This document shows, in pieces, positions 1 to 64,000 of a stretch of 64,000 bases of DNA; within the stretch, counting starts at the first letter, position 1, and each line of letters starts with the position of its first letter. The stretch is from Halosolutus gelatinilyticus (lineage in GTDB: Archaea; Halobacteriota; Halobacteria; Halobacteriales; Natrialbaceae). The DNA is taken from contig NZ_CP095491.1 of assembly GCF_023028105.1 (NCBI RefSeq), forward strand, positions 2,604,001 to 2,668,000, written 5' to 3'. Both the position numbers and the translations under genes were made by a program. A model generated the notes under the pieces. That model saw only the letters and a list, made by a program, of their open reading frames with translations, was not told the origin of the DNA and ran no database searches.

Positions 1-83
1 GCTCTCGACTTCGGTCGGGCGCGGGAGGGTCGCCGGGGGAACCGGCCGACCGATCGGTGCGTCCCGGGATTCGCTTCCGGCCG

Positions 84-404
84 TCACCTCGAGTCGGACG
101 AATCGACACCCCGCTCGCGATCGAAGATAGCGATCGTTCCGTCGCTTTCGATCGAAATTTCGTACTCTTCGACCCTGACGCGGAGCGTCACGTCCTGGTT
201 CGAGTCGCGAGCGATCGTCATCAGTCGATTCATCGAGTCAGGGTCGACGTAGCGATAGAGCGGCGGGAGTTCGTCGACCGGTCGCCCGTCGATATCGGAG
301 ATCGCGGTAACGATCGCCTGGATCGGGGGCTCATCGTGAAAGTCGGTACTGAACGACGCACCGCCGTCGGTGATGGCCATCTCGGGCCGATCAGCCAATA
401 CCAT
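84..404 (-). CDS. HalOD1-type output domain protein
   Basis: A 106-residue acidic protein. The core (PPIQAIVTAISDIDGR, then ELPPLYRYVDPDSMNRLM) has the shape of the haloarchaeal HalOD1 output domain: a helix starting with an IVxAI segment, a PPLY turn, then paired strands ending in an aspartate-rich strand (VEEYEISIESDGTIAIF). It has no signal peptide or membrane segment, so it should be cytosolic. HalOD1 domains occur alone or attached to response regulators; a signalling or regulatory role is inferred from the family only. Start chosen at the ATG at 404; the ATG at 380 would also keep the whole domain. The open frame upstream of 404 has arginine/serine-rich composition typical of antisense reading. 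It follows a second small gene in the same direction after 52 bases. Confidence 0.7.
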   Translation of the reverse strand: MVLADRPEMAITDGGASFSTDFHDEPPIQAIVTAISDIDGRPVDELPPLYRYVDPDSMNRLMTIARDSNQDVTLRVRVEEYEISIESDGTIAIFDRERGVDSSDSR

Positions 405-456
405 GCACGTGGCTACCATCGTCCAGCTACAAATAAAATCGTTGTTCGGAATGCTA

Positions 457-687
457 CTACTCCTCTCGGGAGCGGAGTCGAAACCGGACGGCGATCGGTT
501 CGATGTCCATCCCTCGTAGTCGGTCCAGCGCGCCGGGGTCGAGCTCCCTGATGACGCCGTCGATCGAGAACTCGAGCGGGAGGCCGTCCGAATCCACTTC
601 GATCGCACAGAGTTCTAACTCCGCTCCGTCGTCGAGGGAGACCTCTATTTCGCCCGGTGGCCCCTCCGAAGGGTCGTGGTTATCCAT
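457..687 (-). CDS. small acidic hypothetical protein
   Basis: A 76-residue acidic protein with alternating strand-like segments (GEIEVSLDDGAELELCAIEVDSDG) and a short helix (DPGALDRLRG). I do not recognise a named family with certainty; it could be a companion of the HalOD1-like gene just downstream, which reads in the same direction. The ATG at 687 sits right behind an AT-rich promoter-like stretch, which supports this start. It has no membrane segment, cysteine motif or signal peptide. Confidence 0.55.
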   Translation of the reverse strand: MDNHDPSEGPPGEIEVSLDDGAELELCAIEVDSDGLPLEFSIDGVIRELDPGALDRLRGMDIEPIAVRFRLRSREE

Positions 688-704
688 TGTTCACAATTGT
701 TTGT

Positions 705-713
705 GTATAATAC
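705..713 (-). promoter_or_regulatory. TATA-like promoter element for the small gene at 687
   Basis: The minus strand reads GTATTATAC about 18-26 bases ahead of the ATG at 687, the spacing expected for a leaderless haloarchaeal transcript. Beside it lies the palindrome ACAATTGT (about 695-702) between promoter and start, a possible operator. Both are read by eye only. Confidence 0.4.
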
Positions 714-871
714 GTCGCGGCGAAGCGCCAAAAGTTATTCGCGTCGTCGAGCGGCTCTCGTTGACAATCACTACCGTTCGTTGACATCCGTTGCAGCGTC
801 GTACAATTCTTCCCGGATTCGATCGTCGACGAGCAGCGATAACCGGCGGCGACTCGCGGCAGATCGGCGCC

Positions 872-1591
872 TCACAGCAGCCGGCGACACTCCCCCAGCG
901 GCGGAAACCACAGCGCCTCCTCGAACGAGCCCCCCCGGATCGCCGGGTAGAACGCGTCGGCGTCGGCGACGAGCGGTGTCTGGAAATCCCGCCCGCGCAT
1001 GCCGTTGACGGTCGACCCGGGCGCCAGGCGGGTAAACGCCGGCACAACGAGGACGTCCGCCCCATCGTACTCGCCGGGTCCGTACAGGAAACACGGCAGT
1101 TTGCGCCCGTCGACCGACAGCGCCGGATGGTCGTGACCGATCACGTACCGATCGGCGTCGGCCGCCGGCCGTTCGTGACCGTGACAGACGACGGTCTCGC
1201 CGTCGGCCAGTCGGTACTCGTCGATCGACGTCCCGTCGAACGCCGACTCCAGCATGGTGTCGTGGTTGCCGGGCGTGACGACCAGCGACGCGCCCGCCCG
1301 ATCGACGGTCGCGCCGAGGTCCAAGAGGTCGTCCTCGACGCCCCGCGGGAGGGTGGAAAACGAGTGGAGGAGATCGCCGGCGATCACGACGGTGTCGGGG
1401 CTCGTCTCCGCGAGAAGTCGATCGAGGCGATCCACCGCGTCGGTGCCGTCGCCGAGCGGTGCGTCGACGTTCGAGGCGGCCCCGCGGCCGAGGTGGAGGT
1501 CGGCGAGTACGAGCGCATCGGCTGCCGGAAGGAAGGCCGCCCGATCGTACAGGGTAAAGGGGACGTCGACCTCGACGCCGGCGTCGCTCAT
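872..1591 (-). CDS. PdeM/MJ0037-like metallophosphoesterase
   Basis: A 239-residue calcineurin-like phosphoesterase. The metal-binding series is visible in order: DLHLG, GDLLHSF, GNHD, CHGHE and GHDHP. The family hydrolyses phosphodiesters or phosphomonoesters with two divalent metals; bacterial PdeM relatives sit with a DNA ligase, whereas here the neighbour is archaeosortase A. The start at 1591 overlaps the stop of the upstream artA gene as ATGA, so the two are probably translated together. The longer open frame that continues to 2518 is antisense-type reading of artA and was not used. The substrate is unknown. Confidence 0.85.
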   Translation of the reverse strand: MSDAGVEVDVPFTLYDRAAFLPAADALVLADLHLGRGAASNVDAPLGDGTDAVDRLDRLLAETSPDTVVIAGDLLHSFSTLPRGVEDDLLDLGATVDRAGASLVVTPGNHDTMLESAFDGTSIDEYRLADGETVVCHGHERPAADADRYVIGHDHPALSVDGRKLPCFLYGPGEYDGADVLVVPAFTRLAPGSTVNGMRGRDFQTPLVADADAFYPAIRGGSFEEALWFPPLGECRRLL

Positions 1592-2640
1592 CGCTCGGAC
1601 TTCGAGTCCGAGGTAGAAGCTTCTTCGGTCGTCGACCGGCCGCCGTCGGCCCGAACGTCGGCGTCGAGCGCCGAGTAGAGGTCGTACTCGTTGCCGGTCA
1701 GGATGAAGAGGACGTCCTCGAGCGGTTCGAGCACCTCGGGGAGGATCTTGACCACGAGATAGGTGATCCCGATGAGCGCGACGATCGACAGCGTCTGGGC
1801 GATGTAGTTGTGCGCGACGAGGAAGGAGACGCGGCCCTCTTCGGCACCCATGTAGGTCGTCATGAACGAGACTAGCCAGGGCTGCTGGAACCAGCCCCAC
1901 GGCGACGCGAGACCGATGAACACGTTCCGGACGAGGTTGAGAAACCAGATGACGCCGATCGCCAGCGCGAACGCGGAGAGCTTTCGGCGCAGCGGCGCCT
2001 TCACCGCGGCGATCAGGCCGCCGAAGATGGCCATGCTCCCGATGCCCGTGCAGGCGAGGATGATGTACGTCGTCCGTCCGGTCACCGTCTCGTTCGGATC
2101 GAAGTCGAACTTGCTCTTGTAGCCGTACGACCCCTCCGCCAGGCCGGGACTGTATCCGAACAGTTCCATCCCGTAGTGCGTCTGGGCAGCCGTCGTCTCG
2201 ATCAGCCACGTCTTGACGACCGGGATCGTCTCGACGGGGAGGTAGATCAGCCCCATGAACATCACGGCCTTCGAGAGGAGCATGATCGAATCCCGGCCCC
2301 CGTAGAGGAGGTAGCCGGTGTACGCACACAGCGGGAGGGCAGCGATCGCGAGGATCGTCTGCAGCGGGCTCTGAACCTCGTAGTAGTAGTACGGGACCAT
2401 CGTCAGCCAGAACACGCCGAAGACGATCCAGGCGCCCGTGGCGACGTACCGCGCGGGATCGGCGGCCCCGAGCCACTGGAGGCACAGCGCGACGATGAAG
2501 GCGCCGATCGCGACCCACGCCAGCCCGTCGGTCAGCCCGGACTCGAGCAGCGCCGACAGGGAGACCGCCGGAACGAGTCCCGTCTCGAGGCCGACGCCCG
2601 CCGATCCGGCGGCCGTCGCTGAGAAGGCAGACATATTCAT
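1588..2640 (-). CDS. artA: archaeosortase A
   Basis: A 350-residue integral membrane transpeptidase-like enzyme that, in haloarchaea, processes proteins with a C-terminal PGF-CTERM tripartite signal (such as the S-layer glycoprotein) and links them to membrane lipid. About seven to eight hydrophobic segments are visible. The catalytic cysteine lies in ACTGIGS (C197) and the conserved arginine in NLVRN (R238), 41 residues later; H277 in VAHNYIAQ follows 39 residues on, in the region where exosortases carry their third conserved polar residue. The C-terminal 45 residues are charged and cytosolic. No PGF-CTERM substrate is visible in this window. It is translationally coupled to the downstream phosphoesterase. 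Confidence 0.92.
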   Translation of the reverse strand: MNMSAFSATAAGSAGVGLETGLVPAVSLSALLESGLTDGLAWVAIGAFIVALCLQWLGAADPARYVATGAWIVFGVFWLTMVPYYYYEVQSPLQTILAIAALPLCAYTGYLLYGGRDSIMLLSKAVMFMGLIYLPVETIPVVKTWLIETTAAQTHYGMELFGYSPGLAEGSYGYKSKFDFDPNETVTGRTTYIILACTGIGSMAIFGGLIAAVKAPLRRKLSAFALAIGVIWFLNLVRNVFIGLASPWGWFQQPWLVSFMTTYMGAEEGRVSFLVAHNYIAQTLSIVALIGITYLVVKILPEVLEPLEDVLFILTGNEYDLYSALDADVRADGGRSTTEEASTSDSKSER

Positions 2641-2811
2641 CTCTACCCGAAGGACTCTCTCGCTATCAACTTGACGCCTCGTTCCGATCGCTGAATCGGC
2701 GATCGATCGTACGTTGGCTACCGGTTAAAGAGGTCGATGACGTCGGAGAGGCGACTTTGAACACCACGAAAGCCCCCGTCGCGTTCGACTCCCAGAACTC
2801 GCTGTCGTTCG

Positions 2812-2905
2812 AGAGAGCTTCGCTCTCTGTGGTTCTTGTGTCATCCGGGTTCGTCGAGCGGGCGGTCGGCTTTGCCGACCGCCTATAACGTGGCGGCTTC
2901 GCCAC
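2812..2905. repeat. cluster of three perfect hairpins, possible dispersed repeat
   Basis: Three inverted repeats occur within 94 bases: 2812-2818 with 2822-2828 (7 bp, loop TTC); 2861-2870 with 2874-2883 (10 bp, loop TTT); 2890-2895 with 2900-2905 (6 bp, loop GCTT). They lie upstream of both flanking genes, so they are not simple terminators of either. The sequence on either side (about 2745-2940) can be read on the minus strand as a peptide ending in SNDSEFWESNATGAFVVFKV, which does not resemble the surrounding genes. A small non-autonomous mobile element or a decayed gene remnant is possible. Confidence 0.45.
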
Positions 2906-3000
2906 CACGCTCGCGCCAGCCCTTTTCGCGGGTTCCGAACTAGCGTGGTTTCGATCGAATACGTCCAGACGTTTCGAGCACGATCGGACGTGGGACCGGG

Positions 3001-3010
3001 TAGTTTTTTG
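3001..3010 (+). promoter_or_regulatory. T-rich promoter-like element ahead of the regulator gene
   Basis: TAGTTTTTTG lies 30-39 bases before the ATG at 3040 in otherwise GC-rich DNA and could serve as the TATA region of a nearly leaderless transcript. This is a visual call only. Confidence 0.35.
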
Positions 3011-3039
3011 CCGCGCCGGTGAAACACGGACATATACGT

Positions 3040-3819
3040 ATGGTCGACGTCCTCGACAACAAGCGCGCGGCGACGCGGTTTCGGATCCTCGTTCAGATCG
3101 CCGAACGCCAACCCGCCGTCAGCCAGGGCGAGATCGCCGAGGAGGTCGGCGTTACGAGTCAGGCCGTCAGCGAGTACATCCGCGAACTCGTCGACGACGG
3201 CCTCGTCGAGAAGGAGGGTCGATCGCGGTATCGCGTCACGAACGAAGGCGTCGACTGGCTCTTCCGGGCCGCCGACGACGTTCGCCGGTTCGCCAACCAC
3301 GTCACGGGGGACGTCCTCGGCGCGATGAACGAGGCCGCCTACATCGCGACCGACGACATCGAGGAGGGCGAGACGGTCTCGCTGTTCGTCGAGGACGGCC
3401 TGCTACACGCGAAATCGGGCGACGAGGGGCCCGCGACCGGCGTGGCGACCACGGACGCCGAAGCCGGCACCGACGTCGGCGTCACCAGCTTCGAGGGTGT
3501 GATGGACCTCGAACCCGGCTCCGTGACCGTCGTCCAGGTGCCGACGGTCCGCTCGGGCGGCAGCCGAGCGATCGATCCCGAGTTCGTCTCCGAGCACTGC
3601 GAAAACGCCGATCTCGTCGTCGCGACGGGCGTCGAGGCCGTCATCGCCTGCCGCCGAGCCGAGATCGAACCGGTCGTCACGTTCGCGGCGGGCGACGTCG
3701 CCGCCGATGGGGCCGAACGCGGTCTCCACGTGACCGCCCTCGCGACGACCGACGAGGTCGGCCGCGTAACCGATACGCTCCGGGACGCGAACGTCTCCTA
3801 CGAAGTGCTCGAAGGGTAA
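3040..3819 (+). CDS. winged-helix (MarR-like) transcriptional regulator with sensor domain
   Basis: A 259-residue protein. Residues about 8-75 form a winged helix-turn-helix: RFRILVQIAERQPAVSQGEIAEEVGVTSQAVSEYIRELVDDGLVEKEGRSRYRVT. The remaining ~180 residues are an acidic alpha/beta domain (FVEDGLLHAKSGD, TGVATTDAEAGTDVGVTSFEGV, VTVVQVPTV) of unknown ligand, widespread in haloarchaea by my recollection. The start was set at the ATG at 3040 because the upstream ATG at 3019 gives an atypical leader and falls within the promoter spacing. It stands alone on the plus strand and may be autoregulated. Its target genes cannot be read from the sequence. Confidence 0.8.
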   Translation: MVDVLDNKRAATRFRILVQIAERQPAVSQGEIAEEVGVTSQAVSEYIRELVDDGLVEKEGRSRYRVTNEGVDWLFRAADDVRRFANHVTGDVLGAMNEAAYIATDDIEEGETVSLFVEDGLLHAKSGDEGPATGVATTDAEAGTDVGVTSFEGVMDLEPGSVTVVQVPTVRSGGSRAIDPEFVSEHCENADLVVATGVEAVIACRRAEIEPVVTFAAGDVAADGAERGLHVTALATTDEVGRVTDTLRDANVSYEVLEG

Positions 3820-3879
3820 GCATCGTCGCGTTCGCAGAACGGATCCGATCGGCTCGGTACTCAACCGATCGAGCGAGGG

Positions 3880-4650
3880 TTATCCGATGTACCGAAGATC
3901 GTCGTCGGTCGGAACGTCCATTCCTTGTTGTTGTTGTTCCATCTCCTGGATCTTGCCGACGACCTCCTCCATCTCATCGGCGCGCTCGTCTAAGGTCTCG
4001 TAGTCGAGGTCGAACTCGAGGACCGTCTCGAGCACCTCGAGGACCGCCCGGGCACTCTTCGGATCGACGAGGTAGCCGCTCGTCTCACCCATCAGACAGG
4101 CGGCATCGAACCCGCGGCGCTCCCCCAGCCCGAGCAAGAGCCCCGAAACGCCGACGATGCCGCCCGCGGGTTCGTCCTCGCGGAACTCGACGCCGGCCTC
4201 CTCGAGCGGATCGAGCAGGGATTCGTCGTTGACCGCGCCGACGACGGCGTACTCCTCGATGAGTTCGCCCGTCGGGACGCCGCCCAGGGCGTACACCTCG
4301 CTCGCGCCGAACGCCTCGGCGACGTCGAGGAAGGCGTCGGTCAGCACGTAGTGGCCCGCGTTGGTCTGCGCCTGGTGGTCGCCGGTCAGCAGGAGCACGT
4401 CGCGACCGTCGGGAACCGAGACGGCGTGAATCTCGGCGCACGTGAGCTCCGTGATTCCGTCCTCGACGCTCACCTGCGGCGGAAACTCCCGCGAGTAGAT
4501 GCGGCGCACGAGCGCGCTCTCGGCCTCGAGTTCTTCGAGCAGGTGCTCGACGGCGAGGCTTCCGACGTGGCCGACGCCTGGCAACCCCTCGACGAAGACG
4601 GGGTCGACCAGATCGACCTCGGCAACTGCGTCGATCTCGAGTTCGTCCAT
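3880..4650 (-). CDS. PAC2-family proteasome assembly chaperone homolog
   Basis: A 256-residue COG2047/PAC2 family protein. The N-terminal half carries the family pattern (DPVFVEGLPGVGHVGSLAVEHL, then LLLTGDHQAQTNAGHYVL, then YALGGVPTGEL). The C-terminus is a charged helix with a glutamine run (EMEQQQQGMD). Eukaryotic PAC2 helps assemble the 20S proteasome; archaeal members are assigned the role by homology and their function is less certain. It is the last gene of the L44e-S27e-eIF2a-Nop10 operon, six bases after the nop10 stop, a grouping conserved across archaea. Confidence 0.88.
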   Translation of the reverse strand: MDELEIDAVAEVDLVDPVFVEGLPGVGHVGSLAVEHLLEELEAESALVRRIYSREFPPQVSVEDGITELTCAEIHAVSVPDGRDVLLLTGDHQAQTNAGHYVLTDAFLDVAEAFGASEVYALGGVPTGELIEEYAVVGAVNDESLLDPLEEAGVEFREDEPAGGIVGVSGLLLGLGERRGFDAACLMGETSGYLVDPKSARAVLEVLETVLEFDLDYETLDERADEMEEVVGKIQEMEQQQQGMDVPTDDDLRYIG

Positions 4651-4656
4651 ACCGTA

Positions 4657-4836
4657 TCAGCGGCGGCGACGTTTAAGAGACCGTCGGTACTCGCCGTACG
4701 GGTCGTCGGGATCGATCGGCGCCGGCGCGCTGTTTTCGGCGTCGGCGCCGCAGTCGGGACAGCGAGCAAAAAGCGTATACACCGGGCGATCGTGGGCCTC
4801 GGGCCACGCAGAACAGACCCGGATGTCGGACTTCAT
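4657..4836 (-). CDS. nop10: H/ACA RNP component Nop10
   Basis: A 59-residue protein. The N-terminal zinc ribbon is reduced in the way typical of archaeal Nop10: VCSAW then FARCPDCGADAENSAP, followed by the linker PIDPDDPYGEYRRSLKRRRR, which contacts Cbf5 in known structures. With Cbf5, L7Ae and Gar1 it forms the box H/ACA pseudouridylation particle. The start is fixed by a one-base overlap with the eIF2-alpha stop (TAATG on the minus strand). Confidence 0.95.
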   Translation of the reverse strand: MKSDIRVCSAWPEAHDRPVYTLFARCPDCGADAENSAPAPIDPDDPYGEYRRSLKRRRR

Positions 4837-5636
4837 TACTCGTCGTCGGTTCGGCGCTCCCGATGGTACTCGCCCTCGCCGCCGTGGGATTCGATCGCGG
4901 CGATCGCGCGCTCGGCGGACGACTCGAGCTGGGATTCGGCGGTCTTGTAGTTGGGTGCCTGGACCGTGATGCGGTACTCCGGCGCGCCGACGTAGCTGAC
5001 TTCGAGGTCGACCTCCTCGGGAACTTCGCCGTTCCCTTCGGCCGCCTGGAGCGCCTCCCGGATGCCGTCGACGCCGCTGGGCGAGGGATTCTCGATGTCG
5101 ATGTAGCCGGTGACGTTGACGTACGGCACCGAGACGTTCTCGCGGGCGGTTTCGACGAGCGCGTCGATCTCGTCGTCGTCGAGGTCGGTCTCGTCGAGGG
5201 CTTCCTCGCCGTGGATCGCCGCCTGCTTGAACCCGTCGTAGAGGCTGCCGTGGGCGCCGATCAGTTCGTTGGCGATCGCCGTGTACTCCTCGTCGTCGAT
5301 CTCCTCGCCGAAGGCGAGTTCCATCCAGTTGTCGGCCTTCTGCTCGTTTTTCCACTCCTGGATCTTGTCGGAGCGCTGGTGATCGTTAACGTCCTTCAGC
5401 GAGAGGTCGATCTGCTGGGACCCTTCGTCGACGTCGAGGACCTTGCAGACGACGATCTGGCCCTCGCGGACGTGGTCGCGGACGTTCTTGATCCAGCCGC
5501 TTGCGACCTCGGAGATGTGGATCAGGCCGCGCTTGTCCCGGTACTCCTCGAGATCGACGAAGACGCCGAAGTCCTCGATCTCGTCGATCTTCCCGACGAC
5601 GAGTTCGCCGGGATCGGGCCAGCCGCTGTACTTCAT
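4836..5636 (-). CDS. eif2a: translation initiation factor IF-2 subunit alpha
   Basis: A 266-residue alpha subunit of aIF2, which brings initiator tRNA to the small ribosomal subunit. The N-terminal S1 domain is clear ([53 protein letters not shown]), then a helical middle domain ([19 protein letters not shown]) and the C-terminal alpha/beta domain that binds the gamma subunit. The conserved start [11 protein letters not shown] at 5636 was used; the open frame upstream lies inside S27e. It overlaps S27e by ATGA. The initiator tRNA this factor serves is encoded 1.7 kb away at 7305. Confidence 0.96.
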
Positions 5637-5806
5637 CGTGACTCGACTGTCTCGACGATCTCGTGGTCGATCTCGGCTTTGCCGCCGGTCGGTCGGGCCA
5701 GCGTCGTGCCGCAGACGGCACACGAGACCTCGGTGGCGGCCTTGCCGAAGACGATCTGTTCGTTCTCGCAGTCACTGCACCGGACGCTGTAGAAGTTTCC
5801 TGCCAT
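5633..5806 (-). CDS. rps27e: 30S ribosomal protein S27e
   Basis: A 57-residue zinc-ribbon ribosomal protein. Start [20 protein letters not shown]; the four metal cysteines are in CSDC and CAVC, and the C-terminal part ([14 protein letters not shown]) matches archaeal S27e. The start at 5806 was chosen over the longer frame because homologs begin a few residues before the first CxxC. It is five bases downstream of the L44e stop and overlaps eIF2-alpha by ATGA. Confidence 0.95.
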
Positions 5807-5811
5807 GGTAA

Positions 5812-6096
5812 TCACTCCTGGAACTCGAGCCGGCCGACGCGCCATCCCTCGCGGAGGTGGGCCTTACCGCACTCGGCGCAGCGGTACTTGAGGTCAGCCT
5901 TCTTCGTGGGCTTCTCGCCGCTGGGTACCTTCGAGAACTTCCCCGAATTACCGATCGTGCTCGTCTGGCGGCGTCGCTGTCGGTCGGCGACCTTCTTCAT
6001 CCCGGTCGACCGTCCGGTACGGACCTTCTCAACTTCGACTTCGTGGTGTTCGTTACAGTGCGGACAGTAGGTATTGAACCGGCGTGGCATCTGCAT
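5812..6096 (-). CDS. rpl44e: 50S ribosomal protein L44e
   Basis: A 94-residue ribosomal protein of the large subunit, near the E site in known structures. It starts [14 protein letters not shown] and has paired cysteine motifs YCPHC and YRCAEC with the basic middle [16 protein letters not shown] typical of L44e/L36AE. It is the first gene of the five-gene translation operon, with a TATA-like element about 35-43 bases upstream of its start. Confidence 0.96.
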
Positions 6097-6130
6097 GGTT
6101 ATCTCACTTGGCGTGAGGTATGGCAGCGCT

Positions 6131-6139
6131 GTTTAAAAC
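6131..6139 (-). promoter_or_regulatory. TATA-like promoter of the L44e operon
   Basis: The minus strand reads GTTTTAAAC about 35-43 bases ahead of the rpl44e start, the only AT-rich stretch in this gap. It would give a short leader of about ten bases. Confidence 0.45.
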
Positions 6140-6270
6140 CCGTTTGGTTCGTCGCCGTCGATCGATCGCGACCGGCTACTGCTTCGAATCGTCGACTCGA
6201 CCACGCCGGAGCGTCGCCTCGAGGCCGGGAGTCCGAAACGCTTACTCCCTTCTCACGAGAATTCGCTGCC

Positions 6271-6537
6271 ATGAAGCGGCTCATCATCCACGGGGACCCC
6301 GGAATCCGGAAGGGCGCGATCATCGACTACGACGGGGAGGAGGTGATCTGTTTCGGCATCAACCGAAACGGCGAGTACCACGGCCCCAAGGAGGTCCAGC
6401 TCTGGTGTACCGTCGGCACCGAAGACGAGTTCGAGGACTTCGAGAAGCGCAACTACATGCCCCACTTCCTCGACGTCGATCGCGTCGACGCGGACGCGGT
6501 CGAGGTCGTTCGGCCGCGGGGCGACCTCGCGATCTGA
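6271..6537 (+). CDS. HAH_0734-type conserved haloarchaeal protein
   Basis: An 88-residue cytosolic protein beginning MKRLIIHGDPGIRKGAIIDY. The sequence is strand-rich and acidic, with a central CFGINRNGEYHG segment. I recall a haloarchaeal family named after HAH_0734 with this start; no function is established. It is read divergently from the L44e operon and separated from it by about 170 bases. The start is fixed by the conserved MKRLIIHGDPG and by a preceding CCGAAACGCTTACT stretch that could be its promoter. Confidence 0.75.
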   Translation: MKRLIIHGDPGIRKGAIIDYDGEEVICFGINRNGEYHGPKEVQLWCTVGTEDEFEDFEKRNYMPHFLDVDRVDADAVEVVRPRGDLAI

Positions 6538-6791
6538 ACCGCCGATCGAACCGTCGATCCACCCCTGGAATCGATGTCGATGCTCCCGGAGCGGACGGAC
6601 GAATGACCCGACGAACTGCTCGCGTGCGGACGGTGCTCGCCGGACGACCGCCCGACCGTCGGTCCACGGCGAGATCGGTCTTCGATCGCGGGCGCCGATC
6701 GCACGCCGCAACGGAGCGCTGCCGGCGGTGACAGGGACGCCGAAGCGGACCGTCAGTACCGATCGAACTCGACGCCGATCGAGGGTCGACG

Positions 6792-7238
6792 ATGGCTGAT
6801 TCGCTGGGAGACGTCCTTCGAACGCGCGTGCGTGCGTTGCTCTCGACGGCCCGGATCGGCCAGTTCGCGGGCGTGGGATTCGTCGGGGCGACCGTCGACA
6901 CCCTCGCGCTGTTCCTGCTCGTCGAGGCGGCGGGGCTCGGACCCGTGGTCGCCAAGACGATCGCGTGGGAGATCGGAATCGTCGTCATCTTCGCGATCAA
7001 CGAACGGTGGACGTTCGCGGACTACGGCACCGTGGGACTGCGGCCGCTCGGCAGGCGCTTTCTGCGATCGAATCTGGTGCGATTCGCCGGATTTCTGGTG
7101 ACGCTGTCGGCGCTTGCAGGATTGGTCTACGGGTTCGACGTCTGGTACCTGGCGGCGAACGTCGTCGGGATCGGCGTCGGATTCTTCGTCAATTACACCT
7201 GTGAGAGCCTCTACACGTGGAAGGTCCATCGGGACTAA
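6792..7238 (+). CDS. GtrA-family membrane protein
   Basis: A 148-residue protein with four hydrophobic segments (about residues 23-45, 51-68, 93-113 and 120-140) and GtrA signatures: QFAGVGFVGATVDT near the N-terminus, NERWTF after the second segment and FVNYTCESLYTW near the end. The family is thought to flip or channel lipid-linked sugars across the membrane, but no glycosyltransferase lies beside it here. It stands alone, 66 bases before the initiator tRNA. Confidence 0.88.
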   Translation: MADSLGDVLRTRVRALLSTARIGQFAGVGFVGATVDTLALFLLVEAAGLGPVVAKTIAWEIGIVVIFAINERWTFADYGTVGLRPLGRRFLRSNLVRFAGFLVTLSALAGLVYGFDVWYLAANVVGIGVGFFVNYTCESLYTWKVHRD

Positions 7239-7277
7239 CGATAGAAACCCACACACGGCGCCCGAATCACAACCCTT

Positions 7278-7283
7278 AACTAG
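7278..7283 (+). promoter_or_regulatory. TATA-like element of tRNA-Met
   Basis: CTTAAC within CAACCCTTAACTAG lies about 22-27 bases before the first base of the tRNA, the spacing expected for archaeal TBP/TFB promoters. Confidence 0.4.
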
Positions 7284-7304
7284 CAACCTCGGTTACGAAG
7301 AAGT

Positions 7305-7379
7305 AGCGGGATGGGATAGCCAGGAGATTCCGGCGGGCTCATAACCCGCAGATCGGTAGTTCAAATCTACCTCCCGCTA
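7305..7379 (+). tRNA. initiator tRNA-Met (CAT)
   Basis: A 75-base cloverleaf. The acceptor stem is AGCGGGA (7305-7311) with TCCCGCT (7372-7378), then discriminator A. The D-arm contains GGGATAGCCAGG. The anticodon stem GCGGG/CCCGC surrounds CTCATAA with CAT at 7340-7342, and the T arm is GGTAG-TTCAAAT-CTACC. The A1-U72 pair and the three G-C pairs at the base of the anticodon stem are archaeal initiator features. No CCA is encoded and no intron is seen. A T-rich run (TTTT at 7381) follows and may end transcription. Confidence 0.95.
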
Positions 7380-7815
7380 CTTTTCACGGATCCGGGGACT
7401 CACTCCTCGTCAGATTCGCCGTTCGTTGTTGAATCCGTGAGCTTCGACGAATAGACGTGAAGTAGACGACGAGGGAGCGAAGCGACAGAAGCCGATGTCG
7501 TTCACAGCTACGTTCGCTCTCGGTCGCTGCGATCGCTCGTCACACCGTCCGACGCGCCGCCCGTCACCGGTCATCGTGGGGCCGTTGCGCGTCGTCGGTG
7601 CCGATCGGTGCGCTCGTCGGATCGCCAACCGGTCGGCGACACGTCGATCGAAGCGCCGTCGAGAACGGACGATCACCTCGGGTCGCTAACATATAAACCC
7701 ATGTAAATTTACAGGTGTCGTAACTAACGCATTAAATACTAGATTCGGTGGTATAGTTTAGGCGCAGAAATGGTTGTCCGATAAATATAAATGGTGAAGA
7801 ACATGATGGAGTATC
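7380..7815. other. 436-bp non-coding region after the tRNA
   Basis: There is no supportable gene. About 7470-7540 contains several GAGCGAAGC/TTCGCTC-like short inverted words, and the last ~130 bases are AT-rich and hold the promoter of the ABC operon. No integrase gene and no clear copy of the tRNA 3' end was found here, so an integrated element is not supported although the position beside a tRNA is suggestive. Confidence 0.5.
7780..7790 (+). promoter_or_regulatory. TATA-like promoter of the first ABC importer operon
   Basis: GATAAATATAA lies 26-36 bases ahead of the ATG at 7816, so the transcript would be essentially leaderless. A second AT-rich word, CATTAAATACT, is found near 7731-7741. 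Confidence 0.5.
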
Positions 7816-9705
7816 ATGTCAAACCGTTCCACGGCAAACAGTCCCAGAAAACTGAAAGCGACGAGTTCCCGTCGACGAGTCATCCAGGCGGTGGGTGTCG
7901 GTGCTGCTGTCGGTCTCGCCGGCTGCTCCGGGTCCGAGACGGGTGACGATGTGGACCTGCCGGAGGTCGAACTGTACGGCCCGGACGGCGATCGCGTCGA
8001 ACCGACGATTTACTTCGATCAGGGCGACAACACCCACCAGGATATCGCGTCCCAAATCCAGAGCGATCTCGAACTCATCGGGGTCGATCTGCAACTCGAG
8101 GGGAAGACGCAACTGATCGGCGACCACTTCAATTCAGAGCCGTTGCCAGACGAGAACCCGGAGGACTTCGAGTACAGCCCGGGGCTGTTCAACGCCGGGC
8201 CGCCGGATCGAACGCGGACGGTCTCCGACTGGGACATGCTCTACGGCATCGCCGCGAACTCGTACCCGCGGACGCCGGGGAACACCGACACGTTCTGGCT
8301 GAAGGATTCGGGCACGAACGCCTACGGCTACGTTCCGGAGGTCGATATGAACGGGCTGTACGAGGAGTTCCGGAACGCGGAGACGGAAGCCGAACAACAG
8401 GATGCGCTGAACCGGATCATGGGCGCGCTCACCGAGGAACTCCCGGCGAACTTCATGGCGGAGTCGAAGAACTTCTGGGGGTTCGAAGAGCGGATCAACA
8501 CGGCTGACGACTTCAATCTGTACGGATTCACGCCCAGTGCGCTCCACCGGTACCGCGACGAACAGACGATCGGGGGCGACTACGTTCGACTAACGGGAAA
8601 CCAGTTCAACGAGGCGTACCTGCCCGAACAGGAGGACAACAACTCGAGTTTCCGCACGGCGCTCATCTCGGACTACTCGTACGCGGTCGATACGAACGAC
8701 GAGGTATTTCCGTTGTTCATGGACGTCGAGGACGCAGGCGACGGGCAGGTGTTCGTCTGTACCCTCCGGGACAACCTCGAGTTCGGAACCGACGCGGACG
8801 GCAACCCGTACGGGCAGATGACGGCCGAGGACTGGGTCTACCAGATCGAGTACATTCACGGCCTGGCCGACGACGCCGCGGACGTCTGGAACGAGGAACT
8901 ACCCCCGGGACAACCCCAGGACTGGGCCGACGTCGAACACGTCGAGCAGACGGGAACGCTCGAGTTCCAACTCGAACTCGTCGAACCGGACTCGCTGTTC
9001 CCGCTTCGGCCGATCCTTTGGGGGGAGTACTGCTATCCGCGGGCGCTCTACGAGCAGTACGCGCCCGACGCCCAGGCGCTCCGCCAATCGGACGAAGTCC
9101 AGGAGTTCACCTGGACCGGGAACCTCGGCGCGTACACGTTCGAGGATCGAACGTCCGGGCAGACGGGATCGTTCACCGTCGTTCGCAACGACGACTACTA
9201 CATGCGCGAGCACACCGACGACAGCAACGTCCGGGCCATGGACGGCGCCTGGGCCGACGCGCCGTACTTCGATCAGTACCAGTTCGACACCGAATCCGAG
9301 CAGTCGACCCGGGTCGAGCGGTTCCGGAACCTGGAAGCCGATCGGATGGAACTGCCGAGCGAGCACGTCCAGGAGTTCGAGGAGACCGTCGACGAGATTC
9401 GCGTCGAAGAGGAGCAGGACCCGTACATCAGCTTCCTCTTTTTCAACCAGCGATCGAACGGGAGCGTCCTGACGCGGGACCGGGACGGCCGGGAGGCCAT
9501 CGCCCGCGTGGTCGACAAGGAGACGATCACCCAGAAGATCCAGCGCGGGAACGCGGACCCCGCGGTCACGTTCCAGCCGACGTGGTCCGACTGGTACGAC
9601 GAGTCCGCGGTCAACGTCTACGGTATCGACGTCACCGAGGACGATATCGCCGCGGCGCGTGACCTCCTGCGCGAGAACGACAATTTCACCCTCGAAGAAG
9701 TCTGA
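7816..9705 (+). CDS. peptide-type ABC importer solute-binding lipoprotein, circularly permuted
   Basis: A 629-residue exported lipoprotein of the SBP_bac_5 (oligopeptide/dipeptide/nickel) family. A twin-arginine signal (SSRRRVIQAV) ends in lipobox LAGC with C37 as the lipidated residue. The order of parts is unusual. Residues about 50-245 match what is normally the C-terminal third (a VELYGPDG strand, DIASQIQSDLELIGVDLQLE helix, DWDMLYG strand, the AEQQDALNRIMGALTEELP helix). Residues about 255-629 match the normal start and middle (VFVCTLRDNLEFG, MTAEDWVYQIEYI, NLGAYTFE, then AIARVVDKETITQKI and DDIAAARDLLRE at the very end). No part is duplicated. It should deliver ligand to the permeases encoded next; the ligand is unknown. 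It is the first gene of the operon. Confidence 0.88.
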   Translation: MSNRSTANSPRKLKATSSRRRVIQAVGVGAAVGLAGCSGSETGDDVDLPEVELYGPDGDRVEPTIYFDQGDNTHQDIASQIQSDLELIGVDLQLEGKTQLIGDHFNSEPLPDENPEDFEYSPGLFNAGPPDRTRTVSDWDMLYGIAANSYPRTPGNTDTFWLKDSGTNAYGYVPEVDMNGLYEEFRNAETEAEQQDALNRIMGALTEELPANFMAESKNFWGFEERINTADDFNLYGFTPSALHRYRDEQTIGGDYVRLTGNQFNEAYLPEQEDNNSSFRTALISDYSYAVDTNDEVFPLFMDVEDAGDGQVFVCTLRDNLEFGTDADGNPYGQMTAEDWVYQIEYIHGLADDAADVWNEELPPGQPQDWADVEHVEQTGTLEFQLELVEPDSLFPLRPILWGEYCYPRALYEQYAPDAQALRQSDEVQEFTWTGNLGAYTFEDRTSGQTGSFTVVRNDDYYMREHTDDSNVRAMDGAWADAPYFDQYQFDTESEQSTRVERFRNLEADRMELPSEHVQEFEETVDEIRVEEEQDPYISFLFFNQRSNGSVLTRDRDGREAIARVVDKETITQKIQRGNADPAVTFQPTWSDWYDESAVNVYGIDVTEDDIAAARDLLRENDNFTLEEV

Positions 9706-9750
9706 GGTCGCGAAAAGCGAGATCAACCACGAAGTGATTCATCCCTCTCT

Positions 9751-10815
9751 ATGAAATGGTATATTATTCGCCGGACGCTCTGGGCGGGATTCGCCTCGTT
9801 CCTCATCCTCACGATCACGTTCGTGTTGATGGATCAGGTCCCGAACCAGCAGATAATGGAGGCGGAGTTCCGGGCGGCGGTGGACGGCGTCGACGTCGAA
9901 ACCGCCGTCCAGGCAGAGAAGGAGCGTCTCGGACTGAATCGGCCGTTCCACGAGCGCTACATCGACTTCATGACGAACGTCTTCCAGGGCAACTGGGGCT
10001 GGTCCTACGAGTACGACCAGCCGGTCGTGGACGTCGTCCGCGAGACCGTGCCGTATTCGCTGCTGTACGGGGTCCCCGCGGTCGTCCTCTCGACGATCAT
10101 CGGGACGGCGATCGGGCTCTACTCGGCGGTCAACCAGTACACCAAGAAAGACTACGCGGCGACGTTCGCCGCGTTCTTCGGCATCAGCGTTCCGAACTTC
10201 TGGTTCGGCATCGTGTTACTGGTCGTCTTCGGATCCTGGCTCGGCTGGGTCGACATCGGCTGGAACGCCGCGCTTCCGAAGGCGGCCGACGGCAGCTGGA
10301 CGCTGCTAGAGACGGTCGACGACAGCCATCCGGCGTTCGTTCGCCAGGAGTTCAGCGGCGAGCGGTACGTCGGGATTCTCAGCCCAGCGAACCTCAAACA
10401 GCTCGTCCTGCCGACGTTCGTATTGATGACGGGTGCGATCGCCTCGGTCATGCGGTACGCGCGGGCGGAAGCGCTGGAGTACGTCGACGCAGATTTCGTC
10501 AAGACCGCAAAATCGAAAGGCGTCAGCAATTGGGCGATCGTCGTCAAACACATCTTCCGCCCGGCATCGATTCCGCTGCTGACGATCCTGGTCGGAAAGA
10601 TTCTCGGGCTGGTCCTCGCCGGCTCGTACCTGATCGAAGTGGTGTTCGGGATCCCGGGGATCGGCCTGGCGTCGTTCGAGGCGATCATCAGACAGGATAC
10701 GGATCTGGTCGCGATTACGATCCTCCTGCCGACGTTCGTGGCGATCGTCGGCAACCTCGTCGAGGACATCATGTACGCGATTCTCGATCCGCGAATCGAC
10801 TACGGTGATCGATGA
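9751..10815 (+). CDS. ABC importer permease, DppB/OppB type
   Basis: A 354-residue integral membrane protein of the BPD_transp_1 family. The N-terminal MKWYIIRRTLWAGFASFLILTITFVLMDQVP is the family start, followed by the large extracytoplasmic loop, the PYSLLYG segment and the cytoplasmic EAA loop (YVDADFVKTAKSKGVSNWAIVVKHIFRPA), which docks on the ATPase. It ends ILDPRIDYGDR as usual for DppB. About six membrane spans are visible. It starts 45 bases after the binding-protein gene and overlaps the next permease by ATGA. Between spans 3 and 4 the loop is longer than usual (TVDDSHPAFVRQEFSGERYVG). Confidence 0.93.
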   Translation: MKWYIIRRTLWAGFASFLILTITFVLMDQVPNQQIMEAEFRAAVDGVDVETAVQAEKERLGLNRPFHERYIDFMTNVFQGNWGWSYEYDQPVVDVVRETVPYSLLYGVPAVVLSTIIGTAIGLYSAVNQYTKKDYAATFAAFFGISVPNFWFGIVLLVVFGSWLGWVDIGWNAALPKAADGSWTLLETVDDSHPAFVRQEFSGERYVGILSPANLKQLVLPTFVLMTGAIASVMRYARAEALEYVDADFVKTAKSKGVSNWAIVVKHIFRPASIPLLTILVGKILGLVLAGSYLIEVVFGIPGIGLASFEAIIRQDTDLVAITILLPTFVAIVGNLVEDIMYAILDPRIDYGDR

Positions 10816-12041
10816 TGTGCGAGGAGACGGCCGAAGCGGACGGCGGCGTTCGGCGCGACGAAGCCACGTTCGAAACGGTCGACTGGGACGAGATCGACGC
10901 CGAAAGCGGGCGTCGGTCGAAAAAACACGTCGTCTGGATGGGGGTCGTGAGCCTGTGGACGCTCGGCGTCGCTTACGATCTCTACGCCCGGTACGTCGCC
11001 GAGATCGGACAGGCCGAGTTCCCCGTTCTCGGGCCGATTTCGCCGGTCGACTGGCTGTGGTCGATCACGCTACTCGTCCTCTTCTACTACGGGATCGTTC
11101 CGCTTTACGAGAACCGGCGGATGACGCGGTACTACTGGACGGAGTTCAAAAAGAACACGGCAGCGGTTATCAGCGCCCTGTTCCTGGTCGCGATCTTCGC
11201 GATCGGAATCGTCGGCGCTCGCGTCCTCCCTGAGCCGGAACCGACGCCGGGGCTGGAGAACCAACCGCCAGCGTGGGGGTCCGTTGAAGCATACGTCGCT
11301 GGCACCGAGTGTCCCGGCGGGACGGCGATGGTTGACGGCGTATTGATGTGCCAGGGAAGCTGGCAGCACCCGCTCGGAACGACGTCCTCGGGCGAGGACA
11401 TCCTCCTGGCGAGCGTCTACGGGATGGAGGTGAGCATGCAGGTCGGACTCATCGCGACGTTGATGAGCATCTCGGTCGCGGCGGCGGTCGGGCTGACGGC
11501 CGCCTACCACGGCGGACTCGTCGACGAGGCGCTGATGCGGTACGTCGACATCCAGATGACGTTCCCGACGTTCTTCATGTTCTTGCTGCTCGCGTACACG
11601 GTCGGCGGTAGCCTGTTCGTCCTCATTCTCATCTTCGGACTGTTCGGATGGGGGTCGTCCGCGCGGATCATGCGATCGGAGGCGCTCCAGCGGCGCGAGG
11701 AGCCGTACATGAAAGCCGCGAAAAACGCCGGCGCCTCGAGTCGGTGGACGATCCGGCGACACCTCCTGCCGAACATCTCCAACAGCCTCATCACCGCCGC
11801 GACGCTCACGATCCCGACGATCATCCTTTCGGAGGCCGCGATCGCGTTCCTCGGACTCGGCGATCCCACGGTCCCGTCGTGGGGGCGACTGATCGCGGAC
11901 GGCCGCGACCAGCTCAGCACGGCGTGGTGGATCTCGACGATTCCCGGTATCTTCCTGTTTTTCACCATCCTCGCGTTCAATTTCCTCGGCGACGCGCTCC
12001 GGGACGCGCTCGACCCGAGACACGGAGGGAGCGGAAAATGA
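10812..12041 (+). CDS. ABC importer permease, DppC/OppC type, N-terminally extended
   Basis: A 409-residue membrane protein, about 100 residues longer than bacterial DppC. The extra N-terminal part has an acidic stretch and two membrane spans (about 39-57 and 80-95) before the usual start (EFKKNTAAVISALFLVAIFAIGI). The conserved HPLGTTSSGEDILLASVYGMEVSMQVG segment and the EAA loop (EEPYMKAAKNAGASSRWTIRRHLLPN) are present, and it ends GDALRDALDPR. It overlaps both neighbours (ATGA at each end), so it is translated with them. What the two additional spans do is unknown. Confidence 0.92.
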   Translation: MMCEETAEADGGVRRDEATFETVDWDEIDAESGRRSKKHVVWMGVVSLWTLGVAYDLYARYVAEIGQAEFPVLGPISPVDWLWSITLLVLFYYGIVPLYENRRMTRYYWTEFKKNTAAVISALFLVAIFAIGIVGARVLPEPEPTPGLENQPPAWGSVEAYVAGTECPGGTAMVDGVLMCQGSWQHPLGTTSSGEDILLASVYGMEVSMQVGLIATLMSISVAAAVGLTAAYHGGLVDEALMRYVDIQMTFPTFFMFLLLAYTVGGSLFVLILIFGLFGWGSSARIMRSEALQRREEPYMKAAKNAGASSRWTIRRHLLPNISNSLITAATLTIPTIILSEAAIAFLGLGDPTVPSWGRLIADGRDQLSTAWWISTIPGIFLFFTILAFNFLGDALRDALDPRHGGSGK

Positions 12042-13192
12042 GCACACGAAACGACGACACGATCGACGCGGAGCTCGAATTGGAGAATGAACAGCCGCTA
12101 CTGGAGGTTCGAAACCTCCACGCGTACTTCAGGACGGACGGCGAGGACGTGAAGGCGGTCGACGGAATTTCGCTGACCGTCGACCCCGGTGAAACCGTCG
12201 CGATCGTCGGCGAAAGCGGGTCGGGGAAGACGGTCACGAGCGAAGCGATCACGCGGCTGTTCGCGTCCCCGCCGGGCTACATCCCGTCGGGATCGATCGA
12301 GATCAACGGCCGGGAGATCACGGAGCTATCCGCCGAGGAACTCCGGCGCGTCCGGGGCGGCGAAGTGAGCCACGTCTTCCAGAACCCGCAGGGGGCGTTG
12401 AACCCCGTGTATACGGTCGGCTGGCAGATCCGGGAAGCGATTCGGCTCCACGCCGACGTCTCCGGGGACGAGGCTCGCGAACGCGCCGTCGAGTTGCTCA
12501 CCCGAGTGGGGATTCCCGAGGCGAGTTCGCGACTCGACGATTACCCCCACGAGTTCTCCGGCGGCATGAAACAGCGAGTGCTCATCGCGATCGCGCTGGC
12601 CTGCGAACCGGACCTGTTGATCGCCGACGAGCCGACGACGGCCCTCGACGTGACGATCCAAGCCCAGATCCTGAAGCTGCTCAGGGAGCTACAGGACGAG
12701 CGGGACATGGGACTGCTGTTTATCACGCACGATCTGGGCGTCGTCGCCGAGATCGCCGATCGCGTGGCCGTGATGTACGCCGGCAAGATCATGGAGCGGG
12801 GATCGGTGACCGACATCTTCGAAACGCCGGCACACCCCTACACCCGGGCCCTCCTCGAGTGCCTTCCGGGCAGGGGGGAGCTGGGTGGAATCCCCGGCGA
12901 CCTTCCGGATCCCCGGTCCCCGCCGCCCGGCTGCCGGTTCGCGGACCGATGTCCGCACGCCGTCGAGGCCTGCCGCGACGGCGGTCAACCGCCGATGTAC
13001 CGGGTCGGAGACGCGCCGGATCACACGACCTCCTGCGTTCACTTCGGTCCCGGGAGGGACTCCGCCACCGTACTGGGGACGGACGCGGGCCAACAGACGG
13101 ATCCCGACCCGAACCCGGACCCGGACCCGGACCCGGAGTCTGCCCCGTCCGCGGGACCATCCGACGACGAGGAACGGAGTGATCGACGGTGA
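12038..13192 (+). CDS. ABC importer ATPase, DppD/OppD type
   Basis: A 384-residue ATP-binding subunit. Walker A is GESGSGKT (58-65), the Q-loop HVFQNPQG, the signature FSGGMKQR, Walker [13 protein letters not shown] and the H-loop FITHD. The C-terminal oligopeptide domain has its four-cysteine pattern ([21 protein letters not shown]). The tail carries an aspartate-proline repeat, then an acidic end. It pairs with the following ATPase to form the heterodimeric motor. The start at 12038 overlaps the permease stop by ATGA; the long frame upstream is a shadow of the permease. Confidence 0.94.
13103..13137 (+). repeat. GACCCG-type hexamer repeat encoding Asp-Pro repeat
   Basis: Tandem GACCCG/GGACCC words encode [14 protein letters not shown] near the C-terminus of the DppD-type ATPase. 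It is a short low-complexity tract that may vary in length between strains. Confidence 0.6.
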
Positions 13193-14553
13193 GCCGAGAC
13201 GACGACCCGCTGCTCCGAGTCGAGGGGCTGCAAAAACACTATCCGATCACCCAAGGGGCCCTGAACACCGAGGTCGGCCGGGCCCGCGCGGTCGACGGGA
13301 TCGACTTCGAACTCGAACGGGGCGAGACGTTCGGTATCGTCGGCGAATCCGGCTGCGGCAAGTCCACCGCCGCGTCGTCGATCGTCCGCCTCGAAGAGCC
13401 GACCGACGGGACGGTCGTCTTCGACGGCGAAAACGTCCTGGAGTACGACGCGGAAGCGCTCCGGCGGTTTCGCAGGGACGTCCAGTTGATTTTCCAAGAC
13501 CCGGATTCGAGCTTCGACCCTCGGATGAACATCGGCGACGCCGTCGCCGAACCCCTCGTCGTCCAGGGGATGACGGATCGCGAGCGGCGTCGAACGATCG
13601 TCGCCGACCTCCTGGAGCGCGTCGGCCTCTCGGCTGCGGATATGAAACGGTATCCCCACGAGTTCTCCGGGGGGCAAAAACAGCGGATCGGGCTGGCCCG
13701 CGCGCTCGCGGTGAATCCGAAGCTCATCGTCGCCGACGAACCCGTGTCCGCACTCGACGTCTCCGTCAAGTCGGAGATCCTCCGGCTCATCGACGAGTTC
13801 CAGGAGGCGCTGGATCTGACGGTCCTCGTCATCAGCCACGATCTGGGCGTCGTCCGGGAAGTGTGCGACCGGGTCGCGGTGATGTATCTGGGAGAGTTCG
13901 TCGAGGTCGGCCCGACCGAAGACCTGTTCGAGAATCCACAGCACCCGTACACCCGGGCGCTCCTGTCCGCCATCCCCACGCCCGACCCGCGGGATCGGGG
14001 ACTGGGCGTCGAACTCAGGGGCGACGTCCCGGACCCGTCGGCGCCGCCGAGCGGCTGTCGGTTCCACACGCGCTGTCCCGAGGTCATCCCCCCGGACGAG
14101 GTGGAGCTGACGCAGGACGTCTGGCGATCCCTGCTCCAGTTTCGCAAACAGGTCGATCGCGAGGCGATCGATCTCGACGGGATCGTCGAGGTGGGCCTGC
14201 TGGGGGCCGAGAAGTACGCTGCGCTCGAAGACGGGACGCCGGCGGACGTCGCCGACGAGGACCTCAAACGGTGGATTCGAACCGAGTACGAACTCCCCCA
14301 TCGTCTGGACGATCCGCGCGCCGAAGCGGCGGTCGAGGACGCGCTCGATGCGATCGTCGACGGCGAGTACGAACGAGCGAGCGCACGACTCGCCGCGGAG
14401 TTTACGACGGTCTGCGAACGCGAGCGACCGACACTGGAGGAGCGGGCTGGCGACCGGAAGGCGGCCTGTCACCTCCTCGATGGCGCGGGACGGCCGCGAC
14501 GGGATCCCGTCGACGGAGTGATCGGCGGCGGCTCGCCCGGATCGTCACGTTGA
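13189..14553 (+). CDS. ABC importer ATPase, DppF/OppF type, with insertion in C-terminal domain
   Basis: A 454-residue ATPase, about 120 residues longer than bacterial DppF. Walker A is GESGCGKS (52-59), the Q-loop LIFQDPDSS, the signature FSGGQKQRIGLARAL, Walker [12 protein letters not shown] and the H-loop VISHD. The C-terminal cysteine domain begins normally (GCRFHTRCPEVIP), but about 100 mostly helical, charged residues follow before the second cysteine pair (TTVCERERP, KAACHL). It starts with GTG, overlapping the previous stop as GTGA. It is the last gene of the operon and is followed by about 380 non-coding bases. Confidence 0.93.
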   Translation: MSRDDDPLLRVEGLQKHYPITQGALNTEVGRARAVDGIDFELERGETFGIVGESGCGKSTAASSIVRLEEPTDGTVVFDGENVLEYDAEALRRFRRDVQLIFQDPDSSFDPRMNIGDAVAEPLVVQGMTDRERRRTIVADLLERVGLSAADMKRYPHEFSGGQKQRIGLARALAVNPKLIVADEPVSALDVSVKSEILRLIDEFQEALDLTVLVISHDLGVVREVCDRVAVMYLGEFVEVGPTEDLFENPQHPYTRALLSAIPTPDPRDRGLGVELRGDVPDPSAPPSGCRFHTRCPEVIPPDEVELTQDVWRSLLQFRKQVDREAIDLDGIVEVGLLGAEKYAALEDGTPADVADEDLKRWIRTEYELPHRLDDPRAEAAVEDALDAIVDGEYERASARLAAEFTTVCERERPTLEERAGDRKAACHLLDGAGRPRRDPVDGVIGGGSPGSSR

Positions 14554-14935
14554 TTTTCGGTTCGCGATCGAACCGAACGCGGACGGCTGAAGCGGTGCCG
14601 ACCGTATGACGAGACGGGCGGGACGGCGGGACGAGATCGAAGAGGACAGGAATAAACGACGGCAGAACACCGCTGGCCCGGATACATCCTGGCTGGTCGG
14701 GACGCCAGACCGGTCGGAATCATCTTCGCCACCGATACGATCGCACTTGCCGCTGCGGGTCTCGTGATCGCAGTGGGAGGGCACCGCTCGATCGCCGCCA
14801 CGCTCTGTGGCTCGTTGGTTCAGATTTCGATCACGATAGCGCTCGAAGCGGCCTCGCGGGCGCCCGTCGGCTCCCTGCCGAGTGAATCCGTCGAGCGGCG
14901 ATCTCCGACGGTACGGCGCGATCCCGAAACAAGGA
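14554..14935. other. 382-bp gap between convergent transcription units
   Basis: No convincing gene, RNA or repeat was seen. It lies between the end of the first ABC operon (plus) and the 3' end of a hypothetical gene (minus), so it should contain both terminators; no strong T-run was found. Short open frames here have the arginine/serine-rich composition of noise. Confidence 0.5.
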
Positions 14936-15457
14936 TTACGTGTCCGGTCTGGTGATCAGCGGCTCGTACTCCTCGTGTTCGAACGTTCCGAGGATCGTCC
15001 CGTCGATCTTCTTGAGGTGGGTGTAGAGGACGCCTTCGTCTTCGACAGACGCGATCATGCCGCCGGCCAGCATCATGTCGTACCGGCTCGCGATCAGGAT
15101 CGATCGCTCGTTTTCGGGATCGATGAGCTCGGTCACCACGTACATAAAGCCCTCGACGTCGGTGCCGTAGGCGAGGTACTCGGTGAACTCGTCGCTGTCG
15201 TAGACGTCCGTAAATCGGTCGGCGTAGTTGCCCGGGACGACGTGGACCAGGCCGAACTTGTCGTCCTCGCCCATGTCGCGGCTCACGGTGTCGGTGTGTG
15301 CGGCGACGATAGTCACGACCTCCCAGCCGTCGTCGCGACGATCTTCGGCGATTACCTCCATGTCTTCGAGCGTCCGTTTCCAGGCTTCCGTCTTTACACC
15401 CTCCGGATCTCGCCGTCGCAGGGCCCTCGGATCGGGGGCTTCGTTCTCGTCTTCCAT
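14936..15457 (-). CDS. conserved haloarchaeal protein of unknown function
   Basis: A 173-residue acidic cytosolic protein. The N-terminal RRRDPEGVKTEAWKRTLEDMEVIAEDRRDDGWEVVTIVAAHTDTVSRDM and the later LAYGTDVEGFMYVVTELIDPENERSILIASRYD form an alternating helix/strand pattern. I recognise it as a haloarchaeal family type but cannot name a function. It has no cysteine motifs, membrane spans or nucleotide-binding loop. It is on the same strand as the second ABC operon, 61 bases downstream of its last gene, and may be co-transcribed. Confidence 0.65.
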   Translation of the reverse strand: MEDENEAPDPRALRRRDPEGVKTEAWKRTLEDMEVIAEDRRDDGWEVVTIVAAHTDTVSRDMGEDDKFGLVHVVPGNYADRFTDVYDSDEFTEYLAYGTDVEGFMYVVTELIDPENERSILIASRYDMMLAGGMIASVEDEGVLYTHLKKIDGTILGTFEHEEYEPLITRPDT

Positions 15458-15518
15458 GTATCAGACTCATCCGAGACGATGGTTAACTGTTTTCCGGAAC
15501 CGCACGTCCATGACGGCA

Positions 15519-15968
15519 TCAGGTGACGCCCAAGGCGGTTTCCATCAGGAACGACACCAGCAACACCAGCAGGCTGCCGACCAGCAGCTTTCCCGGCGTC
15601 GTCATCCGGTCTTCCGGCGGCGGCGGTTGAATCCACCGGCCGGGCGGGAGCACGCTGACGAGCGTCTGGAACCGCGTCGTCTCGCCAGTTCCGGGAAGCG
15701 ATTCGCCGGTTCGATCCGTCGAGGCGGGGCTCGCGTCGTCGATGGAGGTCGGCCACAGGCGGACCGTCGCGTAGCTCAGAAGCGCCCAACCGCCGATGAA
15801 CAACAACAACTTCGCTCGAACGACGCCGCCGCCCGTCGCGATACCGAGTGCCAGGGCGCCGACGATAGTTAGCGCCGCGACGACGAGCGCGTACGCCAGG
15901 GCGTCAGCCCAGGTTCGGGCGATCTTCCCCAACTGTTCGCCGAACGGATCGGTCGGCGGCATCGTCAC
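15519..15968 (-). CDS. small membrane protein coupled to the second ABC operon
   Basis: A 149-residue protein with three hydrophobic segments (about 22-46, 52-70 and 126-146) and a proline/threonine-rich middle ([15 protein letters not shown]). The start overlaps the stop of the OppF-type gene as ATGA, so it is translated with the importer. Family unknown to me. The coupling makes an accessory role at the importer plausible, but nothing in the sequence shows one. Confidence 0.65.
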
Positions 15969-17305
15969 AGGTGACGACGTTCGAGGACGGTATCGGGTTC
16001 CGGATACTCGCCGTCGTGGCGGTGACAGTAGCTTTGCCGACCGCTTTCGGACACGTCGTGGTACGACGGTGACGTGCTCTCACAGACGCTTCCGAATTCC
16101 TCGGCCAACACCTCGAGCGCCTTCTCTTCCTCGTAATCGCTGGCGTACCCCTCGATTTCGTCCAGGACGGACTGGACGTGCGACGGCACGTCCACGTCGC
16201 CGAACAGCTCGTCATAGGTTTCTTCGACCGTCGCGAAGCGCGTCTTCTTCCCCATTTTCGTCCGGATGCGCTCCCGAACCGAGCGATCTGCCCGTTCCCG
16301 CTCGCGGAGCACCTCCCGGAGGGTGTTTAACCGGGCCCAGAGCTCGTCGTCAAGGCCCTGGTACTTCTGGGGACGGATTCGCGCCGGACAGCGCGTGCTA
16401 AACGGACAGCCCGACGGCGGATACCGCGGATTCGGGGGCGTTCCGTGGAGCGTGATTCGGTCTCGGTCGCTCGTCGGGTCCGGGTCGGGAATCGCTGACA
16501 GTAGCGCGTGCGTGTACGGGTTCGCCGGGTCAGTGAACAGCTCTTCGGTCGGACCGACCTCCATAATGTGGCCGAGATACATCACCGCAACCCGGTCGCA
16601 GATGTGGCGGACGACGGACAGGTCGTGGGCGATGAAGAGGTAGGTGAGCCCGAATTCCGCCTGAAGGTCCTCTAAGAGATTGATGATTTCGGCCTGTACG
16701 GAGACGTCAAGCGCCGACACCGGCTCGTCAAGCACGATGAAATCCGGCTCGAGCGCCAGCGTGCGGGCGATGCCGATCCGCTGGCGCTGCCCCCCGGAGA
16801 ATTGGTGGGGATACCGGTAGTAGTGTTCGCGCTGCAGTCCGACGGTGTCGAGCAGTTCACGGACCCGTTTGCGGCGCTCCCGAGGGGTCTTCCACTCCTG
16901 TGCGTCGAGCGGTTCGCGGATAATCTCCCCGATGGTCATCCGATCGTTGAGGCTCGAATCAGGATCCTGGAACACCATCTGTGCGTTTCGTCGCCACTCG
17001 TAGAGGTCGTCGCCCGAAAGTTCCGTGATGTCGGCGCCATCGAACTGAACTTCCCCGCCGGTGGCCTCCTCCAGATGGAGGAGCGTCCGGCCCAGCGTCG
17101 TCTTCCCGCAGCCGGATTCCCCGACCAGTCCGAGCGTCTCCCCGCGGTAAATGTCGAAGGAAACGCCGTCGACCGCCTTGACCGGCGTTTCACCGAACAG
17201 TCCGTTGCCGCCATAGTAGGTCTTGAGGTCGCGGACTTCGACCATCACCTCTCCGGTCTCGTCGGGCGTCGTCTCGACGTCGGACGAAATGGCGTCCTGA
17301 CTCAT
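15965..17305 (-). CDS. ABC importer ATPase, OppF type, with insertion in C-terminal domain
   Basis: A 446-residue ATPase. Walker A is GESGCGKT (62-69), the Q-loop MVFQDPDSS, the signature [15 protein letters not shown], Walker [12 protein letters not shown] and the H-loop FIAHD. As in the first operon's DppF, the C-terminal cysteine domain ([14 protein letters not shown]) is interrupted by about 95 charged helical residues (including [20 protein letters not shown]) before the second cysteine pair (GSVCEST and SYCHRHD). It overlaps OppD upstream and the small membrane protein downstream by ATGA. Confidence 0.93.
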
Positions 17306-18654
17306 CGCTCGGCACCTCCACTACGATCGTCCGCACGGTTTTCGTGTAACTCGACTGCGTTTTCCATCGGCAGGTTCTCCGGATAGAGTAGACAGGCCGC
17401 GGTGTGATCCTCGTCCGCCCCGTCGACGGACATCGAGACGGGATGGACCGCCTCGCAGGCGTCGAAGGCCTTCGGACACCGCGGGGCGAACCGACAGTAA
17501 GTCGCGGGCTCGTTCGGCGTCGGCACGCTGCCTTCTATCGTCTCCAGGCGCTCGCCGGACTGGCGCCCTGGAATCGACCGGAGCAGCCCCCGTGTGTACG
17601 GGTGTTTGGGGTTTGCGAACAGTTCCTCGACATTGGCCGTTTCGACGACTTCACCCGCGTACATGACGTTTACTCTGTCCGAAATCTCTGCGATGACGCC
17701 CATATCGTGGGTGATAAACATGATCGCAAGATCGCGCTCCCGCTGCAACTCCGCCAGCAGGTCCAGAATCTGTGCCTGAATGGTCGCGTCCAGCGCCGTC
17801 GTCGGCTCGTCGCAGATCAACACCTCGGGGTCGCAGGCCAGCGCCATCGCGATGACGGCCCGCTGGCGCATCCCACCGGAGAACTGGTGGGGGTACTCGC
17901 TCACGCGTCGACGAGCGTCGGGGATTCCGACGGCCTCGAGCAAGTTCGCCGCTTCCCGGGTTGCCTCTTCGCCTTTCAACCCCTGGTGCAGTTGGAGTGC
18001 TTCCTTGATCTGGTTCCCGACGGTGTATACGGGGTTGAGACTCGTCATCGGGTCCTGGAACACCATTGCGATTCGTCTGCCTCGCATGAGTCGCTGGGGT
18101 TCACCGCTGAGCCGAGCCATCTCGACGAATCCGCTGGCGATATCCTTGGGGGAGTCAGGGCTTCCCTCGGTGACGAACACGCAGTCGCCCTCGTCGACGA
18201 GCCCGAGTTTCTCGCCGTAGCCGCCCACGATGAAGTCGTCGAGCGTTGCCTCCCGTTTGTCGTCGTATCCGAACGCACTCGGCGTCGCGTCGACCTTGTC
18301 GAACAACTGCACCGGGTCGTACTGCTCCCCGAGCGCACCCAGATCGACGGTGCGACCAGGGAACTGCTCGGCGAAGTCTCGGACCGTCTCGATGTGGTGG
18401 AACCGGATGCTGCTTCCGTCGAGCACCCGACCGGGCGATTCGACGAGCCCCATCAGCGATCGAGCGGTGACGCTTTTCCCGGACCCGCTCTCGCCGACGA
18501 TGCCGACCGTCTCGCCGGGGACAATGTCGAAGGAGACGCCGTCGACCGCCCGAACCGTCTCCCGATCGGTGAAGAACGCGGTCCGGAGGTTCCGGACCTC
18601 GATGATCGGCTCGCTCCGGTTGGTCGTGGATTCGACCGTCGATTCGACGGCCAT
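17302..18654 (-). CDS. ABC importer ATPase, OppD type, with ~90-residue insertion
   Basis: A 450-residue ATPase. Walker A is GESGSGKS (54-61), but the Q-loop glutamine ([10 protein letters not shown]200) lies 140 residues after the Walker lysine instead of the usual ~45-50. The inserted piece (about residues 90-185: [20 protein letters not shown]-like charged stretch, [20 protein letters not shown]) is acidic. The signature [15 protein letters not shown], Walker [13 protein letters not shown]-loop FITHD and the C-terminal cysteines ([20 protein letters not shown]) are intact, so it should be an active motor subunit. It shares one base with the OppC stop and overlaps OppF by ATGA. Confidence 0.93.
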
Positions 18655-20390
18655 TATCCACCACCTCCGGCGCCGGCACCTTCGTTACCGATGTCCGCTT
18701 CCGGATCGACGGCGTCTCTGACGGCGTCTCCGAGGGCGTTGAACGCGAGGACGACCAGCGCGATCAGTATCCCGGAGATCGTCGAAACGTGCCACGACGA
18801 CGTCGGAATGAACGGCCGGCCGTCGCTGATGAGTCTGCCCCACTCCGGCGTCGGGGACTGGATGCCGAGCCCGAGGAACGACAGCGCAGCAACGCTGATG
18901 ATGACGCCACCGATCAGCAACGATGCGTAGATGATGATGTAGCTTGCGATATATGGAGCCATGTGTTTGCGCATGATGTTGTTCGGCGTCTGGCCGTAGC
19001 TCTTCGCCGCGTCGACCCACTCCTCTTCCGAGACCTGTAACGAGGGGCCGCGGATCGCCCGCCACATCGCCGGCCAGTAAGCCAATGCGAGGACGAGCGA
19101 CAGTAATAGTCCACCGTCCATCGGTTCTCGGAGCGGGTGGTTCTGGAAGACCACGAGGATCATCAACACCAGGACGAGAACGGGGATCGAGATGATGGTG
19201 TCGCTCACCACGATGGTCACGATGTCGAGTGCTCCCTTGTAGTAGGCGGTCATCAGTGACAACCCGACGGCGATGAGCCCACCCAGCGCCACCGACGAAA
19301 GCGAGATAACCAGCGACGTTCGGGCACCGAACGCGAGATGGGTGAGCATGTCCTGCCCGTCCGGTGTCGTCCCCAGCGGCGCGAACCGATCGTAATCGTC
19401 GTATTCCCAGAGTCCGACGGTGTTCTGACCGTTGGAGCGGCTGTCGAGGTTGGCGGTCCCGTGGAGGATCTGGTCGACCTCGCCCTCGTCGTTGAGGTAC
19501 GAGAACTCGTGGTTGTACGGCTCGTAGATGTTGTGTTCGGCCGGAACCGGACTGATCGCGGGAGCGAACACTCCGAGCGTGACGAATCCGATGACGATGA
19601 TCAGCCCGAAGATGCCCCAGGTGTGGTTTCGGAACCGACGAATCGTATCGTCCCGAGGCGTCCAGTCGGCTTCCCGGTAGTGCTCCCGATAGACGTTAAA
19701 GCCCTTCCACACCCACACGAGACAGGTGATCATGTACACCCACACGAGCGCGAACCTGATCGCCCATGCGTACTTGGGGGAGAGCCCGAGGAACGTCCCC
19801 TCCCACCCACCTTCGGGCGTTCTGTGACCCATGTTGGGAATCGTTTCACGGCTGGTGAGCGTCGGGAGCGACGACAGCGAGTCGAGCACACTGCCCCACA
19901 GGCTGACCTCTGCTTTGACGAGGCCCCCAATCGGCGTGAACGCCATCAGAACCGCGATGACGGCGAGAATCGCAGTCAGCACGAGTCGTTCGAGCCACGC
20001 CTTGGACTTGGGACTCCTGTCGACGTCCACGAAGTCGTCGATTCTCCAGGGCAGGTAGCTCTGGAGTACGATCGCCGCGATGAACAGGATACTGAGCGAT
20101 ACCACGTCGGAGACGACGGCGCCGATGACGGTTCCGAGAGCGTCGCCGACGTTGCCTCCGATCCAGCCCGGGATGGATGCGATACCCTCGAGCACGAATC
20201 GGCCGGCCTTGCCGAGCGCGAGCAGTCCGCCAAGTACCCTGCCGAACTCCAGTACGAACAGGACGGCGGCGCCGGCCAGCCAGAGCAGCGCCGGTCGCGG
20301 GTTGCGTTCGATGCGGTCCCGCAGCGTCCGTACCTCTGCGTCCGCACTCGCCGATTCAGCGGTCGTTTCGTTGGAGAGTGTGTTAGTCAT
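18654..20390 (-). CDS. ABC importer permease, OppC type, with ~245-residue N-terminal extension
   Basis: A 578-residue membrane protein, roughly twice the usual OppC length. Residues 1-245 are extra and contain about four to five membrane spans (near 35-50, 60-75, 92-110, 135-152 and 208-228). The regular OppC part then starts at RRFRNHTWGIFGLIIVIGFVTLGVFAPAISPVP. The canonical PLGTTPDGQDMLTHLAFGARTSL segment and the EAA loop (EEEWVDAAKSYGQTPNNIMRKHM) are present, ending GDAVRDAVDPEADIG and a glycine-rich tail. It overlaps OppB by ATGA. The extension's function is unknown. Confidence 0.92.
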   Translation of the reverse strand: MTNTLSNETTAESASADAEVRTLRDRIERNPRPALLWLAGAAVLFVLEFGRVLGGLLALGKAGRFVLEGIASIPGWIGGNVGDALGTVIGAVVSDVVSLSILFIAAIVLQSYLPWRIDDFVDVDRSPKSKAWLERLVLTAILAVIAVLMAFTPIGGLVKAEVSLWGSVLDSLSSLPTLTSRETIPNMGHRTPEGGWEGTFLGLSPKYAWAIRFALVWVYMITCLVWVWKGFNVYREHYREADWTPRDDTIRRFRNHTWGIFGLIIVIGFVTLGVFAPAISPVPAEHNIYEPYNHEFSYLNDEGEVDQILHGTANLDSRSNGQNTVGLWEYDDYDRFAPLGTTPDGQDMLTHLAFGARTSLVISLSSVALGGLIAVGLSLMTAYYKGALDIVTIVVSDTIISIPVLVLVLMILVVFQNHPLREPMDGGLLLSLVLALAYWPAMWRAIRGPSLQVSEEEWVDAAKSYGQTPNNIMRKHMAPYIASYIIIYASLLIGGVIISVAALSFLGLGIQSPTPEWGRLISDGRPFIPTSSWHVSTISGILIALVVLAFNALGDAVRDAVDPEADIGNEGAGAGGGG

Positions 20391-21439
20391 CTGTCGTATC
20401 CTACCCGTGGATCGATGATCGTGTACAGGAAGTCCTGTAGAAGGTTCAGGGAGATTATCAGTAGCGTGAACATGAACAAGAGCGCGCCTGCGAGCGGAAT
20501 ATCAGCGGCTACGAGCGCTCGGAAGTAAAGCGAGCCCAGCCCGTTGATGTTGAAGATGTACTCGATGATGACCGACCCGCCGATCAGGATGAACGCCTCG
20601 TTCGTGATGACGGGAACCAGGGGGATGAGTGCGTTCCGGAAGATATGCTTCCAGACGATCGCGCGGCTTTTGAGCCCCTTGGCCTTCGCCGTCTCGACGT
20701 AGTTCGAGTTGACCGTCTCCAGCACCGCCGTCCGACCGATGCGCATCTCGGTCGCCATCGACGCGGAGCCGAGGATGAGCGACGCCGGCAGTATCAACTT
20801 GAAGTCGGTCAGGAACGCCATCCAGTCCATAGCAGTTGGAAGCGGAACTCCGAACACGTTCGTGAGCGTGAGAAAGTCGAGCCCGGGCGTCCCGGTGATA
20901 CCACTGATGTCAGGACCGAGCGCGTACCAGTCGAAGCCCAGCACTCCGCCGCCTTTGGTCTTTCTGAGGAAGGCGAGCGCCATGACTGCCAGCCAGAAGT
21001 TCGGCATCGACAGCCAGAGGATGCTGCTCACCGAAGCGACGTAATCGCTCTTCGAGTTCGGATTAAGCCCGGCGTAGAACCCCAACGGAATGCCGATGAA
21101 CAGCGGAAGGAGGATCGCCCAGAACCCGAGCCAGATCGTCGTCGGCGCAACCTGGGCGACGATGTCCGTGATGGGCCGGTTCGCCTGGACGACCCACGAC
21201 TCCCCGGAGAACGTAAGGAGGTCCCGCATGAAATCGAGATACTGTTTCCAGAGCGGATCGTTGAGCCCCATTTGTTCTCGTAGCCGGGTGACGTCGGCGC
21301 CGCTCGCCTGTTCCCCGAGCCGCGCGGAGACCGGGTCCAGCGGCCCCAGCCGAAGCATCAGAAAGAGGAACGTAATCGCCGAAAACAGGACCGGGATCGA
21401 GAGCGCGATCCGCTTCACGAGATAGCCCCATCGGCTCAC
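20387..21439 (-). CDS. ABC importer permease, OppB type
   Basis: A 350-residue BPD_transp_1 permease. The start MSRWGYLVKRIALSIPVLFSAITFLFLMLRLGPLDP is typical of OppB. The EAA loop reads YVETAKAKGLKSRAIVWKHIFRNALIP, and the protein ends DFLYTIIDPRVGYDR. About six spans. It begins 151 bases downstream of the binding-protein gene, a larger gap than elsewhere in the operon; this gap is AT-rich in part and contains a small inverted repeat (GATTTTCAAATC near 21540), so partial termination or a second promoter is possible. Confidence 0.93.
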   Translation of the reverse strand: MSRWGYLVKRIALSIPVLFSAITFLFLMLRLGPLDPVSARLGEQASGADVTRLREQMGLNDPLWKQYLDFMRDLLTFSGESWVVQANRPITDIVAQVAPTTIWLGFWAILLPLFIGIPLGFYAGLNPNSKSDYVASVSSILWLSMPNFWLAVMALAFLRKTKGGGVLGFDWYALGPDISGITGTPGLDFLTLTNVFGVPLPTAMDWMAFLTDFKLILPASLILGSASMATEMRIGRTAVLETVNSNYVETAKAKGLKSRAIVWKHIFRNALIPLVPVITNEAFILIGGSVIIEYIFNINGLGSLYFRALVAADIPLAGALLFMFTLLIISLNLLQDFLYTIIDPRVGYDR

Positions 21440-21590
21440 GCCACATCACCCGCAGGTAGACTTCGCCGTAACGGGCCGCAAACGCGTCCCCCAATCCTGG
21501 CGTTCATCCGTACGTCTGATTCCCTCGTCGTGTGCATAGTGATTTTCAAATCGCGGGTTTACAGCAAATAATTCAGCGGAGTGTCTGGCG

Positions 21591-23426
21591 TTACTCGTCG
21601 TTCTCCGACAGTTCGACGTGCCAGTCGAGGTAGTAGCCGTTGTTATCTCCCGGCATGCCGGAGGTGTCGGTGTTCTTCGGCTCGAAGCCGAAGTGCCCGT
21701 AGGCGACGCTCTCCCAGCTCCAGCCCCAGCCGAGGGAGTACATCTCGAGGTCGCCGTCGTAGCCGCGCTGTTGGAGCGTCGCGAACTGCGCCTGGTCGAG
21801 TTCGATCTCGACGCCGTTACCCGAGAGCTTGTCGCGCAGCAGGCCGGCGGCTTCCTGATAAACCACGCTCTCATAGGTCGTACAGGTCAGTTCGTACGGG
21901 TCGTCCGAGGTGTAGCCGGCCTCTTCGAGCACCTGTTTGGCGCCCTCGATGTCGGTCTCGTTGGCGCTGTAGGGGTATTCCTCGACGAACTTCTCGTAGC
22001 CGTCCTGGCCGGTGGGCCAGATGCCCGGCGGCGTGAAGCTGTACGCCGGGACGCCGCGTCCCGCGAAGACTTGGTTTACGATCTCCTCCTGATCGGTCAC
22101 GTACGCGATCGCCTGCCGGACCGGTTTGGGGACGTTTCGCGCGTTGAAGCCGAAGTAGCGGGTAACCAGCTCGGGAAGGCCGAGGTAGTTCACCGTCTCG
22201 CCGTTCTCCAGTTCGCCGTAGGTACCCGACTCTCGACCCATGTCGTCGGTCTCGGCGTCGATCTTGTTCGGGTCGTAGTACTGGGTCGGGATGGGGAAGA
22301 TATCGGCGTTCTTCTCCATCGCGTAGGTGTACCGCGCCTCGTCGTCCTCGACGATTTCGAAGTGGACCGACTCGACAGATGCGGTGTCGCGGTGGTAGTC
22401 GTCGAACCGCGTCAGCCGCAGTTCCTCGTCGATGGCGAACTCGTCGAGCTCGAAGGGACCGGTGCCGGCCGACATCGACGTCCGGAACTCCTGGCGGCCG
22501 ACCTCGCCGTCGTATCCCTCGATGTCGCCGACGAGACCCTCCGGAATGACCGAGAACGCGGTGTAGGTCAGCACGTCCATCACCGCGGGGTTCGGGTCTC
22601 GAACCTCCATCTCGAGCGTGTAGTCGTCGATCACTTCCAGCGCGGCCGAGTCTGGGACGGGGTTCCCTTCGTCGTCCTCCTCGTGGACGATCCCGACGCC
22701 GTCGGGGCTGTCGAGCATGAAGTTCGCGCGGACGCTGTTTTCCGATTCGATGACGCGGCGCCACGAGTACTTGACGTCGTGGGCCGTCATCTCTCCACCA
22801 GTGTGGAACGGCACGCCCTCCTTGAGGTGGAACGTGTAGGTCAGGTTGTCATCGGACAGTTCGAAATCATCGAGCAGCTGATTCTGGATCTCGGGGACGC
22901 CGTTGGGATACTCAACCAAGCGTTCGTACACTTGGGTGATGATGGTCGACGACGCCTCGTCGTCGGACTCGACGGGGTCGATGTGGTTGTGCGTGCTGTT
23001 GATCCGGTTCAGTTCGGTTTCACCCTCCAATTCGACCGTGTGGAGTTGCTGGTGCGCCTGGCCGAGGGGGCCGATTTTGGGGACGTCAACGTAGTCGTAC
23101 CAGAAGCGCTCGGAGAAGTCATGCAGGAAATTCAGCATGATCATGTCGTCTCGGACCGCTTCCTCGATCTCTACGTAGGCCTCGTTGCGCAGGTCCTGTG
23201 CGTCCGGTCCAGGGTTGCTCTGGATACGTTCCCAGGCCGCTTGCGCCTTGTCGGCGTAACTCTCTCCGTCGGTCCCATCCCCGCCGTCGCCGCCGTCGTC
23301 TTCGTCGCCGTCATCGCTGAGGAGGGCCGAACAGCCGGCCAGACTGACTGACGCGGTCCCACCGAGGGCCGCAAGCATTCGTCTGCGTGACTGTTTCACA
23401 CCCTTCCGATCGGAACTATCGGACAT
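21591..23426 (-). CDS. peptide-type ABC importer solute-binding lipoprotein, circularly permuted (second type)
   Basis: A 611-residue exported lipoprotein. Twin-arginine signal (QSRRRMLAALGG), lipobox SLAGC with C32, then an Asp/Gly linker. Residues about 57-135 match what is normally the extreme C-terminus of SBP_bac_5 proteins (YADKAQAAWERI, the DLRNEAYVEIEEAVRDDMIMLNF helix-strand, FWYDYVDVPKIGPLG). From about 136 the usual order begins (TELNRINSTHNHIDPVE, LTYTFHLKEGVPFHTGGEMTAHDVKYSW, GTGPFELDEF, VRQAIAYVTDQEEIVNQV, EGAKQVLEEAGY) and stops just where the moved piece would normally follow (EMYSLGWGW, NNGYYLDW). The start at 23426 is set by a promoter 25-32 bases upstream. Ligand unknown. 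Confidence 0.88.
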   Translation of the reverse strand: MSDSSDRKGVKQSRRRMLAALGGTASVSLAGCSALLSDDGDEDDGGDGGDGTDGESYADKAQAAWERIQSNPGPDAQDLRNEAYVEIEEAVRDDMIMLNFLHDFSERFWYDYVDVPKIGPLGQAHQQLHTVELEGETELNRINSTHNHIDPVESDDEASSTIITQVYERLVEYPNGVPEIQNQLLDDFELSDDNLTYTFHLKEGVPFHTGGEMTAHDVKYSWRRVIESENSVRANFMLDSPDGVGIVHEEDDEGNPVPDSAALEVIDDYTLEMEVRDPNPAVMDVLTYTAFSVIPEGLVGDIEGYDGEVGRQEFRTSMSAGTGPFELDEFAIDEELRLTRFDDYHRDTASVESVHFEIVEDDEARYTYAMEKNADIFPIPTQYYDPNKIDAETDDMGRESGTYGELENGETVNYLGLPELVTRYFGFNARNVPKPVRQAIAYVTDQEEIVNQVFAGRGVPAYSFTPPGIWPTGQDGYEKFVEEYPYSANETDIEGAKQVLEEAGYTSDDPYELTCTTYESVVYQEAAGLLRDKLSGNGVEIELDQAQFATLQQRGYDGDLEMYSLGWGWSWESVAYGHFGFEPKNTDTSGMPGDNNGYYLDWHVELSENDE

Positions 23427-23737
23427 AGCCGTGGAGTAATCATACATAATCCATAAACTTTCCGGAGGGAGTTCGTTCCAATCCCAGTGACTATTTATCC
23501 CTATTCGAGTGGTTTTCTACGAAATTAACCTATCTGGCCGTTCATTAAAAAATAGACCCCGTCCGCGTTAAAATGGGTAATATTTGCGCGCATCTCTTTA
23601 AAACCAGGATAACGTTGATTGTTTATGCGAGCATCGTCGCTCGTATTAATGGGATAAAGTTGTCACAATACCCCGCTGTACCGATCGTAACGCGCCGTTA
23701 CTTCGCACGACGGTCCGTCGTCCGTCGGAAGGTGCAG
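23427..23737. other. 311-bp AT-rich intergenic region
   Basis: This stretch is much more AT-rich than its surroundings (runs such as TTCATTAAAAAATAG and ATCTCTTTAAAACC). It holds the promoter of the second ABC operon near 23451-23458 and must contain the 3' end of the phosphoribosyltransferase transcript. No gene was recognised; the plus-strand open frame at 23573 has no recognisable domain. Confidence 0.5.
23451..23458 (-). promoter_or_regulatory. TATA-like promoter of the second ABC importer operon
   Basis: The minus strand reads GTTTATGG 25-32 bases before the ATG at 23426, giving a leaderless transcript. A second candidate, GGATAAATAG at 23491-23500, would give a ~40-base leader. Confidence 0.45.
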
Positions 23738-24307
23738 TTACTCGTCGCCGTGTTCGTCGACCACGACGACTTCGCCGTCGACGACGTCGACGTTGATCAG
23801 CGTCTTGACCTCGTACCCTGCGTCGTCGACCTTGTTCTCACCGCCGACCTTCTTGATGACGGCGACGGTGTCGATGACATCGGCGCCGATTTCGTCGAGC
23901 GCCTCGAGCACCGACGCGAGCGTTCCGCCGGTCGAGAGCACGTCGTCCAGGACGAGCACCCGCTCCCCCTCGCGGACGTCGTTGATGTACATCTCGTTCT
24001 CGGAGTAGCCGGTCTGCTGGGAGATCGCGACTTCGTCCTCGAGACCGTACTGGCGCTTTCGGATGACGGTCAAGGGGAGGTCGGTCATCAGCGAGACCGC
24101 CGTCGAGATGTGAATGCCCATCGCCGCCGGCGTGACGATCCGATCGACGTTCTCGAGTTCGGCCTTGCGGATGATTCGAATGACGATCTCGCGCAACAGC
24201 GTGGGATCGAGCTTGGGGACGCCGTCGCTGATCGGGTGGACGAAGTAGTGATACCCGTTTTTCTCGATGATCGGGGCCTCGAGAAGCGATCGCTTTAACT
24301 GATCCAT
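23738..24307 (-). CDS. hpt: HGPRTase-like purine phosphoribosyltransferase
   Basis: A 189-residue type I phosphoribosyltransferase of the archaeal Hpt group. It starts [31 protein letters not shown]; the PRPP-binding loop is [14 protein letters not shown], with [13 protein letters not shown] and [12 protein letters not shown] as further conserved segments. It should convert a purine base plus PRPP to the nucleotide (salvage); the exact base, guanine/hypoxanthine or adenine, cannot be told from the sequence. The start at 24307 is preferred because homologs begin MDQL and a TATA-like element lies 24-30 bases upstream. Confidence 0.9.
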
Positions 24308-24330
24308 GCCGTGGCTCGGTCGGTATCGGA

Positions 24331-24337
24331 GTAAAAG
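24331..24337 (-). promoter_or_regulatory. TATA-like element of hpt
   Basis: The minus strand reads CTTTTAC within ACTTTTACTCC, 24-30 bases ahead of the hpt ATG, consistent with a leaderless transcript. Confidence 0.4.
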
Positions 24338-24364
24338 TTGACGATACGTTCGCACCGTGGCACG

Positions 24365-24946
24365 CTAGTCGTCGGCCCCATAGCTGAGTTCGGGCGGCTG
24401 TTCGCCGCGGCCGACGCGCATATTTCGCTCGTGATAGATGTGCGCGATCGCGGTGAGGGTAACCGTCGCGGCGATGATCCCGGCCCACGTCAGGTCCGAG
24501 AGCACCGTGAGGGGGTAGATCCCGAGCCACAGCGCGGCGACCAGCGAACAGCTGATCGCGCCGAGCGAGAGGTATAACTCCCGCCAGGCGAACTCCCTGC
24601 CGGGAACGATCTCCAGGTAGATGCTGATGTCCCGCGTCCGATCGGTCGGTTCGATGATCCCGTTGTCGGAGTCGAACGTGAGGATTCCCACCTCGTCCAT
24701 CTTGGGGAGGTGGGTCTGCTGGAGAGTGGTGTAGACGCGCTTTCGCTGTTCGGCGGTGACGCCGTCGAGCGTGGTCTCGTACTCCCAGGCGGCGATCTGC
24801 TGGGCCAGATCGCCGAGTTCGACCGGACGGCCGTCCTGTTTCAGGAACTGGAGGACGTAGCGCCGTCGCTGGTTCCGAAGAACTTCGAAGACGTCGCCTT
24901 TCGAGAGCGGCTCGTCGAGGTCGTTGCGTTGTTGCTGTGCCACCAT
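24365..24946 (-). CDS. membrane-anchored winged-helix protein (DUF7344-like)
   Basis: A 193-residue protein. Residues about 12-90 are a winged-helix domain typical of haloarchaeal one-component regulators (SKGDVFEVLRNQRRRYVLQFL, LAQQIAAWEYETTLDGVTAEQRKRVYTTLQQTHLPKMDEVGIL). The C-terminal half has two membrane spans (about 122-142 and 148-168), so DNA binding would take place at the membrane. The family name is recalled with moderate certainty. It reads in the same direction as hpt, 57 bases upstream of it; a role in purine salvage is not implied by anything else. Confidence 0.8.
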   Translation of the reverse strand: MVAQQQRNDLDEPLSKGDVFEVLRNQRRRYVLQFLKQDGRPVELGDLAQQIAAWEYETTLDGVTAEQRKRVYTTLQQTHLPKMDEVGILTFDSDNGIIEPTDRTRDISIYLEIVPGREFAWRELYLSLGAISCSLVAALWLGIYPLTVLSDLTWAGIIAATVTLTAIAHIYHERNMRVGRGEQPPELSYGADD

Positions 24947-25055
24947 AGATCTCCTTCCCACGCCGGTCGAAATCCGGCCGCGTACCCGTTGTTCCGTCGC
25001 AGGAACGCCACCTATATAATTCCCGTGACTGGTTCGTTTTCGTGAACGAAACCGG

Positions 25056-26273
25056 TCAGTCGGCGGTCGATCCGTCGCCGAGCACTGCCGCGATCGAGGC
25101 GGCGATTTCGTCTCCCAGTCCGGCCTTCGTTCCCTCGTAGCGCGCGGCGTCGGCCGCGTGGACCAGGAGAGCGCGGGTCCGATCGGCGCCCATCACGCTC
25201 GCGTCGTTGGCGACGACGAACGCGAGATCGGTCCGTTCGAGCGTCTCCCGCGCGGCGTCGATCATCGCCGCGTCGTCCCCCGACGTCTCGGTCTTGAACC
25301 CGACGATCGGCAACTCCGGATACCGATCGCGCACCTCGTCGATCACCTTGGGCGTCGGGTCGAGGTCGAGCGAGAGGTCCTGTCCGGAGCGGATCTTCTC
25401 CTCGCTCGGCTCGACGGTGTAGTCGCCGACCGCCGCCACGGAGACCAGCGCGTCGGCGTCGGCGCAGGCGTCGATCGTCGCCTCGAGCAGGTCGGCGGCG
25501 CGCTCGACCTCGCGCAACTCGGCGTAGGGCACCCCGGAATCGTCGAGCGCCGATTCGGCGCGCGAGATCGGGTGCGGACCGACGACGCCGTGGACGAGGG
25601 TCACGTCGGCCCCGCGAGCGTAACAGGCCCGCGCGATCGCTCGTCCCATCCGCCCCGACGATCGGTTCGTCAGCACGCGAACGGGGTCGATTTCCTCGCT
25701 CGTCGCGCCGCCGGTGACGACGACGTGCTCGCCCCCGAGGGGTCGATCGCCGGTAGCGCGAGCGACCTCGCAGACGATCGCCTCTTCGCTCGCGATCTTG
25801 GCCTTGCCCTCCTCGATGCGCGGCTCGACGAAGTCGACGCCCCATCCCTCGACGGTCTCTATCGCCTCGAGGACGCCGGGATGATCGTACATCGGTTCGT
25901 GCATCGCGGGCGCGACGACGACCGGCGTCCCGGCGCCGAGGGCCGTCGTCGCGCAGGTCGTCACCGGCGTGTCGTCGACGGCGCCCGCGATCTTGCCGAC
26001 CGTGTTCGCCGTCGCCGGGGCGATCAAGAGGACGTCCGCCCAGCCGTCGTACCCGCAGAGCTCGACGTGTTCGACGCTCCCGGTGATCTCGGTGACGACG
26101 TCGTTCTCCGTGGCGAACTCGACGGCCCACGGGTGGACGATCCCCCGGGCGCTGCCGGTCATCACGCCCCGCACCGCGGCGCCCTGTCGTCGCAACTCGT
26201 GGGCCAGTTCGACCGTCTTCACGGCCGCGATCGATCCCGTGACCCCGAGCGCGACGTTGACTCCATCGAGCAT
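25056..26273 (-). CDS. coaBC: bifunctional CoaBC (phosphopantothenate-cysteine ligase / PPC decarboxylase)
   Basis: A 405-residue fusion making 4'-phosphopantetheine for coenzyme A. The N-terminal flavoprotein decarboxylase shows GVTGSIAAVKT, the active-site histidine region EHVELCGYDGWAD (H69), LLIAPATANT and VVAPAMHEPMYDHP. The C-terminal synthetase shows VTGGATSEEIDPVRVLTNRSSGRMG and VGFKTET. Between them, where bacterial CoaC has its ACGDxGxGRM clamp with a catalytic cysteine, the sequence reads EPRIEEGKAKIASEE, without that cysteine. It is a single-gene unit. Confidence 0.93.
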   Translation of the reverse strand: MLDGVNVALGVTGSIAAVKTVELAHELRRQGAAVRGVMTGSARGIVHPWAVEFATENDVVTEITGSVEHVELCGYDGWADVLLIAPATANTVGKIAGAVDDTPVTTCATTALGAGTPVVVAPAMHEPMYDHPGVLEAIETVEGWGVDFVEPRIEEGKAKIASEEAIVCEVARATGDRPLGGEHVVVTGGATSEEIDPVRVLTNRSSGRMGRAIARACYARGADVTLVHGVVGPHPISRAESALDDSGVPYAELREVERAADLLEATIDACADADALVSVAAVGDYTVEPSEEKIRSGQDLSLDLDPTPKVIDEVRDRYPELPIVGFKTETSGDDAAMIDAARETLERTDLAFVVANDASVMGADRTRALLVHAADAARYEGTKAGLGDEIAASIAAVLGDGSTAD

Positions 26274-26324
26274 TTGTTCGATGTTCTCACGGGGACGTGT
26301 TAAGGGTAGCGAGCGATCCGGTGG

Positions 26325-26879
26325 TTACGGATCGGGCGACACGTCGTCCACCGCGACCCGCATTCGGCGGCGGGCCGGTTCGAACCCGAGTTTGCGGTAG
26401 AACGCGACGGCGCGCTCGTTGTCCGCGTCGACGTCGAGCGCCAGTTCCGCACAGCCCGCGTCCCGCGCTCGATCCGCCGCGCGGTCGATCAGGTCGCGGG
26501 CGAGCCCCGTCCCGCGGTACGGCTCGCGGACGTAGATGTCGCCCACGACGACCCGATCCGGACGATCGAAGACCGATGGCGACTCGTCGACCTCGGTCGT
26601 GACGAAACCGGCGAGGACGCCGCCGTCGAGGTTGCTGTCGTCGCTCGCGTTCCGCTCTCCGTCTTCGTCTCCCGCTTCGTCGACGGCGATCCACGCGCGG
26701 TAGCCCGCCGACTCGAGCCGGTCGAGCCGAAACGGGATCTCCTCGGCGACCAGGTCGACGTCGTCGGCCAGCGCGTGAGCGTCGACGATCGCCTCGAGTT
26801 CGCGGTGATAGGGCAGCCACAGGCCTTCGACAAAGCGGCGGACGGCTCCGTCTTCGGCGGAAAGTCGTCGGATTTCCAT
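26325..26879 (-). CDS. GNAT-family N-acetyltransferase
   Basis: A 184-residue acetyltransferase. It starts MEIRRLSAEDGAVRRFVEGLWLPYHREL; the acetyl-CoA loop is PYRGTGLARDLIDRAADRA, preceded by VGDIYVREP and followed by LALDVDADNERAVAFYRKLGFEPARRRM, a classical GNAT ending. The acceptor substrate is unknown. The start at 26879 was chosen because the domain begins there and the longer frame adds non-conserved residues. Confidence 0.88.
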   Translation of the reverse strand: MEIRRLSAEDGAVRRFVEGLWLPYHRELEAIVDAHALADDVDLVAEEIPFRLDRLESAGYRAWIAVDEAGDEDGERNASDDSNLDGGVLAGFVTTEVDESPSVFDRPDRVVVGDIYVREPYRGTGLARDLIDRAADRARDAGCAELALDVDADNERAVAFYRKLGFEPARRRMRVAVDDVSPDP

Positions 26880-26971
26880 CGTCTTCCGTTCGTCGCGAAC
26901 GACCACGTGGGTTACGAGAGTTCCGCTTTCCGAACTCGTTGCGGCCGGAACCCGCGATCGCGGGTCGCTGC

Positions 26972-27715
26972 TCAATCGCCCGCTTGATCGACGCTGGGGT
27001 GCATCGTCGGCGTCTCGTCGAGGGGGTCGGCGAACGCGTCCAGAATCGTCTCTCGCGCCGTCTCGTCGCGTCGCCGTCGCTCCGCCTTGTCAATCTCCTC
27101 GCAGCCCGGGGGTACCTCGCGGTCCCGGCCGGTGAAGTAGCCCTCGGGGACGACCCAGTCGTTGTAGAAGTTGACCTCGGAGTCGTGGATCACCGCGAGG
27201 GCGACCTTCGCGCCGTGACCGGCGGCGACGATCGCCTGGTGGGGCTCCGCCGCGATTCGGCCCGCGGCGTAGACGCCATCGACGGCCGTTCGCCCGGCCT
27301 CGTCGACCGCGACGAAGTGTTTGTTACCGCGCTGCGTCCGCCCGACATCGAGCGGGACGAGGTAGTCGCTGTCCGACCAGGAGGCGGCGATCACGCGACG
27401 GGCCTCGATCGGGTCGCCGCCCTCGGTTTCGAGGACGAATCCCTTCTCGAGGTCCGCGTCGTCGGCCGGTTCGGCGCGGGTGACGCGCCCGAGTTCGAAC
27501 GTCGCGCCCGCGTTCCCGGCCTGCTCGCGGACCAGTCGCAGGTAGCGCCGGGCGTCGACGCCGTCCGGGAAGCCAGGGTAGTTTTCGAGGCTAGCGTTGC
27601 GCGCGAGGATCGACTCCCCGCCGTCGACGACGAGGGTATCGAGCCCGGCGCGGGCGGTGAAGATCGAGGCGGCGAGTCCGGCGACGCCGCCACCAACGAT
27701 GCAGACGTCTCGCAT
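26972..27715 (-). CDS. thioredoxin-reductase-like FAD protein lacking the NADPH domain
   Basis: A 247-residue flavoprotein. The FAD-binding start MRDVCIVGGGVAGLAASIFTARAG and the ASLENYPGFP segment match thioredoxin reductases. After IAASWSDSDYLVPLDVG the sequence moves directly to the C-terminal FAD part (VDGVYAAGRIAAEPHQAIVAAGHGAKVAL). The whole middle NADPH domain, with its second GxGxxA loop and CxxC pair, is absent. The FAD-contacting GD motif reads GR. A charged 60-residue tail follows. The reaction is unknown; it may take electrons from another protein. It is divergent from the SRPBCC gene. Confidence 0.8.
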   Translation of the reverse strand: MRDVCIVGGGVAGLAASIFTARAGLDTLVVDGGESILARNASLENYPGFPDGVDARRYLRLVREQAGNAGATFELGRVTRAEPADDADLEKGFVLETEGGDPIEARRVIAASWSDSDYLVPLDVGRTQRGNKHFVAVDEAGRTAVDGVYAAGRIAAEPHQAIVAAGHGAKVALAVIHDSEVNFYNDWVVPEGYFTGRDREVPPGCEEIDKAERRRRDETARETILDAFADPLDETPTMHPSVDQAGD

Positions 27716-27918
27716 GGAGGACCGTTGCCGCCCTCGAGTATAGAAGGTTGCCAACTTCGTCGCCGGCCTGGTCAGCGATCGGAGCGCCGTCGCTCGTCGT
27801 CGTCACCTCGATCGTCGCACCGTCTTTCCGATGCCGATCGCGGCGCGGTCTCGGTCGCGGACCTAGAGCCGTCGAAATCGAGAGTAATCCTTACTATCGA
27901 ACCGTTCGAACGGGACCC

Positions 27919-28440
27919 GTGGACAGAATTCTCCTCAGCACGCTCGCCTATCGCTCGCCGGAGGAGGTCTTCCCCTACGTCCGGTCGTTCACCGACTATC
28001 CGCGGTACACGGACCACCTGAAGGAGGTCCGCGTCCACGGGAACGGCGGCGTCGGCTCCGTCTACGATCTCGTGCTCGCCTGGTGGAAACTGAGCTACAC
28101 CGCCCGATCGAAGGTGACGGCGATCTCCGAGCCGCACTCGCTGCAGTGGGAGTTGACCAACGAGATCGACGCCCGCGGCGAGTGGCGGGTCGAGGCGGAA
28201 CCCGAGTCCGCCCCCGACGGCGAGGAGACGGCCAGCAGGATCTACTTCGAGGCGATCTACGATCCCCATTCGGCGAACGAGGACGCGCTCTCACTGCCGC
28301 GGTTCGTCTCGCTGGACTGGGTCGTCCGGAAGGTCAAACCGCGGCTGCTCGGCGAGGCCCGGACCGTCGTCGAACGGCTCGTCAGAGACATCGAAGGCCA
28401 GCGCCGGGAGGTGGAGCTGACGGTTCACGAAATGCCGTAG
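27919..28440 (+). CDS. SRPBCC (START/Coq10-like) family protein
   Basis: A 173-residue ligand-binding-fold protein, GTG start at 27919 (MDRILLSTLAYRSPEEVFPYV). The family pattern is a first strand, helix, then FTDYPRYTDHLKEVRVHGNGGVGSVYDL, strands ending QWELTNEIDARGEWRVE and a long final helix (LGEARTVVERLVRDIEGQRREVELTV). Such proteins bind hydrophobic ligands or act as quinone chaperones or cyclases; the ligand here is unknown. The upstream in-frame extension has poor composition and was not used. Confidence 0.82.
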   Translation: MDRILLSTLAYRSPEEVFPYVRSFTDYPRYTDHLKEVRVHGNGGVGSVYDLVLAWWKLSYTARSKVTAISEPHSLQWELTNEIDARGEWRVEAEPESAPDGEETASRIYFEAIYDPHSANEDALSLPRFVSLDWVVRKVKPRLLGEARTVVERLVRDIEGQRREVELTVHEMP

Positions 28441-28692
28441 GGGAGGCGGGTCCGACGATCGCGGCGCCCGCGCCGAAACCGGCTGGCGCGCCGATCTACC
28501 CGGCGTTCCGGTTTCGATCGTCGCTCTCGGATCGGCCCTGCTCGTCCCACGGCAACCGACTTGTCGCTCGAATCCGTACTCGGAATCGATGCAAGCGATC
28601 GATCCGCATCCGGAGGGACGTGCGATCGGGCCGGCGTCGATTACCGGCGGACCAGTTCCGACTCAGGCCGCGCCAGCAGGGGTGCACGACGT

Positions 28693-30030
28693 GTGCGCGT
28701 GATCGTCATCGGCGCCGGCGAAGTCGGGACCAACATCGCCGAGAGCCTCGCGACCGACCACCACGTCGTCGTCGTCGACACGGACGAGGATCGGATCGAT
28801 GCGATCACCTACTCCCACGACGTCCTCACGATCGAGGGCGACGGCACGTCGATCGAGACGCTCGACGAAGCCGGGATTCAGAGCGCGGATATGGTCATCG
28901 CCAGCACCGACGTCGACGAGACGAACATCGTCGTCTGCGGCGCGGCGAAGGCCGTCGCCAAGCCCTTCACGATCGCCCGCGTGAAGCAGACGAAACTGTT
29001 GCGGACCTGGGAGCGCTCGACGGGCGCGTTCGGCGTCGACTTCATGGTCTGTTCCGATCTGCAGACCGCCGAGACGATCGTCAGCATCGCCGGCTTGCCG
29101 GGCGCCCGCGACGTCGAAACCTTCGCGAACGGCATCGTCACGATGGCGGAGTTCGAAGTCGAGGCGGAGAGCCCGGTCGCCGGACAGACCGTCTCCGAGG
29201 CCGATCGGTTCGACTCGCTCACGTTCGCGGCGATCCTTCGCGGCGACGAGGTGATCATCCCACGGGGCGACACGGTGATTCGGGTCGGCGACGACATCGT
29301 CGTCATCGGCACCGATGCGAGTGTCCGCAGTTTCGCGAGCACGCTGACGACCGCGGCGACGATCGACGACGCCGACGAGGTCGTCATCGTCGGCGGCAGC
29401 GAGATCGGCGCGCAGACGGCGCGGATCTTCGAAGAGCACGGGTTCGAACCGCGACTCATCGAACGCGATCGCGATCGGGCGCGCGAACTCGCCGAGCGTC
29501 TCCCGGGAACGCTCGTCCTGCGAAGCGACGCGACCGACATCGACTTCCTCGTCCGCGAGCACGTCGGCGAGTCGGACATCGTCGTCGCCGCCCTCGACAG
29601 CGACGAGAAGAACCTGCTCGTCGCGTTGCTCGCCTCCCGGACCGGCGTCGATCGCACGATCGGCGTCGTCCAGAACGCGGAGTACGTCGATCTCTTCGAG
29701 ACCGTCGGCATCGACGTCGGCGTCAACCCGCGCTTCGTCACCGCCGAGGAGATCACCCGCTTCACCCGGGAGCAGCCGACCGAGAACCTCGCCATGCTCG
29801 AACACGATCGCGCCGAGGTGCTCGAATTCGAGGTCGGACCCGGCAGTCTCCTTCAGGGAAACCGGATTCGGGACGTGACGGCGGAACTCCCCGATCGGGT
29901 CGTCATCGGGGCGGTGACCCGCGAGGGCGAGTTGATCACGCCCCGCGGGGAGACCGTCGTCCAGGAGGGCGATCACGTGGTCGTCTTCCTCGACACCGAG
30001 GTGCTCGACGCGGTGTCCGCGGTGCTCTAA
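28693..30030 (+). CDS. trkA: Trk potassium uptake system NAD-binding subunit
   Basis: A 445-residue TrkA, the usual length. Two RCK halves are present, each with a Rossmann loop (VRVIVIGAGEVGTNIAESLA and DEVVIVGGSEIGAQTARIF) and a TrkA_C domain (FEVEAESPVAGQTVSEADRF; LEFEVGPGSLLQGNRIRDV). It forms the cytosolic gating ring of TrkH potassium channels, important for the salt-in strategy of haloarchaea; no trkH is in this window. The start is the GTG at 28693, since the longer TTG-initiated frame adds non-homologous residues. Confidence 0.95.
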   Translation: MRVIVIGAGEVGTNIAESLATDHHVVVVDTDEDRIDAITYSHDVLTIEGDGTSIETLDEAGIQSADMVIASTDVDETNIVVCGAAKAVAKPFTIARVKQTKLLRTWERSTGAFGVDFMVCSDLQTAETIVSIAGLPGARDVETFANGIVTMAEFEVEAESPVAGQTVSEADRFDSLTFAAILRGDEVIIPRGDTVIRVGDDIVVIGTDASVRSFASTLTTAATIDDADEVVIVGGSEIGAQTARIFEEHGFEPRLIERDRDRARELAERLPGTLVLRSDATDIDFLVREHVGESDIVVAALDSDEKNLLVALLASRTGVDRTIGVVQNAEYVDLFETVGIDVGVNPRFVTAEEITRFTREQPTENLAMLEHDRAEVLEFEVGPGSLLQGNRIRDVTAELPDRVVIGAVTREGELITPRGETVVQEGDHVVVFLDTEVLDAVSAVL

Positions 30031-30095
30031 CCGAGCGAGAGTCGAACTCGCGGAAACCAGAGATTGACGCGGGAAGATCGATCGCAGGACGGAAC

Positions 30096-31172
30096 CTAGA
30101 GCGTGTACTCGTGCGTGCCGTCCTCGGTTTCGAGGAACGCCTGCAGCAGCTCGATCGTCGCCGCGACGTCGTCGACGTGAGCCGTCTCGGTGACGGTGTG
30201 GAGGTACCGCGTCGGGATCGAAATGGCGCCGACGGGCTTTGCACCGCCCGAAAACTGGAATCCGGCAGTGTCGGTGCCGCCGGCGGGAAGGATCTCGTGT
30301 TGGTGGTCGATTTCGTGCTCTTCGGCGACGGCCGCCAGTCGGCGGTGAACCTTCGGATTCGTAATGACGCTTCCGTCCTTGAGTTTGATGGCGGCTCCCT
30401 CGCCGAGTTTCGTCACGTGTTCGCCGGCGTCGAACCCGGGCACATCGTTCGCGACGGTGACGTCGAGCGCGATCGCGAGGTCCGGGTCGACGTCGACGCC
30501 CAGCGCGCGGGCGCCCCGGAGGCCGACCTCCTCTTGAACCGTCGCACAGAAGTGGATCGTCGCCGCGGGATCCTCGATCCGGCGCGCCGCTTCGAGCATC
30601 GCGAACAGGCAGACCCGATCGTCGAGCGCCTTACCGGTGACCGTCTCGCCGACCAGTTCGGTGGTCTGGTCCATCGTCACGGGATCGCCGACGGAGACGC
30701 GATCCGCGAGCTCCTCGTAGGGGAGGCCGACGTCCACGAAGACGTCCTCGACCTCGGGGGTCTTCGTCCGGTCCTCGTCGTCCAGGGTGTGCGGCGGCGG
30801 CGAGCCGATGACGCCCGGTAGATCGCCGTCTTCCGCGTGGATCGTCACCCGCTGGGCCTTGAGCACCCGGGCGTCCCAGCCGCCGAGCGCTTCGAGTTCG
30901 AGGAAGCCGAACCCGTCTTCGTCTTTGTTGCGTCCCGTGACGTGACGCACCATAAAACCGATCTCGTCCATGTGGGCCGCGACGGCGATCGAGTAGTCGG
31001 ATTCGCCCTCGATCGTCCCGACGACGTTTCCCATCGCGTCTGTTCGGACGCGATCGACGGTGTCCTCGAACTCCCGGATCACCAGATCGCGAACCCGGTC
31101 CTCGTAGCCGGGGACGCCGCTCGTTTCGGTCAGTTCGGTGAGTAACTCGAGGTCGAACGAGATCGTTGCCAT
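30096..31172 (-). CDS. M42-family metallo-aminopeptidase / endoglucanase-like peptidase
   Basis: A 358-residue cytosolic peptidase that trims short peptides, usually as a dodecameric shell. Zinc ligands and catalytic residues are visible: AAHMDEIGF (H67, D69), KALDDRVCL, TVQEEVGLRGA (catalytic and metal glutamates), AIALDVTVANDVPG and, near the end, TRYLHTVTETAHVDD. It starts MATISFDLELLTELTETSGVPGYED, typical of the family. It is a single gene convergent with trkA. Confidence 0.94.
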   Translation of the reverse strand: MATISFDLELLTELTETSGVPGYEDRVRDLVIREFEDTVDRVRTDAMGNVVGTIEGESDYSIAVAAHMDEIGFMVRHVTGRNKDEDGFGFLELEALGGWDARVLKAQRVTIHAEDGDLPGVIGSPPPHTLDDEDRTKTPEVEDVFVDVGLPYEELADRVSVGDPVTMDQTTELVGETVTGKALDDRVCLFAMLEAARRIEDPAATIHFCATVQEEVGLRGARALGVDVDPDLAIALDVTVANDVPGFDAGEHVTKLGEGAAIKLKDGSVITNPKVHRRLAAVAEEHEIDHQHEILPAGGTDTAGFQFSGGAKPVGAISIPTRYLHTVTETAHVDDVAATIELLQAFLETEDGTHEYTL

Positions 31173-31308
31173 ACCAGTACGTCGACCGTACCGGCCTTAA
31201 GCCCGCTGAAAACGTCGGTCGCGTCGATTCGCCCGCTGTCGTCCGGAGTTCGGTAGCCGACCGGTAATCGACAGCAAAGATGGTGTACGTTTACGTGTGA
31301 ACCGCGGA

Positions 31309-31316
31309 GTATTAAC
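31309..31316 (+). promoter_or_regulatory. TATA-like promoter of the thiolase/DUF35 pair
   Basis: GTATTAAC lies 24-31 bases before the ATG at 31340, consistent with a leaderless transcript of this operon. Confidence 0.4.
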
Positions 31317-31339
31317 GGGTCCATCCGTTACACCTGATC

Positions 31340-32506
31340 ATGAGTGACGTACGTGTGGCAGGTGTCGGCTTGACACCCTTCGGGAACGCGCCCGAACGGA
31401 CGAGCCGGGATCTCTTCGCGGAAGCGAGTGTTACTGCCTTCGACGACAGCGGCGTCCCGCGCGACGACGTCGAGGCGCTCCTCTACGGGAACTTCATGGG
31501 GGAACTCTCGGAACACCAGGGGCACCACGGCCCGCTGATGGCCGAGGCCGCCGGGGTTCGGGCACCTGCGACGCGCTACGAGTCCGCCTGCGCATCGAGC
31601 GGCACCGCCGTTCGAGACGCGGTCAAGCGGATCCGCAACGGCGAGGAGGACGTGATCCTCGTCGGCGGCGCCGAACGGATGACCAACCTCGGAACGGCGG
31701 GCGCGACGGAGGCGCTCGCGATCGCCGCGGACGACCTCTGGGAGGTGCGGGCCGGGATGACCTTCCCGGGCGCCTACGCGCTGATGGCACACGCCTACTT
31801 CTCCGAGTACGGCGGCGAGCGCGAGGATCTGGCCCACGTCGCCGTCAAGAACCACGAGAACGCACTCGCCAACGACAAGGCCCAGTACCAGCGCGCGATC
31901 GACGTCGAGGACGTTCTCGACGCGCCGCAGGTCTCCAGTCCGCTGGGACTGTACGACTCCTGTCCGATCTCGGACGGCGCGGCCGCGGTCGTCCTCGCGA
32001 GCGAGGACTACGCCGAGGACCACGATCTCGACGCCCCCGTCGCGATCACCGGCACCGGACAGGGCGGCGATCGGATGGCCCTCCACGATCGGGAGTTCCT
32101 CGCGCGCTCTCCCGCGGCAGTCGAGGCCGGCGACGAAGCCTACGCCGAAGCCGGCATCGACGCGGCCGACGTGGACTTCGCGGAGGTCCACGACTGCTTT
32201 ACGATCGCCGAGGTGCTCGCGATCGAGGCGCTCGGCATCGAGGAGGTCGGCGAGGGGATCTCCGCGGCTCGCGACGGCCGGACGACGGCCGACGGCGAGA
32301 CGCCCATCAACCTCTCGGGCGGTCTGAAGGCGAAGGGACATCCGGTCGGCGCGACCGGCGCCTCTCAGATCGCCGAGGTCGCGAAACTCCTCTCGGGCGA
32401 GCACCCGAACAGCGAGCACGTCGCGGACGCGGCGGTCGGCGTCGCCCACAACGCGGGCGGCACGGTCGCGAGCGCGACGGTTCACGTCCTGGAGGTGGTG
32501 AACTGA
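31340..32506 (+). CDS. thiolase-family acetyl-CoA acetyltransferase
   Basis: A 388-residue SCP-x-type archaeal thiolase. The acylated cysteine is in ESACASSGTAV (C84). The downstream active-site segments are EVHDCFT, GGLKAKGHPVGATGASQIAE and NAGGTVA at the end. It condenses two acetyl-CoA units or cleaves acetoacetyl-CoA; the archaeal version works with a DUF35 zinc-ribbon partner, which is the next gene here, sharing one base. In archaea this pair, often with HMG-CoA synthase, feeds the mevalonate pathway; HMG-CoA synthase is not in the window, so beta-oxidation is an alternative. Confidence 0.93.
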   Translation: MSDVRVAGVGLTPFGNAPERTSRDLFAEASVTAFDDSGVPRDDVEALLYGNFMGELSEHQGHHGPLMAEAAGVRAPATRYESACASSGTAVRDAVKRIRNGEEDVILVGGAERMTNLGTAGATEALAIAADDLWEVRAGMTFPGAYALMAHAYFSEYGGEREDLAHVAVKNHENALANDKAQYQRAIDVEDVLDAPQVSSPLGLYDSCPISDGAAAVVLASEDYAEDHDLDAPVAITGTGQGGDRMALHDREFLARSPAAVEAGDEAYAEAGIDAADVDFAEVHDCFTIAEVLAIEALGIEEVGEGISAARDGRTTADGETPINLSGGLKAKGHPVGATGASQIAEVAKLLSGEHPNSEHVADAAVGVAHNAGGTVASATVHVLEVVN

Positions 32507-32901
32507 TGAGCGACACCGAAGACGGCGTCCAGGACGCGGGCTTCGACGAGTGGCTCGACGCCGCCGAGGACGGCGAGGCGTACTACCTCGAGTGTTCGAA
32601 CGAACACGGCTCGCTGCCGCCGCGGCGGGTCTGCCCCGACTGCGGCGCGACGGATCTCGCGGACGTGCCTCTCCCCGAGACGGGCGAGATCGAGGCCTTC
32701 ACGGTCACGTACGTGCCGACGCCCGCGTTCGAGGCGGACGCGCCGTTCGCGACCGCGATCGCGAACTTCGGGCCCGTGCGACTCACCGGCCAGGTCGTCG
32801 GCGTCGACCTCGAGGAGGTAAAATCCGGTCTCGAAGTCGAGATCGAGGTCTCCGTCTCGGAGACGACCGGCGAACGCGTGCTCGCGTTCTCGCCGAAGTA
32901 A
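32506..32901 (+). CDS. DUF35 zinc-ribbon/OB-fold partner of thiolase
   Basis: A 131-residue acyl-CoA-binding partner protein. The N-terminal zinc ribbon begins YYLECSNEHGSLPPRRVCPDCGATDL (first ligand pair changed to a single C plus CPDC), then the OB-fold (GEIEAFTVTYVPTPAFEADAPF, ANFGPVRLTGQVVGVDLEEVKSGLEVEIEV). In known complexes it bridges thiolase and HMG-CoA synthase and holds the CoA tail. It overlaps the thiolase stop by one base (TGATG). Confidence 0.92.
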   Translation: MSDTEDGVQDAGFDEWLDAAEDGEAYYLECSNEHGSLPPRRVCPDCGATDLADVPLPETGEIEAFTVTYVPTPAFEADAPFATAIANFGPVRLTGQVVGVDLEEVKSGLEVEIEVSVSETTGERVLAFSPK

Positions 32902-32954
32902 CGCGATCGCCGCGGGTTGCCATCGTCCGAAACGAGGCTACCGAGTTGCACTTC

Positions 32955-33623
32955 TCACGATTTGCCTTCCAGAAGCGTTTCCAGCTGAGCGCCGAGCGCC
33001 GCGAACCCCTCGTCCGTCACCGCGTGGCCCGCGCCCCGTGCGATCCGCGTCGTCACGTCGGCCTCACGGGCCTCGAAGACGCGAGCGCTCTCTCTGACCC
33101 GATCGATCGGCACGTACGGATCGTCGTCGCCGCACTCAAGCCGCACCGGGGTCCCGGAAAGCGATCCCTGCGGGAGCGATCGTCCGCCGATCGACGGCTC
33201 CGGGATCGTCCCGGAGAGGACGAACAGGCCGCCCAGCCGCCGGGGCCGTCGAAGGGCGAACTCGGCCGCGACACAGGCTCCCTGCGAGAATCCGACGATC
33301 ACCGTTCGATCGGCGGGGACACCCGCGTCGGCCGCCGTTTCGACGGCTGCGCCGACCCGATCGACGGCCGACCCCAGCCACGGTTCGTTGTCGGCGATCG
33401 GAGCGCCGATCGGGTTCGGCAGCCAGCGACTCCGTCGGGCCCGCGGCGCCAGGACCGCGAGCCCGTGCCGGTACACCGGTTCGAACAGGTTGACGACGCC
33501 CTGCGCGGTTGCGCCGCGTCCGTGGAGCAAGACGAGCGCGGCGTTCGCGGCCGCGGCCGGCGCGCCCGCGATGAGGATTTCCTCGTCACCGTGCGGATCG
33601 ATCGCCCCGCCGGAACCCGTCAT
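32955..33623 (-). CDS. phospholipase/carboxylesterase-type alpha/beta hydrolase
   Basis: A 222-residue serine hydrolase of the Abhydrolase_2 family. The oxyanion loop is VLLHGRGATAQ, the nucleophile elbow GFSQGACVA, the aspartate in CGDDDPYVPIDRV and the histidine in GAGHAVTDEG. It overlaps the upstream ring-cleaving dioxygenase by ATGA. The same gene pair (dioxygenase MhqO, hydrolase MhqD) handles quinones in Bacillus, so a role in aromatic or quinone detoxification is inferred from that parallel. Confidence 0.88.
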   Translation of the reverse strand: MTGSGGAIDPHGDEEILIAGAPAAAANAALVLLHGRGATAQGVVNLFEPVYRHGLAVLAPRARRSRWLPNPIGAPIADNEPWLGSAVDRVGAAVETAADAGVPADRTVIVGFSQGACVAAEFALRRPRRLGGLFVLSGTIPEPSIGGRSLPQGSLSGTPVRLECGDDDPYVPIDRVRESARVFEAREADVTTRIARGAGHAVTDEGFAALGAQLETLLEGKS

Positions 33624-34630
33624 TCGCCCTCGCGAGTCGATTCGTCGTCCAGCCCCGCGTCGTTTGCTCCGGCGTCGTCCGGGAGGCGGAGTTCGGGCAG
33701 TTGGCTCTCGATCAGCGATCGGTCCGCGTCGAACCGCGGTGGCAGGTACAGCGACTCGCCCGCCACCGGCGCGCCGCTCTCGTCTTCGGCGGTCGCCAGC
33801 CCCGGCGTCTCCGTCGCCAGTTCGAACAGGATCCCGCCGGGTTCGCGAACGTACAGCGAGTGGAAGAAGTGGCGATCTTTCACCCGGGAAACGTCGTAGT
33901 CGCGCTCCCGGAACAGATCGTGCCAGTCGTACAGTTCCTCGACGTCCGGCGCGCGGACGGCGACGTGGTGGAACGTCCCCGGTCCCTCCCTGCCGAACTC
34001 GGGCGGGCGATCGAGGACGTCGACGGTCGTCGCCCGATCGCCGCTCGCGCGGTAGCGGACCCGATGGCCTTCCTGGCCGCCCCGATCGAAGCCGAGCGTT
34101 TCGAGCGTCGCGGCCGTCGCGTACGGGTTCACGGAGTCGAGCGTGACGCCCCGAATGCCCCGTACTGCTGCCGACTCCGGAATGGGGCCGTCGATCCAAG
34201 GCTCCGTTCCGCGGGGTTCGGAATCGGCCGCGACCGCGACGAGTTCGATCGGCGTCCCGTCCGGGTCCGCAAACGAGAGCGTGCGCTCGTCGAATCGGCT
34301 CCTCTCGGCGACGTCGATTCCACGCGTTTCCAGCCGATCGGTCCAGTATCCGAGACTCCCCTCGGGAACGGCGAACGCGAGCGCCGTCGGCTGCGGCGAG
34401 CCGACGCGTCCCGGATCGGCCGCCGCAGTCGGGAAGAAGGTGACGACCGTTCCCGGGGAGCCGATCGCGTCGCCGTAGTAGAGGTGGTAGCCGAGGATGT
34501 CCTCGAAGTTCACGGTCCGTTTGCAAAACCGCAGCCCGACGGTTCCGGCGTACCAGTCCACGTTCGTCTGCGGATCGTCGGCGAGCCCGGTTACGTGGTG
34601 GATGCCGGGCGAATCCGTCAACTGGGTCAC
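33620..34630 (-). CDS. VOC-family ring-cleaving dioxygenase (MhqO-like)
   Basis: A 336-residue two-module VOC protein. Module one starts GIHHVTGLADDPQTNVDWYAGTVGLRF, module two near RGIRGVTLDSVNPYATAATLETLGFDR. Metal ligand candidates are the histidine in IHHVT, the histidine in FHHVAVRAPD and the glutamate in REPGGILFELATE. The family cleaves hydroquinones or catechols with Fe(II). It is translationally coupled to the hydrolase gene after it. The true substrate is not shown by the sequence. Confidence 0.88.
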   Translation of the reverse strand: MTQLTDSPGIHHVTGLADDPQTNVDWYAGTVGLRFCKRTVNFEDILGYHLYYGDAIGSPGTVVTFFPTAAADPGRVGSPQPTALAFAVPEGSLGYWTDRLETRGIDVAERSRFDERTLSFADPDGTPIELVAVAADSEPRGTEPWIDGPIPESAAVRGIRGVTLDSVNPYATAATLETLGFDRGGQEGHRVRYRASGDRATTVDVLDRPPEFGREGPGTFHHVAVRAPDVEELYDWHDLFRERDYDVSRVKDRHFFHSLYVREPGGILFELATETPGLATAEDESGAPVAGESLYLPPRFDADRSLIESQLPELRLPDDAGANDAGLDDESTREGE

Positions 34631-34904
34631 GGTCTAACGGAGGCCAGAAGCACGGAAAACGGTTGCGCGCGTTCGAATACGATCTTCGATCCCGCAGTTC
34701 ACGCGCGCTCGGTTTCGACCGAGTACCGCGCGTCCCGGAACGCGATCAGCATCGAACCGTTCGCCGGGACCCGCGATCGCGTCGGGAAGGTCCGATCGCC
34801 GCCGACTCCGTCCCGGACGCGACGGCGATCGGGCGCGTATCGAACGACCGCTAGTCGACGTCCGAGATCGACGCGGCCGGGTCGGAATTTTCGCCCCGAT
34901 CGCT
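34631..34904. other. 274-bp gap with no supported gene
   Basis: Between the start of the dioxygenase gene and the stop of the alpha/beta hydrolase, both on the minus strand. A 65-codon minus-strand frame ending SMLIAFRDARYSVETERA is open here but has no recognisable domain and no clear start, so it is not called. Confidence 0.4.
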
Positions 34905-35837
34905 CTACCGCTCCGCGCGCGGCAGTTCGGCGCTCAGGTACTCGACGAACTTGTCAGGGTGTTCGGCGTGGGGAAGCATGGTCGAGTAGTCGATGACGAC
35001 CAGTTCGAGGTCGGCGGCCTCGGCGAGGTCGCGCCCCTCGCGGAGCGGGACGAGTTCGGCGTCGCGACCCCAGACGAGCGTCACCGGAACGTCGAGCGCC
35101 GCGAGTTCGGTCTGGAGGTCGAAGTCGGGGTCGAGCGTCCCCGCGGTGAAGGAGGCGGGGGCGTAGCGGGCGCCCGGCTGGTGGGCGCTCTTCCAGGCGT
35201 ACTCAACCTCCTCTTCGCTGATCCGATCGGCGTCGTAGTAGCCGTCCCGATCGTAGAAGTAGCGGATCGACGGCTTGCTCGCGAGGAGGTTGAACAGCGT
35301 CGTGCCGACGATCGGCGTCCGGACGAGCGTCCGGAGCCACGGCCGCTCGGTCGTCGTCTCGTCGGTCGGGCAGATCAACACGAGGTGCTCCGTTTCGGTC
35401 TCGCCGGCGGCGTCGGCCGCGAACGCGCCGGTCAACGAAGTGGCGACCACGATCGGCTCGTCGGTGACGTCGGCCGCGAAGTCCCGGATGAACTCGGCGT
35501 AGAGGGTCGGCGAGTAGATTAACGGCGGCCGCTCCGAGCGGCCGAATCCGGGGAGGTCGACCGCGAAGACGCGGTAGTTCTCGGACAGCTGCTCGACGAT
35601 CGGCTCGAACTCGTGGCTGCTCGCGCCCGCGTGGATGCCGTGACAGAGCAACACGTCCGGATCGGCGGGATCGCCGGCGACGGTGTAGGTCACCTCGATC
35701 CCGCGCCAGCGGTAGGTCCGTTCGATGCCCGGTAGCGGGTTCTCGAACTCGCTCGCGCGCCGTTTGAGGAGGCGATTCCCGAGGACCGCTGCGCCGACGG
35801 TTCCGATCGCGGCGCCGAGGACGGTGCGGGCTTCCAT
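34905..35837 (-). CDS. alpha/beta hydrolase with N-terminal membrane anchor
   Basis: A 310-residue hydrolase. The N-terminus (MEARTVLGAAIGTVGAAVLGNRLLKRR) is a likely membrane anchor, followed by the fold start VTYTVAGDPADPDVLLCHGIHAGASS and VFAVDLPGFGRSERP. The nucleophile elbow reads VATSLTGAF rather than GxSxG. The later acid and base are probably in VWGRDAELVPL and LPHAEHPDKFVEYL. The substrate is unknown. The start at 35837 was chosen because the upstream frame is a shadow of meaB. Confidence 0.85.
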   Translation of the reverse strand: MEARTVLGAAIGTVGAAVLGNRLLKRRASEFENPLPGIERTYRWRGIEVTYTVAGDPADPDVLLCHGIHAGASSHEFEPIVEQLSENYRVFAVDLPGFGRSERPPLIYSPTLYAEFIRDFAADVTDEPIVVATSLTGAFAADAAGETETEHLVLICPTDETTTERPWLRTLVRTPIVGTTLFNLLASKPSIRYFYDRDGYYDADRISEEEVEYAWKSAHQPGARYAPASFTAGTLDPDFDLQTELAALDVPVTLVWGRDAELVPLREGRDLAEAADLELVVIDYSTMLPHAEHPDKFVEYLSAELPRAER

Positions 35838-35931
35838 ACGCCGCTCGTACGACAGCGCGTGCCTTAGAAGTGCGGTTCGAACGCAGATCCTGCCCCTCGT
35901 AACCGATCGCGCGGTCGATCGCGGGGCGGCC

Positions 35932-37038
35932 CTACTCGGGATCGGCGCCGGTCGTCTCCAGTTCGCCGAGGCACTCCTCGACCGGCGCGAGGAGGTCGCT
36001 CGCGATCGTGTACGGATCCGTCTCCCCCTCGCGAACGGCGTCCGCGAGCTCGTCGATCCCGCCCGCCCGTTCGAGTTCGGTCTCGAGCAGCGCGTGGACG
36101 TCCTCGCGCAGGAGCGTCCGGATCTCCTCGGCGTAGCGCCGGCGGGCCTTCTCGGTGCTCGCCCCGGAGTCGACCAGGTACTGCTGGTGGCCGGCGAGTT
36201 CGTCGATGAACTCGCCGACGCCGTCGCCCGTGGTCGCGACGGTCTCGACGATCGGCGGGCTCCACCGTTCGGGTTCGGCGCTTCCGGCACCCCCGCTTCC
36301 GTCTGTCCCGTCTCCGCGGTTACCCCGGCCGCCACCGCCGGCGCCCATCGCGTCGGCGCCGTGGTGTCCGCCGCCGCCCATTCCACCCGCTTCGCCGAGG
36401 TGGATCATATCGCGAAGCTCCTGGACGGTCCGATCGGCGCCCGGCCGATCGGCCTTGTTGACGACGAAGACGTCCGCGATCTCGAGGATGCCGGCTTTCA
36501 GGGTCTGGACGTCGTCGCCCGACCCGGGCGGCACGAGCACGGCCACGGTGTCGGCCGTGCGAACGACGTCGATCTCGTTCTGGCCGGCGCCGACGGTCTC
36601 GATGATGATCTTATCCTTGCCGAAGGCGTCCATCGCCTTCACGGCGTCCGCCGTCGCGGTCGAGAGTCCCCCCAGCGTGCCCCGGGCGCTCATCGACCGG
36701 ACGAAGACGTCCATATCGCCGACCGTCGAGGCCATCCGGATGCGATCGCCGAGCACTGCGCCCCCGGTGAACGGCGAGGAGGGATCGATCGCGATGATGC
36801 CGACCGTCTCGCCGCCGTCGCGGTAGGCCTCGGCGAGTTTGTCGACCAGCGTCGACTTCCCGGCGCCCGGAGAGCCGGTGACGCCGATCACGTCCGCTTC
36901 GCCGGTGTGCGCGTACAGTTCCGAAACGAGGTCCCGGTAGCCGGGCGATCGGTTCTCGATCTTCGAGATGACGCGGGCGAGCGCCCGGTGCTCTCCCTCG
37001 AGCAGAGCCTCGAGCAACGATTCGTCGTCCGCGTTCAT
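35932..37038 (-). CDS. meaB: methylmalonyl-CoA mutase-associated GTPase MeaB
   Basis: A 368-residue G3E GTPase that loads and protects the B12 cofactor of methylmalonyl-CoA mutase. Walker A is GSPGAGKS (55-62), switch-type segments [18 protein letters not shown] and [14 protein letters not shown] follow, then [11 protein letters not shown], and the base-recognition motif NKAD (194-197). A Gly/His-rich stretch is inserted at about residues 214-258. The C-terminal dimerisation arm is present. It overlaps the B12-binding subunit gene by ATGA, confirming the partnership. Confidence 0.94.
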
Positions 37039-37451
37039 CGCTCGGGCGCGTTCTCGCGGACGAACTCGATCGTCTCCTCGATCGACGTTCCGGGGCCGAA
37101 GATCTCGGCCACGCCCTGGGCCCTGAGTTCGTCCCGGTCTTCCTCGGGGATCACGCCGCCGACGAGCACGAGCGTGTCCTCCTCGGCGCCGTACTCCGCC
37201 AGTCCGTCCATGATCTTCGGAACGAGCGTATCGTGTGCGCCCGAGAGGATGGAGATCCCGAGGACGTCGACGTCCTCCTGGACGGCGGCCTGGACGATCT
37301 CTTCCGGCGCCTTGTGCAGACCGGAGTAGATGACCTCGAAGCCGGCGTCGCGGAACGCGCGAGCGATGACGTGCGCACCGCGATCGTGACCGTCGAGCCC
37401 GACCTTCGCGACGAGACACCGGATCGACTCCTGCTCCTGTTCGCTGCTCAT
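37035..37451 (-). CDS. methylmalonyl-CoA mutase B12-binding subunit
   Basis: A 138-residue cobalamin-binding domain encoded as its own subunit, as in other archaea. The DxHxxG motif is DGHDRG (D20, H22, G25), where the histidine coordinates cobalt; the rest matches the Rossmann-like B12 domain ([44 protein letters not shown]). It needs the large catalytic subunit, which is not in this window. It leads a two-gene operon with meaB. Confidence 0.94.
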
Positions 37452-37744
37452 ACCCCCATTTCCCGTGCCGCCTGTTTGACTTTAACGGATATTGCCTAGG
37501 ATTGGGAGCCGCGTCGATCGCGACCAAGTCGCACGATCGCAGACGCCGATCGCGGACCCCGCGGCGGTCGGCGGGCGACACCGTGTCCGATCGGCGGTCG
37601 CCGAAGTAGTCACAATTTCGATAGGTATCGCGGCCGAGCGCATCACCACTGCGACTGGGTCGCATGCCGAACCAAAGGCCTAAGAGCGAAACTACCTTAC
37701 ATTCAGCTAATGACTATCGTTCATCTATTGCGGAGGGATCTGTC
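37452..37744. other. 293-bp divergent intergenic region
   Basis: Separates the B12-subunit gene (leftward) from the HD protein (rightward). The last ~60 bases before 37745 are moderately AT-rich (ACTACCTTACATTCAGC) and may carry its promoter. Nothing else was recognised. Confidence 0.4.
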
Positions 37745-38419
37745 GTGGGCGTCGAGATAAAAGAAACGAGGGTGACCGACGCCGAGTTCGAAGAGATGAA
37801 AGGCTTCGTCTTCGAGTACCTCTCGGCCAGCGTCGAGAAGGAGGAGGAAGGCGGCCGGATGCGCTGGTACCCGTGGCACTCGGCCGAGTACCGGCACAAC
37901 CACATCCTCAACGTCGTCGAACTCGCCGAAGAGATCGCCCACAAGGAGGGCGCGGACCCGGACGTGACGCGCGTCGCCGCGCTCTTTCACGACGTGGCGA
38001 AACTCGAGACGGATCAGGAACTCCACGCGGAAGCCGGCGCTCGCGTCGCCCGGGAGTACCTGACCTCCCGCGCCGAGTACCCGGAGTCGTTCGTCCACCA
38101 GGTGTGTCGCGCCGTCGAACATCACTCTTACCAGGGCAATCTGACCGATCTGTCGCTCGAGACCCAGTGTCTCATCGAGGCCGACCTGCTCGACAAGATC
38201 GGCGCCAACGGGACCGCGCTGATGTTGCTGCGGATGGGGTACGAGGCCCGCTGCCACATGGACGCCGACGAGATGGTCGAACGCGTCCTCGAACGCGGCT
38301 ACGACGCCGCCGCGCGGGTCCAAAGCGACACCGCGGAGGGCATCGCCCACCAGCGCCTGAAGCGCGTCAAGTGGTTTCAGGAGTGGCTCGAGGACGAGAT
38401 CGCCGCGATGGGCGACTAG
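37745..38419 (+). CDS. HD-domain phosphohydrolase
   Basis: A 224-residue HD protein. The metal ligands are visible: H in RHNHILNVVEL, HD in ALFHDVAKLETD, HH in VEHHSYQG and the later D in EADLLDKIGANG. Such proteins hydrolyse phosphate esters, often nucleotides. GTG start at 37745 (MGVEIKETRVTDAEF); the longer frame adds residues that do not look conserved. It is a single gene. Substrate unknown. Confidence 0.85.
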   Translation: MGVEIKETRVTDAEFEEMKGFVFEYLSASVEKEEEGGRMRWYPWHSAEYRHNHILNVVELAEEIAHKEGADPDVTRVAALFHDVAKLETDQELHAEAGARVAREYLTSRAEYPESFVHQVCRAVEHHSYQGNLTDLSLETQCLIEADLLDKIGANGTALMLLRMGYEARCHMDADEMVERVLERGYDAAARVQSDTAEGIAHQRLKRVKWFQEWLEDEIAAMGD

Positions 38420-38593
38420 CGGCGAGTCGTCGCCAGCCGTCGCGGACATAACGTCCGTTCGTAGCGGCCGCCATTTCCGATCGCGTGCTCGACTTCGGCG
38501 ACGACTGCGGGCGCGCGCCGCTGCATCAGTCTTCGGGGCTCTCCTCGCATCAGAATCGTTTTAGTTTGGCGCTGCAGACGTTAGGATAGTAAC

Positions 38594-39814
38594 ATGTATG
38601 CCAGCAGTAATCTTGGGAACGCGCTCTCGGTCACCCGTCGCTATTTCGGGTCGCTCGGCGGTCGGGGCTGGCTCAAACTCGGGGTCGTCGTCTTCCTGCT
38701 CGGCGGACTCGGACTCTCGAGCCACCTGCTCAACGCGAGTCTCGAGCCGATCTGGGACGTGTTCGACGATCCGACCGGCGCGACGACCGAACTCGCGCTT
38801 CTGGCAGTGGGGCTCGGCGTCGTGATCGGCTTCGCGTACGTCAGTGCAGTCCTCGAGTTCGTCTTCGTCGACTCGCTGCGGACGGAGGCCGTTCGCTTCC
38901 GGCGGGACCTGCGGGCGAACTGCCGGCGCGGGTGCTGGCTCCTGTTGTTTCGCCTTTCCCTCGCGCTCAGCGCGATCGCCGTCGTCGCGATCGCCGTCGC
39001 CGCCGTCGTCTACGCGGGCGATATCGCCGCGCCCGACGAACTGTCGGCGGGCGAGATCGCCGTCATCGCGTTCGTCGCGGCCGCCGCGTTCGTCGGCTGG
39101 CACGCCGTCGACACGCTCACGACGGCGTTCGTCGTCCCGATCATGCTCCTGGACGATCGGGGCCCGATCGGCGGCTGGCGAGCGTTCGCGGGCGCGATGC
39201 GATCGAACCCGTGGGGAGCCGTCGGGTTTCTCGTCGTCGCGTGGACGATCGGGAGTACGCTCTGGCTCGTGATCACGGGTATCGGGTTCGTCGCGACTAT
39301 TTTCGGTGTGTTGCTGTTCGCGGTCGCCGCGCTTGGACTGACCGCGGTCGACCAGAGCCTGGGATGGGTCGCCGTCGTCGCGCTGCTGGTCGCGTCCCTC
39401 GCCTATCAGTACGGCGTGGCGCTCGCGGCGGCGCCCGTCCGCGCCTACGTCCGCTACTACGCGCTGTTGATCCTCGGCGACACGACCGACGCCCTCGATC
39501 CCATCCCCGAACAGCGAGCGGCGGTGCGCGCTGACGCGGGGTCGGTCGCCGATCGCCGCGATCGTCTCGACCGGGCGGGGACCGCTCGATCCGCCGACGC
39601 CGGCGAACGGAACGCGATCGACGACGGCACCGACGAGTCCGCCTCGTGGGCCGGGCCGCGTAGCTGGGACGGACGCGCGTCGGAGGAACCGCGGAGCCGG
39701 GACGAACCGACGGCGGCGGAGCGTCGCGATCGGAACGACGGTTCGGACTCCCCCGATGAGGCGTCCGATCGCGAGGGGGCGTCGGACGACGAGCAGCGGG
39801 ACGAGGGCTCGTAG
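38594..39814 (+). CDS. polytopic membrane protein of unknown function
   Basis: A 406-residue protein. About six membrane spans occupy residues 28-285 (examples: LGVVVFLLGGLGLSS, LALLAVGLGVVIGFAYV, AIVVIAVAAVVY-like, IAVIAFVAAAAFVGW, LWLVITGIGFVATIFGVLLFAVAALG). The last ~110 residues are a charged, probably disordered cytosolic tail rich in Arg, Asp, Glu and Ser. It belongs to a haloarchaeal membrane family (of the DUF7544 kind, recalled with low certainty). It has no transport or catalytic motif I recognise. Confidence 0.7.
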   Translation: MYASSNLGNALSVTRRYFGSLGGRGWLKLGVVVFLLGGLGLSSHLLNASLEPIWDVFDDPTGATTELALLAVGLGVVIGFAYVSAVLEFVFVDSLRTEAVRFRRDLRANCRRGCWLLLFRLSLALSAIAVVAIAVAAVVYAGDIAAPDELSAGEIAVIAFVAAAAFVGWHAVDTLTTAFVVPIMLLDDRGPIGGWRAFAGAMRSNPWGAVGFLVVAWTIGSTLWLVITGIGFVATIFGVLLFAVAALGLTAVDQSLGWVAVVALLVASLAYQYGVALAAAPVRAYVRYYALLILGDTTDALDPIPEQRAAVRADAGSVADRRDRLDRAGTARSADAGERNAIDDGTDESASWAGPRSWDGRASEEPRSRDEPTAAERRDRNDGSDSPDEASDREGASDDEQRDEGS

Positions 39815-39878
39815 CCGCGCGGGAGGAATCGCGACGGGTTGACGACGCCGTCGGCCCCGCGACGATCGCGCGGTCCGC

Positions 39879-40559
39879 TCAAAGGACGCCGAGCGCGCCC
39901 ACGACGAGAAAGAGCAGGCCGAAGCCGGCCAGCACGACGGCGCTGAGGGCGGCGACGATCGGTGCGAAGGCGTCGACCCGCCGGCCCGCGGCGACCAGCG
40001 CGGCGGGGTAGGCGACGATCCAGACCGCGATTCCGCCGAAGAACCCGAGCAGTAGGGCGGGCGACCCGGTCTGTACGACGAGCGCACCTTCGAGGAGTTC
40101 GCCGACGCCCGGCACGTGCGCGAAGACGTCGAGGCTGCCGGCCCGGAGCAGGCCGACGCCGACGGTGAGCCAGAATCCGATCTGATAGGGGTTCGTCAGC
40201 GCGAGCACGAACGTCTTGCGAAAGCCCTTCGAACCGGCGCGGCCGCCGTCCGTGAACGAGGCCGCCGATCGGGCCTCCTCGATCGCGCCGACGGCGAAGT
40301 AGCACATGAGGAGGCCGCCGGCGAGGTAGAGGCCGGGCCGGACCGCGGGGTACCGATCGATGACCGCGACGACGCCGGCCAGCGCGAGCAGGAAGAAGAG
40401 GACGTCCGCGAGCATCGCGCCGAGACCGGCCCGGAAGCCGGCCGACCAGCCGCGGACGACGCTCTCCTCGGCGATGATGGCGTTCATCGGTCCCGGCGGC
40501 GCGGCGAGGGCGACGCCGAAGACGATCCCCGCGAAGGCCGTGGCGATCGGGGTGGTCAC
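39879..40559 (-). CDS. LysE-family translocator
   Basis: A 226-residue membrane exporter with about six spans. The family signature is at the N-terminus: FGVALAAPPGPMNAIIAEESVVRGWSAGFRAGLGAMLADV; the later TNPYQIGFW also fits LysE/RhtB members, which export amino acids or related metabolites. GTG start at 40559 (MTTPIATAFAG). The cargo cannot be told. It lies 89 bases downstream of the topA stop, on the same strand. Confidence 0.88.
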   Translation of the reverse strand: MTTPIATAFAGIVFGVALAAPPGPMNAIIAEESVVRGWSAGFRAGLGAMLADVLFFLLALAGVVAVIDRYPAVRPGLYLAGGLLMCYFAVGAIEEARSAASFTDGGRAGSKGFRKTFVLALTNPYQIGFWLTVGVGLLRAGSLDVFAHVPGVGELLEGALVVQTGSPALLLGFFGGIAVWIVAYPAALVAAGRRVDAFAPIVAALSAVVLAGFGLLFLVVGALGVL

Positions 40560-40648
40560 TGGTATCGGTCGCCCCTGGGTCCCCGGCGAGCAAAAAGACA
40601 CTGGCTTCGGCCGCTCCGTCGTCGCGACCGGGCTGCCAATCGGCGGGG

Positions 40649-43135
40649 TCAGGCCTTCGCCTGCCAGTCCCGGATCCGATCGGCGCTGACGCCCTCGACG
40701 TCCTCCGCAACGGCGTCGGGGTCGCTCTCGGTCAGGTCGTCGAGGCTCTCGATGCCGGCTTCGGCGAGTTTCTCGACGGTCTTCGCGCCGACGCCGTCGA
40801 GCGCTTCGAGGTCCGATCCCGAGTCGCTCTCGCGGGCCTGGAACTCGCGGTAGTTGCAGATCGGACAGCCGAGTTCCCAGGGGTCGTCGCCGCTGTGGAC
40901 GACGAGTTCGGGCAGGTCGTGCTCGTCGCAGTACTCGTCGGTGACCTCGATCTCTCCGCGCCGGGGTAGCGGCAGCGAGTACTCGCAGTCGGGGTAGCGG
41001 GTGCAGCCGACGAGGCGGGAGCCGCTCTGGAGGGTCTTGACCGCGAGTTCGCCGTCGTGTTCGTCTCCACACTCGGGACACGCGCCCAGAATCGGCCCCT
41101 CGCCTGCGTTTTCGGCCTTGCAGAGCGGACAGCCGTGGACGAACGTCTGGCGACCGGCGAGCATCTTGACCTCGTTTAAGCCGTGTTTCTCGCACTCGCT
41201 CTCCAAGATCAGCGGCTTGCCGGTCGAGGGCAGCGGGAGGGTGTTCTCGCAGTCCGGGTAGCCGTCGCAGCCGACGAAGTACGATCCGTGGCGGCTCCGG
41301 CGCACGAGGAGGTCCTCGCCGCACTCGGGACACGGGCCGAGGCGCTTGTCGTCCTTGAGCGACTTGCGCAGGTGATCGCCGATCTCGTCGCGCGAGTCCG
41401 CGAGGTTCGCGAAGATGTGCTCGAGCATCTCCCGGGACTCCTCGGTGACGTCGTCCAGCGTCGCCTCGCCGCTCGCGATCGCGTCCATGTCGCGCTCGAG
41501 TTGCGCGGTCATCTCCTCGCTGACGACGCGATCGGCGTAGTTCTCGGCCGCCTCGACGACGGCCATCGCGAGCCGCGTCGGTCGCGGCGGGTCGCTCTCG
41601 ACGTAGCCGCGATCGTACAGCTTCTCGAGGATGTCGTGGCGGGTGGACTTCGTCCCGATTCCCAGATCCTCCATCGTCTCGATGAGCCGCGACTGGCCGT
41701 ACCGGCGCGGCGGCTGGGTCTGTTTCTCCTCGAGTTCGACGCCGTCGATCGCGAGTTCCTCGCCCTCGTCGACGTCGGGGACGAAGTTTTCGCTGGTGTT
41801 GAAGTACGGGTAGACGTCGTGGTAGCCGGGTTCGACCAGCCGCTTGCCATTGGATTTCAGGCGGTAGTCGTCGACCTCGGTGACGACCTTGAGGTGCTCC
41901 CAGACGGCGGCCTCGGCGACGGTCGCGAAGAACCGGCGGACGACGAGTTCGAAGATTTCCCACTCGTCGTCGCTCACGTCGCCGCGGGACGGGATCTCGC
42001 CCGTGGGGTGGATGGGTGGGTGGTCGGTCGTCTCCTCGTCGCCCTCGGTGGGGACGACGTCGTCGTTTTCCAGCAGCGACTCGGCGGACTCGCCGAGCGT
42101 CGTGTGGCCGACGAAGTCGTCGAGCAGTTCCTCGGGATCTAAGTCGTCCGGATAGACGGTGTTGTCCGTCCGCGGGTAGGTGATGTAGCCCGCGGTATAC
42201 AGATCTTCGGCGATCGACATCGCGCGCTTGGCGGAGTAGCCGATCGCGCTCGCCGCGCGGATGAACTGGGTCGTGTTGAACGGCGTCGGCGGCGTGTCCG
42301 TGCGCGTGCGCCGGTTGACGTCGACGACCGTGGCGCTGTCCCTCGCCGCGAGCGTCTCGTAGACCTCCTCGGCGATGGCCTCCTCCCAGACGCGCTCGGC
42401 CTCATTGTCGTCCTCGTCGCGGTAGAAGTACTGGGCCTCGAACGCGGCATCTGCGTCGGCTTTCACCAGGTCGGCGAAGAGCTCCCAGTAGTCCTCCGGA
42501 TCGAACGCCTCGATCTCGCGCTCCCGATCGACGATCAGTTTGAGCGTCGGCGACTGCACCCGGCCCACCGAGATGAAGTCGTTGCCGAGTTGGCCCGCCG
42601 ACAGCGAGAGAAACCGCGTCAGCGCGGCGCCCCAGACGAGGTCGATGATCTGGCGGGCCTCGCCTGCGGCGGCCAGATCGAAGTCCAGCTCGTCGGGTTC
42701 GTCGAAGGCGTTCTGGACCTCGTTTTCGGTGATCGAGGAGAACCGAACCCGGCGGATGGGGACGTCCTCGTTGACGTCGCGGACGATCTCGTAGGCCTCC
42801 TTGCCGATCAGTTCGCCCTCGCGGTCGTAGTCGGTCGCGATCGTCGCCCGCGCGGCCTTGCGGGCGAGGATGCGCAGCGTGGCGACGATGTTCTCCTGCG
42901 TGGGCGTCTTCTCGACGCTCGCGCCGATCAGTTCGACGGGTTCGACGTCCCGCCAGTCGGAGTACTCCGGCGGGAAGTCGACGCCGACCACGTGCCCCGA
43001 CAGCCCCACGCACCGCTTGCCGCCCCACTCGTAGACGTTGACGCCGTTCTCGCGGCTCGAATCGTAGGTGCCGCCGCTCAGGATGTCGGCGATCCGACGG
43101 GCTGCGTTGTCCTTCTCGGTGATTATCAGCTCCAC
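40649..43135 (-). CDS. topA: DNA topoisomerase I (type IA)
   Basis: An 828-residue type IA topoisomerase that relaxes negative supercoils. The Toprim domain has MELIITEKDNAARRIADIL and TDYDREGELIG; the active-site tyrosine is Y320 in YITYPRTDNTVYP. Around residues 585-760 are C-terminal zinc-binding modules (CPECGEDLLVRRSRHGSYFVGC, HGCPLC, CPECGDEHDGEL, GCPICNYREF), and the last ~50 residues form a helix-hairpin-helix (LEALDGVGAKTVEKLAEAGIESLDDL). Length and domain order are normal for haloarchaea. Confidence 0.96.
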   Translation of the reverse strand: MELIITEKDNAARRIADILSGGTYDSSRENGVNVYEWGGKRCVGLSGHVVGVDFPPEYSDWRDVEPVELIGASVEKTPTQENIVATLRILARKAARATIATDYDREGELIGKEAYEIVRDVNEDVPIRRVRFSSITENEVQNAFDEPDELDFDLAAAGEARQIIDLVWGAALTRFLSLSAGQLGNDFISVGRVQSPTLKLIVDREREIEAFDPEDYWELFADLVKADADAAFEAQYFYRDEDDNEAERVWEEAIAEEVYETLAARDSATVVDVNRRTRTDTPPTPFNTTQFIRAASAIGYSAKRAMSIAEDLYTAGYITYPRTDNTVYPDDLDPEELLDDFVGHTTLGESAESLLENDDVVPTEGDEETTDHPPIHPTGEIPSRGDVSDDEWEIFELVVRRFFATVAEAAVWEHLKVVTEVDDYRLKSNGKRLVEPGYHDVYPYFNTSENFVPDVDEGEELAIDGVELEEKQTQPPRRYGQSRLIETMEDLGIGTKSTRHDILEKLYDRGYVESDPPRPTRLAMAVVEAAENYADRVVSEEMTAQLERDMDAIASGEATLDDVTEESREMLEHIFANLADSRDEIGDHLRKSLKDDKRLGPCPECGEDLLVRRSRHGSYFVGCDGYPDCENTLPLPSTGKPLILESECEKHGLNEVKMLAGRQTFVHGCPLCKAENAGEGPILGACPECGDEHDGELAVKTLQSGSRLVGCTRYPDCEYSLPLPRRGEIEVTDEYCDEHDLPELVVHSGDDPWELGCPICNYREFQARESDSGSDLEALDGVGAKTVEKLAEAGIESLDDLTESDPDAVAEDVEGVSADRIRDWQAKA

Positions 43136-43462
43136 GCCGGCTCACCTCCTCGCGCGCGGTGATCGGAGAAACGGATATCGATCATCGTGGCTCGGTACGA
43201 TTGAGTCTCTGATAACGCTTTCGCCGAAACCGGCAGACAGCGCGGGTGTGCGTGCGTTCGCGGGCGCACTCAACGCGTGTGCGCGAGGACCACAACGAGG
43301 CGACGGCCACGGAATAGCAGCCGGGTTCGACGGCGGACCGACGGCCGATTTCGATGCGTAGCGCGCGTCGGTCCGACCGGATCGGCGATCGCCGCGGAGC
43401 CGGCAACGGGGACGGGGAAGGGGAGTGCTTTTCCGACGGCCGAACGAGAGTCGGACGATACC
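43136..43462. other. 327-bp divergent intergenic region
   Basis: Lies between topA (leftward) and the MATE pump (rightward). GC-rich, with no gene or repeat recognised. GTGCTTTTCC at 43425-43434 is the best promoter candidate for the pump. Confidence 0.4.
43425..43434 (+). promoter_or_regulatory. promoter-like element of the MATE pump
   Basis: GTGCTTTTCC lies 29-38 bases ahead of the GTG start at 43463, the only T-run in the area. It supports the 43463 start over the ATG at 43493. Confidence 0.3.
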
Positions 43463-44947
43463 GTGTCGGGGACCGAGCGGAAGCGAGTGGACATGACGAC
43501 GGGGGCGATTCCCCCGAAACTGCTGCACCTCGCGTGGCCGGTGGTGCTCGGCAACCTCCTCCAGACCGTCTACAACCTCGCGGACATGTTCTGGGTCGGC
43601 CGCGTCAGCAGCGAGGCCGTCGCCGCCGTCTCCCTGATGTTTCCCCTCTCGTGGATGTTCGTCTCGACGGCGATGGGGATCACCGCCGCGACGATCGCGC
43701 TGGTCTCCCAGTACGTCGGCGCGGGGGACGATCGGACGGCCGATCGGGTCGTCGCCCAGACGATCCTGCTCACGCTGGCCGTCTCGGCGGCGCTCGCGGC
43801 GATCGGACTGGCGTTCCGACGCCCGCTACTTCGACTCATCGGGGCCCAGGAGCAGGTGTTCGCCGAGGCGCTTTCCTACATCGAGGTGATCTTCCTCGCG
43901 CTGCCGTTGACGTTCCTGTTTTTCGCGTTCCGATCGTCGCTGCAGGGCGCCGGCGACACGAAGACGGCGATGTGGCTCGTGCTCGTCTCCGCCGGGATCA
44001 ACGTCGTGCTCGACCCGTTTTTGATCCTCGGCTGGGGGCCGGCGCCCGCGATGGGAACCCGCGGCGCGGCGATCGCGACGTTCGTCGCCCGCGGCCTCGC
44101 GACGGCGGCTGGGATCGCCATCCTGCTGGACGGGCGATTCGGCGTTCGGCTCCGGCCGGGCGACCTCGCGCCGGACCTCGACCTCCAGCGGCGGCTGATC
44201 GCCGTCGGCTATCCGGCCACGATCGACGGCTGGGCGCGCAGTTTCGCCGCGGTCGCGATGGCCGGCTTCGTCGCTCGATTCGGCGCCGCACCCACGGCGG
44301 CGTACGGGATCGGCGTCCGCCTGATGTCGGTGACGTGGGCCGTCTCGGGCGCGGTCGGCGACGCGACGGCCACCGGCGTCGGTCAGAACCTCGGCGCGAG
44401 GACGCCCGATCGGGCGGCCGCGGTCGCGCGCACGGCGACCGCAGCGACGATGGCGATCATCTTCGCCGTCGCGGCCGTCCTCGTCGCCTTCCCGGCGGCG
44501 GCCATGCGCGTCTTCGTCGCCGACGCCGACGTGATCGCGGAGGGTGTCCGCTTCCTGCGGATCATGGCGCCGTTCTGGGCGCTGTTCGCGGGCGTGATGG
44601 TCATCCAGGGCGCGCTCCGGGGCGCCGGAAACACGAAGGCGGCGATGGCGCTCTCGTTTCTCTCGCGGTGGGTGTTCCGGGTTCCCGTCGCGCTCGTGCT
44701 CGCGTTCGCCTGGACGATCACGATTCCGGGTCTCGGGATCACCGTCGGCGCGCTCGACTGGGGCGCCGACGGGATCTGGTGGGCGTTCTCGTTCGGGATG
44801 GCCGCCTCGTTCGTCGTCGCCGTCGCGTGGTTCCGGTTGGGGACGTGGCGCGAAGGCGTAATCGAGGGCGCCGCGGACGAAGAGGACCGGACGTCGCCGG
44901 AGGATCGGACGACCACGGGCAGCGACACGGAGTTTCTGGACGACTGA
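43463..44947 (+). CDS. MATE-family efflux transporter
   Basis: A 494-residue cation-coupled multidrug exporter with twelve hydrophobic segments in two halves. Conserved family segments: VDMTTGAIPPKLLHLAWPVVLGNLLQTVYNLADMFWVG at the start, FRSSLQGAGDTKTAM and, in the second half, GALRGAGNTKAAM, the mirrored motif of the MATE repeat. Start at GTG 43463 because the VDMTTG element is conserved in relatives and a promoter-like T-run precedes it; the ATG at 43493 is the alternative. The C-terminal ~25 residues are acidic. Substrate unknown. Confidence 0.92.
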   Translation: MSGTERKRVDMTTGAIPPKLLHLAWPVVLGNLLQTVYNLADMFWVGRVSSEAVAAVSLMFPLSWMFVSTAMGITAATIALVSQYVGAGDDRTADRVVAQTILLTLAVSAALAAIGLAFRRPLLRLIGAQEQVFAEALSYIEVIFLALPLTFLFFAFRSSLQGAGDTKTAMWLVLVSAGINVVLDPFLILGWGPAPAMGTRGAAIATFVARGLATAAGIAILLDGRFGVRLRPGDLAPDLDLQRRLIAVGYPATIDGWARSFAAVAMAGFVARFGAAPTAAYGIGVRLMSVTWAVSGAVGDATATGVGQNLGARTPDRAAAVARTATAATMAIIFAVAAVLVAFPAAAMRVFVADADVIAEGVRFLRIMAPFWALFAGVMVIQGALRGAGNTKAAMALSFLSRWVFRVPVALVLAFAWTITIPGLGITVGALDWGADGIWWAFSFGMAASFVVAVAWFRLGTWREGVIEGAADEEDRTSPEDRTTTGSDTEFLDD

Positions 44948-45151
44948 GCTGCGTCGAGCAGCGGCTCGCGTCGCATCACGTTCCCGAAGTCGAATTCGTC
45001 GGCGCGTCCGCCAGATAAGTCACACCAGTGATAGATGTGTGTGAAATGAGACAGAAATTTCCGGTATTCATCCCGGACGTTGTTTTTTACTGTCAGTACA
45101 AATTCGTCCGATCCAAAAAGATCATACTCGGAAATAAGGTTCTCACGGGAA

Positions 45152-46264
45152 ATGACCGATCGGATCCACAGCATCGATTCGGTGCGGATAATCGCGATGG
45201 CGTTTGTTGTCATGATCCATACAGATCCGTTCAGAGGTCTCGGGATGTACGGCAATATGGTTAATTTCACGATAGATTCGACGGCGCGGTTCGCCGTTCC
45301 GTTCTTTTTCATGACATCCGGCTACCTGTTCGCCCGTAAAACGGCGGATCGAGATCCGGCCGCCTACCTCGTCGAACGGACGGCCACGATCGTCTCGCTC
45401 TACGCGTTCGGGCTGGCGCTCACCGTGCCGGTGTTTCTCGCGGGAACCGTCGTGCTCGACGGCGCCGAAAACGGCGACCCCGTCGGTAGCGGCGTTCGGC
45501 AACTCGTCGAATTTCTCTCGCCCCTCGAGCTCCTCTACTACGGGGACTCCGTGTCGGTCGTCCTGTGGTTCCTTCCGGCGCTTGTGTTCTCGCTACTGCT
45601 CGTCCACACCTTCGCGCAGGCCGGCAAGACGGCGTATCTGGTGCCGATTTCGCTCGCCTTCCACGTCGTCGGTCTCCTGGGAACGAGCTACACGATGTTC
45701 GTTGACGTACCGTTCGAGGTTCGGGACGCCCTCTTCTTCGGGTTCTTCTACACCGGTCTCGGCTACTACGTCGGCGCTCGCGACTGGCGGCCGAAAACCG
45801 ATCGAAGTCGGGTGTACCTCGGTGCGACCGGGCTCTTCGGCGCACTCCACGTCGGAGAGCGATACGTGCTCGGATACGTCGTCACGGGAGAAACGCTCTC
45901 CCAGACCGTGTACGCGGCGAGTTACACGATCGGAACGGCGCTGTTCGCGATCTCGCTGTTCGCGTTCCTCCTCTCGCGGCCGGGGCTCGGGAGGGGGACC
46001 CCGTTGCCCTCGTGGGGGAAGTACGCCGTCGGCATCTACGTCACCCATCCGGCCGTTCTGCATCTGTTAGAGCGGACGGCGGAGGTTCTGAACGGGATGG
46101 GGTACGAGGTTACCACCACGCTGCTATGGCACCTCACGCTGACGCCCGCGACGTTCTTCGGGGCGTTGCTGGTCTACCTCTCGGTGCGCGAAGTCGGGGC
46201 GCTCCGGGACGGGAAAACCCCCTTCTCGAGGCCGCGGTCGGACCGGAATCGCGATCCGAACTGA
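45152..46264 (+). CDS. acyltransferase family 3 membrane protein
   Basis: A 370-residue polytopic acyltransferase with about ten membrane spans. The family signature is at the N-terminus (RIHSIDSVRIIAMAFVVMIHTDPFRG, with the catalytic-type H in VMIHTD) and FFFMTSGYLFARK follows. These enzymes transfer acetyl groups to surface polysaccharides or lipids. It lies next to a polysaccharide flippase, which fits a surface-glycan role, but the two converge. The start at 45152 was chosen because the conserved region begins there; the 200 bases upstream are notably AT-rich. Confidence 0.88.
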   Translation: MTDRIHSIDSVRIIAMAFVVMIHTDPFRGLGMYGNMVNFTIDSTARFAVPFFFMTSGYLFARKTADRDPAAYLVERTATIVSLYAFGLALTVPVFLAGTVVLDGAENGDPVGSGVRQLVEFLSPLELLYYGDSVSVVLWFLPALVFSLLLVHTFAQAGKTAYLVPISLAFHVVGLLGTSYTMFVDVPFEVRDALFFGFFYTGLGYYVGARDWRPKTDRSRVYLGATGLFGALHVGERYVLGYVVTGETLSQTVYAASYTIGTALFAISLFAFLLSRPGLGRGTPLPSWGKYAVGIYVTHPAVLHLLERTAEVLNGMGYEVTTTLLWHLTLTPATFFGALLVYLSVREVGALRDGKTPFSRPRSDRNRDPN

Positions 46265-46349
46265 TCGACGGCGATCGTCCGCTCCGCCGATCGCGGCGCG
46301 CGGTGTCGACCGCGGTCGCCGGTTCGAGCCGTCTTCGCCCCCTCGTCGA

Positions 46350-47870
46350 TCACCGGTTCAGGAGACTCGCCGGGAGCCACCGCTCCAGGGCCGGACTAAA
46401 CTCGGCGACCATCTGCGCGTCGTCGTCGGTGAACGCGTCGGAGGCGACCAGCGAGAGCAGGTACGTCAGGACGACCACGATCGGGAGGACGGCGACGATC
46501 AGCAGGTCCGAGTCGAGGAGCAAGACGACGGGAGCGCCGGCGATCGTCGCGGGTACCCCGGCGCCGACGACCTTGGCGAACTCGCCGGTAAACGGGTGGA
46601 TCTCGTCGAGTCGGTACACCTCGACGAGCGTCAGACAGCCGACGACGACGAGCGCCGTCGCCGATCCGATCGCGGCCCCTTCGATCCCGATGAACGGCAC
46701 GAGCGCCAGCGAGACGACGAGGTTCGTCCCGAAGAGGACGAGGGTGTTGGCGAAGACGATCCGCGAGTAGCCCATCCCCTGGAGCAGCGAGCCGTCGGGA
46801 CCGCCGAAGGTGACGTTGAACAGGAACGCCCCGGCCAGCAGGACGACGACCAGGTTCGCCTCGGCGTATTGGGGCGTATAGAGCACGGCGAGGTAGGAAC
46901 TCGCGCCGAGCGAGAGGACGATCGCGATCGGCATCGTCAGCCCGACGATCCAGCGGGCCATCACCCGGAACCGCTGCTGGACGAGCGCGGTGTCGTCGCG
47001 CGTCTCGGCGATCAGCGGCTTGAACACCGGCGAGAGGGAGTTGAACATGATCATCAGCCCGGAGCCGAGCATGTAGCCGACGCGGTAGATGCCGACCTGT
47101 TCGGAGTCGAGGTAGAAGCCGAGCACGAAGTAGTCGACGTGGCCCATGAGGACGAAGACGACGCTCGTCATCGCCAGCGGGACCGAGTACTTCACGAGCG
47201 GTCCCGGCGGAACGAGTTCCGTCTCCACCGTCAGGAGGTCCCACGCCCGGTAGACGAACACCGCCGCGCCGACCGCGATCGCGACGAACAGGCCGACGAC
47301 GTAGCCGGCGATGAGGCCGAGCAGCCCCCAGCCGATGAGCAGGAGCCCGGCGGTGACCGAGAACCGGACGATCGGGCGCACGAGGTCGCGCATGATGACC
47401 CGGTACTGGAGCTTCTTGATGCTGTAGTAGGAGGTCAGCAGGACGTTGTAGATCGCCAGCATCGGGATCGTCACCGAGAGGAGCAGGAGGCCGACCCGCA
47501 GCGGCGGCTCCCGGAAGAACTCGCCGATCGACGTCGCGGACAGCGCGAGCGCGAGCGCGACCAGCGAGGAGGTGATCAGGACCGTCGCGGTCACCTGAAC
47601 GATCACGCCCTTGGCCTTCCCGCGTTCGTCCTCGTCGAGGTACTGCGGGACGAAGTAATCGATCGCGAGCGGCAGCCCGAGGTTCGCGAACACCTGGGTA
47701 AAGAGGATGACGGAGGTCCCCAGCACGAACAGCCCGTAGACCGAGGGGGCGACGAACCGCGTCATCAGCATCACGATGGCGAAGCTGAGGACTCCCTTGA
47801 CGACGTTGCCGACGAACGTGATCCCACCCTGTTTCGCGAGTGTCGAGACGCCCTCGTCGCGATCGGTCAT
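46350..47870 (-). CDS. polysaccharide flippase (MOP superfamily, Wzx/RfbX-like)
   Basis: A 506-residue membrane protein with about 14 spans. The N-terminal part (TLAKQGGITFVGNVVKGVLSFAIVMLMTRFVAPSVYGLFVL) is typical of the polysaccharide biosynthesis branch of the MOP superfamily, and the second half repeats the fold from about residue 240 (PLVKYSVPLAMTSVVFVLMGHVDYFVLGFYL). It would flip lipid-linked oligosaccharides for N-glycosylation or exopolysaccharide. The start at 47870 (MTDRDEGVSTLA) is used because the upstream frame is arginine-rich noise. Confidence 0.92.
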   Translation of the reverse strand: MTDRDEGVSTLAKQGGITFVGNVVKGVLSFAIVMLMTRFVAPSVYGLFVLGTSVILFTQVFANLGLPLAIDYFVPQYLDEDERGKAKGVIVQVTATVLITSSLVALALALSATSIGEFFREPPLRVGLLLLSVTIPMLAIYNVLLTSYYSIKKLQYRVIMRDLVRPIVRFSVTAGLLLIGWGLLGLIAGYVVGLFVAIAVGAAVFVYRAWDLLTVETELVPPGPLVKYSVPLAMTSVVFVLMGHVDYFVLGFYLDSEQVGIYRVGYMLGSGLMIMFNSLSPVFKPLIAETRDDTALVQQRFRVMARWIVGLTMPIAIVLSLGASSYLAVLYTPQYAEANLVVVLLAGAFLFNVTFGGPDGSLLQGMGYSRIVFANTLVLFGTNLVVSLALVPFIGIEGAAIGSATALVVVGCLTLVEVYRLDEIHPFTGEFAKVVGAGVPATIAGAPVVLLLDSDLLIVAVLPIVVVLTYLLSLVASDAFTDDDAQMVAEFSPALERWLPASLLNR

Positions 47871-48007
47871 GGCGACAGCGGTGGCATCGACTGCGGTACT
47901 GTGTCCGGCGGTGCCTCTTGCGTTCGCATGCCCGGTACTGCTTCGTTCGTTCGTGCGCCCGGTCGCGGTCCGGCGATCGAGCCTGGCTGTCCCATGCTGA
48001 CGTTCAC

Positions 48008-48397
48008 TTAGACCCCCGTCGCGGGTTCGAGCTCGTAGCCGGCGACCCGGGCCGCTCGCTCGCCGAAGTGCGGGAATTCGACGTCGAACGGCCACTCCTC
48101 GCCGGAGCTGACGTCCTCCTCGACGTTCTCGATGACGCTCTCGAGTTCCTCACCCTCCGCGTCGAAGAACGTGGCCCGGATCTCGATGTAGCTCAGCGAT
48201 CGCTCGCCGACGTTCCTGACGACCCCCCAGACGTAGACTCGTTCGTCCTCCGTCCCGGGGTTTTCGCGCACGAGGTCGTCGTAGACGATCTCGACGTCGC
48301 CCGGTTCGGTGATCTCCTCGCCGTCCCCCTCGAAGTAACTGAGACAGCCGGCGAGCGGGAAGAGCGCGGCGACCCCGAGGAACGCGCGGCGATACAT
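48008..48397 (-). CDS. FxLYD-domain lipoprotein
   Basis: A 129-residue exported lipoprotein. Signal [18 protein letters not shown] with lipobox C18, then an Ig-like FxLYD domain ([58 protein letters not shown]). These domains are common in haloarchaeal surface lipoproteins of unknown function. It has the same orientation as the flippase, 137 bases upstream of it. Confidence 0.85.
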
Positions 48398-48560
48398 CGT
48401 CGGCCGGTACGTGCGGCTGAAACTTCAGCGTTCGGAACCGGCACACGTGACGATACCGACGGGCGGATCGTCGACGGAAGCGCGTACGGATCCCGATCGG
48501 CCGGCGCACACCCGGCTGTCGCGACAGACTTTTCACCACTGGATCCTACCACCTAGTTGT

Positions 48561-49490
48561 ATGAGCGACTTCGATCAGTTCAGTGAGGTCGGCGAAGCGG
48601 ACGTAACGCGCGCGATCGGACAGGAGTGGACCGAGGAGTTCATGGACTTCTCGGACTCCGACGTCATCATCGTCGGCGGCGGCCCGTCCGGGCTGACCGC
48701 CGCCAAGGAACTCTCCGAGCGGGGCGTGAAGACGATGGTCGTCGAGAAGAACAACTACCTCGGCGGCGGCTTCTGGCTCGGCGGCTTCCTGATGAACAAG
48801 GTGACGGTCCGCGACCCCGCCCAGCAGATTCTCGACGAACTCGACGTCGACTACAAGCAGGCCGCCGACAGCGAGGGACTGTACGTCGCCAACGGACCCG
48901 AGGCCTGTTCCGGGCTCATCAAGGCCGCCTGCGACGCGGGCGCGAAGATGCAGAACATGACCGAGTTCACCGACATCGTCATCCGCGAGGATCACAAGGT
49001 CTCGGGGATCGTGATGAACTGGACGCCGGTCCACGCCCTGCCCCGCGAGATCACCTGCGTCGACCCGATCGCCGTCGAGGCCGATCTGGTCATCGACGCG
49101 ACCGGCCACGACGCGATGGCGATCACGAAACTCGACGAACGCGGCGTGCTCGACGCGCCCGGCGTCAAGGACGCCCGCGAGCGCGGCCAGGTCATGGACC
49201 AGACCGGCTCCGACTCCTACGGCGCGCCCGGTCACGACTCGCCCGGCCACGACTCGATGTGGGTCGGCAAGTCCGAGGACGCCGTCGTCGAACACACCGG
49301 CCTCGTCCACGACGGCCTCGTCGCGACCGGGATGGCCGTCGCGACGGCCTACGGCCTCCCGCGGATGGGGCCGACGTTCGGCGCCATGCTCGTCTCCGGC
49401 AAGCGCGCCGCCCAGGAGGCGATCGACGAACTCGGCGTCGACGCCGATCCGGTCGACATCACCAGCCGCGCGACCCCCGCCGACGACTGA
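48561..49490 (+). CDS. thi4: thiamine thiazole synthase Thi4
   Basis: A 309-residue NAD-dependent enzyme that makes the ADP-thiazole precursor of thiamine from NAD and glycine. Dinucleotide-binding loop [19 protein letters not shown], conserved [13 protein letters not shown] and, near the end, [15 protein letters not shown]. The residue in the sulfur-donor position is cysteine (C166 in [14 protein letters not shown]), as in yeast and Haloferax Thi4, whereas methanogen enzymes with histidine use free sulfide. It should therefore act once, giving up its own sulfur. A thiamine-type regulator gene lies 8 kb away at 57874. Confidence 0.95.
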
Positions 49491-49634
49491 CCGCGGCGCG
49501 ACACGGCGATCAAACCCCTTCTCTCGCCCCGATCTCCCGTCGAGCGACGGCTTCGGGACGGTTCGCCGGCGCGTCCGCGCGATTCGCGGTACGGTCGTCG
49601 GCCGTGACGGTCACCACATTTATCATGATCGTGC

Positions 49635-51452
49635 GTGAATCCCTTCGAACTGATGTCGATCGACCCCGCCGCCGTCGGCGTCGTCTACGTGGGGATCGGC
49701 ACGCTCTCGCTTGGCTTTCTCAGAACCGCCTACAGGTATCGCGAAAAGCCCGGGAGTACCGGGTTCGCCCTTCTCGTGATCGCGATCGGCCTGTGGTCGA
49801 CCAGCGTGGGCGTCGGGTACGCGATCGATCGGGTGGCGGGGTCGATCGCGATCTACGCGCTTCGGATCCTCGCGGCGCAACTGGTCGCCGTCGGCTGCGT
49901 CCTGCTGGCCGTCGAGTACACCGATCAGCGCGACGTCTCGGCCGCGGTGGCCGCCGTGCTGATCGGCTATCTGCTCGCCGGCCAGGCGTTCGTCTGGACG
50001 AACGGCGCGCACGGACTCGTCTTCCGCGTCGGCTCCGGCGGGGCCGGAACGCTGTTCTTCGACGTCGACTACGGCCCCGTCTTCTGGCTCCACTCCGGAC
50101 TCGGGTACGCGCTCGTCGTCCTCTCGAGCGGGCTGTTGATCGTCGAGTTCTGGAGTTCGACGGGCGCCCGTCGACGACAGAGCGCCATCCTCGCGCTCGC
50201 GCTGCCGTTTCCGCTGCTCCTGAACGCCGTCTCGAACCTCGACGTCGTCCCGGTGTCGTACGATCTGACGCCGATCGGCTTCCTCGCGAGCGAGGTGCTC
50301 TACACGTGGGCGCTGTACGGCGCGGGATTTCTCAGCGTCGTCCCGATCGCCAGGCGGACGGCGATCGACGCGATGGACGACCCCTACGTCACGCTCGACC
50401 GGGAGCGGATCGTGGTCGACCTCAACGACGCCGCCGCGCGGATCCTCGACGTGGACGACGGCGTGGTCGGGGCGCGCGCCGAGAGCGCGTTCGCCGATCA
50501 CCCGGCGCTCGTCTCCGTTCTGGCGGACGGCGAGACGGCGCAAGCGGAGCTCACGATCGACGGCCGGGACGAGCGCTACCACTTTCACGTGACGCTGACG
50601 CCGCTGTCGCGCACGTCGAACCACCGCGGAAGCGTGCTCGTCATGCGCGACATCTCGTCGCTGAAACGCCGGGAGGAACAGCTCCGACGGCGGGAGGCCG
50701 AACTGGATCTCCTCCGACAGGTGTTCACCCGCGTGCTTCGACACAACCTCCGGAACTCGCTTTGTATCGTCAACGGTCACGGCGAGACGATCGCGGCGGA
50801 GGCCGACGAGCCGTTCGCCGATATGGGGGCCGCGATCGCCGCGGAGGGCGACCACCTCGACGCCCTCGCGCAGAAGACCACGACGATCGCCCGCCTCGTC
50901 GACGACCACGAGATCGTGCGCTACGATCTCGTCGATCGGGTCCGATCGATCGCCGACGCGATCGCGGACGACCATCCGAACGCGACGATCGAGTGCTCGC
51001 TCCCCGATGCGGCGCCGATCATCGCGAGCAACGGCCTCGACGCGGCGCTCCGGAACCTGATCGAAAACGCCGTCGAACACGGCGCTCCGAACGCCGACTC
51101 GCGCGCTCGCGAGGACGACTCGGTGCAACGCTCCGCGGGCTCTCGACCGGACGCCTGCGAGACCGACGCATCGAGGACGAGCGACGGCCCGACGGTTCGA
51201 ATCGGCGTCCGTCGGAGCGGCGAGACGACGACGCTCGAGATCGCCGACGACGGACCCGGCATTCCCCAACACGAGATCGACGTCCTCCGGGAGGGACGGG
51301 AGACGACCCTCGAGCACGGCAGCGGGCTCGGGCTCTGGCTCGTCGACTGGGTCGTCGCCCACTCCGGCGGCGACCTCTCGTTCGAGTCGACGGCGGCGGG
51401 AACGACGGTCGCGGTCCGGTTCGAGGCCGCCGCGTCCGACGCGATCGACTGA
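49635..51452 (+). CDS. histidine kinase with 7TM sensor and PAS domain
   Basis: A 605-residue sensor kinase. Residues about 10-235 form a seven-span N-terminal sensor (VVYVGIGTLSLGFL; ALLVIAIGLWSTSVGVGYAI; SAAVAAVLIGYLLAGQAFVW and others). A PAS domain (about 245-345, DPYVTLDRERIVVDLNDAAARI) is followed by a short coiled coil. The phospho-acceptor box is VLRHNLRNSLCIVNGHGE and the ATPase motifs are LRNLIENAVEHG, IADDGPGIP and HGSGLGLWLV. The insert within the ATPase (APNADSRAREDDSVQRS...) is disordered. GTG start at 49635; ATG at 49653 is an alternative. No response regulator gene is adjacent. Confidence 0.93.
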   Translation: MNPFELMSIDPAAVGVVYVGIGTLSLGFLRTAYRYREKPGSTGFALLVIAIGLWSTSVGVGYAIDRVAGSIAIYALRILAAQLVAVGCVLLAVEYTDQRDVSAAVAAVLIGYLLAGQAFVWTNGAHGLVFRVGSGGAGTLFFDVDYGPVFWLHSGLGYALVVLSSGLLIVEFWSSTGARRRQSAILALALPFPLLLNAVSNLDVVPVSYDLTPIGFLASEVLYTWALYGAGFLSVVPIARRTAIDAMDDPYVTLDRERIVVDLNDAAARILDVDDGVVGARAESAFADHPALVSVLADGETAQAELTIDGRDERYHFHVTLTPLSRTSNHRGSVLVMRDISSLKRREEQLRRREAELDLLRQVFTRVLRHNLRNSLCIVNGHGETIAAEADEPFADMGAAIAAEGDHLDALAQKTTTIARLVDDHEIVRYDLVDRVRSIADAIADDHPNATIECSLPDAAPIIASNGLDAALRNLIENAVEHGAPNADSRAREDDSVQRSAGSRPDACETDASRTSDGPTVRIGVRRSGETTTLEIADDGPGIPQHEIDVLREGRETTLEHGSGLGLWLVDWVVAHSGGDLSFESTAAGTTVAVRFEAAASDAID

Positions 51453-51653
51453 CCGCGATCGGTCGGTTCGGCGGCGGCGCGACGCGCCTTCGAATCGCTC
51501 CGGCGAACCGGGCGTTCGATTCGTGATCCATCAGAACCGTAACCAATACTACGACGAACCCGCTACTGGACCGACGATGCAGAGCCGATCGACGCTGGAC
51601 GACTGGTCGACGAGCGGCGGCCGATCGATCGCGACGGGGGGAACGGCCGGAGA

Positions 51654-54227
51654 ATGATTCCGACCCGGATCGCCGTCGACGAGACGCTTCCCGCGCACGG
51701 ACCGATCAGGTACGCGCTGGCGGAGTACGCGGCGGCGAACGTCGGGGAGGATGCCGCGATCAGCCGCCTCCACCGGGTCTTTTACCCGGTGTTCCGCGTC
51801 GAGTACGCATACGAGGCGCCGGGACGGCTCCCTTGGGGCGACTCGAGCGAGCGCGCGGTCGCGCTGCTGGATGGACTCTGGGCCGACAACCACGCGGCGC
51901 TCCAGCGGTACCGATCGCCGACGTCGTCGACCGTGGATATCTCGCTCGAAGGCTATGACTTCGGCCTCGACGAGACGGGGCTCGGACGATCCGTGCTGCT
52001 CGAGTTTCGGGTCCCGACCCGGCGGGCGAAGCGGCTGCTTCCGGAGCGGTTCGACGACCTCCGGCAGTCGGCGGCGTTCGACGATCCGCGATCGGTCACC
52101 GACTCCTTCGCCGACACCCTCCGGGAGACGTTCGGGCTCCCCGACGGCGTCGACGCCGGGACGTTCGACGAGGTGGTCGACGTGACGCGGCTTTACCTGC
52201 CGTTCTGGGTGGCCGAGGTGTACCGCCCCGACGAGCGCGACCTGATCGGCGTCGTTCGCAGCGTCGAGGACGTCCGGACCGACGGCTCGACGAGTCACGA
52301 CTGGCTCGCGTCGTTCCTCCGCGAGGACACCGAGCGACTGGCGCGGTACGCCCACACGACGATCCGGCGGACGATCGACGGCACGCCGACGGCCGACGAG
52401 TCGGCGACGGACGAGACCGGAGCCGCGTCGACCGACGGGGACGCCGCGGTCGCAGACGGGACCGCGGCCGCGACCGAACGGGAGTCCGGCTCGGCGGCGG
52501 AGGCCGACTCGCCCCGCGACGAGGCGGACTCCACGCCCGGCGACGAGCCGATCCAGCCCGAGGAGGCCGACCTCGAGGCCGCCTACCTGGTCGATCAGAG
52601 TCCCGATCGCTGCTTCGCCGACGTCGGCGGGATGGCCGACCTCGAGTCGACGCTCCGGCGGTCGGTGATCGGCCCGGTCGAGCGGCCCGAGCAGTTCCGG
52701 GAGTACGGTCTCGATCCCGTCTCCGGCGTCCTGCTGTACGGTCCGCCGGGCTGCGGGAAGACCTACGTCGCCGCCGCACTGGCGGGCGAACTCGACTACG
52801 CCTTCCTCGAGGTGACGCCCGCGGACCTCTCGAGCAAGTACATGGGCAAGCCCGCGGAGAACGTCCGAGACGTCTTCGCGATCGCCAAAGCGAACCAGCC
52901 CTGCGTCCTCTTTCTCGACGAGATCGACGCGATCGCGAGCGCCCGCGAGGAGCAGTCGAGCACGAGCGAGCGGGGCATGGTCAACCAACTGCTGACGGAA
53001 CTCGAGGACGTCGCGGGGTCGGAGGTGCTCGTGCTCGCGGCGACGAACCTGCTCGACGACGTCGACGACGCCATCCTCCGGACGGGCCGGTTCGACGAAC
53101 GAATCGAGGTGCCGCCGCCGGACGCTCCCGCGCGACGGGAGATCCTCGAGATCCACCTCGAAGGGCGACCGCTCGCGGACGACCGCTCGCTGTCGCCCGT
53201 CGTCGATCGGACAGCCGGGTACGCGTCGAGTGATCTCGAGTACGTCGTCGCCGACGCGGCCCGGCGGGCGCTCCGCGACGGGTCGCCGATCGAAACCGCG
53301 GACCTGCTGGCCGCCGTCGACGACACGGACTCGAGCGTCCCCGATTGGGGCGGGAGCGCGGTCGGCGACGGCCGGACGGTGACCCAGCCCGACGGCGTCG
53401 ACCTGAGCGCCCGATCGCTCGTCGCGACGGATACGGGACGGACCTTCGCCGACGTCGGCGGGATGGGCGACCTGAAAGCGCGACTGCGCGAGACCGTCGT
53501 CGACCCCTTCGAGAACGCCGATCGGTACGCGGAGTACGGCCTCGCCGCGACGAACGGCGTCCTGCTGTACGGCCCGCCGGGCTGCGGGAAGACCTACCTC
53601 GCGGGGGCGCTGGCCGGCGAACTCGACGTCGCCTTCCTCGAGGTGACGCCCGCGGACCTGACGAGCAAGTGGATGGGCAAGCCCGCACAGAACGTGGCCG
53701 ACCTGTTCGCGATCGCCCGGGCGAACCAGCCTTGCGTCGTCTTTCTCGACGAGATCGACGCGGTCGCGGGTCGGCGAGCGGGGCGCGACGGCGCCAGCCA
53801 GCGCCAGATGGTCAACCAGTTCCTGACGGAACTCGAGACCGTCGACGGCGACGACGTCGTGGTCGTCGCCGCGACGAACCGGATCGACGACGTCGACGAC
53901 GCCATCCTCCGATCGGGCCGGTTCGACGAGCGGATCGAGGTGCCGCCGCCGGACGCCCCCGCGCGACGGGAGATCCTGCAGGTTCACCTCGCCGATCGGC
54001 CCCTCGCCGACGGCGTCTCGTGGACGGCTCCCGTCGAGTACACGGCCGGATACGCGGCGAGCGATCTCGCCTTGCTCGCGGACAACGCCGCCCGGAAGGC
54101 GATGCAAGCGGGGGATCTCGTTCGCGAACGGCACCTCTTGGAGGCGGTCTCGGAGACACGATCGAGCATCGAGACCGACGGGAACGCGGCCGGCGCCGGT
54201 CGGCCGGTAGAGAGCTGGTACCGCTGA
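51654..54227 (+). CDS. double AAA+ ATPase (CDC48/VCP-related) with unusual N-terminal domain
   Basis: An 857-residue protein with two AAA modules. Module 1: Walker A GPPGCGKT 363-370, Walker B VLFLDEID 418-425, LAATNLLDDVDDAILRTGRFDERI. Module 2: Walker A GPPGCGKT 640-647, Walker B VVFLDEID 695-702, VAATNRIDDVDDAILRSGRFDERI. The N-terminal ~240 residues do not look like the CDC48 N-domain; they contain two similar strands (RVFYPVFRVEYAYEA and LYLPFWVAEVYRPDE), then an acidic linker (245-305). AAA proteins of this group unfold or pull apart protein complexes; the target is unknown. It stands alone on the plus strand. Confidence 0.9.
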   Translation: MIPTRIAVDETLPAHGPIRYALAEYAAANVGEDAAISRLHRVFYPVFRVEYAYEAPGRLPWGDSSERAVALLDGLWADNHAALQRYRSPTSSTVDISLEGYDFGLDETGLGRSVLLEFRVPTRRAKRLLPERFDDLRQSAAFDDPRSVTDSFADTLRETFGLPDGVDAGTFDEVVDVTRLYLPFWVAEVYRPDERDLIGVVRSVEDVRTDGSTSHDWLASFLREDTERLARYAHTTIRRTIDGTPTADESATDETGAASTDGDAAVADGTAAATERESGSAAEADSPRDEADSTPGDEPIQPEEADLEAAYLVDQSPDRCFADVGGMADLESTLRRSVIGPVERPEQFREYGLDPVSGVLLYGPPGCGKTYVAAALAGELDYAFLEVTPADLSSKYMGKPAENVRDVFAIAKANQPCVLFLDEIDAIASAREEQSSTSERGMVNQLLTELEDVAGSEVLVLAATNLLDDVDDAILRTGRFDERIEVPPPDAPARREILEIHLEGRPLADDRSLSPVVDRTAGYASSDLEYVVADAARRALRDGSPIETADLLAAVDDTDSSVPDWGGSAVGDGRTVTQPDGVDLSARSLVATDTGRTFADVGGMGDLKARLRETVVDPFENADRYAEYGLAATNGVLLYGPPGCGKTYLAGALAGELDVAFLEVTPADLTSKWMGKPAQNVADLFAIARANQPCVVFLDEIDAVAGRRAGRDGASQRQMVNQFLTELETVDGDDVVVVAATNRIDDVDDAILRSGRFDERIEVPPPDAPARREILQVHLADRPLADGVSWTAPVEYTAGYAASDLALLADNAARKAMQAGDLVRERHLLEAVSETRSSIETDGNAAGAGRPVESWYR

Positions 54228-54321
54228 CGACGGCGATCGATCGACGCTGGCGCTCGTCGGGAGCGGCGGCGCGGACGCGGAAATCCACACCGTTTTCGGG
54301 ACTCGCGAGCAGCGTTCGCGC

Positions 54322-55212
54322 ATGAAACTCGTCGTCACCGGCGCGACCGGCGGTGCGGGTAGTTGGATCGTCGAGCACTTCGCGAGCGAGGGCCACGACG
54401 TCGTCGGCGTCGACCTCGAGCGCCCGCCGCGAGAGCGCGAGAACGTCACCTTCCTCGCGGCCGACCTCACGGAGCAGGGACGGGCGTGGGAGACGATCCT
54501 GGAACACGACCCGGACGCGGTCGTTCACTTCGCGGGAATTCCGCGAATGGGGATCGCGCCCGAGACGGAGACCGTCCTGACGAACGTCGCAACCGCGTAC
54601 CACGCGTTCGAGGCTGCGGGCCGGGCCGGCGCCGACGTAGTCTGGACCTCGAGCGAGAGCCTCTACGGGATGCCGTTCGCCGCCGAGCCGTTCCTCCCCG
54701 ACTCCCTGCCGATCGACGAGGCGCACCCGCAGCGGCCCGAGGACGGCTACGGGGCCTCGAAACTCGTCGGCGAGGAACTCGCGAAGAAGACGGTCCGGAA
54801 GCACGGGATCTCGATCGCCTCGATCCGGCCGTCGTGGATCCAGTACCCGGGCGAGTACGAAGCCCGCGAGGTCGCCGCGGACTTCGACCCGGCGACGGCC
54901 GACCCGAGCGGCAACTTCTGGTCGTACGTCGACGTGCGCGACGTGGTCTCGATCGTCGACGCCGCCCTCCGCGCGGACCTCGGCGGTCACGAGGCGTACC
55001 ACGCGATGGCCCCGGACAACTACCTCGGTCGGCCGACCGCGGCGACCGTCGAGGCGGTCTTCGGCGACCTCCCCGCGGACTGCGACCTCGACGGCGAGCG
55101 GTCGGCGTTCTCGACGGCGAAGGCCGAACGGGAGCTGGGCTGGGAACCGTCCCACACCTGGCGCGACGCCGAGACCGAGCGGGTCGAGGGGCCCGCGTTT
55201 CTGCGCGAGTAG
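54322..55212 (+). CDS. NAD(P)-dependent epimerase/dehydratase (extended SDR)
   Basis: A 296-residue extended short-chain dehydrogenase. Cofactor loop GATGGAG in KLVVTGATGGAGSWIVEHF, the acidic VDLERPP after the second strand (which favours NAD over NADP), HFAGIPRMG, SSESLYG and the catalytic pair YGASK. The C-terminal part has WSYVDVRDVVSIVDAAL and FSTAKAERELGWEPSHTW, typical of sugar epimerases. Haloarchaea use related enzymes in sugar oxidation as well, so the substrate is open. Confidence 0.9.
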   Translation: MKLVVTGATGGAGSWIVEHFASEGHDVVGVDLERPPRERENVTFLAADLTEQGRAWETILEHDPDAVVHFAGIPRMGIAPETETVLTNVATAYHAFEAAGRAGADVVWTSSESLYGMPFAAEPFLPDSLPIDEAHPQRPEDGYGASKLVGEELAKKTVRKHGISIASIRPSWIQYPGEYEAREVAADFDPATADPSGNFWSYVDVRDVVSIVDAALRADLGGHEAYHAMAPDNYLGRPTAATVEAVFGDLPADCDLDGERSAFSTAKAERELGWEPSHTWRDAETERVEGPAFLRE

Positions 55213-55364
55213 CGCCGGTCTCGCGGTCCGGCGGTCAGCATCGATTCCGCGATCGCCAGCGCCGGATCTGCGATTCGGTCGAGTAACGTCGGTTTCGCCC
55301 GGGTTGTCGTACGGATCGGTCGGCAACCGCAACTGTTTCACCCAGTGGTACGACTAGGTAGTAC

Positions 55365-56132
55365 ATGGTCGAACGCGTTATCTGCTATCGGGCGCCCACC
55401 ACCGTCGCCGACGTCGACGCGATCGCCGACTGGCTCGCGGAACGGGTCGACGCGACGGTCGAAACCCGGGAGCGATTCCTCGACGTCCACCGCACGGACG
55501 GCCTCGCGGAGCGGTTCGCCGAGGCGCGCGTGCGCTCACCCTACGATCGCGACACGGGCAACGCGATGCTCGGGACGATCCGGTACGAGGAGCGCGCCCT
55601 CGAGAATCCCGAGCGCGAAGGGGGCGTCCTCTACGACGGCGTGGGGATCCAGCGGGCGCTCAACGCCGCGCTTCCCGCCGCGGAACGGGGGCTCGAGACG
55701 CTGCACGTGGCGGTTCTCGATCGGGCGATCGGAACCTGGGGCGACCACGACGGCCGCTGGCACAAACGTGTGAACGTCCTCGGGCAACCGGCGATCGTCT
55801 CGGTGCCCGGCCTCTACGAGGCGCCGGCGAAGCCGGAAGAGTATTACAAGGAGAAGCAACGACACGCCCTGCTCTCGGGCGATACGCCGCCGCGGGAAGT
55901 CCTCGAGAACCGGGTGGACGGAGAGTTCCTGATCGAGGACGACCCGCGGACGACCGACGCGCTGTGCGGGTACGTCCTGCAGGCCTACGACGTCCTCGAA
56001 ACGGGCGAGGCGTTCTGCGATCGCGAGGGGTGTCGGCTCTACAACGCCCACTACCACGAGGGCCTGATCGAGGCCCAGCTTCGCGATCCGGAGTTCTGCG
56101 ACGAGCACGATCGGCTGTACGGGACGGCGTGA
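55365..56132 (+). CDS. DUF6775-like putative metallopeptidase
   Basis: A 255-residue protein I recognise as a haloarchaeal family labelled DUF6775 putative metallopeptidase, similar to archaemetzincins at its C-terminus (CDREGCRLYNAHYHEGLIEA and FCDEHDRLYG, with Cys/His spacing like the archaemetzincin zinc knuckle). A strict HExxH motif is not visible; HYHEGLIE and WGDHDGRWHKR are the candidate metal sites. The N-terminus is VERVICYRAPTTVADVDAIADWL. Cytosolic. Function unproven. Confidence 0.65.
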   Translation: MVERVICYRAPTTVADVDAIADWLAERVDATVETRERFLDVHRTDGLAERFAEARVRSPYDRDTGNAMLGTIRYEERALENPEREGGVLYDGVGIQRALNAALPAAERGLETLHVAVLDRAIGTWGDHDGRWHKRVNVLGQPAIVSVPGLYEAPAKPEEYYKEKQRHALLSGDTPPREVLENRVDGEFLIEDDPRTTDALCGYVLQAYDVLETGEAFCDREGCRLYNAHYHEGLIEAQLRDPEFCDEHDRLYGTA

Positions 56133-56167
56133 GTCGGGCGCGATCCCGGTCCGAGGCGGTGCGAGAA

Positions 56168-56884
56168 CTACCCGATCCGACCGCCGGTCAGTCGTACGAC
56201 GCCGAAGACGTGTCGCTCGTCCGCGATCGCGTCCGATCGCTCGCGAAGCCGGGCGTGGGCGTCGCCGATCTTCTCGTCGAGGCGTCGGGTCGGATCGTTC
56301 TCGTACCGCAGTTTCGTCGTGGGCGGCGTCGAGAGGACGACGATCCCGCGGAAGGTGGCGTTGACCGGCGGCGCGTACCACTCGGCGCTACTGGCGGCGT
56401 TCGCGAGCACGACGTGTCCGCCGGGGCCGACGAAGTCGCACCAGTCGTCGACCGCACCCGTCGGATCGTCGAGCATCCCGACGACGAACGTGGCGAGGAT
56501 CGCGTCGACGTCTCCCGGTACGTCGTCCGAAACCTCGCCGTCTCGACCGATCGGCGGCCGCGTCGCGTCCCCGCGGACGACGTGGACGTTATCATACGCG
56601 GCGGTCACCTCCCGGGCTCGATCGAGCACCGGTCGCGTGAAGTCGATCCCGACGACGGCGCCCTCGGGACCGACCCGGTCGCGAAGGTAGGGCAGGTTCG
56701 CGCCCGTCCCGCAGCCCATCTCGACGACGGTGTCGCCCCGATCGAGGCGGCAGGCGGCGGCCGCCCGCTCGCGAAGTCGGGGGATTCCCGGCGTTCGGCG
56801 GGCGATCAGGTCGTACAGCCGCGCCCAGCGGCCGTAGAATTCCTGTGCCGTCTCGGTCGCGGCGGGCGTGTGCGGGGTGGCCAT
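56168..56884 (-). CDS. class I SAM-dependent methyltransferase
   Basis: A 238-residue methyltransferase of the UbiE/Methyltransf_11 type. SAM motif I is VVEMGCGTGANLPYL, the acidic end of strand 2 VGIDFTRPVLDRAREV, motif II NVHVVRGDATRPPI, then DAILATFVVGMLDDP and GGHVVLANAA. The N-terminal FYGRWARLYDLIARRTPG is found in quinone and lipid methylases. The acceptor is unknown. It is convergent with the putative metallopeptidase. Confidence 0.9.
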   Translation of the reverse strand: MATPHTPAATETAQEFYGRWARLYDLIARRTPGIPRLRERAAAACRLDRGDTVVEMGCGTGANLPYLRDRVGPEGAVVGIDFTRPVLDRAREVTAAYDNVHVVRGDATRPPIGRDGEVSDDVPGDVDAILATFVVGMLDDPTGAVDDWCDFVGPGGHVVLANAASSAEWYAPPVNATFRGIVVLSTPPTTKLRYENDPTRRLDEKIGDAHARLRERSDAIADERHVFGVVRLTGGRIG

Positions 56885-56974
56885 GGTGGGATGTACAGAT
56901 GCGATTTCGAGCGATAAAGCAGCCCGGGTGCGTCTCAGCGGAGTGAGCGGCGTCTCGGCGGGAGGAACGGCCGC

Positions 56975-57874
56975 TCAGATGAGCGATCGGATCGTATCCG
57001 CGACCGACTCGGGGTCCGGTCCGAGCACGTAAGTAATGGGTTCGATCCCCATGCCGCCGGTCTGGTACAGCACGGTCGCGTCCGGTTCGGCGTCGAGCGC
57101 GTCGGCGACGCTCGAGGCGACGTCCTCGGCCTCGTCGAACTCGGCGGTCACGTGACCGCGGTCGGTCAACTCCGCGAGCAGTTTCGGGTCGTACCTGATG
57201 TTGATCCCCGCGGAGACGTCCGCGCCCGATCGCCGTGCCGCGAGCAGGACCGTCGCGACGTGTTCGGAGACGCCGAACTCGGGATCGGCCGGCACCGTCG
57301 CCTTCCCCTTCACGTCGAAGATGCGGCCGGGGACGCCGGCGACGTCGTCGATGCCCTCGGCGTCGGGGGTGCACGCGACCAGGTTCGAGCCGACGGCGGG
57401 GATCAACCCGGCGAAGCCGCTCGCGTTCTCCAGGATGCGCAGCCCGCGACGGAGCGAGGAGAGGACGCGCTCGCTGGTCCGGAGGTCGCTCTCCGGGTCG
57501 TGGACGCGGAAGCTCTCGCCGTGGTCGGCGAGTTCGGGGACGGCCTCCTCGTGCAACTGCGCGAGCAGGTCGCCGCCGGTCTCGAGTTCCCGGATGAGGA
57601 CCTCGATCTCGATCAGCGCCCGGACGGGCCTGACGTCGCCGGCCGCGAGTCCGTCCGCGAGCTCGTCGACGAGGGCTTCGACGCGCCGATCGTTGGCGAT
57701 GCGATCGTTGACGGTGACGTCGCCGTGGGCGTACTTGGAGACGGCGCTCTGGCTGATTCCGAGGACGTCGGCGACTTCGCTCTGGGTGAGCCCTCGATCG
57801 CGCAGCGCACCGGCGAGCAGCGACCTGACTGTCGGGAGAAACTCATCGACGACGATCTCTTCGACGAATTGCAT
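56975..57874 (-). CDS. thiR: ThiR-like HTH regulator with ThiN domain
   Basis: A 299-residue protein. An N-terminal Xre-like helix-turn-helix (LTQSEVADVLGISQSAVSKYAHG) is joined to a C-terminal ThiN thiamine-phosphate-binding domain (residues about 135-299: LRILENASGFAGLIPAVGSNLVAC, GRIFDVKGKATV, ISAGINIRYDP-like, LYQTGGMGIEPITYVLG). In archaea such fusions repress thiamine biosynthesis and transport genes when thiamine phosphate is high. thi4 at 48561 is the obvious candidate target in this window. The start at 57874 is fixed by the conserved MQFVEEIVVDEFLPTVR. Confidence 0.9.
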   Translation of the reverse strand: MQFVEEIVVDEFLPTVRSLLAGALRDRGLTQSEVADVLGISQSAVSKYAHGDVTVNDRIANDRRVEALVDELADGLAAGDVRPVRALIEIEVLIRELETGGDLLAQLHEEAVPELADHGESFRVHDPESDLRTSERVLSSLRRGLRILENASGFAGLIPAVGSNLVACTPDAEGIDDVAGVPGRIFDVKGKATVPADPEFGVSEHVATVLLAARRSGADVSAGINIRYDPKLLAELTDRGHVTAEFDEAEDVASSVADALDAEPDATVLYQTGGMGIEPITYVLGPDPESVADTIRSLI

Positions 57875-58006
57875 TCGTTGGCGCCCGCTACGGGTCCCGA
57901 CGGAATAACTTGTGCGACCTGCTCGCGACAGCGGCCGTCGCTCCGGACGGCGATCGTCCCGCGCCCAACCAGTAAGTTCAACTCGTCGCCGCAAAACCAG
58001 TGGTGT

Positions 58007-59488
58007 ATGCGTCCGACGCGTCGACTGTGGGCGGCGGGGCTTCTCGCGCTCGCCTGCGCGGGGCTCGCGGTCGTCTTCGCTCGCCCGCTGCTACTGGCGG
58101 CGACGGCGGCGATCGGCGCGTGGATTCTCGCCAGACAGTACCTGTTCGTCGCGACCCTTCGAACCGAAGTCGAGTCGCTGACGGTCGCGCAGTCGAGCGC
58201 CGCGAGCGCCGTCCGGACCGGCGAGGAGACGCCGGTGACGATCGCCGCGGAGCGGTCGGCGCCGAGTTCGCTCTCGCTCGCGCTGGCGGCCGGCGTGCCG
58301 ACGGTATGTCGCGCGACCGACGCCGAGCCGCCGTCGCTCTCGCTCGAGCCCGGCGAGTCGACCGCCCGGACGACGGCGACCGTCGAGTGGCCCGTCGCGG
58401 GTCGCCACGCGTTCGCGCCGGCCCGACTCACCGCGACCGACGGGCTCTTCGAGAGCGCGATCGACGTCGGATCGACGCCGACGGTCACGGTCGAACCCCG
58501 CGGTCCCCGGGCGGTTCACGTCGGATCGGGCGGCGACCGCGTCGCGATCGCCCAGGGCTCGCACGAGGTGGGTCGAACGGGGTCGGGACTCGAACCGGCC
58601 GAGCTCCGCGAGTACGTCGCCGGCGACACCACCGAACGAATCGACTGGAAGGCGACGGCCCGCCTCGGCACCCCGCACGTCCGCGAGTACGAGAGCGAAA
58701 CCGATCGGCCGACGGCCCTGATCGTCGATCACCGCGCGCCGCTCGCAACGGGGCCGCCGGACGAGACGAAACTCGACTACCTGCGCGAGGCCGCCCTCTC
58801 GATCGCCACGAGCGCGCGCCGACTCGACGATCCGCTCGGCCTGGTGACGGTCGGCGACGGGGGACTGACAAACCGGATCGAGCGGTCGACGCGCTACCGG
58901 ACGATCCGGAGGCGGCTCCTCGACCTCGAGCCGGACGGGGACAGATCGCGGAGCCGGGACGGCGCGGAAGGAGGCGGGACGCGGAAGCGTCGATCGACGG
59001 ATCCGACCGTCGCGGTCGGACGATCGGTCGCGACGAACCCCCGATCGGCGCTCGAACGGCTGGGCGACGGCGACGACCCCTTCGCCCGGACGCTCGCCGC
59101 CTTCTACCGGACCCGAGAGCCCGCCCACGAGCGGGTCGGGACCGAGCCGTTGCTCGCCGGGGTCCGCGCCGCGACGGCTCGCCAGCGCGGCCGCGCCTGG
59201 ACGATCATCTGCACGGACGATTCGGATCCGGCGACGGTTCGCGACGCCGTCGGGCTGGCGCGGGCTGGCGGTACCGAGGTCCTCGTCCTGCTCGCTCCGA
59301 CCGTCCTCTACGAACCGGGCGACCTCGCCGATATCGAGCGGGCGTACGATCGGTACGCCGCGTTCGAACGGTTCCGCCGGGACCTCGACCGCACGGATCG
59401 GGTTCGGGCTCTCGAAGTCGCCCCCGGCGATCGACTCTCGGCAGTGCTCGCCGCCGGCGCGGACCGGACGCGGGGTGAGATCCGGTGA
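58007..59488 (+). CDS. DUF58 domain protein
   Basis: A 493-residue membrane-anchored protein. Two N-terminal spans (about 7-45) are followed by an extracellular-type beta domain, then the DUF58 core (GLEPAELREYVAGDTTERIDWKATARLGTPHVREYE), leading into a von-Willebrand-like region with LIVDHRAPLATG. DUF58 proteins are encoded with MoxR ATPases, which are thought to act as chaperones for complexes containing them; moxR lies just downstream in opposite orientation. The start ATG 58007 follows the divergent regulator by 132 bases. It overlaps the next gene by GTGA. Confidence 0.9.
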   Translation: MRPTRRLWAAGLLALACAGLAVVFARPLLLAATAAIGAWILARQYLFVATLRTEVESLTVAQSSAASAVRTGEETPVTIAAERSAPSSLSLALAAGVPTVCRATDAEPPSLSLEPGESTARTTATVEWPVAGRHAFAPARLTATDGLFESAIDVGSTPTVTVEPRGPRAVHVGSGGDRVAIAQGSHEVGRTGSGLEPAELREYVAGDTTERIDWKATARLGTPHVREYESETDRPTALIVDHRAPLATGPPDETKLDYLREAALSIATSARRLDDPLGLVTVGDGGLTNRIERSTRYRTIRRRLLDLEPDGDRSRSRDGAEGGGTRKRRSTDPTVAVGRSVATNPRSALERLGDGDDPFARTLAAFYRTREPAHERVGTEPLLAGVRAATARQRGRAWTIICTDDSDPATVRDAVGLARAGGTEVLVLLAPTVLYEPGDLADIERAYDRYAAFERFRRDLDRTDRVRALEVAPGDRLSAVLAAGADRTRGEIR

Positions 59489-60060
59489 CCGACGCGTCGT
59501 CGGCGCCCGCCGGCCGGCTCGAATCCGGGCTGTTGGCCCCCGACAGCGCGCGCTCGCAGTGGCCGGAGGCGATCGCGATCGCCGCGGTCGCGGCCGCGTT
59601 CGGGCTGATTTCGGGGCCGTTCGGCGTTCTGGCGGGGCTCGCTACCGCGATCGTCTGGTACGCCGCCGGGACGCCGTACGCGATCGCCGGCGGACACGTC
59701 CTGCTGGTCGCGCTCTTTCCGGGCGGGATCGGCGTCGTCCCGTTCGCGGTCGCCGAGGCGGCGTTCGTCGGGTTGCTCGTCGCCCCGGCCGTCCGCCTCG
59801 GCGGGACGACCGGCGCCCGCGCGACGGCGCGACTGATCGCGGTCACGCTGCTGGCCGCGCTCTCGCTGGCCGGCGTCGCGTGGCTCGCGGGCCGCGATCG
59901 GCCGCTGTGGGTCGCCGGACTGGTGACGCTCGGCGCGCTCGCGCTCGCGAGCTACGGCCTCCATCGGTACGAACTGGTCGCGTTCGGACTGGTGGTCGAC
60001 GAACAGGCGACCGGCGCCGACGGAGACGCCCCTTCTCGCACGGAGACTGACGACCCATGA
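59485..60060 (+). CDS. membrane protein of the DUF58/MoxR cluster
   Basis: A 191-residue protein with about six closely spaced hydrophobic segments (residues 29-170: AIAIAAVAAAFGLISGPFGVLAGLATAIVWYAAG and beyond) and an acidic tail. GTG start overlapping the DUF58 stop as GTGA, and ATGA overlap with the next gene, so it belongs to a three-gene unit. Members of this small haloarchaeal family (of the DUF7519 kind, low certainty) occur in the same setting; no function is known. Confidence 0.75.
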   Translation: MTDASSAPAGRLESGLLAPDSARSQWPEAIAIAAVAAAFGLISGPFGVLAGLATAIVWYAAGTPYAIAGGHVLLVALFPGGIGVVPFAVAEAAFVGLLVAPAVRLGGTTGARATARLIAVTLLAALSLAGVAWLAGRDRPLWVAGLVTLGALALASYGLHRYELVAFGLVVDEQATGADGDAPSRTETDDP

Positions 60061-61088
60061 GCTTCGAATACAGCGACGACACCGCCCGGCGGACGGAGAC
60101 GGCGGACGACGAGACGGACCGGAGAACCGATCGCGGGACCGATCGAACCGACTCCGAGCGCGGGCGATCGGACGCGAGGGGCGATCGTCCGGCTCCAGAG
60201 GTCGATCGGGTCGACGCGACCGAGGACGACCTCGATCGGTCGGTCCGGTTGGAGCTGCTCGCGGCGGAGAACCGCCGGCTCCGGGCCGAGTACGCTCGCG
60301 TCCGCCAGTCCAGGTACCGCCGCACGGCGATCGGGCTCGCGGCGATCGGGCTCGCGGCGATCGCAGGCGGCGCGCTCTTTCCGGGCAGTCGCGAGGTGCT
60401 CGTCGCGTTCGGCGCGACCGGGCTGTTCGGGAGCGTGCTCACGTACGCCCTCGCGCCCGAGCGGGTCGTCGCCGCGGACGTCGGCGAGCGCGTCTACGCC
60501 GCCCAGGCCGCCAACGGGGCCGCGATCGCGACCGAACTCGGCCTCCGAGACGATCGGCTCTACGTCCCGGTCGCGGCGGGAGACGGCGCCGAACTGTACG
60601 TGCCCGCCCACGCGGATTCCGAGCCGCCCGACGTCCCGGACGGGCCGTTCGTCCTCGAGGCGGCCGGACGGGGGCTCCTCCTGGAAGCGACCGGCGGCCC
60701 GCTCTTTCGGGAGTTTCGGCGAACGCTGACCGACGAGCCGGCGACCGACCCCGCGGCGCTGGCGACGCAGCTGTGCGAGGCGCTCGTCGAGGGATTCGAA
60801 CTGGCCGACCGCGCCCGGCCGGACGTCGACGCCGCGACCGGCCGCGTCACCGTCGCGGTCGCGAACGGCGCGTTCGGCGACGTCGATCGGTTCGACCACC
60901 CGATCGCGTCGTTCGTCGCCGTCGGGCTGGCAGCCGGCCTCGACCGGCCGGTCGAGCTGTCGGTCGACGCCGGCGACGAGCGATCGGACTGGCTGGTCAC
61001 CTGCCGCTTCGAGCCGCCGGCGGAAGCGCGAGACTCGACGGGGCGCGCGGACGGAGATGCCGATTCGAGCGCGCCCGCCGACGCGTAA
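60057..61088 (+). CDS. membrane protein of the DUF58/MoxR cluster with coiled coil
   Basis: A 343-residue protein. A disordered charged N-terminus (residues 1-60, rich in Asp, Arg and Thr) leads into a short coiled coil (SVRLELLAAENRRLRAEYARVRQ), then two spans (about 88-104 and 110-128, AIGLAAIGLAAIAGGALF and VAFGATGLFGSVLTYAL). A ~200-residue soluble domain follows, with no named fold I recognise, and a low-complexity end. It is the last gene of the plus-strand unit and converges on moxR. Confidence 0.7.
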   Translation: MSFEYSDDTARRTETADDETDRRTDRGTDRTDSERGRSDARGDRPAPEVDRVDATEDDLDRSVRLELLAAENRRLRAEYARVRQSRYRRTAIGLAAIGLAAIAGGALFPGSREVLVAFGATGLFGSVLTYALAPERVVAADVGERVYAAQAANGAAIATELGLRDDRLYVPVAAGDGAELYVPAHADSEPPDVPDGPFVLEAAGRGLLLEATGGPLFREFRRTLTDEPATDPAALATQLCEALVEGFELADRARPDVDAATGRVTVAVANGAFGDVDRFDHPIASFVAVGLAAGLDRPVELSVDAGDERSDWLVTCRFEPPAEARDSTGRADGDADSSAPADA

Positions 61089-61183
61089 GGACCGATCGCG
61101 ATCCGCGTCGGATCGGCGCCCCGGTTCGCGTTCTCGGATCGATTCCGATCGTCTCAGGAGTGTTAGGGCTGTTCCAGGGCGTA

Positions 61184-62194
61184 TCAGGCCGTCTCGCCGG
61201 CGATCGATTCGAGCTCGTCGATGTCGGCGTCGGGCACGTCGACCGACTCGAGGACCGCCGAGACGACGTCGTCGGGGGCGACGTTGCCGAGATCGGCGTC
61301 GGTGCTCAACACGAGCCGGTGGGCGAGGATCTGGGGCGCGAGCGCCTTCGCGTCGTCCGGGATCGCGTACGCCCGGCCGCGGACGGCCGCCCGCGCCTTG
61401 ACCCCGTCGAGGAACGCGAGGCTGGCCCGGGGCGAGGCGCCGACCGTCACGTCTGGGTGCGATCGCGTCGCGCCGACGAGGTCGAGGATGTACGCTTTGA
61501 CCGGATCCGCGACGTGGACCGCCATCGCCGTCTCCCGCGCGGCGAGGATGTCGTCGACGGCGACGGGACGACCGATATCGTCGGGGCCGAGGTCGGGCTC
61601 GCTGTCGAACCGATCGAGCAGTTTCGATTCGACCGCCCGATCGGGGAGGTCGATCGCGAGTCTGAACATGAAGCGGTCGCGCTGGGCTTCGGGCAGTTCG
61701 AAGACGCCCTCCATCTCGATCGGGTTCTGGGTCGCGACGACCATGAACGGCTCCGGCAGCGACAGCGTCTCCCCCTCGATCGTGACCGTCCGCTCCTGCA
61801 TGGCCTCGAGGAGGGCGCTCTGCGTTTTCGGGGTCGCGCGGTTGATCTCGTCGGCGACCACCAGGTTCGAGAAGACGGGGCCCCGTCGGAGGTCGAACTC
61901 GCCGGCGTCCTCGTGGTAGACGTGGGTGCCGGTGATGTCCGCCGGCAGGATGTCCGGCGTCATCTGGATGCGCGTGAACTCGAGCCCGGTCGCGCGGGCG
62001 AACAGGCTCGCGATCGTCGTTTTCGCGACCCCCGGTACACCCTCGATGAGGAGGTGGCCGCGGGTCAGCAGGGCGATCGTGAGGTGCTCGATCGCCGCCT
62101 CGTTGCCGACCAGGACGCGGTCGACCTCGTTGCGAACCGCCTCGTAGATCGCCTGCGGATCGCCGCGATCGTCAGTCCGATCCGTCTCGCTCAT
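61184..62194 (-). CDS. MoxR-family AAA+ ATPase
   Basis: A 336-residue AAA+ ATPase. Walker A GVPGVAKT, Walker B LVVADEINRATPKTQSALLEAM, then MEGVFELPEAQRDRFMFRL with the sensor and arginine-finger region, and the MoxR lid domain (SPRASLAFLDGVKARAAVRGRAY). MoxR proteins are thought to chaperone metal insertion or assembly of VWA-containing complexes, here probably with the DUF58 protein. It overlaps the upstream DUF4350 gene by 23 bases. Confidence 0.94.
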   Translation of the reverse strand: MSETDRTDDRGDPQAIYEAVRNEVDRVLVGNEAAIEHLTIALLTRGHLLIEGVPGVAKTTIASLFARATGLEFTRIQMTPDILPADITGTHVYHEDAGEFDLRRGPVFSNLVVADEINRATPKTQSALLEAMQERTVTIEGETLSLPEPFMVVATQNPIEMEGVFELPEAQRDRFMFRLAIDLPDRAVESKLLDRFDSEPDLGPDDIGRPVAVDDILAARETAMAVHVADPVKAYILDLVGATRSHPDVTVGASPRASLAFLDGVKARAAVRGRAYAIPDDAKALAPQILAHRLVLSTDADLGNVAPDDVVSAVLESVDVPDADIDELESIAGETA

Positions 62195-63299
62195 GCTGGC
62201 TTCCTTTCGACCGGGTCCGGTTAAGGGCTGCTATCACCCGTCGAACGCGGTCGTCGTCCCAGTCGGGGTGGCGACGGCGGAGGGAGGCGGCGCGCTCGGC
62301 GCCCGAGAGCTCGGCCGTCGCGATCGACTCGGGACGGCGCGACGACCGCGACAGGCGCTTCCGGACGGCGCCGATCGTCGGGGCGAGCGGCCGCCGCGAG
62401 AGCGCGGCGACGACGCCCACGACGAGGAGTCCGATCGCCGCCTGGAGCGAACTCGAAGAGCGGATCGCGGCCACCGCGCCGACGAGCGGGGGCGCCTCGT
62501 CGCCGTGCGATCGATCGATCAGGACGCGGTCGGCGTCGGCGTACTGCGCCCGGAGGAACGCCGCGTTGTCGGGCTCGCCGTACATCGCGTTGATCGCGAT
62601 GCTGGGATCGCCGACGGCGACGACCGTCCCGTCGCCCACGGATTCGACCGTCGCGACGGGGCGGGTTCCGAGCGAGTCCTCGCCGTCGAGCTCGTCGTCC
62701 TCGGCGTCGCCGAGGTAGGCGTACTCGCTCGTCGAGACGAGCACCGTCGCGCCGTTCGGCTCGATCGCCGTCGCGTAGTTCAGCGAGAGCCGCTCGACGC
62801 CCGCCGTGCGCGAGCGGTTTGCGACGGTCGTCGCGACGGGCATCGCCGGCCCGCGATCGTAGCGGCGGGTGTCGAGGACGAGGCGGCCGTCGACTCGCGC
62901 GTCGGCGCCGACGGCCGCGAGCAGGTCGGCGCCGGGCTCGCCGAAGTTCTCGAGGACGACCAGCGTCCCGCCGGACTCGACGAACCGGCGAATCCGCTCG
63001 CGGTCCTCGTCGCCGTAGCTCGACTCGGGGGCGACGACGAACGCGACCGTCTCGTTCGCCCGCACCTCGTCGTAGCGCGCCGTCTCGCGGATCACCTCGT
63101 GTTCCGTCCCGGGGTCCGACTCGATCTCGTCCCGGAACTCGCTGGTCCCGTCCCACGCGGGGTTGTAGAGCCCGAACGCCGCGGTCGAGGTCGTCGCCGC
63201 GACGAGGAGGCTGCCGAGGACCGCCGCCGAGAGCGCGACCAGGAGAACCCGCGGCCAGTCGATCCCGTCCCGATCGCGGAGCCACGTTCGCGGGGTCAT
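62172..63299 (-). CDS. DUF4350 domain membrane protein
   Basis: A 375-residue protein. An N-terminal span (about 18-40), the DUF4350 domain (YDEVRANETVAFVVAPESSYGDEDRERIRRFVESGGTLVVLENFG), which resembles a ThuA/GAT-like Rossmann fold, then a second span (about 282-302, LQAAIGLLVVGVVAAL) and a cytosolic tail with a small helical piece (HPDWDDDRVRRVIAAL). These proteins travel with MoxR and DUF58 in many genomes; the role is unknown. It overlaps moxR and follows a small membrane protein by 34 bases. Confidence 0.88.
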   Translation of the reverse strand: MTPRTWLRDRDGIDWPRVLLVALSAAVLGSLLVAATTSTAAFGLYNPAWDGTSEFRDEIESDPGTEHEVIRETARYDEVRANETVAFVVAPESSYGDEDRERIRRFVESGGTLVVLENFGEPGADLLAAVGADARVDGRLVLDTRRYDRGPAMPVATTVANRSRTAGVERLSLNYATAIEPNGATVLVSTSEYAYLGDAEDDELDGEDSLGTRPVATVESVGDGTVVAVGDPSIAINAMYGEPDNAAFLRAQYADADRVLIDRSHGDEAPPLVGAVAAIRSSSSLQAAIGLLVVGVVAALSRRPLAPTIGAVRKRLSRSSRRPESIATAELSGAERAASLRRRHPDWDDDRVRRVIAALNRTRSKGSQHERDGSD

Positions 63300-63333
63300 C
63301 TTTCCGGCCCCTCCGATCGCGGTCGAGCCGGCG

Positions 63334-63615
63334 TCACACCGGCAACACCTCCGGCGGCAGGATCGCGAGAACCCGCCTGACGACGACGATCGCGAACCCG
63401 ACGAGGCCGAGCGCGATCAGGACGAGCAGCCGCCGGCGCCACGCCGGCGTCACGGCGATCGGCGCCGTGAGTTCGGTGACGAGCAACAGGCCGATCAGCG
63501 AACACACGAAGACGAGCTCGTACGACAGCGCGCCGAGCAGGGTCAGGACCACGATCGTCGCCACCATCCAGGCGAGCTGTGCGTGGACGAATCGCATCCG
63601 GCGCCGCGTCGACAT
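63334..63615 (-). CDS. small membrane protein, first gene of the MoxR unit
   Basis: A 93-residue protein with three hydrophobic segments (about 13-31, 33-52 and 60-80: LAWMVATIVVLTLLGALSYELVFVCSLIGLLLVTEL, LLVLIALGLVGFAIVVVRRVLAIL). It has a basic start and no other motif. Position and direction place it in an operon with DUF4350 and moxR. Function unknown. Confidence 0.7.
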   Translation of the reverse strand: MSTRRRMRFVHAQLAWMVATIVVLTLLGALSYELVFVCSLIGLLLVTELTAPIAVTPAWRRRLLVLIALGLVGFAIVVVRRVLAILPPEVLPV

Positions 63616-63847
63616 CTACTCGAGTGAGTGCGGCGGGATACCGTAAATCTCCCGCTCCCGTTTTCGATCGCGATCGCTGCGATCGGTAGCGTGTTTGAAA
63701 GCGCGACTCGACGCGAGAGGATCGATCGAGTACACGATCGTCTCAACGTCGTGTCCACACAGTGAATAGAACGCAATCGCGATCGATTTTTCGTCCGGAA
63801 TTCGATGTTCCGGTACTGCTAACTGTGGGTTCGAAGAAGCGGGCAGT
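63616..63847. other. 232-bp divergent intergenic region
   Basis: Lies between the small membrane protein (leftward) and the phosphohexomutase (rightward); it should carry both promoters. A minus-strand open frame of 86 codons covers it but overlaps the start of the mutase gene and has no recognisable domain, so it is not called. Confidence 0.4.
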
Positions 63848-64000
63848 ATGTTCGGAACGAGCGGTATTCGCGGCACCGTCGGCGAAGAGGTTACTGCGTC
63901 GCTCGCGCTCTCGGTCGGGCGCGCGGTCGCGTCCGAGGGGTACGAGCGAGTCGTCGTCGGTCGCGATCCGCGGGCGAGCGGCGCGGTACTGCTGGACGCG
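63848..64000 (+). CDS. glmM: phosphoglucosamine/phosphohexomutase, 5' part
   Basis: The window ends 51 codons into this gene. The visible start reads MFGTSGIRGTVGEEVTASLA and then VVVGRDPRASG, the N-terminal phosphosugar-mutase pattern (FGTSGIRG binding phosphate, GRDxR). Haloarchaeal genes starting this way are mostly annotated as phosphoglucosamine mutase, but phosphomannomutase or phosphoglucomutase is equally possible because the catalytic serine loop and the sugar-binding loop lie beyond the window. Confidence 0.88.
   Translation, partial: MFGTSGIRGTVGEEVTASLALSVGRAVASEGYERVVVGRDPRASGAVLLDA

Follow-up and report, generated by a model that had tools for sequence, protein, structure and literature searches.

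Circularly permuted substrate-binding proteins

A natural circular permutation is usually an ancient event that happened once and that is known from structures of low sequence identity. Among the substrate-binding proteins (SBPs) of ABC importers, a permuted form has been described for TpMglB-2 (Tp0684) of Treponema pallidum, which has been termed "Type Ic / Cluster Bc" (PMC4990184), and the CPSARST search has brought together a permutation-related family of glycine betaine-binding proteins (2B4L, 1R9L and 1SW1, of the OpuAC/ProX type) and molybdate-binding proteins (PMC2395249). The protein analysed here, SBP1, belongs by sequence family and predicted fold to the DppA, OppA, NikA and AppA proteins (SBP_bac_5, PF00496, cluster C), but unlike these its chain is rotated, with new ends inside the molecule at about position 342/343 of DppA. 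Like TpMglB-2, it is a naturally permuted and membrane-tethered SBP that keeps its fold, whereby the tether of SBP1 is inferred and its fold predicted. TpMglB-2, however, is a member of a cluster B sugar-binding family that is unrelated to SBP1 in sequence and for which one topology has been described, whereas the family of SBP1 very probably went through repeated independent events, with several cuts and with canonical orthologues in the same operon. No relation of SBP1 to cluster B (MglB) was found, as the matches in Pfam, in the PDB sequences and at the top of the Foldseek list are to cluster C only. The OpuAC/ProX and molybdate-binding proteins share the permutation relation, but they are other SBP families with less than 24% mutual identity and were found by structure only, whereas permuted and canonical SBP_bac_5 forms are 42-56% identical.

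A permuted SBP_bac_5 protein has not been reported in the literature searched, which lacked most subscription journals, and to that extent the statement of a preliminary description of the locus that it knew of no permuted family members in haloarchaea has held. The PDB, too, yielded no structure of an SBP from cluster C with permuted order (60 best matches, none collinear with the permuted profile). Permuted SBPs of other clusters are thus already known, the permutation in SBP_bac_5 appears to be new, and what surprises most is that it recurs at one site. As the permuted and canonical orthologues are that similar, occur in the same operons and reuse the same loop, the origin of permutations, the reuse of a loop and the effect of the tether on ABC import become testable. 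There is also a practical side, since domain annotation and orthology calls halve permuted SBPs.

The rotated order of SBP1

The window, i.e. the whole stretch of DNA that was analysed, comprises 64,000 nucleotides of the Halosolutus gelatinilyticus genome (NZ_CP095491.1, positions 2,604,001 to 2,668,000). SBP1 (also P0001 and L017) is encoded therein by a single open reading frame without stops, and its parts are as follows:

7816..9705, + strand: SBP1, SBP_bac_5 protein of 629 aa, very likely circularly permuted (cut type A), inferred lipoprotein
7816..7968, + strand: residues 1-51, signal peptide (RR at residues 19-20), lipobox LAGC (Cys37) and acidic linker, as read from the sequence
7969..8511, + strand: residues 52-232, transposed block that corresponds to the canonical C-terminal ~190 residues (canonical HMM 385-564)
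8512..8553, + strand: residues 233-246, new internal joint between the old C-terminus and the old mature N-terminus
8554..9678, + strand: residues 247-621, canonical N-terminal ~380 residues (HMM 21-373)

The N-terminus contains RRRVIQAVGVGAAVGLAGC, in which a Tat-like RR motif, a hydrophobic stretch and the lipobox cysteine were sought. The TAT signal model TIGR01409 matches weakly (11.5 bits, cut-off 16.7), and secretion by the Tat pathway as well as lipidation at Cys37 are inferred.

The only Pfam family found in SBP1 is SBP_bac_5, with 114.1 bits at a gathering cut-off of 32.4, and the best stretch assigns residues 307-621 to profile positions 13-276 of 368. The nickel-SBP model TIGR02294 matches with its positions 339-380 to residues 57-98, so that a late part of the family comes first. 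The order was resolved with two HMMs that were made from 18 aligned haloarchaeal relatives of canonical order, split at the cut: residues 56-232 match the C-part (E 5e-44) and residues 247-621 the N-part (E 4e-104), and canonical relatives carry both parts in the opposite order, such as L028 with the N-part at 35-408 and the C-part at 413-605. Rotation of SBP1 raises its global alignment score with L028, which is 705 without it, to about 995, at an identity of 42.3% over 549 residues. When only the block was shuffled, the mean score was 694, from which the real block deviates with a Z of 23.7. The Pfam match of the rejoined sequence is one collinear stretch from 13 to 326. This rejoining yields only about 6 additional bits (114 to 120), as the Pfam profile is limited to the middle of the protein; the strong evidence for the permutation is the subfamily HMM rather than Pfam.

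The chain terminates shortly past the RDLLRE helix, and neither a duplicated segment in the protein nor noteworthy tandem repeats within the gene were detected. SBP1 thus shows what is expected of a natural circular permutant, namely every part once, a rotated order and a close unrotated homologue. It is very likely (probability about 0.93) that SBP1 is a genuine natural circular permutation of a DppA/OppA-type lipoprotein of cluster C. This had been proposed in the preliminary description, according to which the canonical C-terminal block comes first after the lipobox and nothing is duplicated, and both held, the former by HMM order, rotation and predicted fold. The block limits given there (about residues 50 to 245) were correct within a few residues. 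The profile search that it had suggested as a check was passed with the rejoined sequence, the longer collinear match appearing only upon rejoining, and the collinear SBP_bac_5 alignment over residues 50-629 that would have refuted the claim was not seen: the native protein has no collinear full-length family match, as the C-part precedes the N-part.

The predicted fold

An AlphaFold model of SBP1 that was built with 56 alignment rows reached a pLDDT of 86.8 and a pTM of 0.83. It is ordered from about residue 45 on except for the joint, with disorder only at residues 1-42 and 235-240 (pLDDT below 50 in the latter). In collinear Foldseek comparisons, the model aligned with DppA (1dpp_A) at a TMt of 0.40 over 283 columns, which is about half its length, and with 1xoc_A at 0.52 over 390 columns, whereas the model of the canonical L028, treated by the same procedure as a control, reached 0.83 over 597 columns and 0.85 over 584 columns, respectively. 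A predicted topology in DppA order without permutation, the second outcome that would have spoken against the claim, was thus not seen. The best matches over the collinear half include 1xoc, 6ofq and 1dpp, all of them cluster C SBPs, and the order of predicted secondary structures fits a rotated canonical model best at about residue 244. The two-lobe fold of the DppA type is in this sense met by the prediction; the full fold is inferred from the rotation, without a permutation-aware superposition. Most likely, SBP1 would adopt the usual Venus-flytrap fold, for which there is no experimental structure.

A second permuted protein and the operons of the window

The window encodes a second protein of this kind on the opposite strand:

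21591..23447, - strand: SBP2, second circularly permuted SBP_bac_5 protein, 618 aa, cut type C, inferred lipoprotein

In canonical relatives such as L169, the last 77 residues correspond to residues 65-141 of SBP2 (49% identity) and the remainder to its residues 141-610 (58% identity); after rotation, SBP2 and L169 are 56.5% identical over 552 residues. SBP2 is therefore permuted too, with a cut elsewhere than in SBP1. The preliminary description had treated SBP1 alone, and this has to be extended, since besides SBP2 four more SBPs of the genome are permuted, which makes 6 of its 18 SBP_bac_5 proteins (L004, L006, L008, L010, L015 and L017, the latter being SBP1).

SBP1 is the first gene of an operon that resembles cluster C systems in having two BPD_transp_1 permeases and two ABC_tran/oligo_HPY ATPases of the dipeptide type, and a similar set of genes follows SBP2:

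9751..10815, + strand: permease B of operon 1 (BPD_transp_1)
10812..12041, + strand: permease C of operon 1 (OppC_N and BPD_transp_1)
12038..13192, + strand: ATPase D of operon 1 (ABC_tran and oligo_HPY)
13189..14553, + strand: ATPase F of operon 1 (ABC_tran and oligo_HPY)
15965..21439, - strand: operon 2 behind SBP2, with permease B, permease C, ATPase D and ATPase F

The order SBP, permease B, permease C, ATPase D, ATPase F is common to permuted and canonical relatives, and most of their permeases share 42-69% identity with the permeases of the window. In Natrialba asiatica (L055), the two operons adjoin in divergent orientation and both SBPs have the canonical order, and in another genome (G077) SBP2 is permuted while the collinear match of the neighbouring SBP1 homologue is confined to the body of SBP1, which is the pattern of canonical members. 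The operon context is thus conserved. As permuted and canonical forms share it, the transport function is probably kept, and it is likely that permuted SBPs in general retain it, although this is inferred and there are no binding or transport data. Like the canonical orthologues that occupy this place in the operon, SBP1 would then supply the dipeptide-type importer encoded downstream of it with a substrate that is peptide-like or similar.

Some peculiarities of the window concern other genes. ATPase D of operon 2 (17302-18654, - strand) has an insertion of about 90-100 aa in ABC_tran between Walker A and Q-loop, and its Pfam ABC_tran match is split into two stretches. Permease C of the same operon (18654-20390, - strand) carries an N-terminal extension of about 240 aa with several hydrophobic stretches before OppC_N. 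Between the two convergent transporter operons lies a DUF7529 gene (14936-15457, - strand; E 6.5e-53).

Distribution of permuted forms

Full-length permuted relatives of SBP1 are found in other species at identities from 85% down to 30-40%, and the permuted order occurs in independent genomes of Natribaculum breve (L049), Halorientalis (L050), Haloferax (L059) and Natronosalvus (L051). Among 194 sampled haloarchaeal species, at least 85 have the family of the L008 type in full length and permuted order, and a Haloferax-like genome (G078) has three permuted proteins among nine SBP_bac_5 proteins. The haloarchaeal framing of the preliminary description has to be widened, as permuted SBP_bac_5 proteins occur also in other archaea and in Alphaproteobacteria. 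In a non-halobacterial archaeon (G293), Pfam itself places profile positions 290-367 upstream of 1-287. On alphaproteobacterial plasmids, the cut-A form was found in Ketogulonicigenium, Nitratireductor and Microvirga, checked with the two HMMs, and on plasmid records of Neorhizobium, Roseomonas and Maritalea on the basis of collinear tblastn. Bacteria were sampled through plasmid records only, so that the bacterial distribution is a lower bound. Where annotated, the alphaproteobacterial permuted SBPs are part of SBP-permease-permease-ATPase-ATPase operons, and the three that were inspected (L249-L251) have no lipobox in the N-terminal sequence. The operons of L249 and L250 adjoin genes of hydantoinase/oxoprolinase, M28 peptidase or racemase, a hint that the substrates may be derivatives of amino acids or of cyclic peptides.

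Cut sites and number of origins

In the numbering of mature E. coli DppA, cut A lies at about 342/343, cut B (Halorubrum) at about 319/320, and cut C (SBP2) at about 424. The mapping rests on an alignment of distant proteins and is approximate by a few residues, and all three sites lie inside domain II of DppA. Independent cut-A proteins open within a few residues of one point, between "...YGYD" and "GD.LLGPDGEQV...".

The tree of the SBP1 subfamily needs three origins for cut A and one for cut B. A single cut-A clade is rejected there with an AU p of 7.5e-19 and a log-likelihood that is 661 lower, and also by the body alone (p 1e-50) and the block alone (p 2e-48). In the tree of the wider family, well-supported branches force all five origins of cut A, while cut B has one origin and cut C one or two. 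The deep branches of this tree are long and its root was not inferred, for which reason the three plus one origins of the subfamily are more certain than the total of about seven. It is thus very likely that cut A has been used independently at least three times in the SBP1 subfamily, and with less certainty about five times in the wider family. While the recurrence at three cut sites is shown, a bolder reading can be considered likely, in which cluster C SBPs repeatedly switch their topology in place within working transporter operons of Archaea and Alphaproteobacteria, with about seven or more independent permutations that fall mostly at DppA ~342/343 but also at ~319/320 and ~424, and with at least one possible return to the canonical order. 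If true, this would be a natural experiment on the cuts that a two-lobed binding protein tolerates.

The candidate for such a return is L173 (G013:C1:74734-76167), which has the canonical order but branches from within the cut-C group. It may represent a reversal of the permutation, two origins of cut C, or an error of the tree.

Alternative explanations

It could be argued that SBP1 is not permuted but truncated, its C-terminal part having been lost and an unrelated domain acquired at the N-terminus, and indeed Pfam alone covers only positions 13-276 in its best stretch, while the block alone scores 15.6 bits and thus remains under the cut-off. However, the block matches the canonical C-terminal part over its whole length with the E-value given above, for which reason a fusion with an unrelated domain was rejected, the native and rejoined comparisons agree, and the secondary structure order fits a rotated canonical model; this explanation is all but ruled out. 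Hardly any room is left either for an artefact of assembly, frameshift or annotation, for which no supporting point was found and against which stand the single frame without stops and the identical order in the independent genomes named above. An assembly error was rejected, as full-length permuted relatives exist in other species.

More has to be said about the genuine permutation having arisen only once, with the scatter in the tree being due to recombination, tree error or members that reverted to the canonical order. The reuse of cut site A each time and a few weak placements (L117, and the canonical L173 inside the cut-C group) would be in line with this. On the other hand, a single cut-A clade is rejected by the tests described above, cuts B and C are elsewhere in the sequence, and reversions would themselves be permutations, so that the number of events does not fall. 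A single origin is therefore very unlikely, and we prefer repeated permutation. As to its reason, the permutation may be adaptive in that the tether moves from lobe I to lobe II and thereby alters permease docking or the freedom of the cleft. This idea was proposed for the cluster B protein TpMglB-2 by Brautigam et al. 2016 (PMC4990184), and it is supported by the observations that every inspected haloarchaeal permuted form is a lipobox protein with a long linker and that the three cuts fall in DppA domain II. The shift of the lipid anchor relative to the cleft, already pointed out in the preliminary description, does follow from the cut. It can hardly explain the permutations in general, however, since the inspected alphaproteobacterial permuted SBPs lack a lipobox; moreover, canonical and permuted forms fill the same operon in related species, and an adaptive permutation is considered unlikely.

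How the permutations may have arisen

In SBP1, the old C-terminus would have been joined to the old mature N-terminus, and the new ends would lie in an exposed loop that connects the DPxxARxLL helix to the next strand. Such proteins may be derived from SBP genes that were duplicated in tandem and fused, with the redundant halves trimmed afterwards. The permutations may have been tolerated because the native ends are close together on lobe I and because the loops at the cuts are exposed; both are inferences. The joints range from 3-4 residues (L043) to about 28 residues (L105), and that of L105 resembles the post-lipobox linker of canonical relatives. Such a joint apparently keeps the linker of a second copy, and it therefore fits a fusion of tandem copies with subsequent trimming. 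Two proteins flagged as intermediates with a duplicated block (L093 and L098) were rejected, as they have internal gaps of one block. Since no half-way form, i.e. a tandem fusion with both copies, was found among the 182 proteins tested, a route through duplication has not been demonstrated. Adjacent pairs of SBP genes do exist, for example L008/L010 and L009/L014.

The genes of the former pair (G000:C1:3011937-3016463) both encode cut-A proteins that are 53% identical, and the pair recurs in many Natrialbaceae. It represents a tandem duplication that postdates the permutation.

Follow-up and report, generated by a model that had tools for sequence, protein, structure and literature searches.

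In AAA machines, the N-terminal domain selects the substrate. The 64-kb stretch of Halosolutus gelatinilyticus DNA analysed here (the window) encodes a tandem AAA+ ATPase whose N-terminal domain (N-domain) matches no catalogued family. This raises the questions of which protein the ATPase could act on and how its rings relate to those of CDC48, to which the original prediction had likened it. In most genomes that carry it, the gene lies near thi4, and we tentatively propose the thiazole synthase Thi4 as its substrate.

Architecture and distribution of the tandem ATPase

The gene starts with an ATG whose position agrees with that of its relatives in the alignment, and its 857-residue product consists of the N-domain, a linker and two AAA modules, D1 and D2 (Table 1). 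Walker A, DEID and an aromatic pore-loop pattern are present in both rings of the window protein, which identifies it as an AAA+ double ring and represents the expected equipment of a protein-threading motor. All 33 intact family members have Walker A in both rings. The pore-loop pattern, which is our own, fits both rings in 27 of the 33 and a single ring in the other six, and the DEID match is missing from one or both rings in some of them. An acidic linker had been predicted, and a hand count on the window protein agrees, yielding 20 Asp or Glu residues and two Arg at approximately residues 243–310.

Table 1. Features of the tandem ATPase gene and its neighbours, in window coordinates
Feature	Position	Strand	Basis
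thi4, thiazole synthase, Cys type (PREITCVDP), proposed substrate	48561..49490	+	TIGR00292, 221.5 bits (cut-off 148.3)
Histidine kinase (HisKA_7TM, PAS, HATPase_c); separates thi4 from the AAA gene	49635..51452	+	Domain matches
Tandem AAA+ ATPase gene	51654..54227	+	857 aa; relatives in 35/292 genomes
N-terminal domain, residues 1–242, probably a duplicated repeat	51654..52379	+	No hit in the family databases or PDB; profile similarity to HerA-like C-termini
Repeat 1 core strand, residues 41–53 (RVFYPVFRVEYAY)	51774..51812	+	R41, V42, Y44, P45 and Y53 invariant (n=18 sequences)
Repeat 2 core strand, residues 179–191 (RLYLPFWVAEVYR)	52188..52226	+	R179 and L182–W185 invariant (n=18 sequences)
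Acidic linker, residues 243–310	52380..52583	+	Length varies between relatives
First AAA module (D1), approx. residues 316–560	52599..53333	+	Walker A, DEID, pore loop KYMG, RTGRFDE
Second AAA module (D2), approx. residues 595–835	53436..54158	+	Walker A, DEID, pore loop KWMG, RSGRFDE; 64% identical to D1
DUF7001/DUF6775 gene ('probable metallopeptidase' in Pfam), frequent neighbour downstream of thi4	55365..56132	+	Domain matches
HTH-ThiN protein, probable thiamine regulator (presumably ThiR), part of the old thi4 block	56975..57874	-	ThiN, 1.2e-50

A profile of the N-domain (A1), built from 18 sequences, was searched in 292 haloarchaeal genomes of the class and gave one match in each of 35 genomes, distributed over 14 out of 78 genera; the window's genome has a single copy. 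Every one of the 35 N-domains is joined to AAA modules or to what is left of them: 33 of the genes are open, and two (L044 and L047) are broken, with the reading frame lost behind the N-domain. The gene is, therefore, dispensable in those two genomes and under loss in some lineages. A single-sequence scan had given 38 out of 292 genomes; G178, G116 and G269 were dropped because their matches were short, lay in reading frames containing stops and had E values of 6e-4 or worse.

The profile search proposed in the original prediction, on whether the domain occurs alone or in other proteins, has a clear outcome: in the haloarchaeal genomes searched it is always joined to these rings, and it occurs alone once, on a plasmid. 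This stand-alone relative, annotated as a 'hypothetical protein' of 272 aa, is encoded on plasmid NZ_CP129994.1 of Salinibaculum sp. KK48 (L164:7893-8711) and shares 29% identity with 79% of the query length (E 2e-7). Nearby genes carry the annotations flap endonuclease and B12-dependent ribonucleotide reductase. A search with this protein retrieved no second stand-alone relative in the 292 genomes or in the plasmid set, and viral contigs contained no relative of the N-domain.

The rings were also searched by profile at E≤1e-160, which gave matches in 39 out of 292 genomes. Sister twin-ring AAA proteins (L148, L246–L254) were observed in 10 of these 39 genomes; in these proteins, hydrophobic N-termini (by eye), presumably membrane-spanning, replace the N-domain. 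A gene beside three of the sisters is, by eye, one that we take to be aIF5A-like. In G204, a second AAA gene near thi4 (L148:13711-14922), also of the membrane type, is shorter, encodes only one, divergent AAA module and adjoins the full-length gene.

Linkage to thi4

In 32 of the 35 family genomes, thi4 is encoded on the same strand as the AAA gene at a distance of 0.9–12.7 kb (measured between the low coordinates of the matches). The AAA gene precedes thi4 in 26 of these, and thi4 precedes the AAA gene in the other six, namely the window's genome and five related ones, of which two have a broken AAA gene. The thi4-first order, probably the result of one event in related genomes, was also found with an open AAA gene in Natrarchaeobius chitinivorans (L039) and Natrinema salsiterrestre (L040), which are not among these six. 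The distance amounts to 9.6–12.7 kb in 15 genomes (13 of genus g31, G265 and G161); in the three that were read, the gap holds opposite-strand genes that look by eye like a hut operon. A close copy of the window's histidine kinase was present between the two genes in no other family locus searched. The original prediction that the unusual N-domain might choose a different set of targets is plausible and now has a named candidate: the N-domain tracks the vicinity of thi4 (32/35), and sisters with another N-terminus are found near it in 1 out of 10 cases (G204), four of the others being at least 82 kb from thi4 on a shared contig and five on separate contigs.

The three unlinked genomes are G204 and G214, in which the two genes lie on separate contigs, and G274, in which 670 kb separate them. 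The G274 thi4 gene (G274:C1:1965255-1966172) encodes a Thi4 of a distant type, 71% identical, whose gene lies far from the old block described below. The AAA gene has stayed together with PPS and the ThiN regulator in this genome, which looks like a case of thi4 replacement.

The neighbourhood belongs to an old haloarchaeal block composed of pantoate kinase, PPS, the AAA gene where present, thi4, DUF7001/DUF6775, a methyltransferase, the HTH-ThiN regulator and a last gene that we take to be dcd. This block also occurs without the AAA gene: PPS is upstream of thi4 in 7 out of 11 hand-picked stretches from family-free genomes (L152, L153, L154, L158, L159, L161 and L162). The linkage count, therefore, overstates the evidence, as much of it may be inherited synteny. 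Conservation of the block without the AAA gene agrees with a general protein quality-control or assembly unfoldase that occupies its position in the vitamin block by historical accident, as do the patchy presence of the family and the two broken genes. We consider such a general role possible but somewhat unlikely, given that the linkage to thi4 outlived a rearrangement and is rare among the sisters with another N-terminus.

The same block offers other partners. In 26 out of 35 family loci, the gene immediately upstream of the AAA gene is PPS, which overlaps it by 4 bp in both loci read closely (L145 and L049); the contig of L062 starts at that point, and no PPS was seen there in L042–L047, L058 and L059. 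These data, together with the PPS-AAA pair kept in G274 away from thi4 and the position of three out of ten sisters (L249, L250 and L254) beside pantoate kinase, would suit an ATPase that serves coenzyme A synthesis, with PPS or pantoate kinase as its partner and thi4 merely next in the block. This is an unlikely alternative: neither gene was found in the 18–19 kb stretches examined in the six thi4-first genomes or in the whole 64-kb window, so thi4 is the partner that stayed. To our knowledge, neither PPS nor pantoate kinase needs an unfoldase. Thi4 is favoured over PPS on the basis of the rearranged group, which probably goes back to one event, and of the scarcity of sisters near thi4; G274, with PPS kept and thi4 lost from the block, speaks against Thi4.

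A putative Thi4-directed unfoldase

Our preferred, though tentative, reading of the gene neighbourhood is that the protein is a putative unfoldase directed at Thi4. Yeast and plant Thi4 supplies sulfur from its own active-site cysteine and is consumed in a single reaction (PMC8454699). In a study of the Haloferax enzyme, HvThi4 needs the Cys, its single use is presumed and the spent enzyme is expected to accumulate; removal of the latter through SAMP and the proteasome is the authors' suggestion, and the removal route is left open (PMC4215014). The motif with this cysteine, ITCVDP, was found in 17 out of 17 thi4 genes of the first loci examined. Since a suicide enzyme is needed in stoichiometric amounts, a motor for its disposal would pay. 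In the proposed mechanism, the N-domain would be a protein-recognition module that brings Thi4 to the ring, and the most useful cargo would be its spent dehydroalanine form, unable to work again. ATP-driven threading would then dismantle the Thi4 oligomer, leading to its degradation or to release of the bound product; the step after unfolding could be either of these or another remodelling.

The thi4 gene was detected in 270 out of 292 haloarchaeal genomes. Most haloarchaea with thi4 have no gene of the ATPase family, so the ATPase would have an accessory role, and the other genomes would rely on a general route. The Thi4 tail was inspected by eye as a possible degron: its last residues are PADD or close to it both in genomes that have the ATPase and in those that lack it, with no distinguishing signal. 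Rubisco activase type AAA+ proteins, which service one metabolic enzyme, offer a parallel in that an AAA+ motor is encoded near the enzyme to be serviced; in our case, the servicing function is a predicted one. If the ATPase acts on Thi4, the removal of spent Thi4 becomes a testable question.

DUF7001/DUF6775 is encoded downstream of thi4, on the same strand and within 8 kb, in 17 out of 34 thi4 stretches, some of which end sooner. It was found in 10 of the 21 stretches with the AAA gene and in 7 of the 13 without it, and the open frames adjoin in five. A more specific and rather doubtful proposal is that the N-domain reads spent (dehydroalanine, product-bound) Thi4 and feeds it to the non-CDC48 twin-ring motor, which would make the protein a machine dedicated to clearing or recovering a single-use enzyme; the DUF6775 'probable metallopeptidase' might act as the last step.

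The rings form a family separate from CDC48

Like CDC48/CdcH (p97), the window protein has two AAA rings behind an N-domain, with Walker motifs, DEID and pore loops. It differs in its score against the CDC48 model (TIGR01243), which is 379.1 bits and thus 424 bits short of the 802.65-bit cut-off (the genome's own CdcH reaches 1022.2 bits), in its lack of CDC48_N and CDC48_2, and in the grouping of its rings. The highest NCBIfam score of the whole protein corresponds to PAN (PRK03992), with 428 bits over two stretches, below the 500-bit cut-off; PAN is a single ring. The C-terminus of the window protein, WYR, resembles a proteasome-docking end, which it shares only with L043 among the 33 intact members (L046 ends in WYHH). 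HbYX docking to the proteasome was, thus, rejected as a family feature, and this also separates the family from PAN.

Seven other AAA matches, 35–42% identical over parts, were found in six proteins of the window's genome: L002, which scores as CDC48, L003, the double-ring L005/L006 on a 200-kb contig, and the single-ring L004, L007 and L008. We reconstructed a ring tree with 28 family modules (D1 and D2 of 14 members) and the rings of these proteins. The family D1 and D2 modules form one clade against the rings of all six proteins (support 100/98) and against L002, L003 and L005 alone (100/100); the CDC48-type rows come from this one genome only, and L002 is the only one scored against the CDC48 model. 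Constraining the family D1 to group with D1 of L002, L003 and L005 costs 95.9 log-likelihood units (AU p 9.05e-67). D1 and D2 identity ranges from 44 to 71% in the nine members compared, and from 49 to 54% in L002, L003 and L005.

At the sequence level, D1 and D2 are each other's nearest relatives, and the twin ring would derive from a duplication of its own, unless early homogenisation occurred. The label 'CDC48-like' of the original prediction is, therefore, not retained. That the protein is a genuine CDC48, a CdcH paralogue with a replaced N-domain, is highly improbable: it has two AAA rings, 40–42% identical to those of the genome's CdcH, but the family modules form one clade against the three CDC48-type proteins of the same genome and the CDC48 pairing is rejected, although the same picture could arise if the two modules had been homogenised early. 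As judged from its sequence, the protein is a double-ring AAA+ family of its own, separate from CDC48, with a predicted unfoldase activity. This suggests that double rings of the CDC48 kind arose repeatedly in archaea.

The N-terminal domain and a repeat in HerA-like ATPases

According to the original prediction, the N-domain lacks the CDC48 double-psi barrel and matches no other known adaptor, and our searches support this. Residues 1–242 have no Pfam or NCBIfam match at E≤1, CDC48_N and CDC48_2 included, and no PDB sequence match at E≤10, whether searched alone or with a profile of 18 rows. In a control search, CDC48_N (8e-24) and CDC48_2 (2.2e-16) were recognised in the CdcH of the same genome, and the match of the CDC48 model to the window protein begins only at residue 316, which corresponds to profile position 172. 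A confident match of residues 1–240 to a known N-domain, which would have contradicted the prediction, was sought in these searches and not found. Among the 18 members, DUF5848 was matched in two (best E 0.0012) and DUF7012 in one. An extended profile gave four weak PDB matches to RNF213 (best E 0.04), taken as chance. The available portion of PMC4158269 contains nothing on the N-domain. A search of an open-access library found no account of this finding; the one paper there that mentions thiazole synthase, Cdc48 and archaea together (PMC7325993) concerns chromosome proteins.

AlphaFold2 models were of low confidence and are given no weight. With four sequences, residues 1–242 were modelled at pLDDT 44.2 and pTM 0.33, with an order of strands and helices that resembles two similar halves; residues 1–93 gave an all-helix model (pLDDT 47.7, pTM 0.32).

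The strands at residues 41 and 179, from whose similarity an internal duplication had been predicted, are among the best-conserved stretches of the N-domain. Within the family alone, the signal is weak: the two halves align with each other by hhalign at 2% (E 0.022), and another cut gave P 0.014, with two out of 100 column shuffles as good. An alignment of 20 rows (A3), searched against 392 genomes of the phylum, gave weak matches outside the family in seven genomes. The match in G588 (L169:367-2148), a HerA-like (DUF87) ATPase matched twice (E 0.006), was retained because of its two matches and because its family gave profile-profile matches. The match in G447 has a lower E value (5e-4 vs 0.006) and falls in the least conserved middle part of the N-domain; the protein is membrane-permease-like, and the match was taken as chance. 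So were those in G351, G456 and G511, on reading of their sequences, and those in G021 and G545.

The HerA-like C-terminal region (L169 in G588; L196–L215) was found in 45 out of 119 genomes of one other archaeal class of the phylum. It consists of a repeat, a winged helix (MarR_2 matches in 11 out of 19) and a second repeat; the repeat itself matches no named Pfam or NCBIfam family above the cut-off in the proteins scanned. By hhalign, the whole N-domain aligns with this region at 85% (E 6e-6), and its first half aligns with HerA-like repeat 1 at 95% (E 2.4e-8) and with repeat 2 at 92% (E 7.4e-7). The two HerA-like repeats align with each other at 91% (E 1.2e-6). The second half of the N-domain matches the two repeats weakly (13%, E 0.0022, and 5%, E 0.007). 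All six repeat pairs align the same Y.P strand, and in each of them none of 60 column-shuffled controls reaches the score. Both halves of the N-domain fall in the same register on the two HerA-like repeats, the first strongly and the second weakly. Thus, the N-domain is probably a duplicated repeat, as predicted, although the case depends on these relatives.

A kinship of the repeat with PepSY (PF03413) is hinted at by weak matches in 4 out of 19 HerA C-termini (best E 0.021), which fall below the cut-off (11.2 vs 24 bits in the one shown); PepSY was absent from the matches of the 18 members of the window's N-domain family. The HerA-like proteins differ from the tandem ATPase in being another kind of ATPase and in having the repeat region at the C-terminus, split by the winged helix. 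The similarity, strongest with the first half of the N-domain, suggests a small repeat common to two unrelated kinds of archaeal ATPase.
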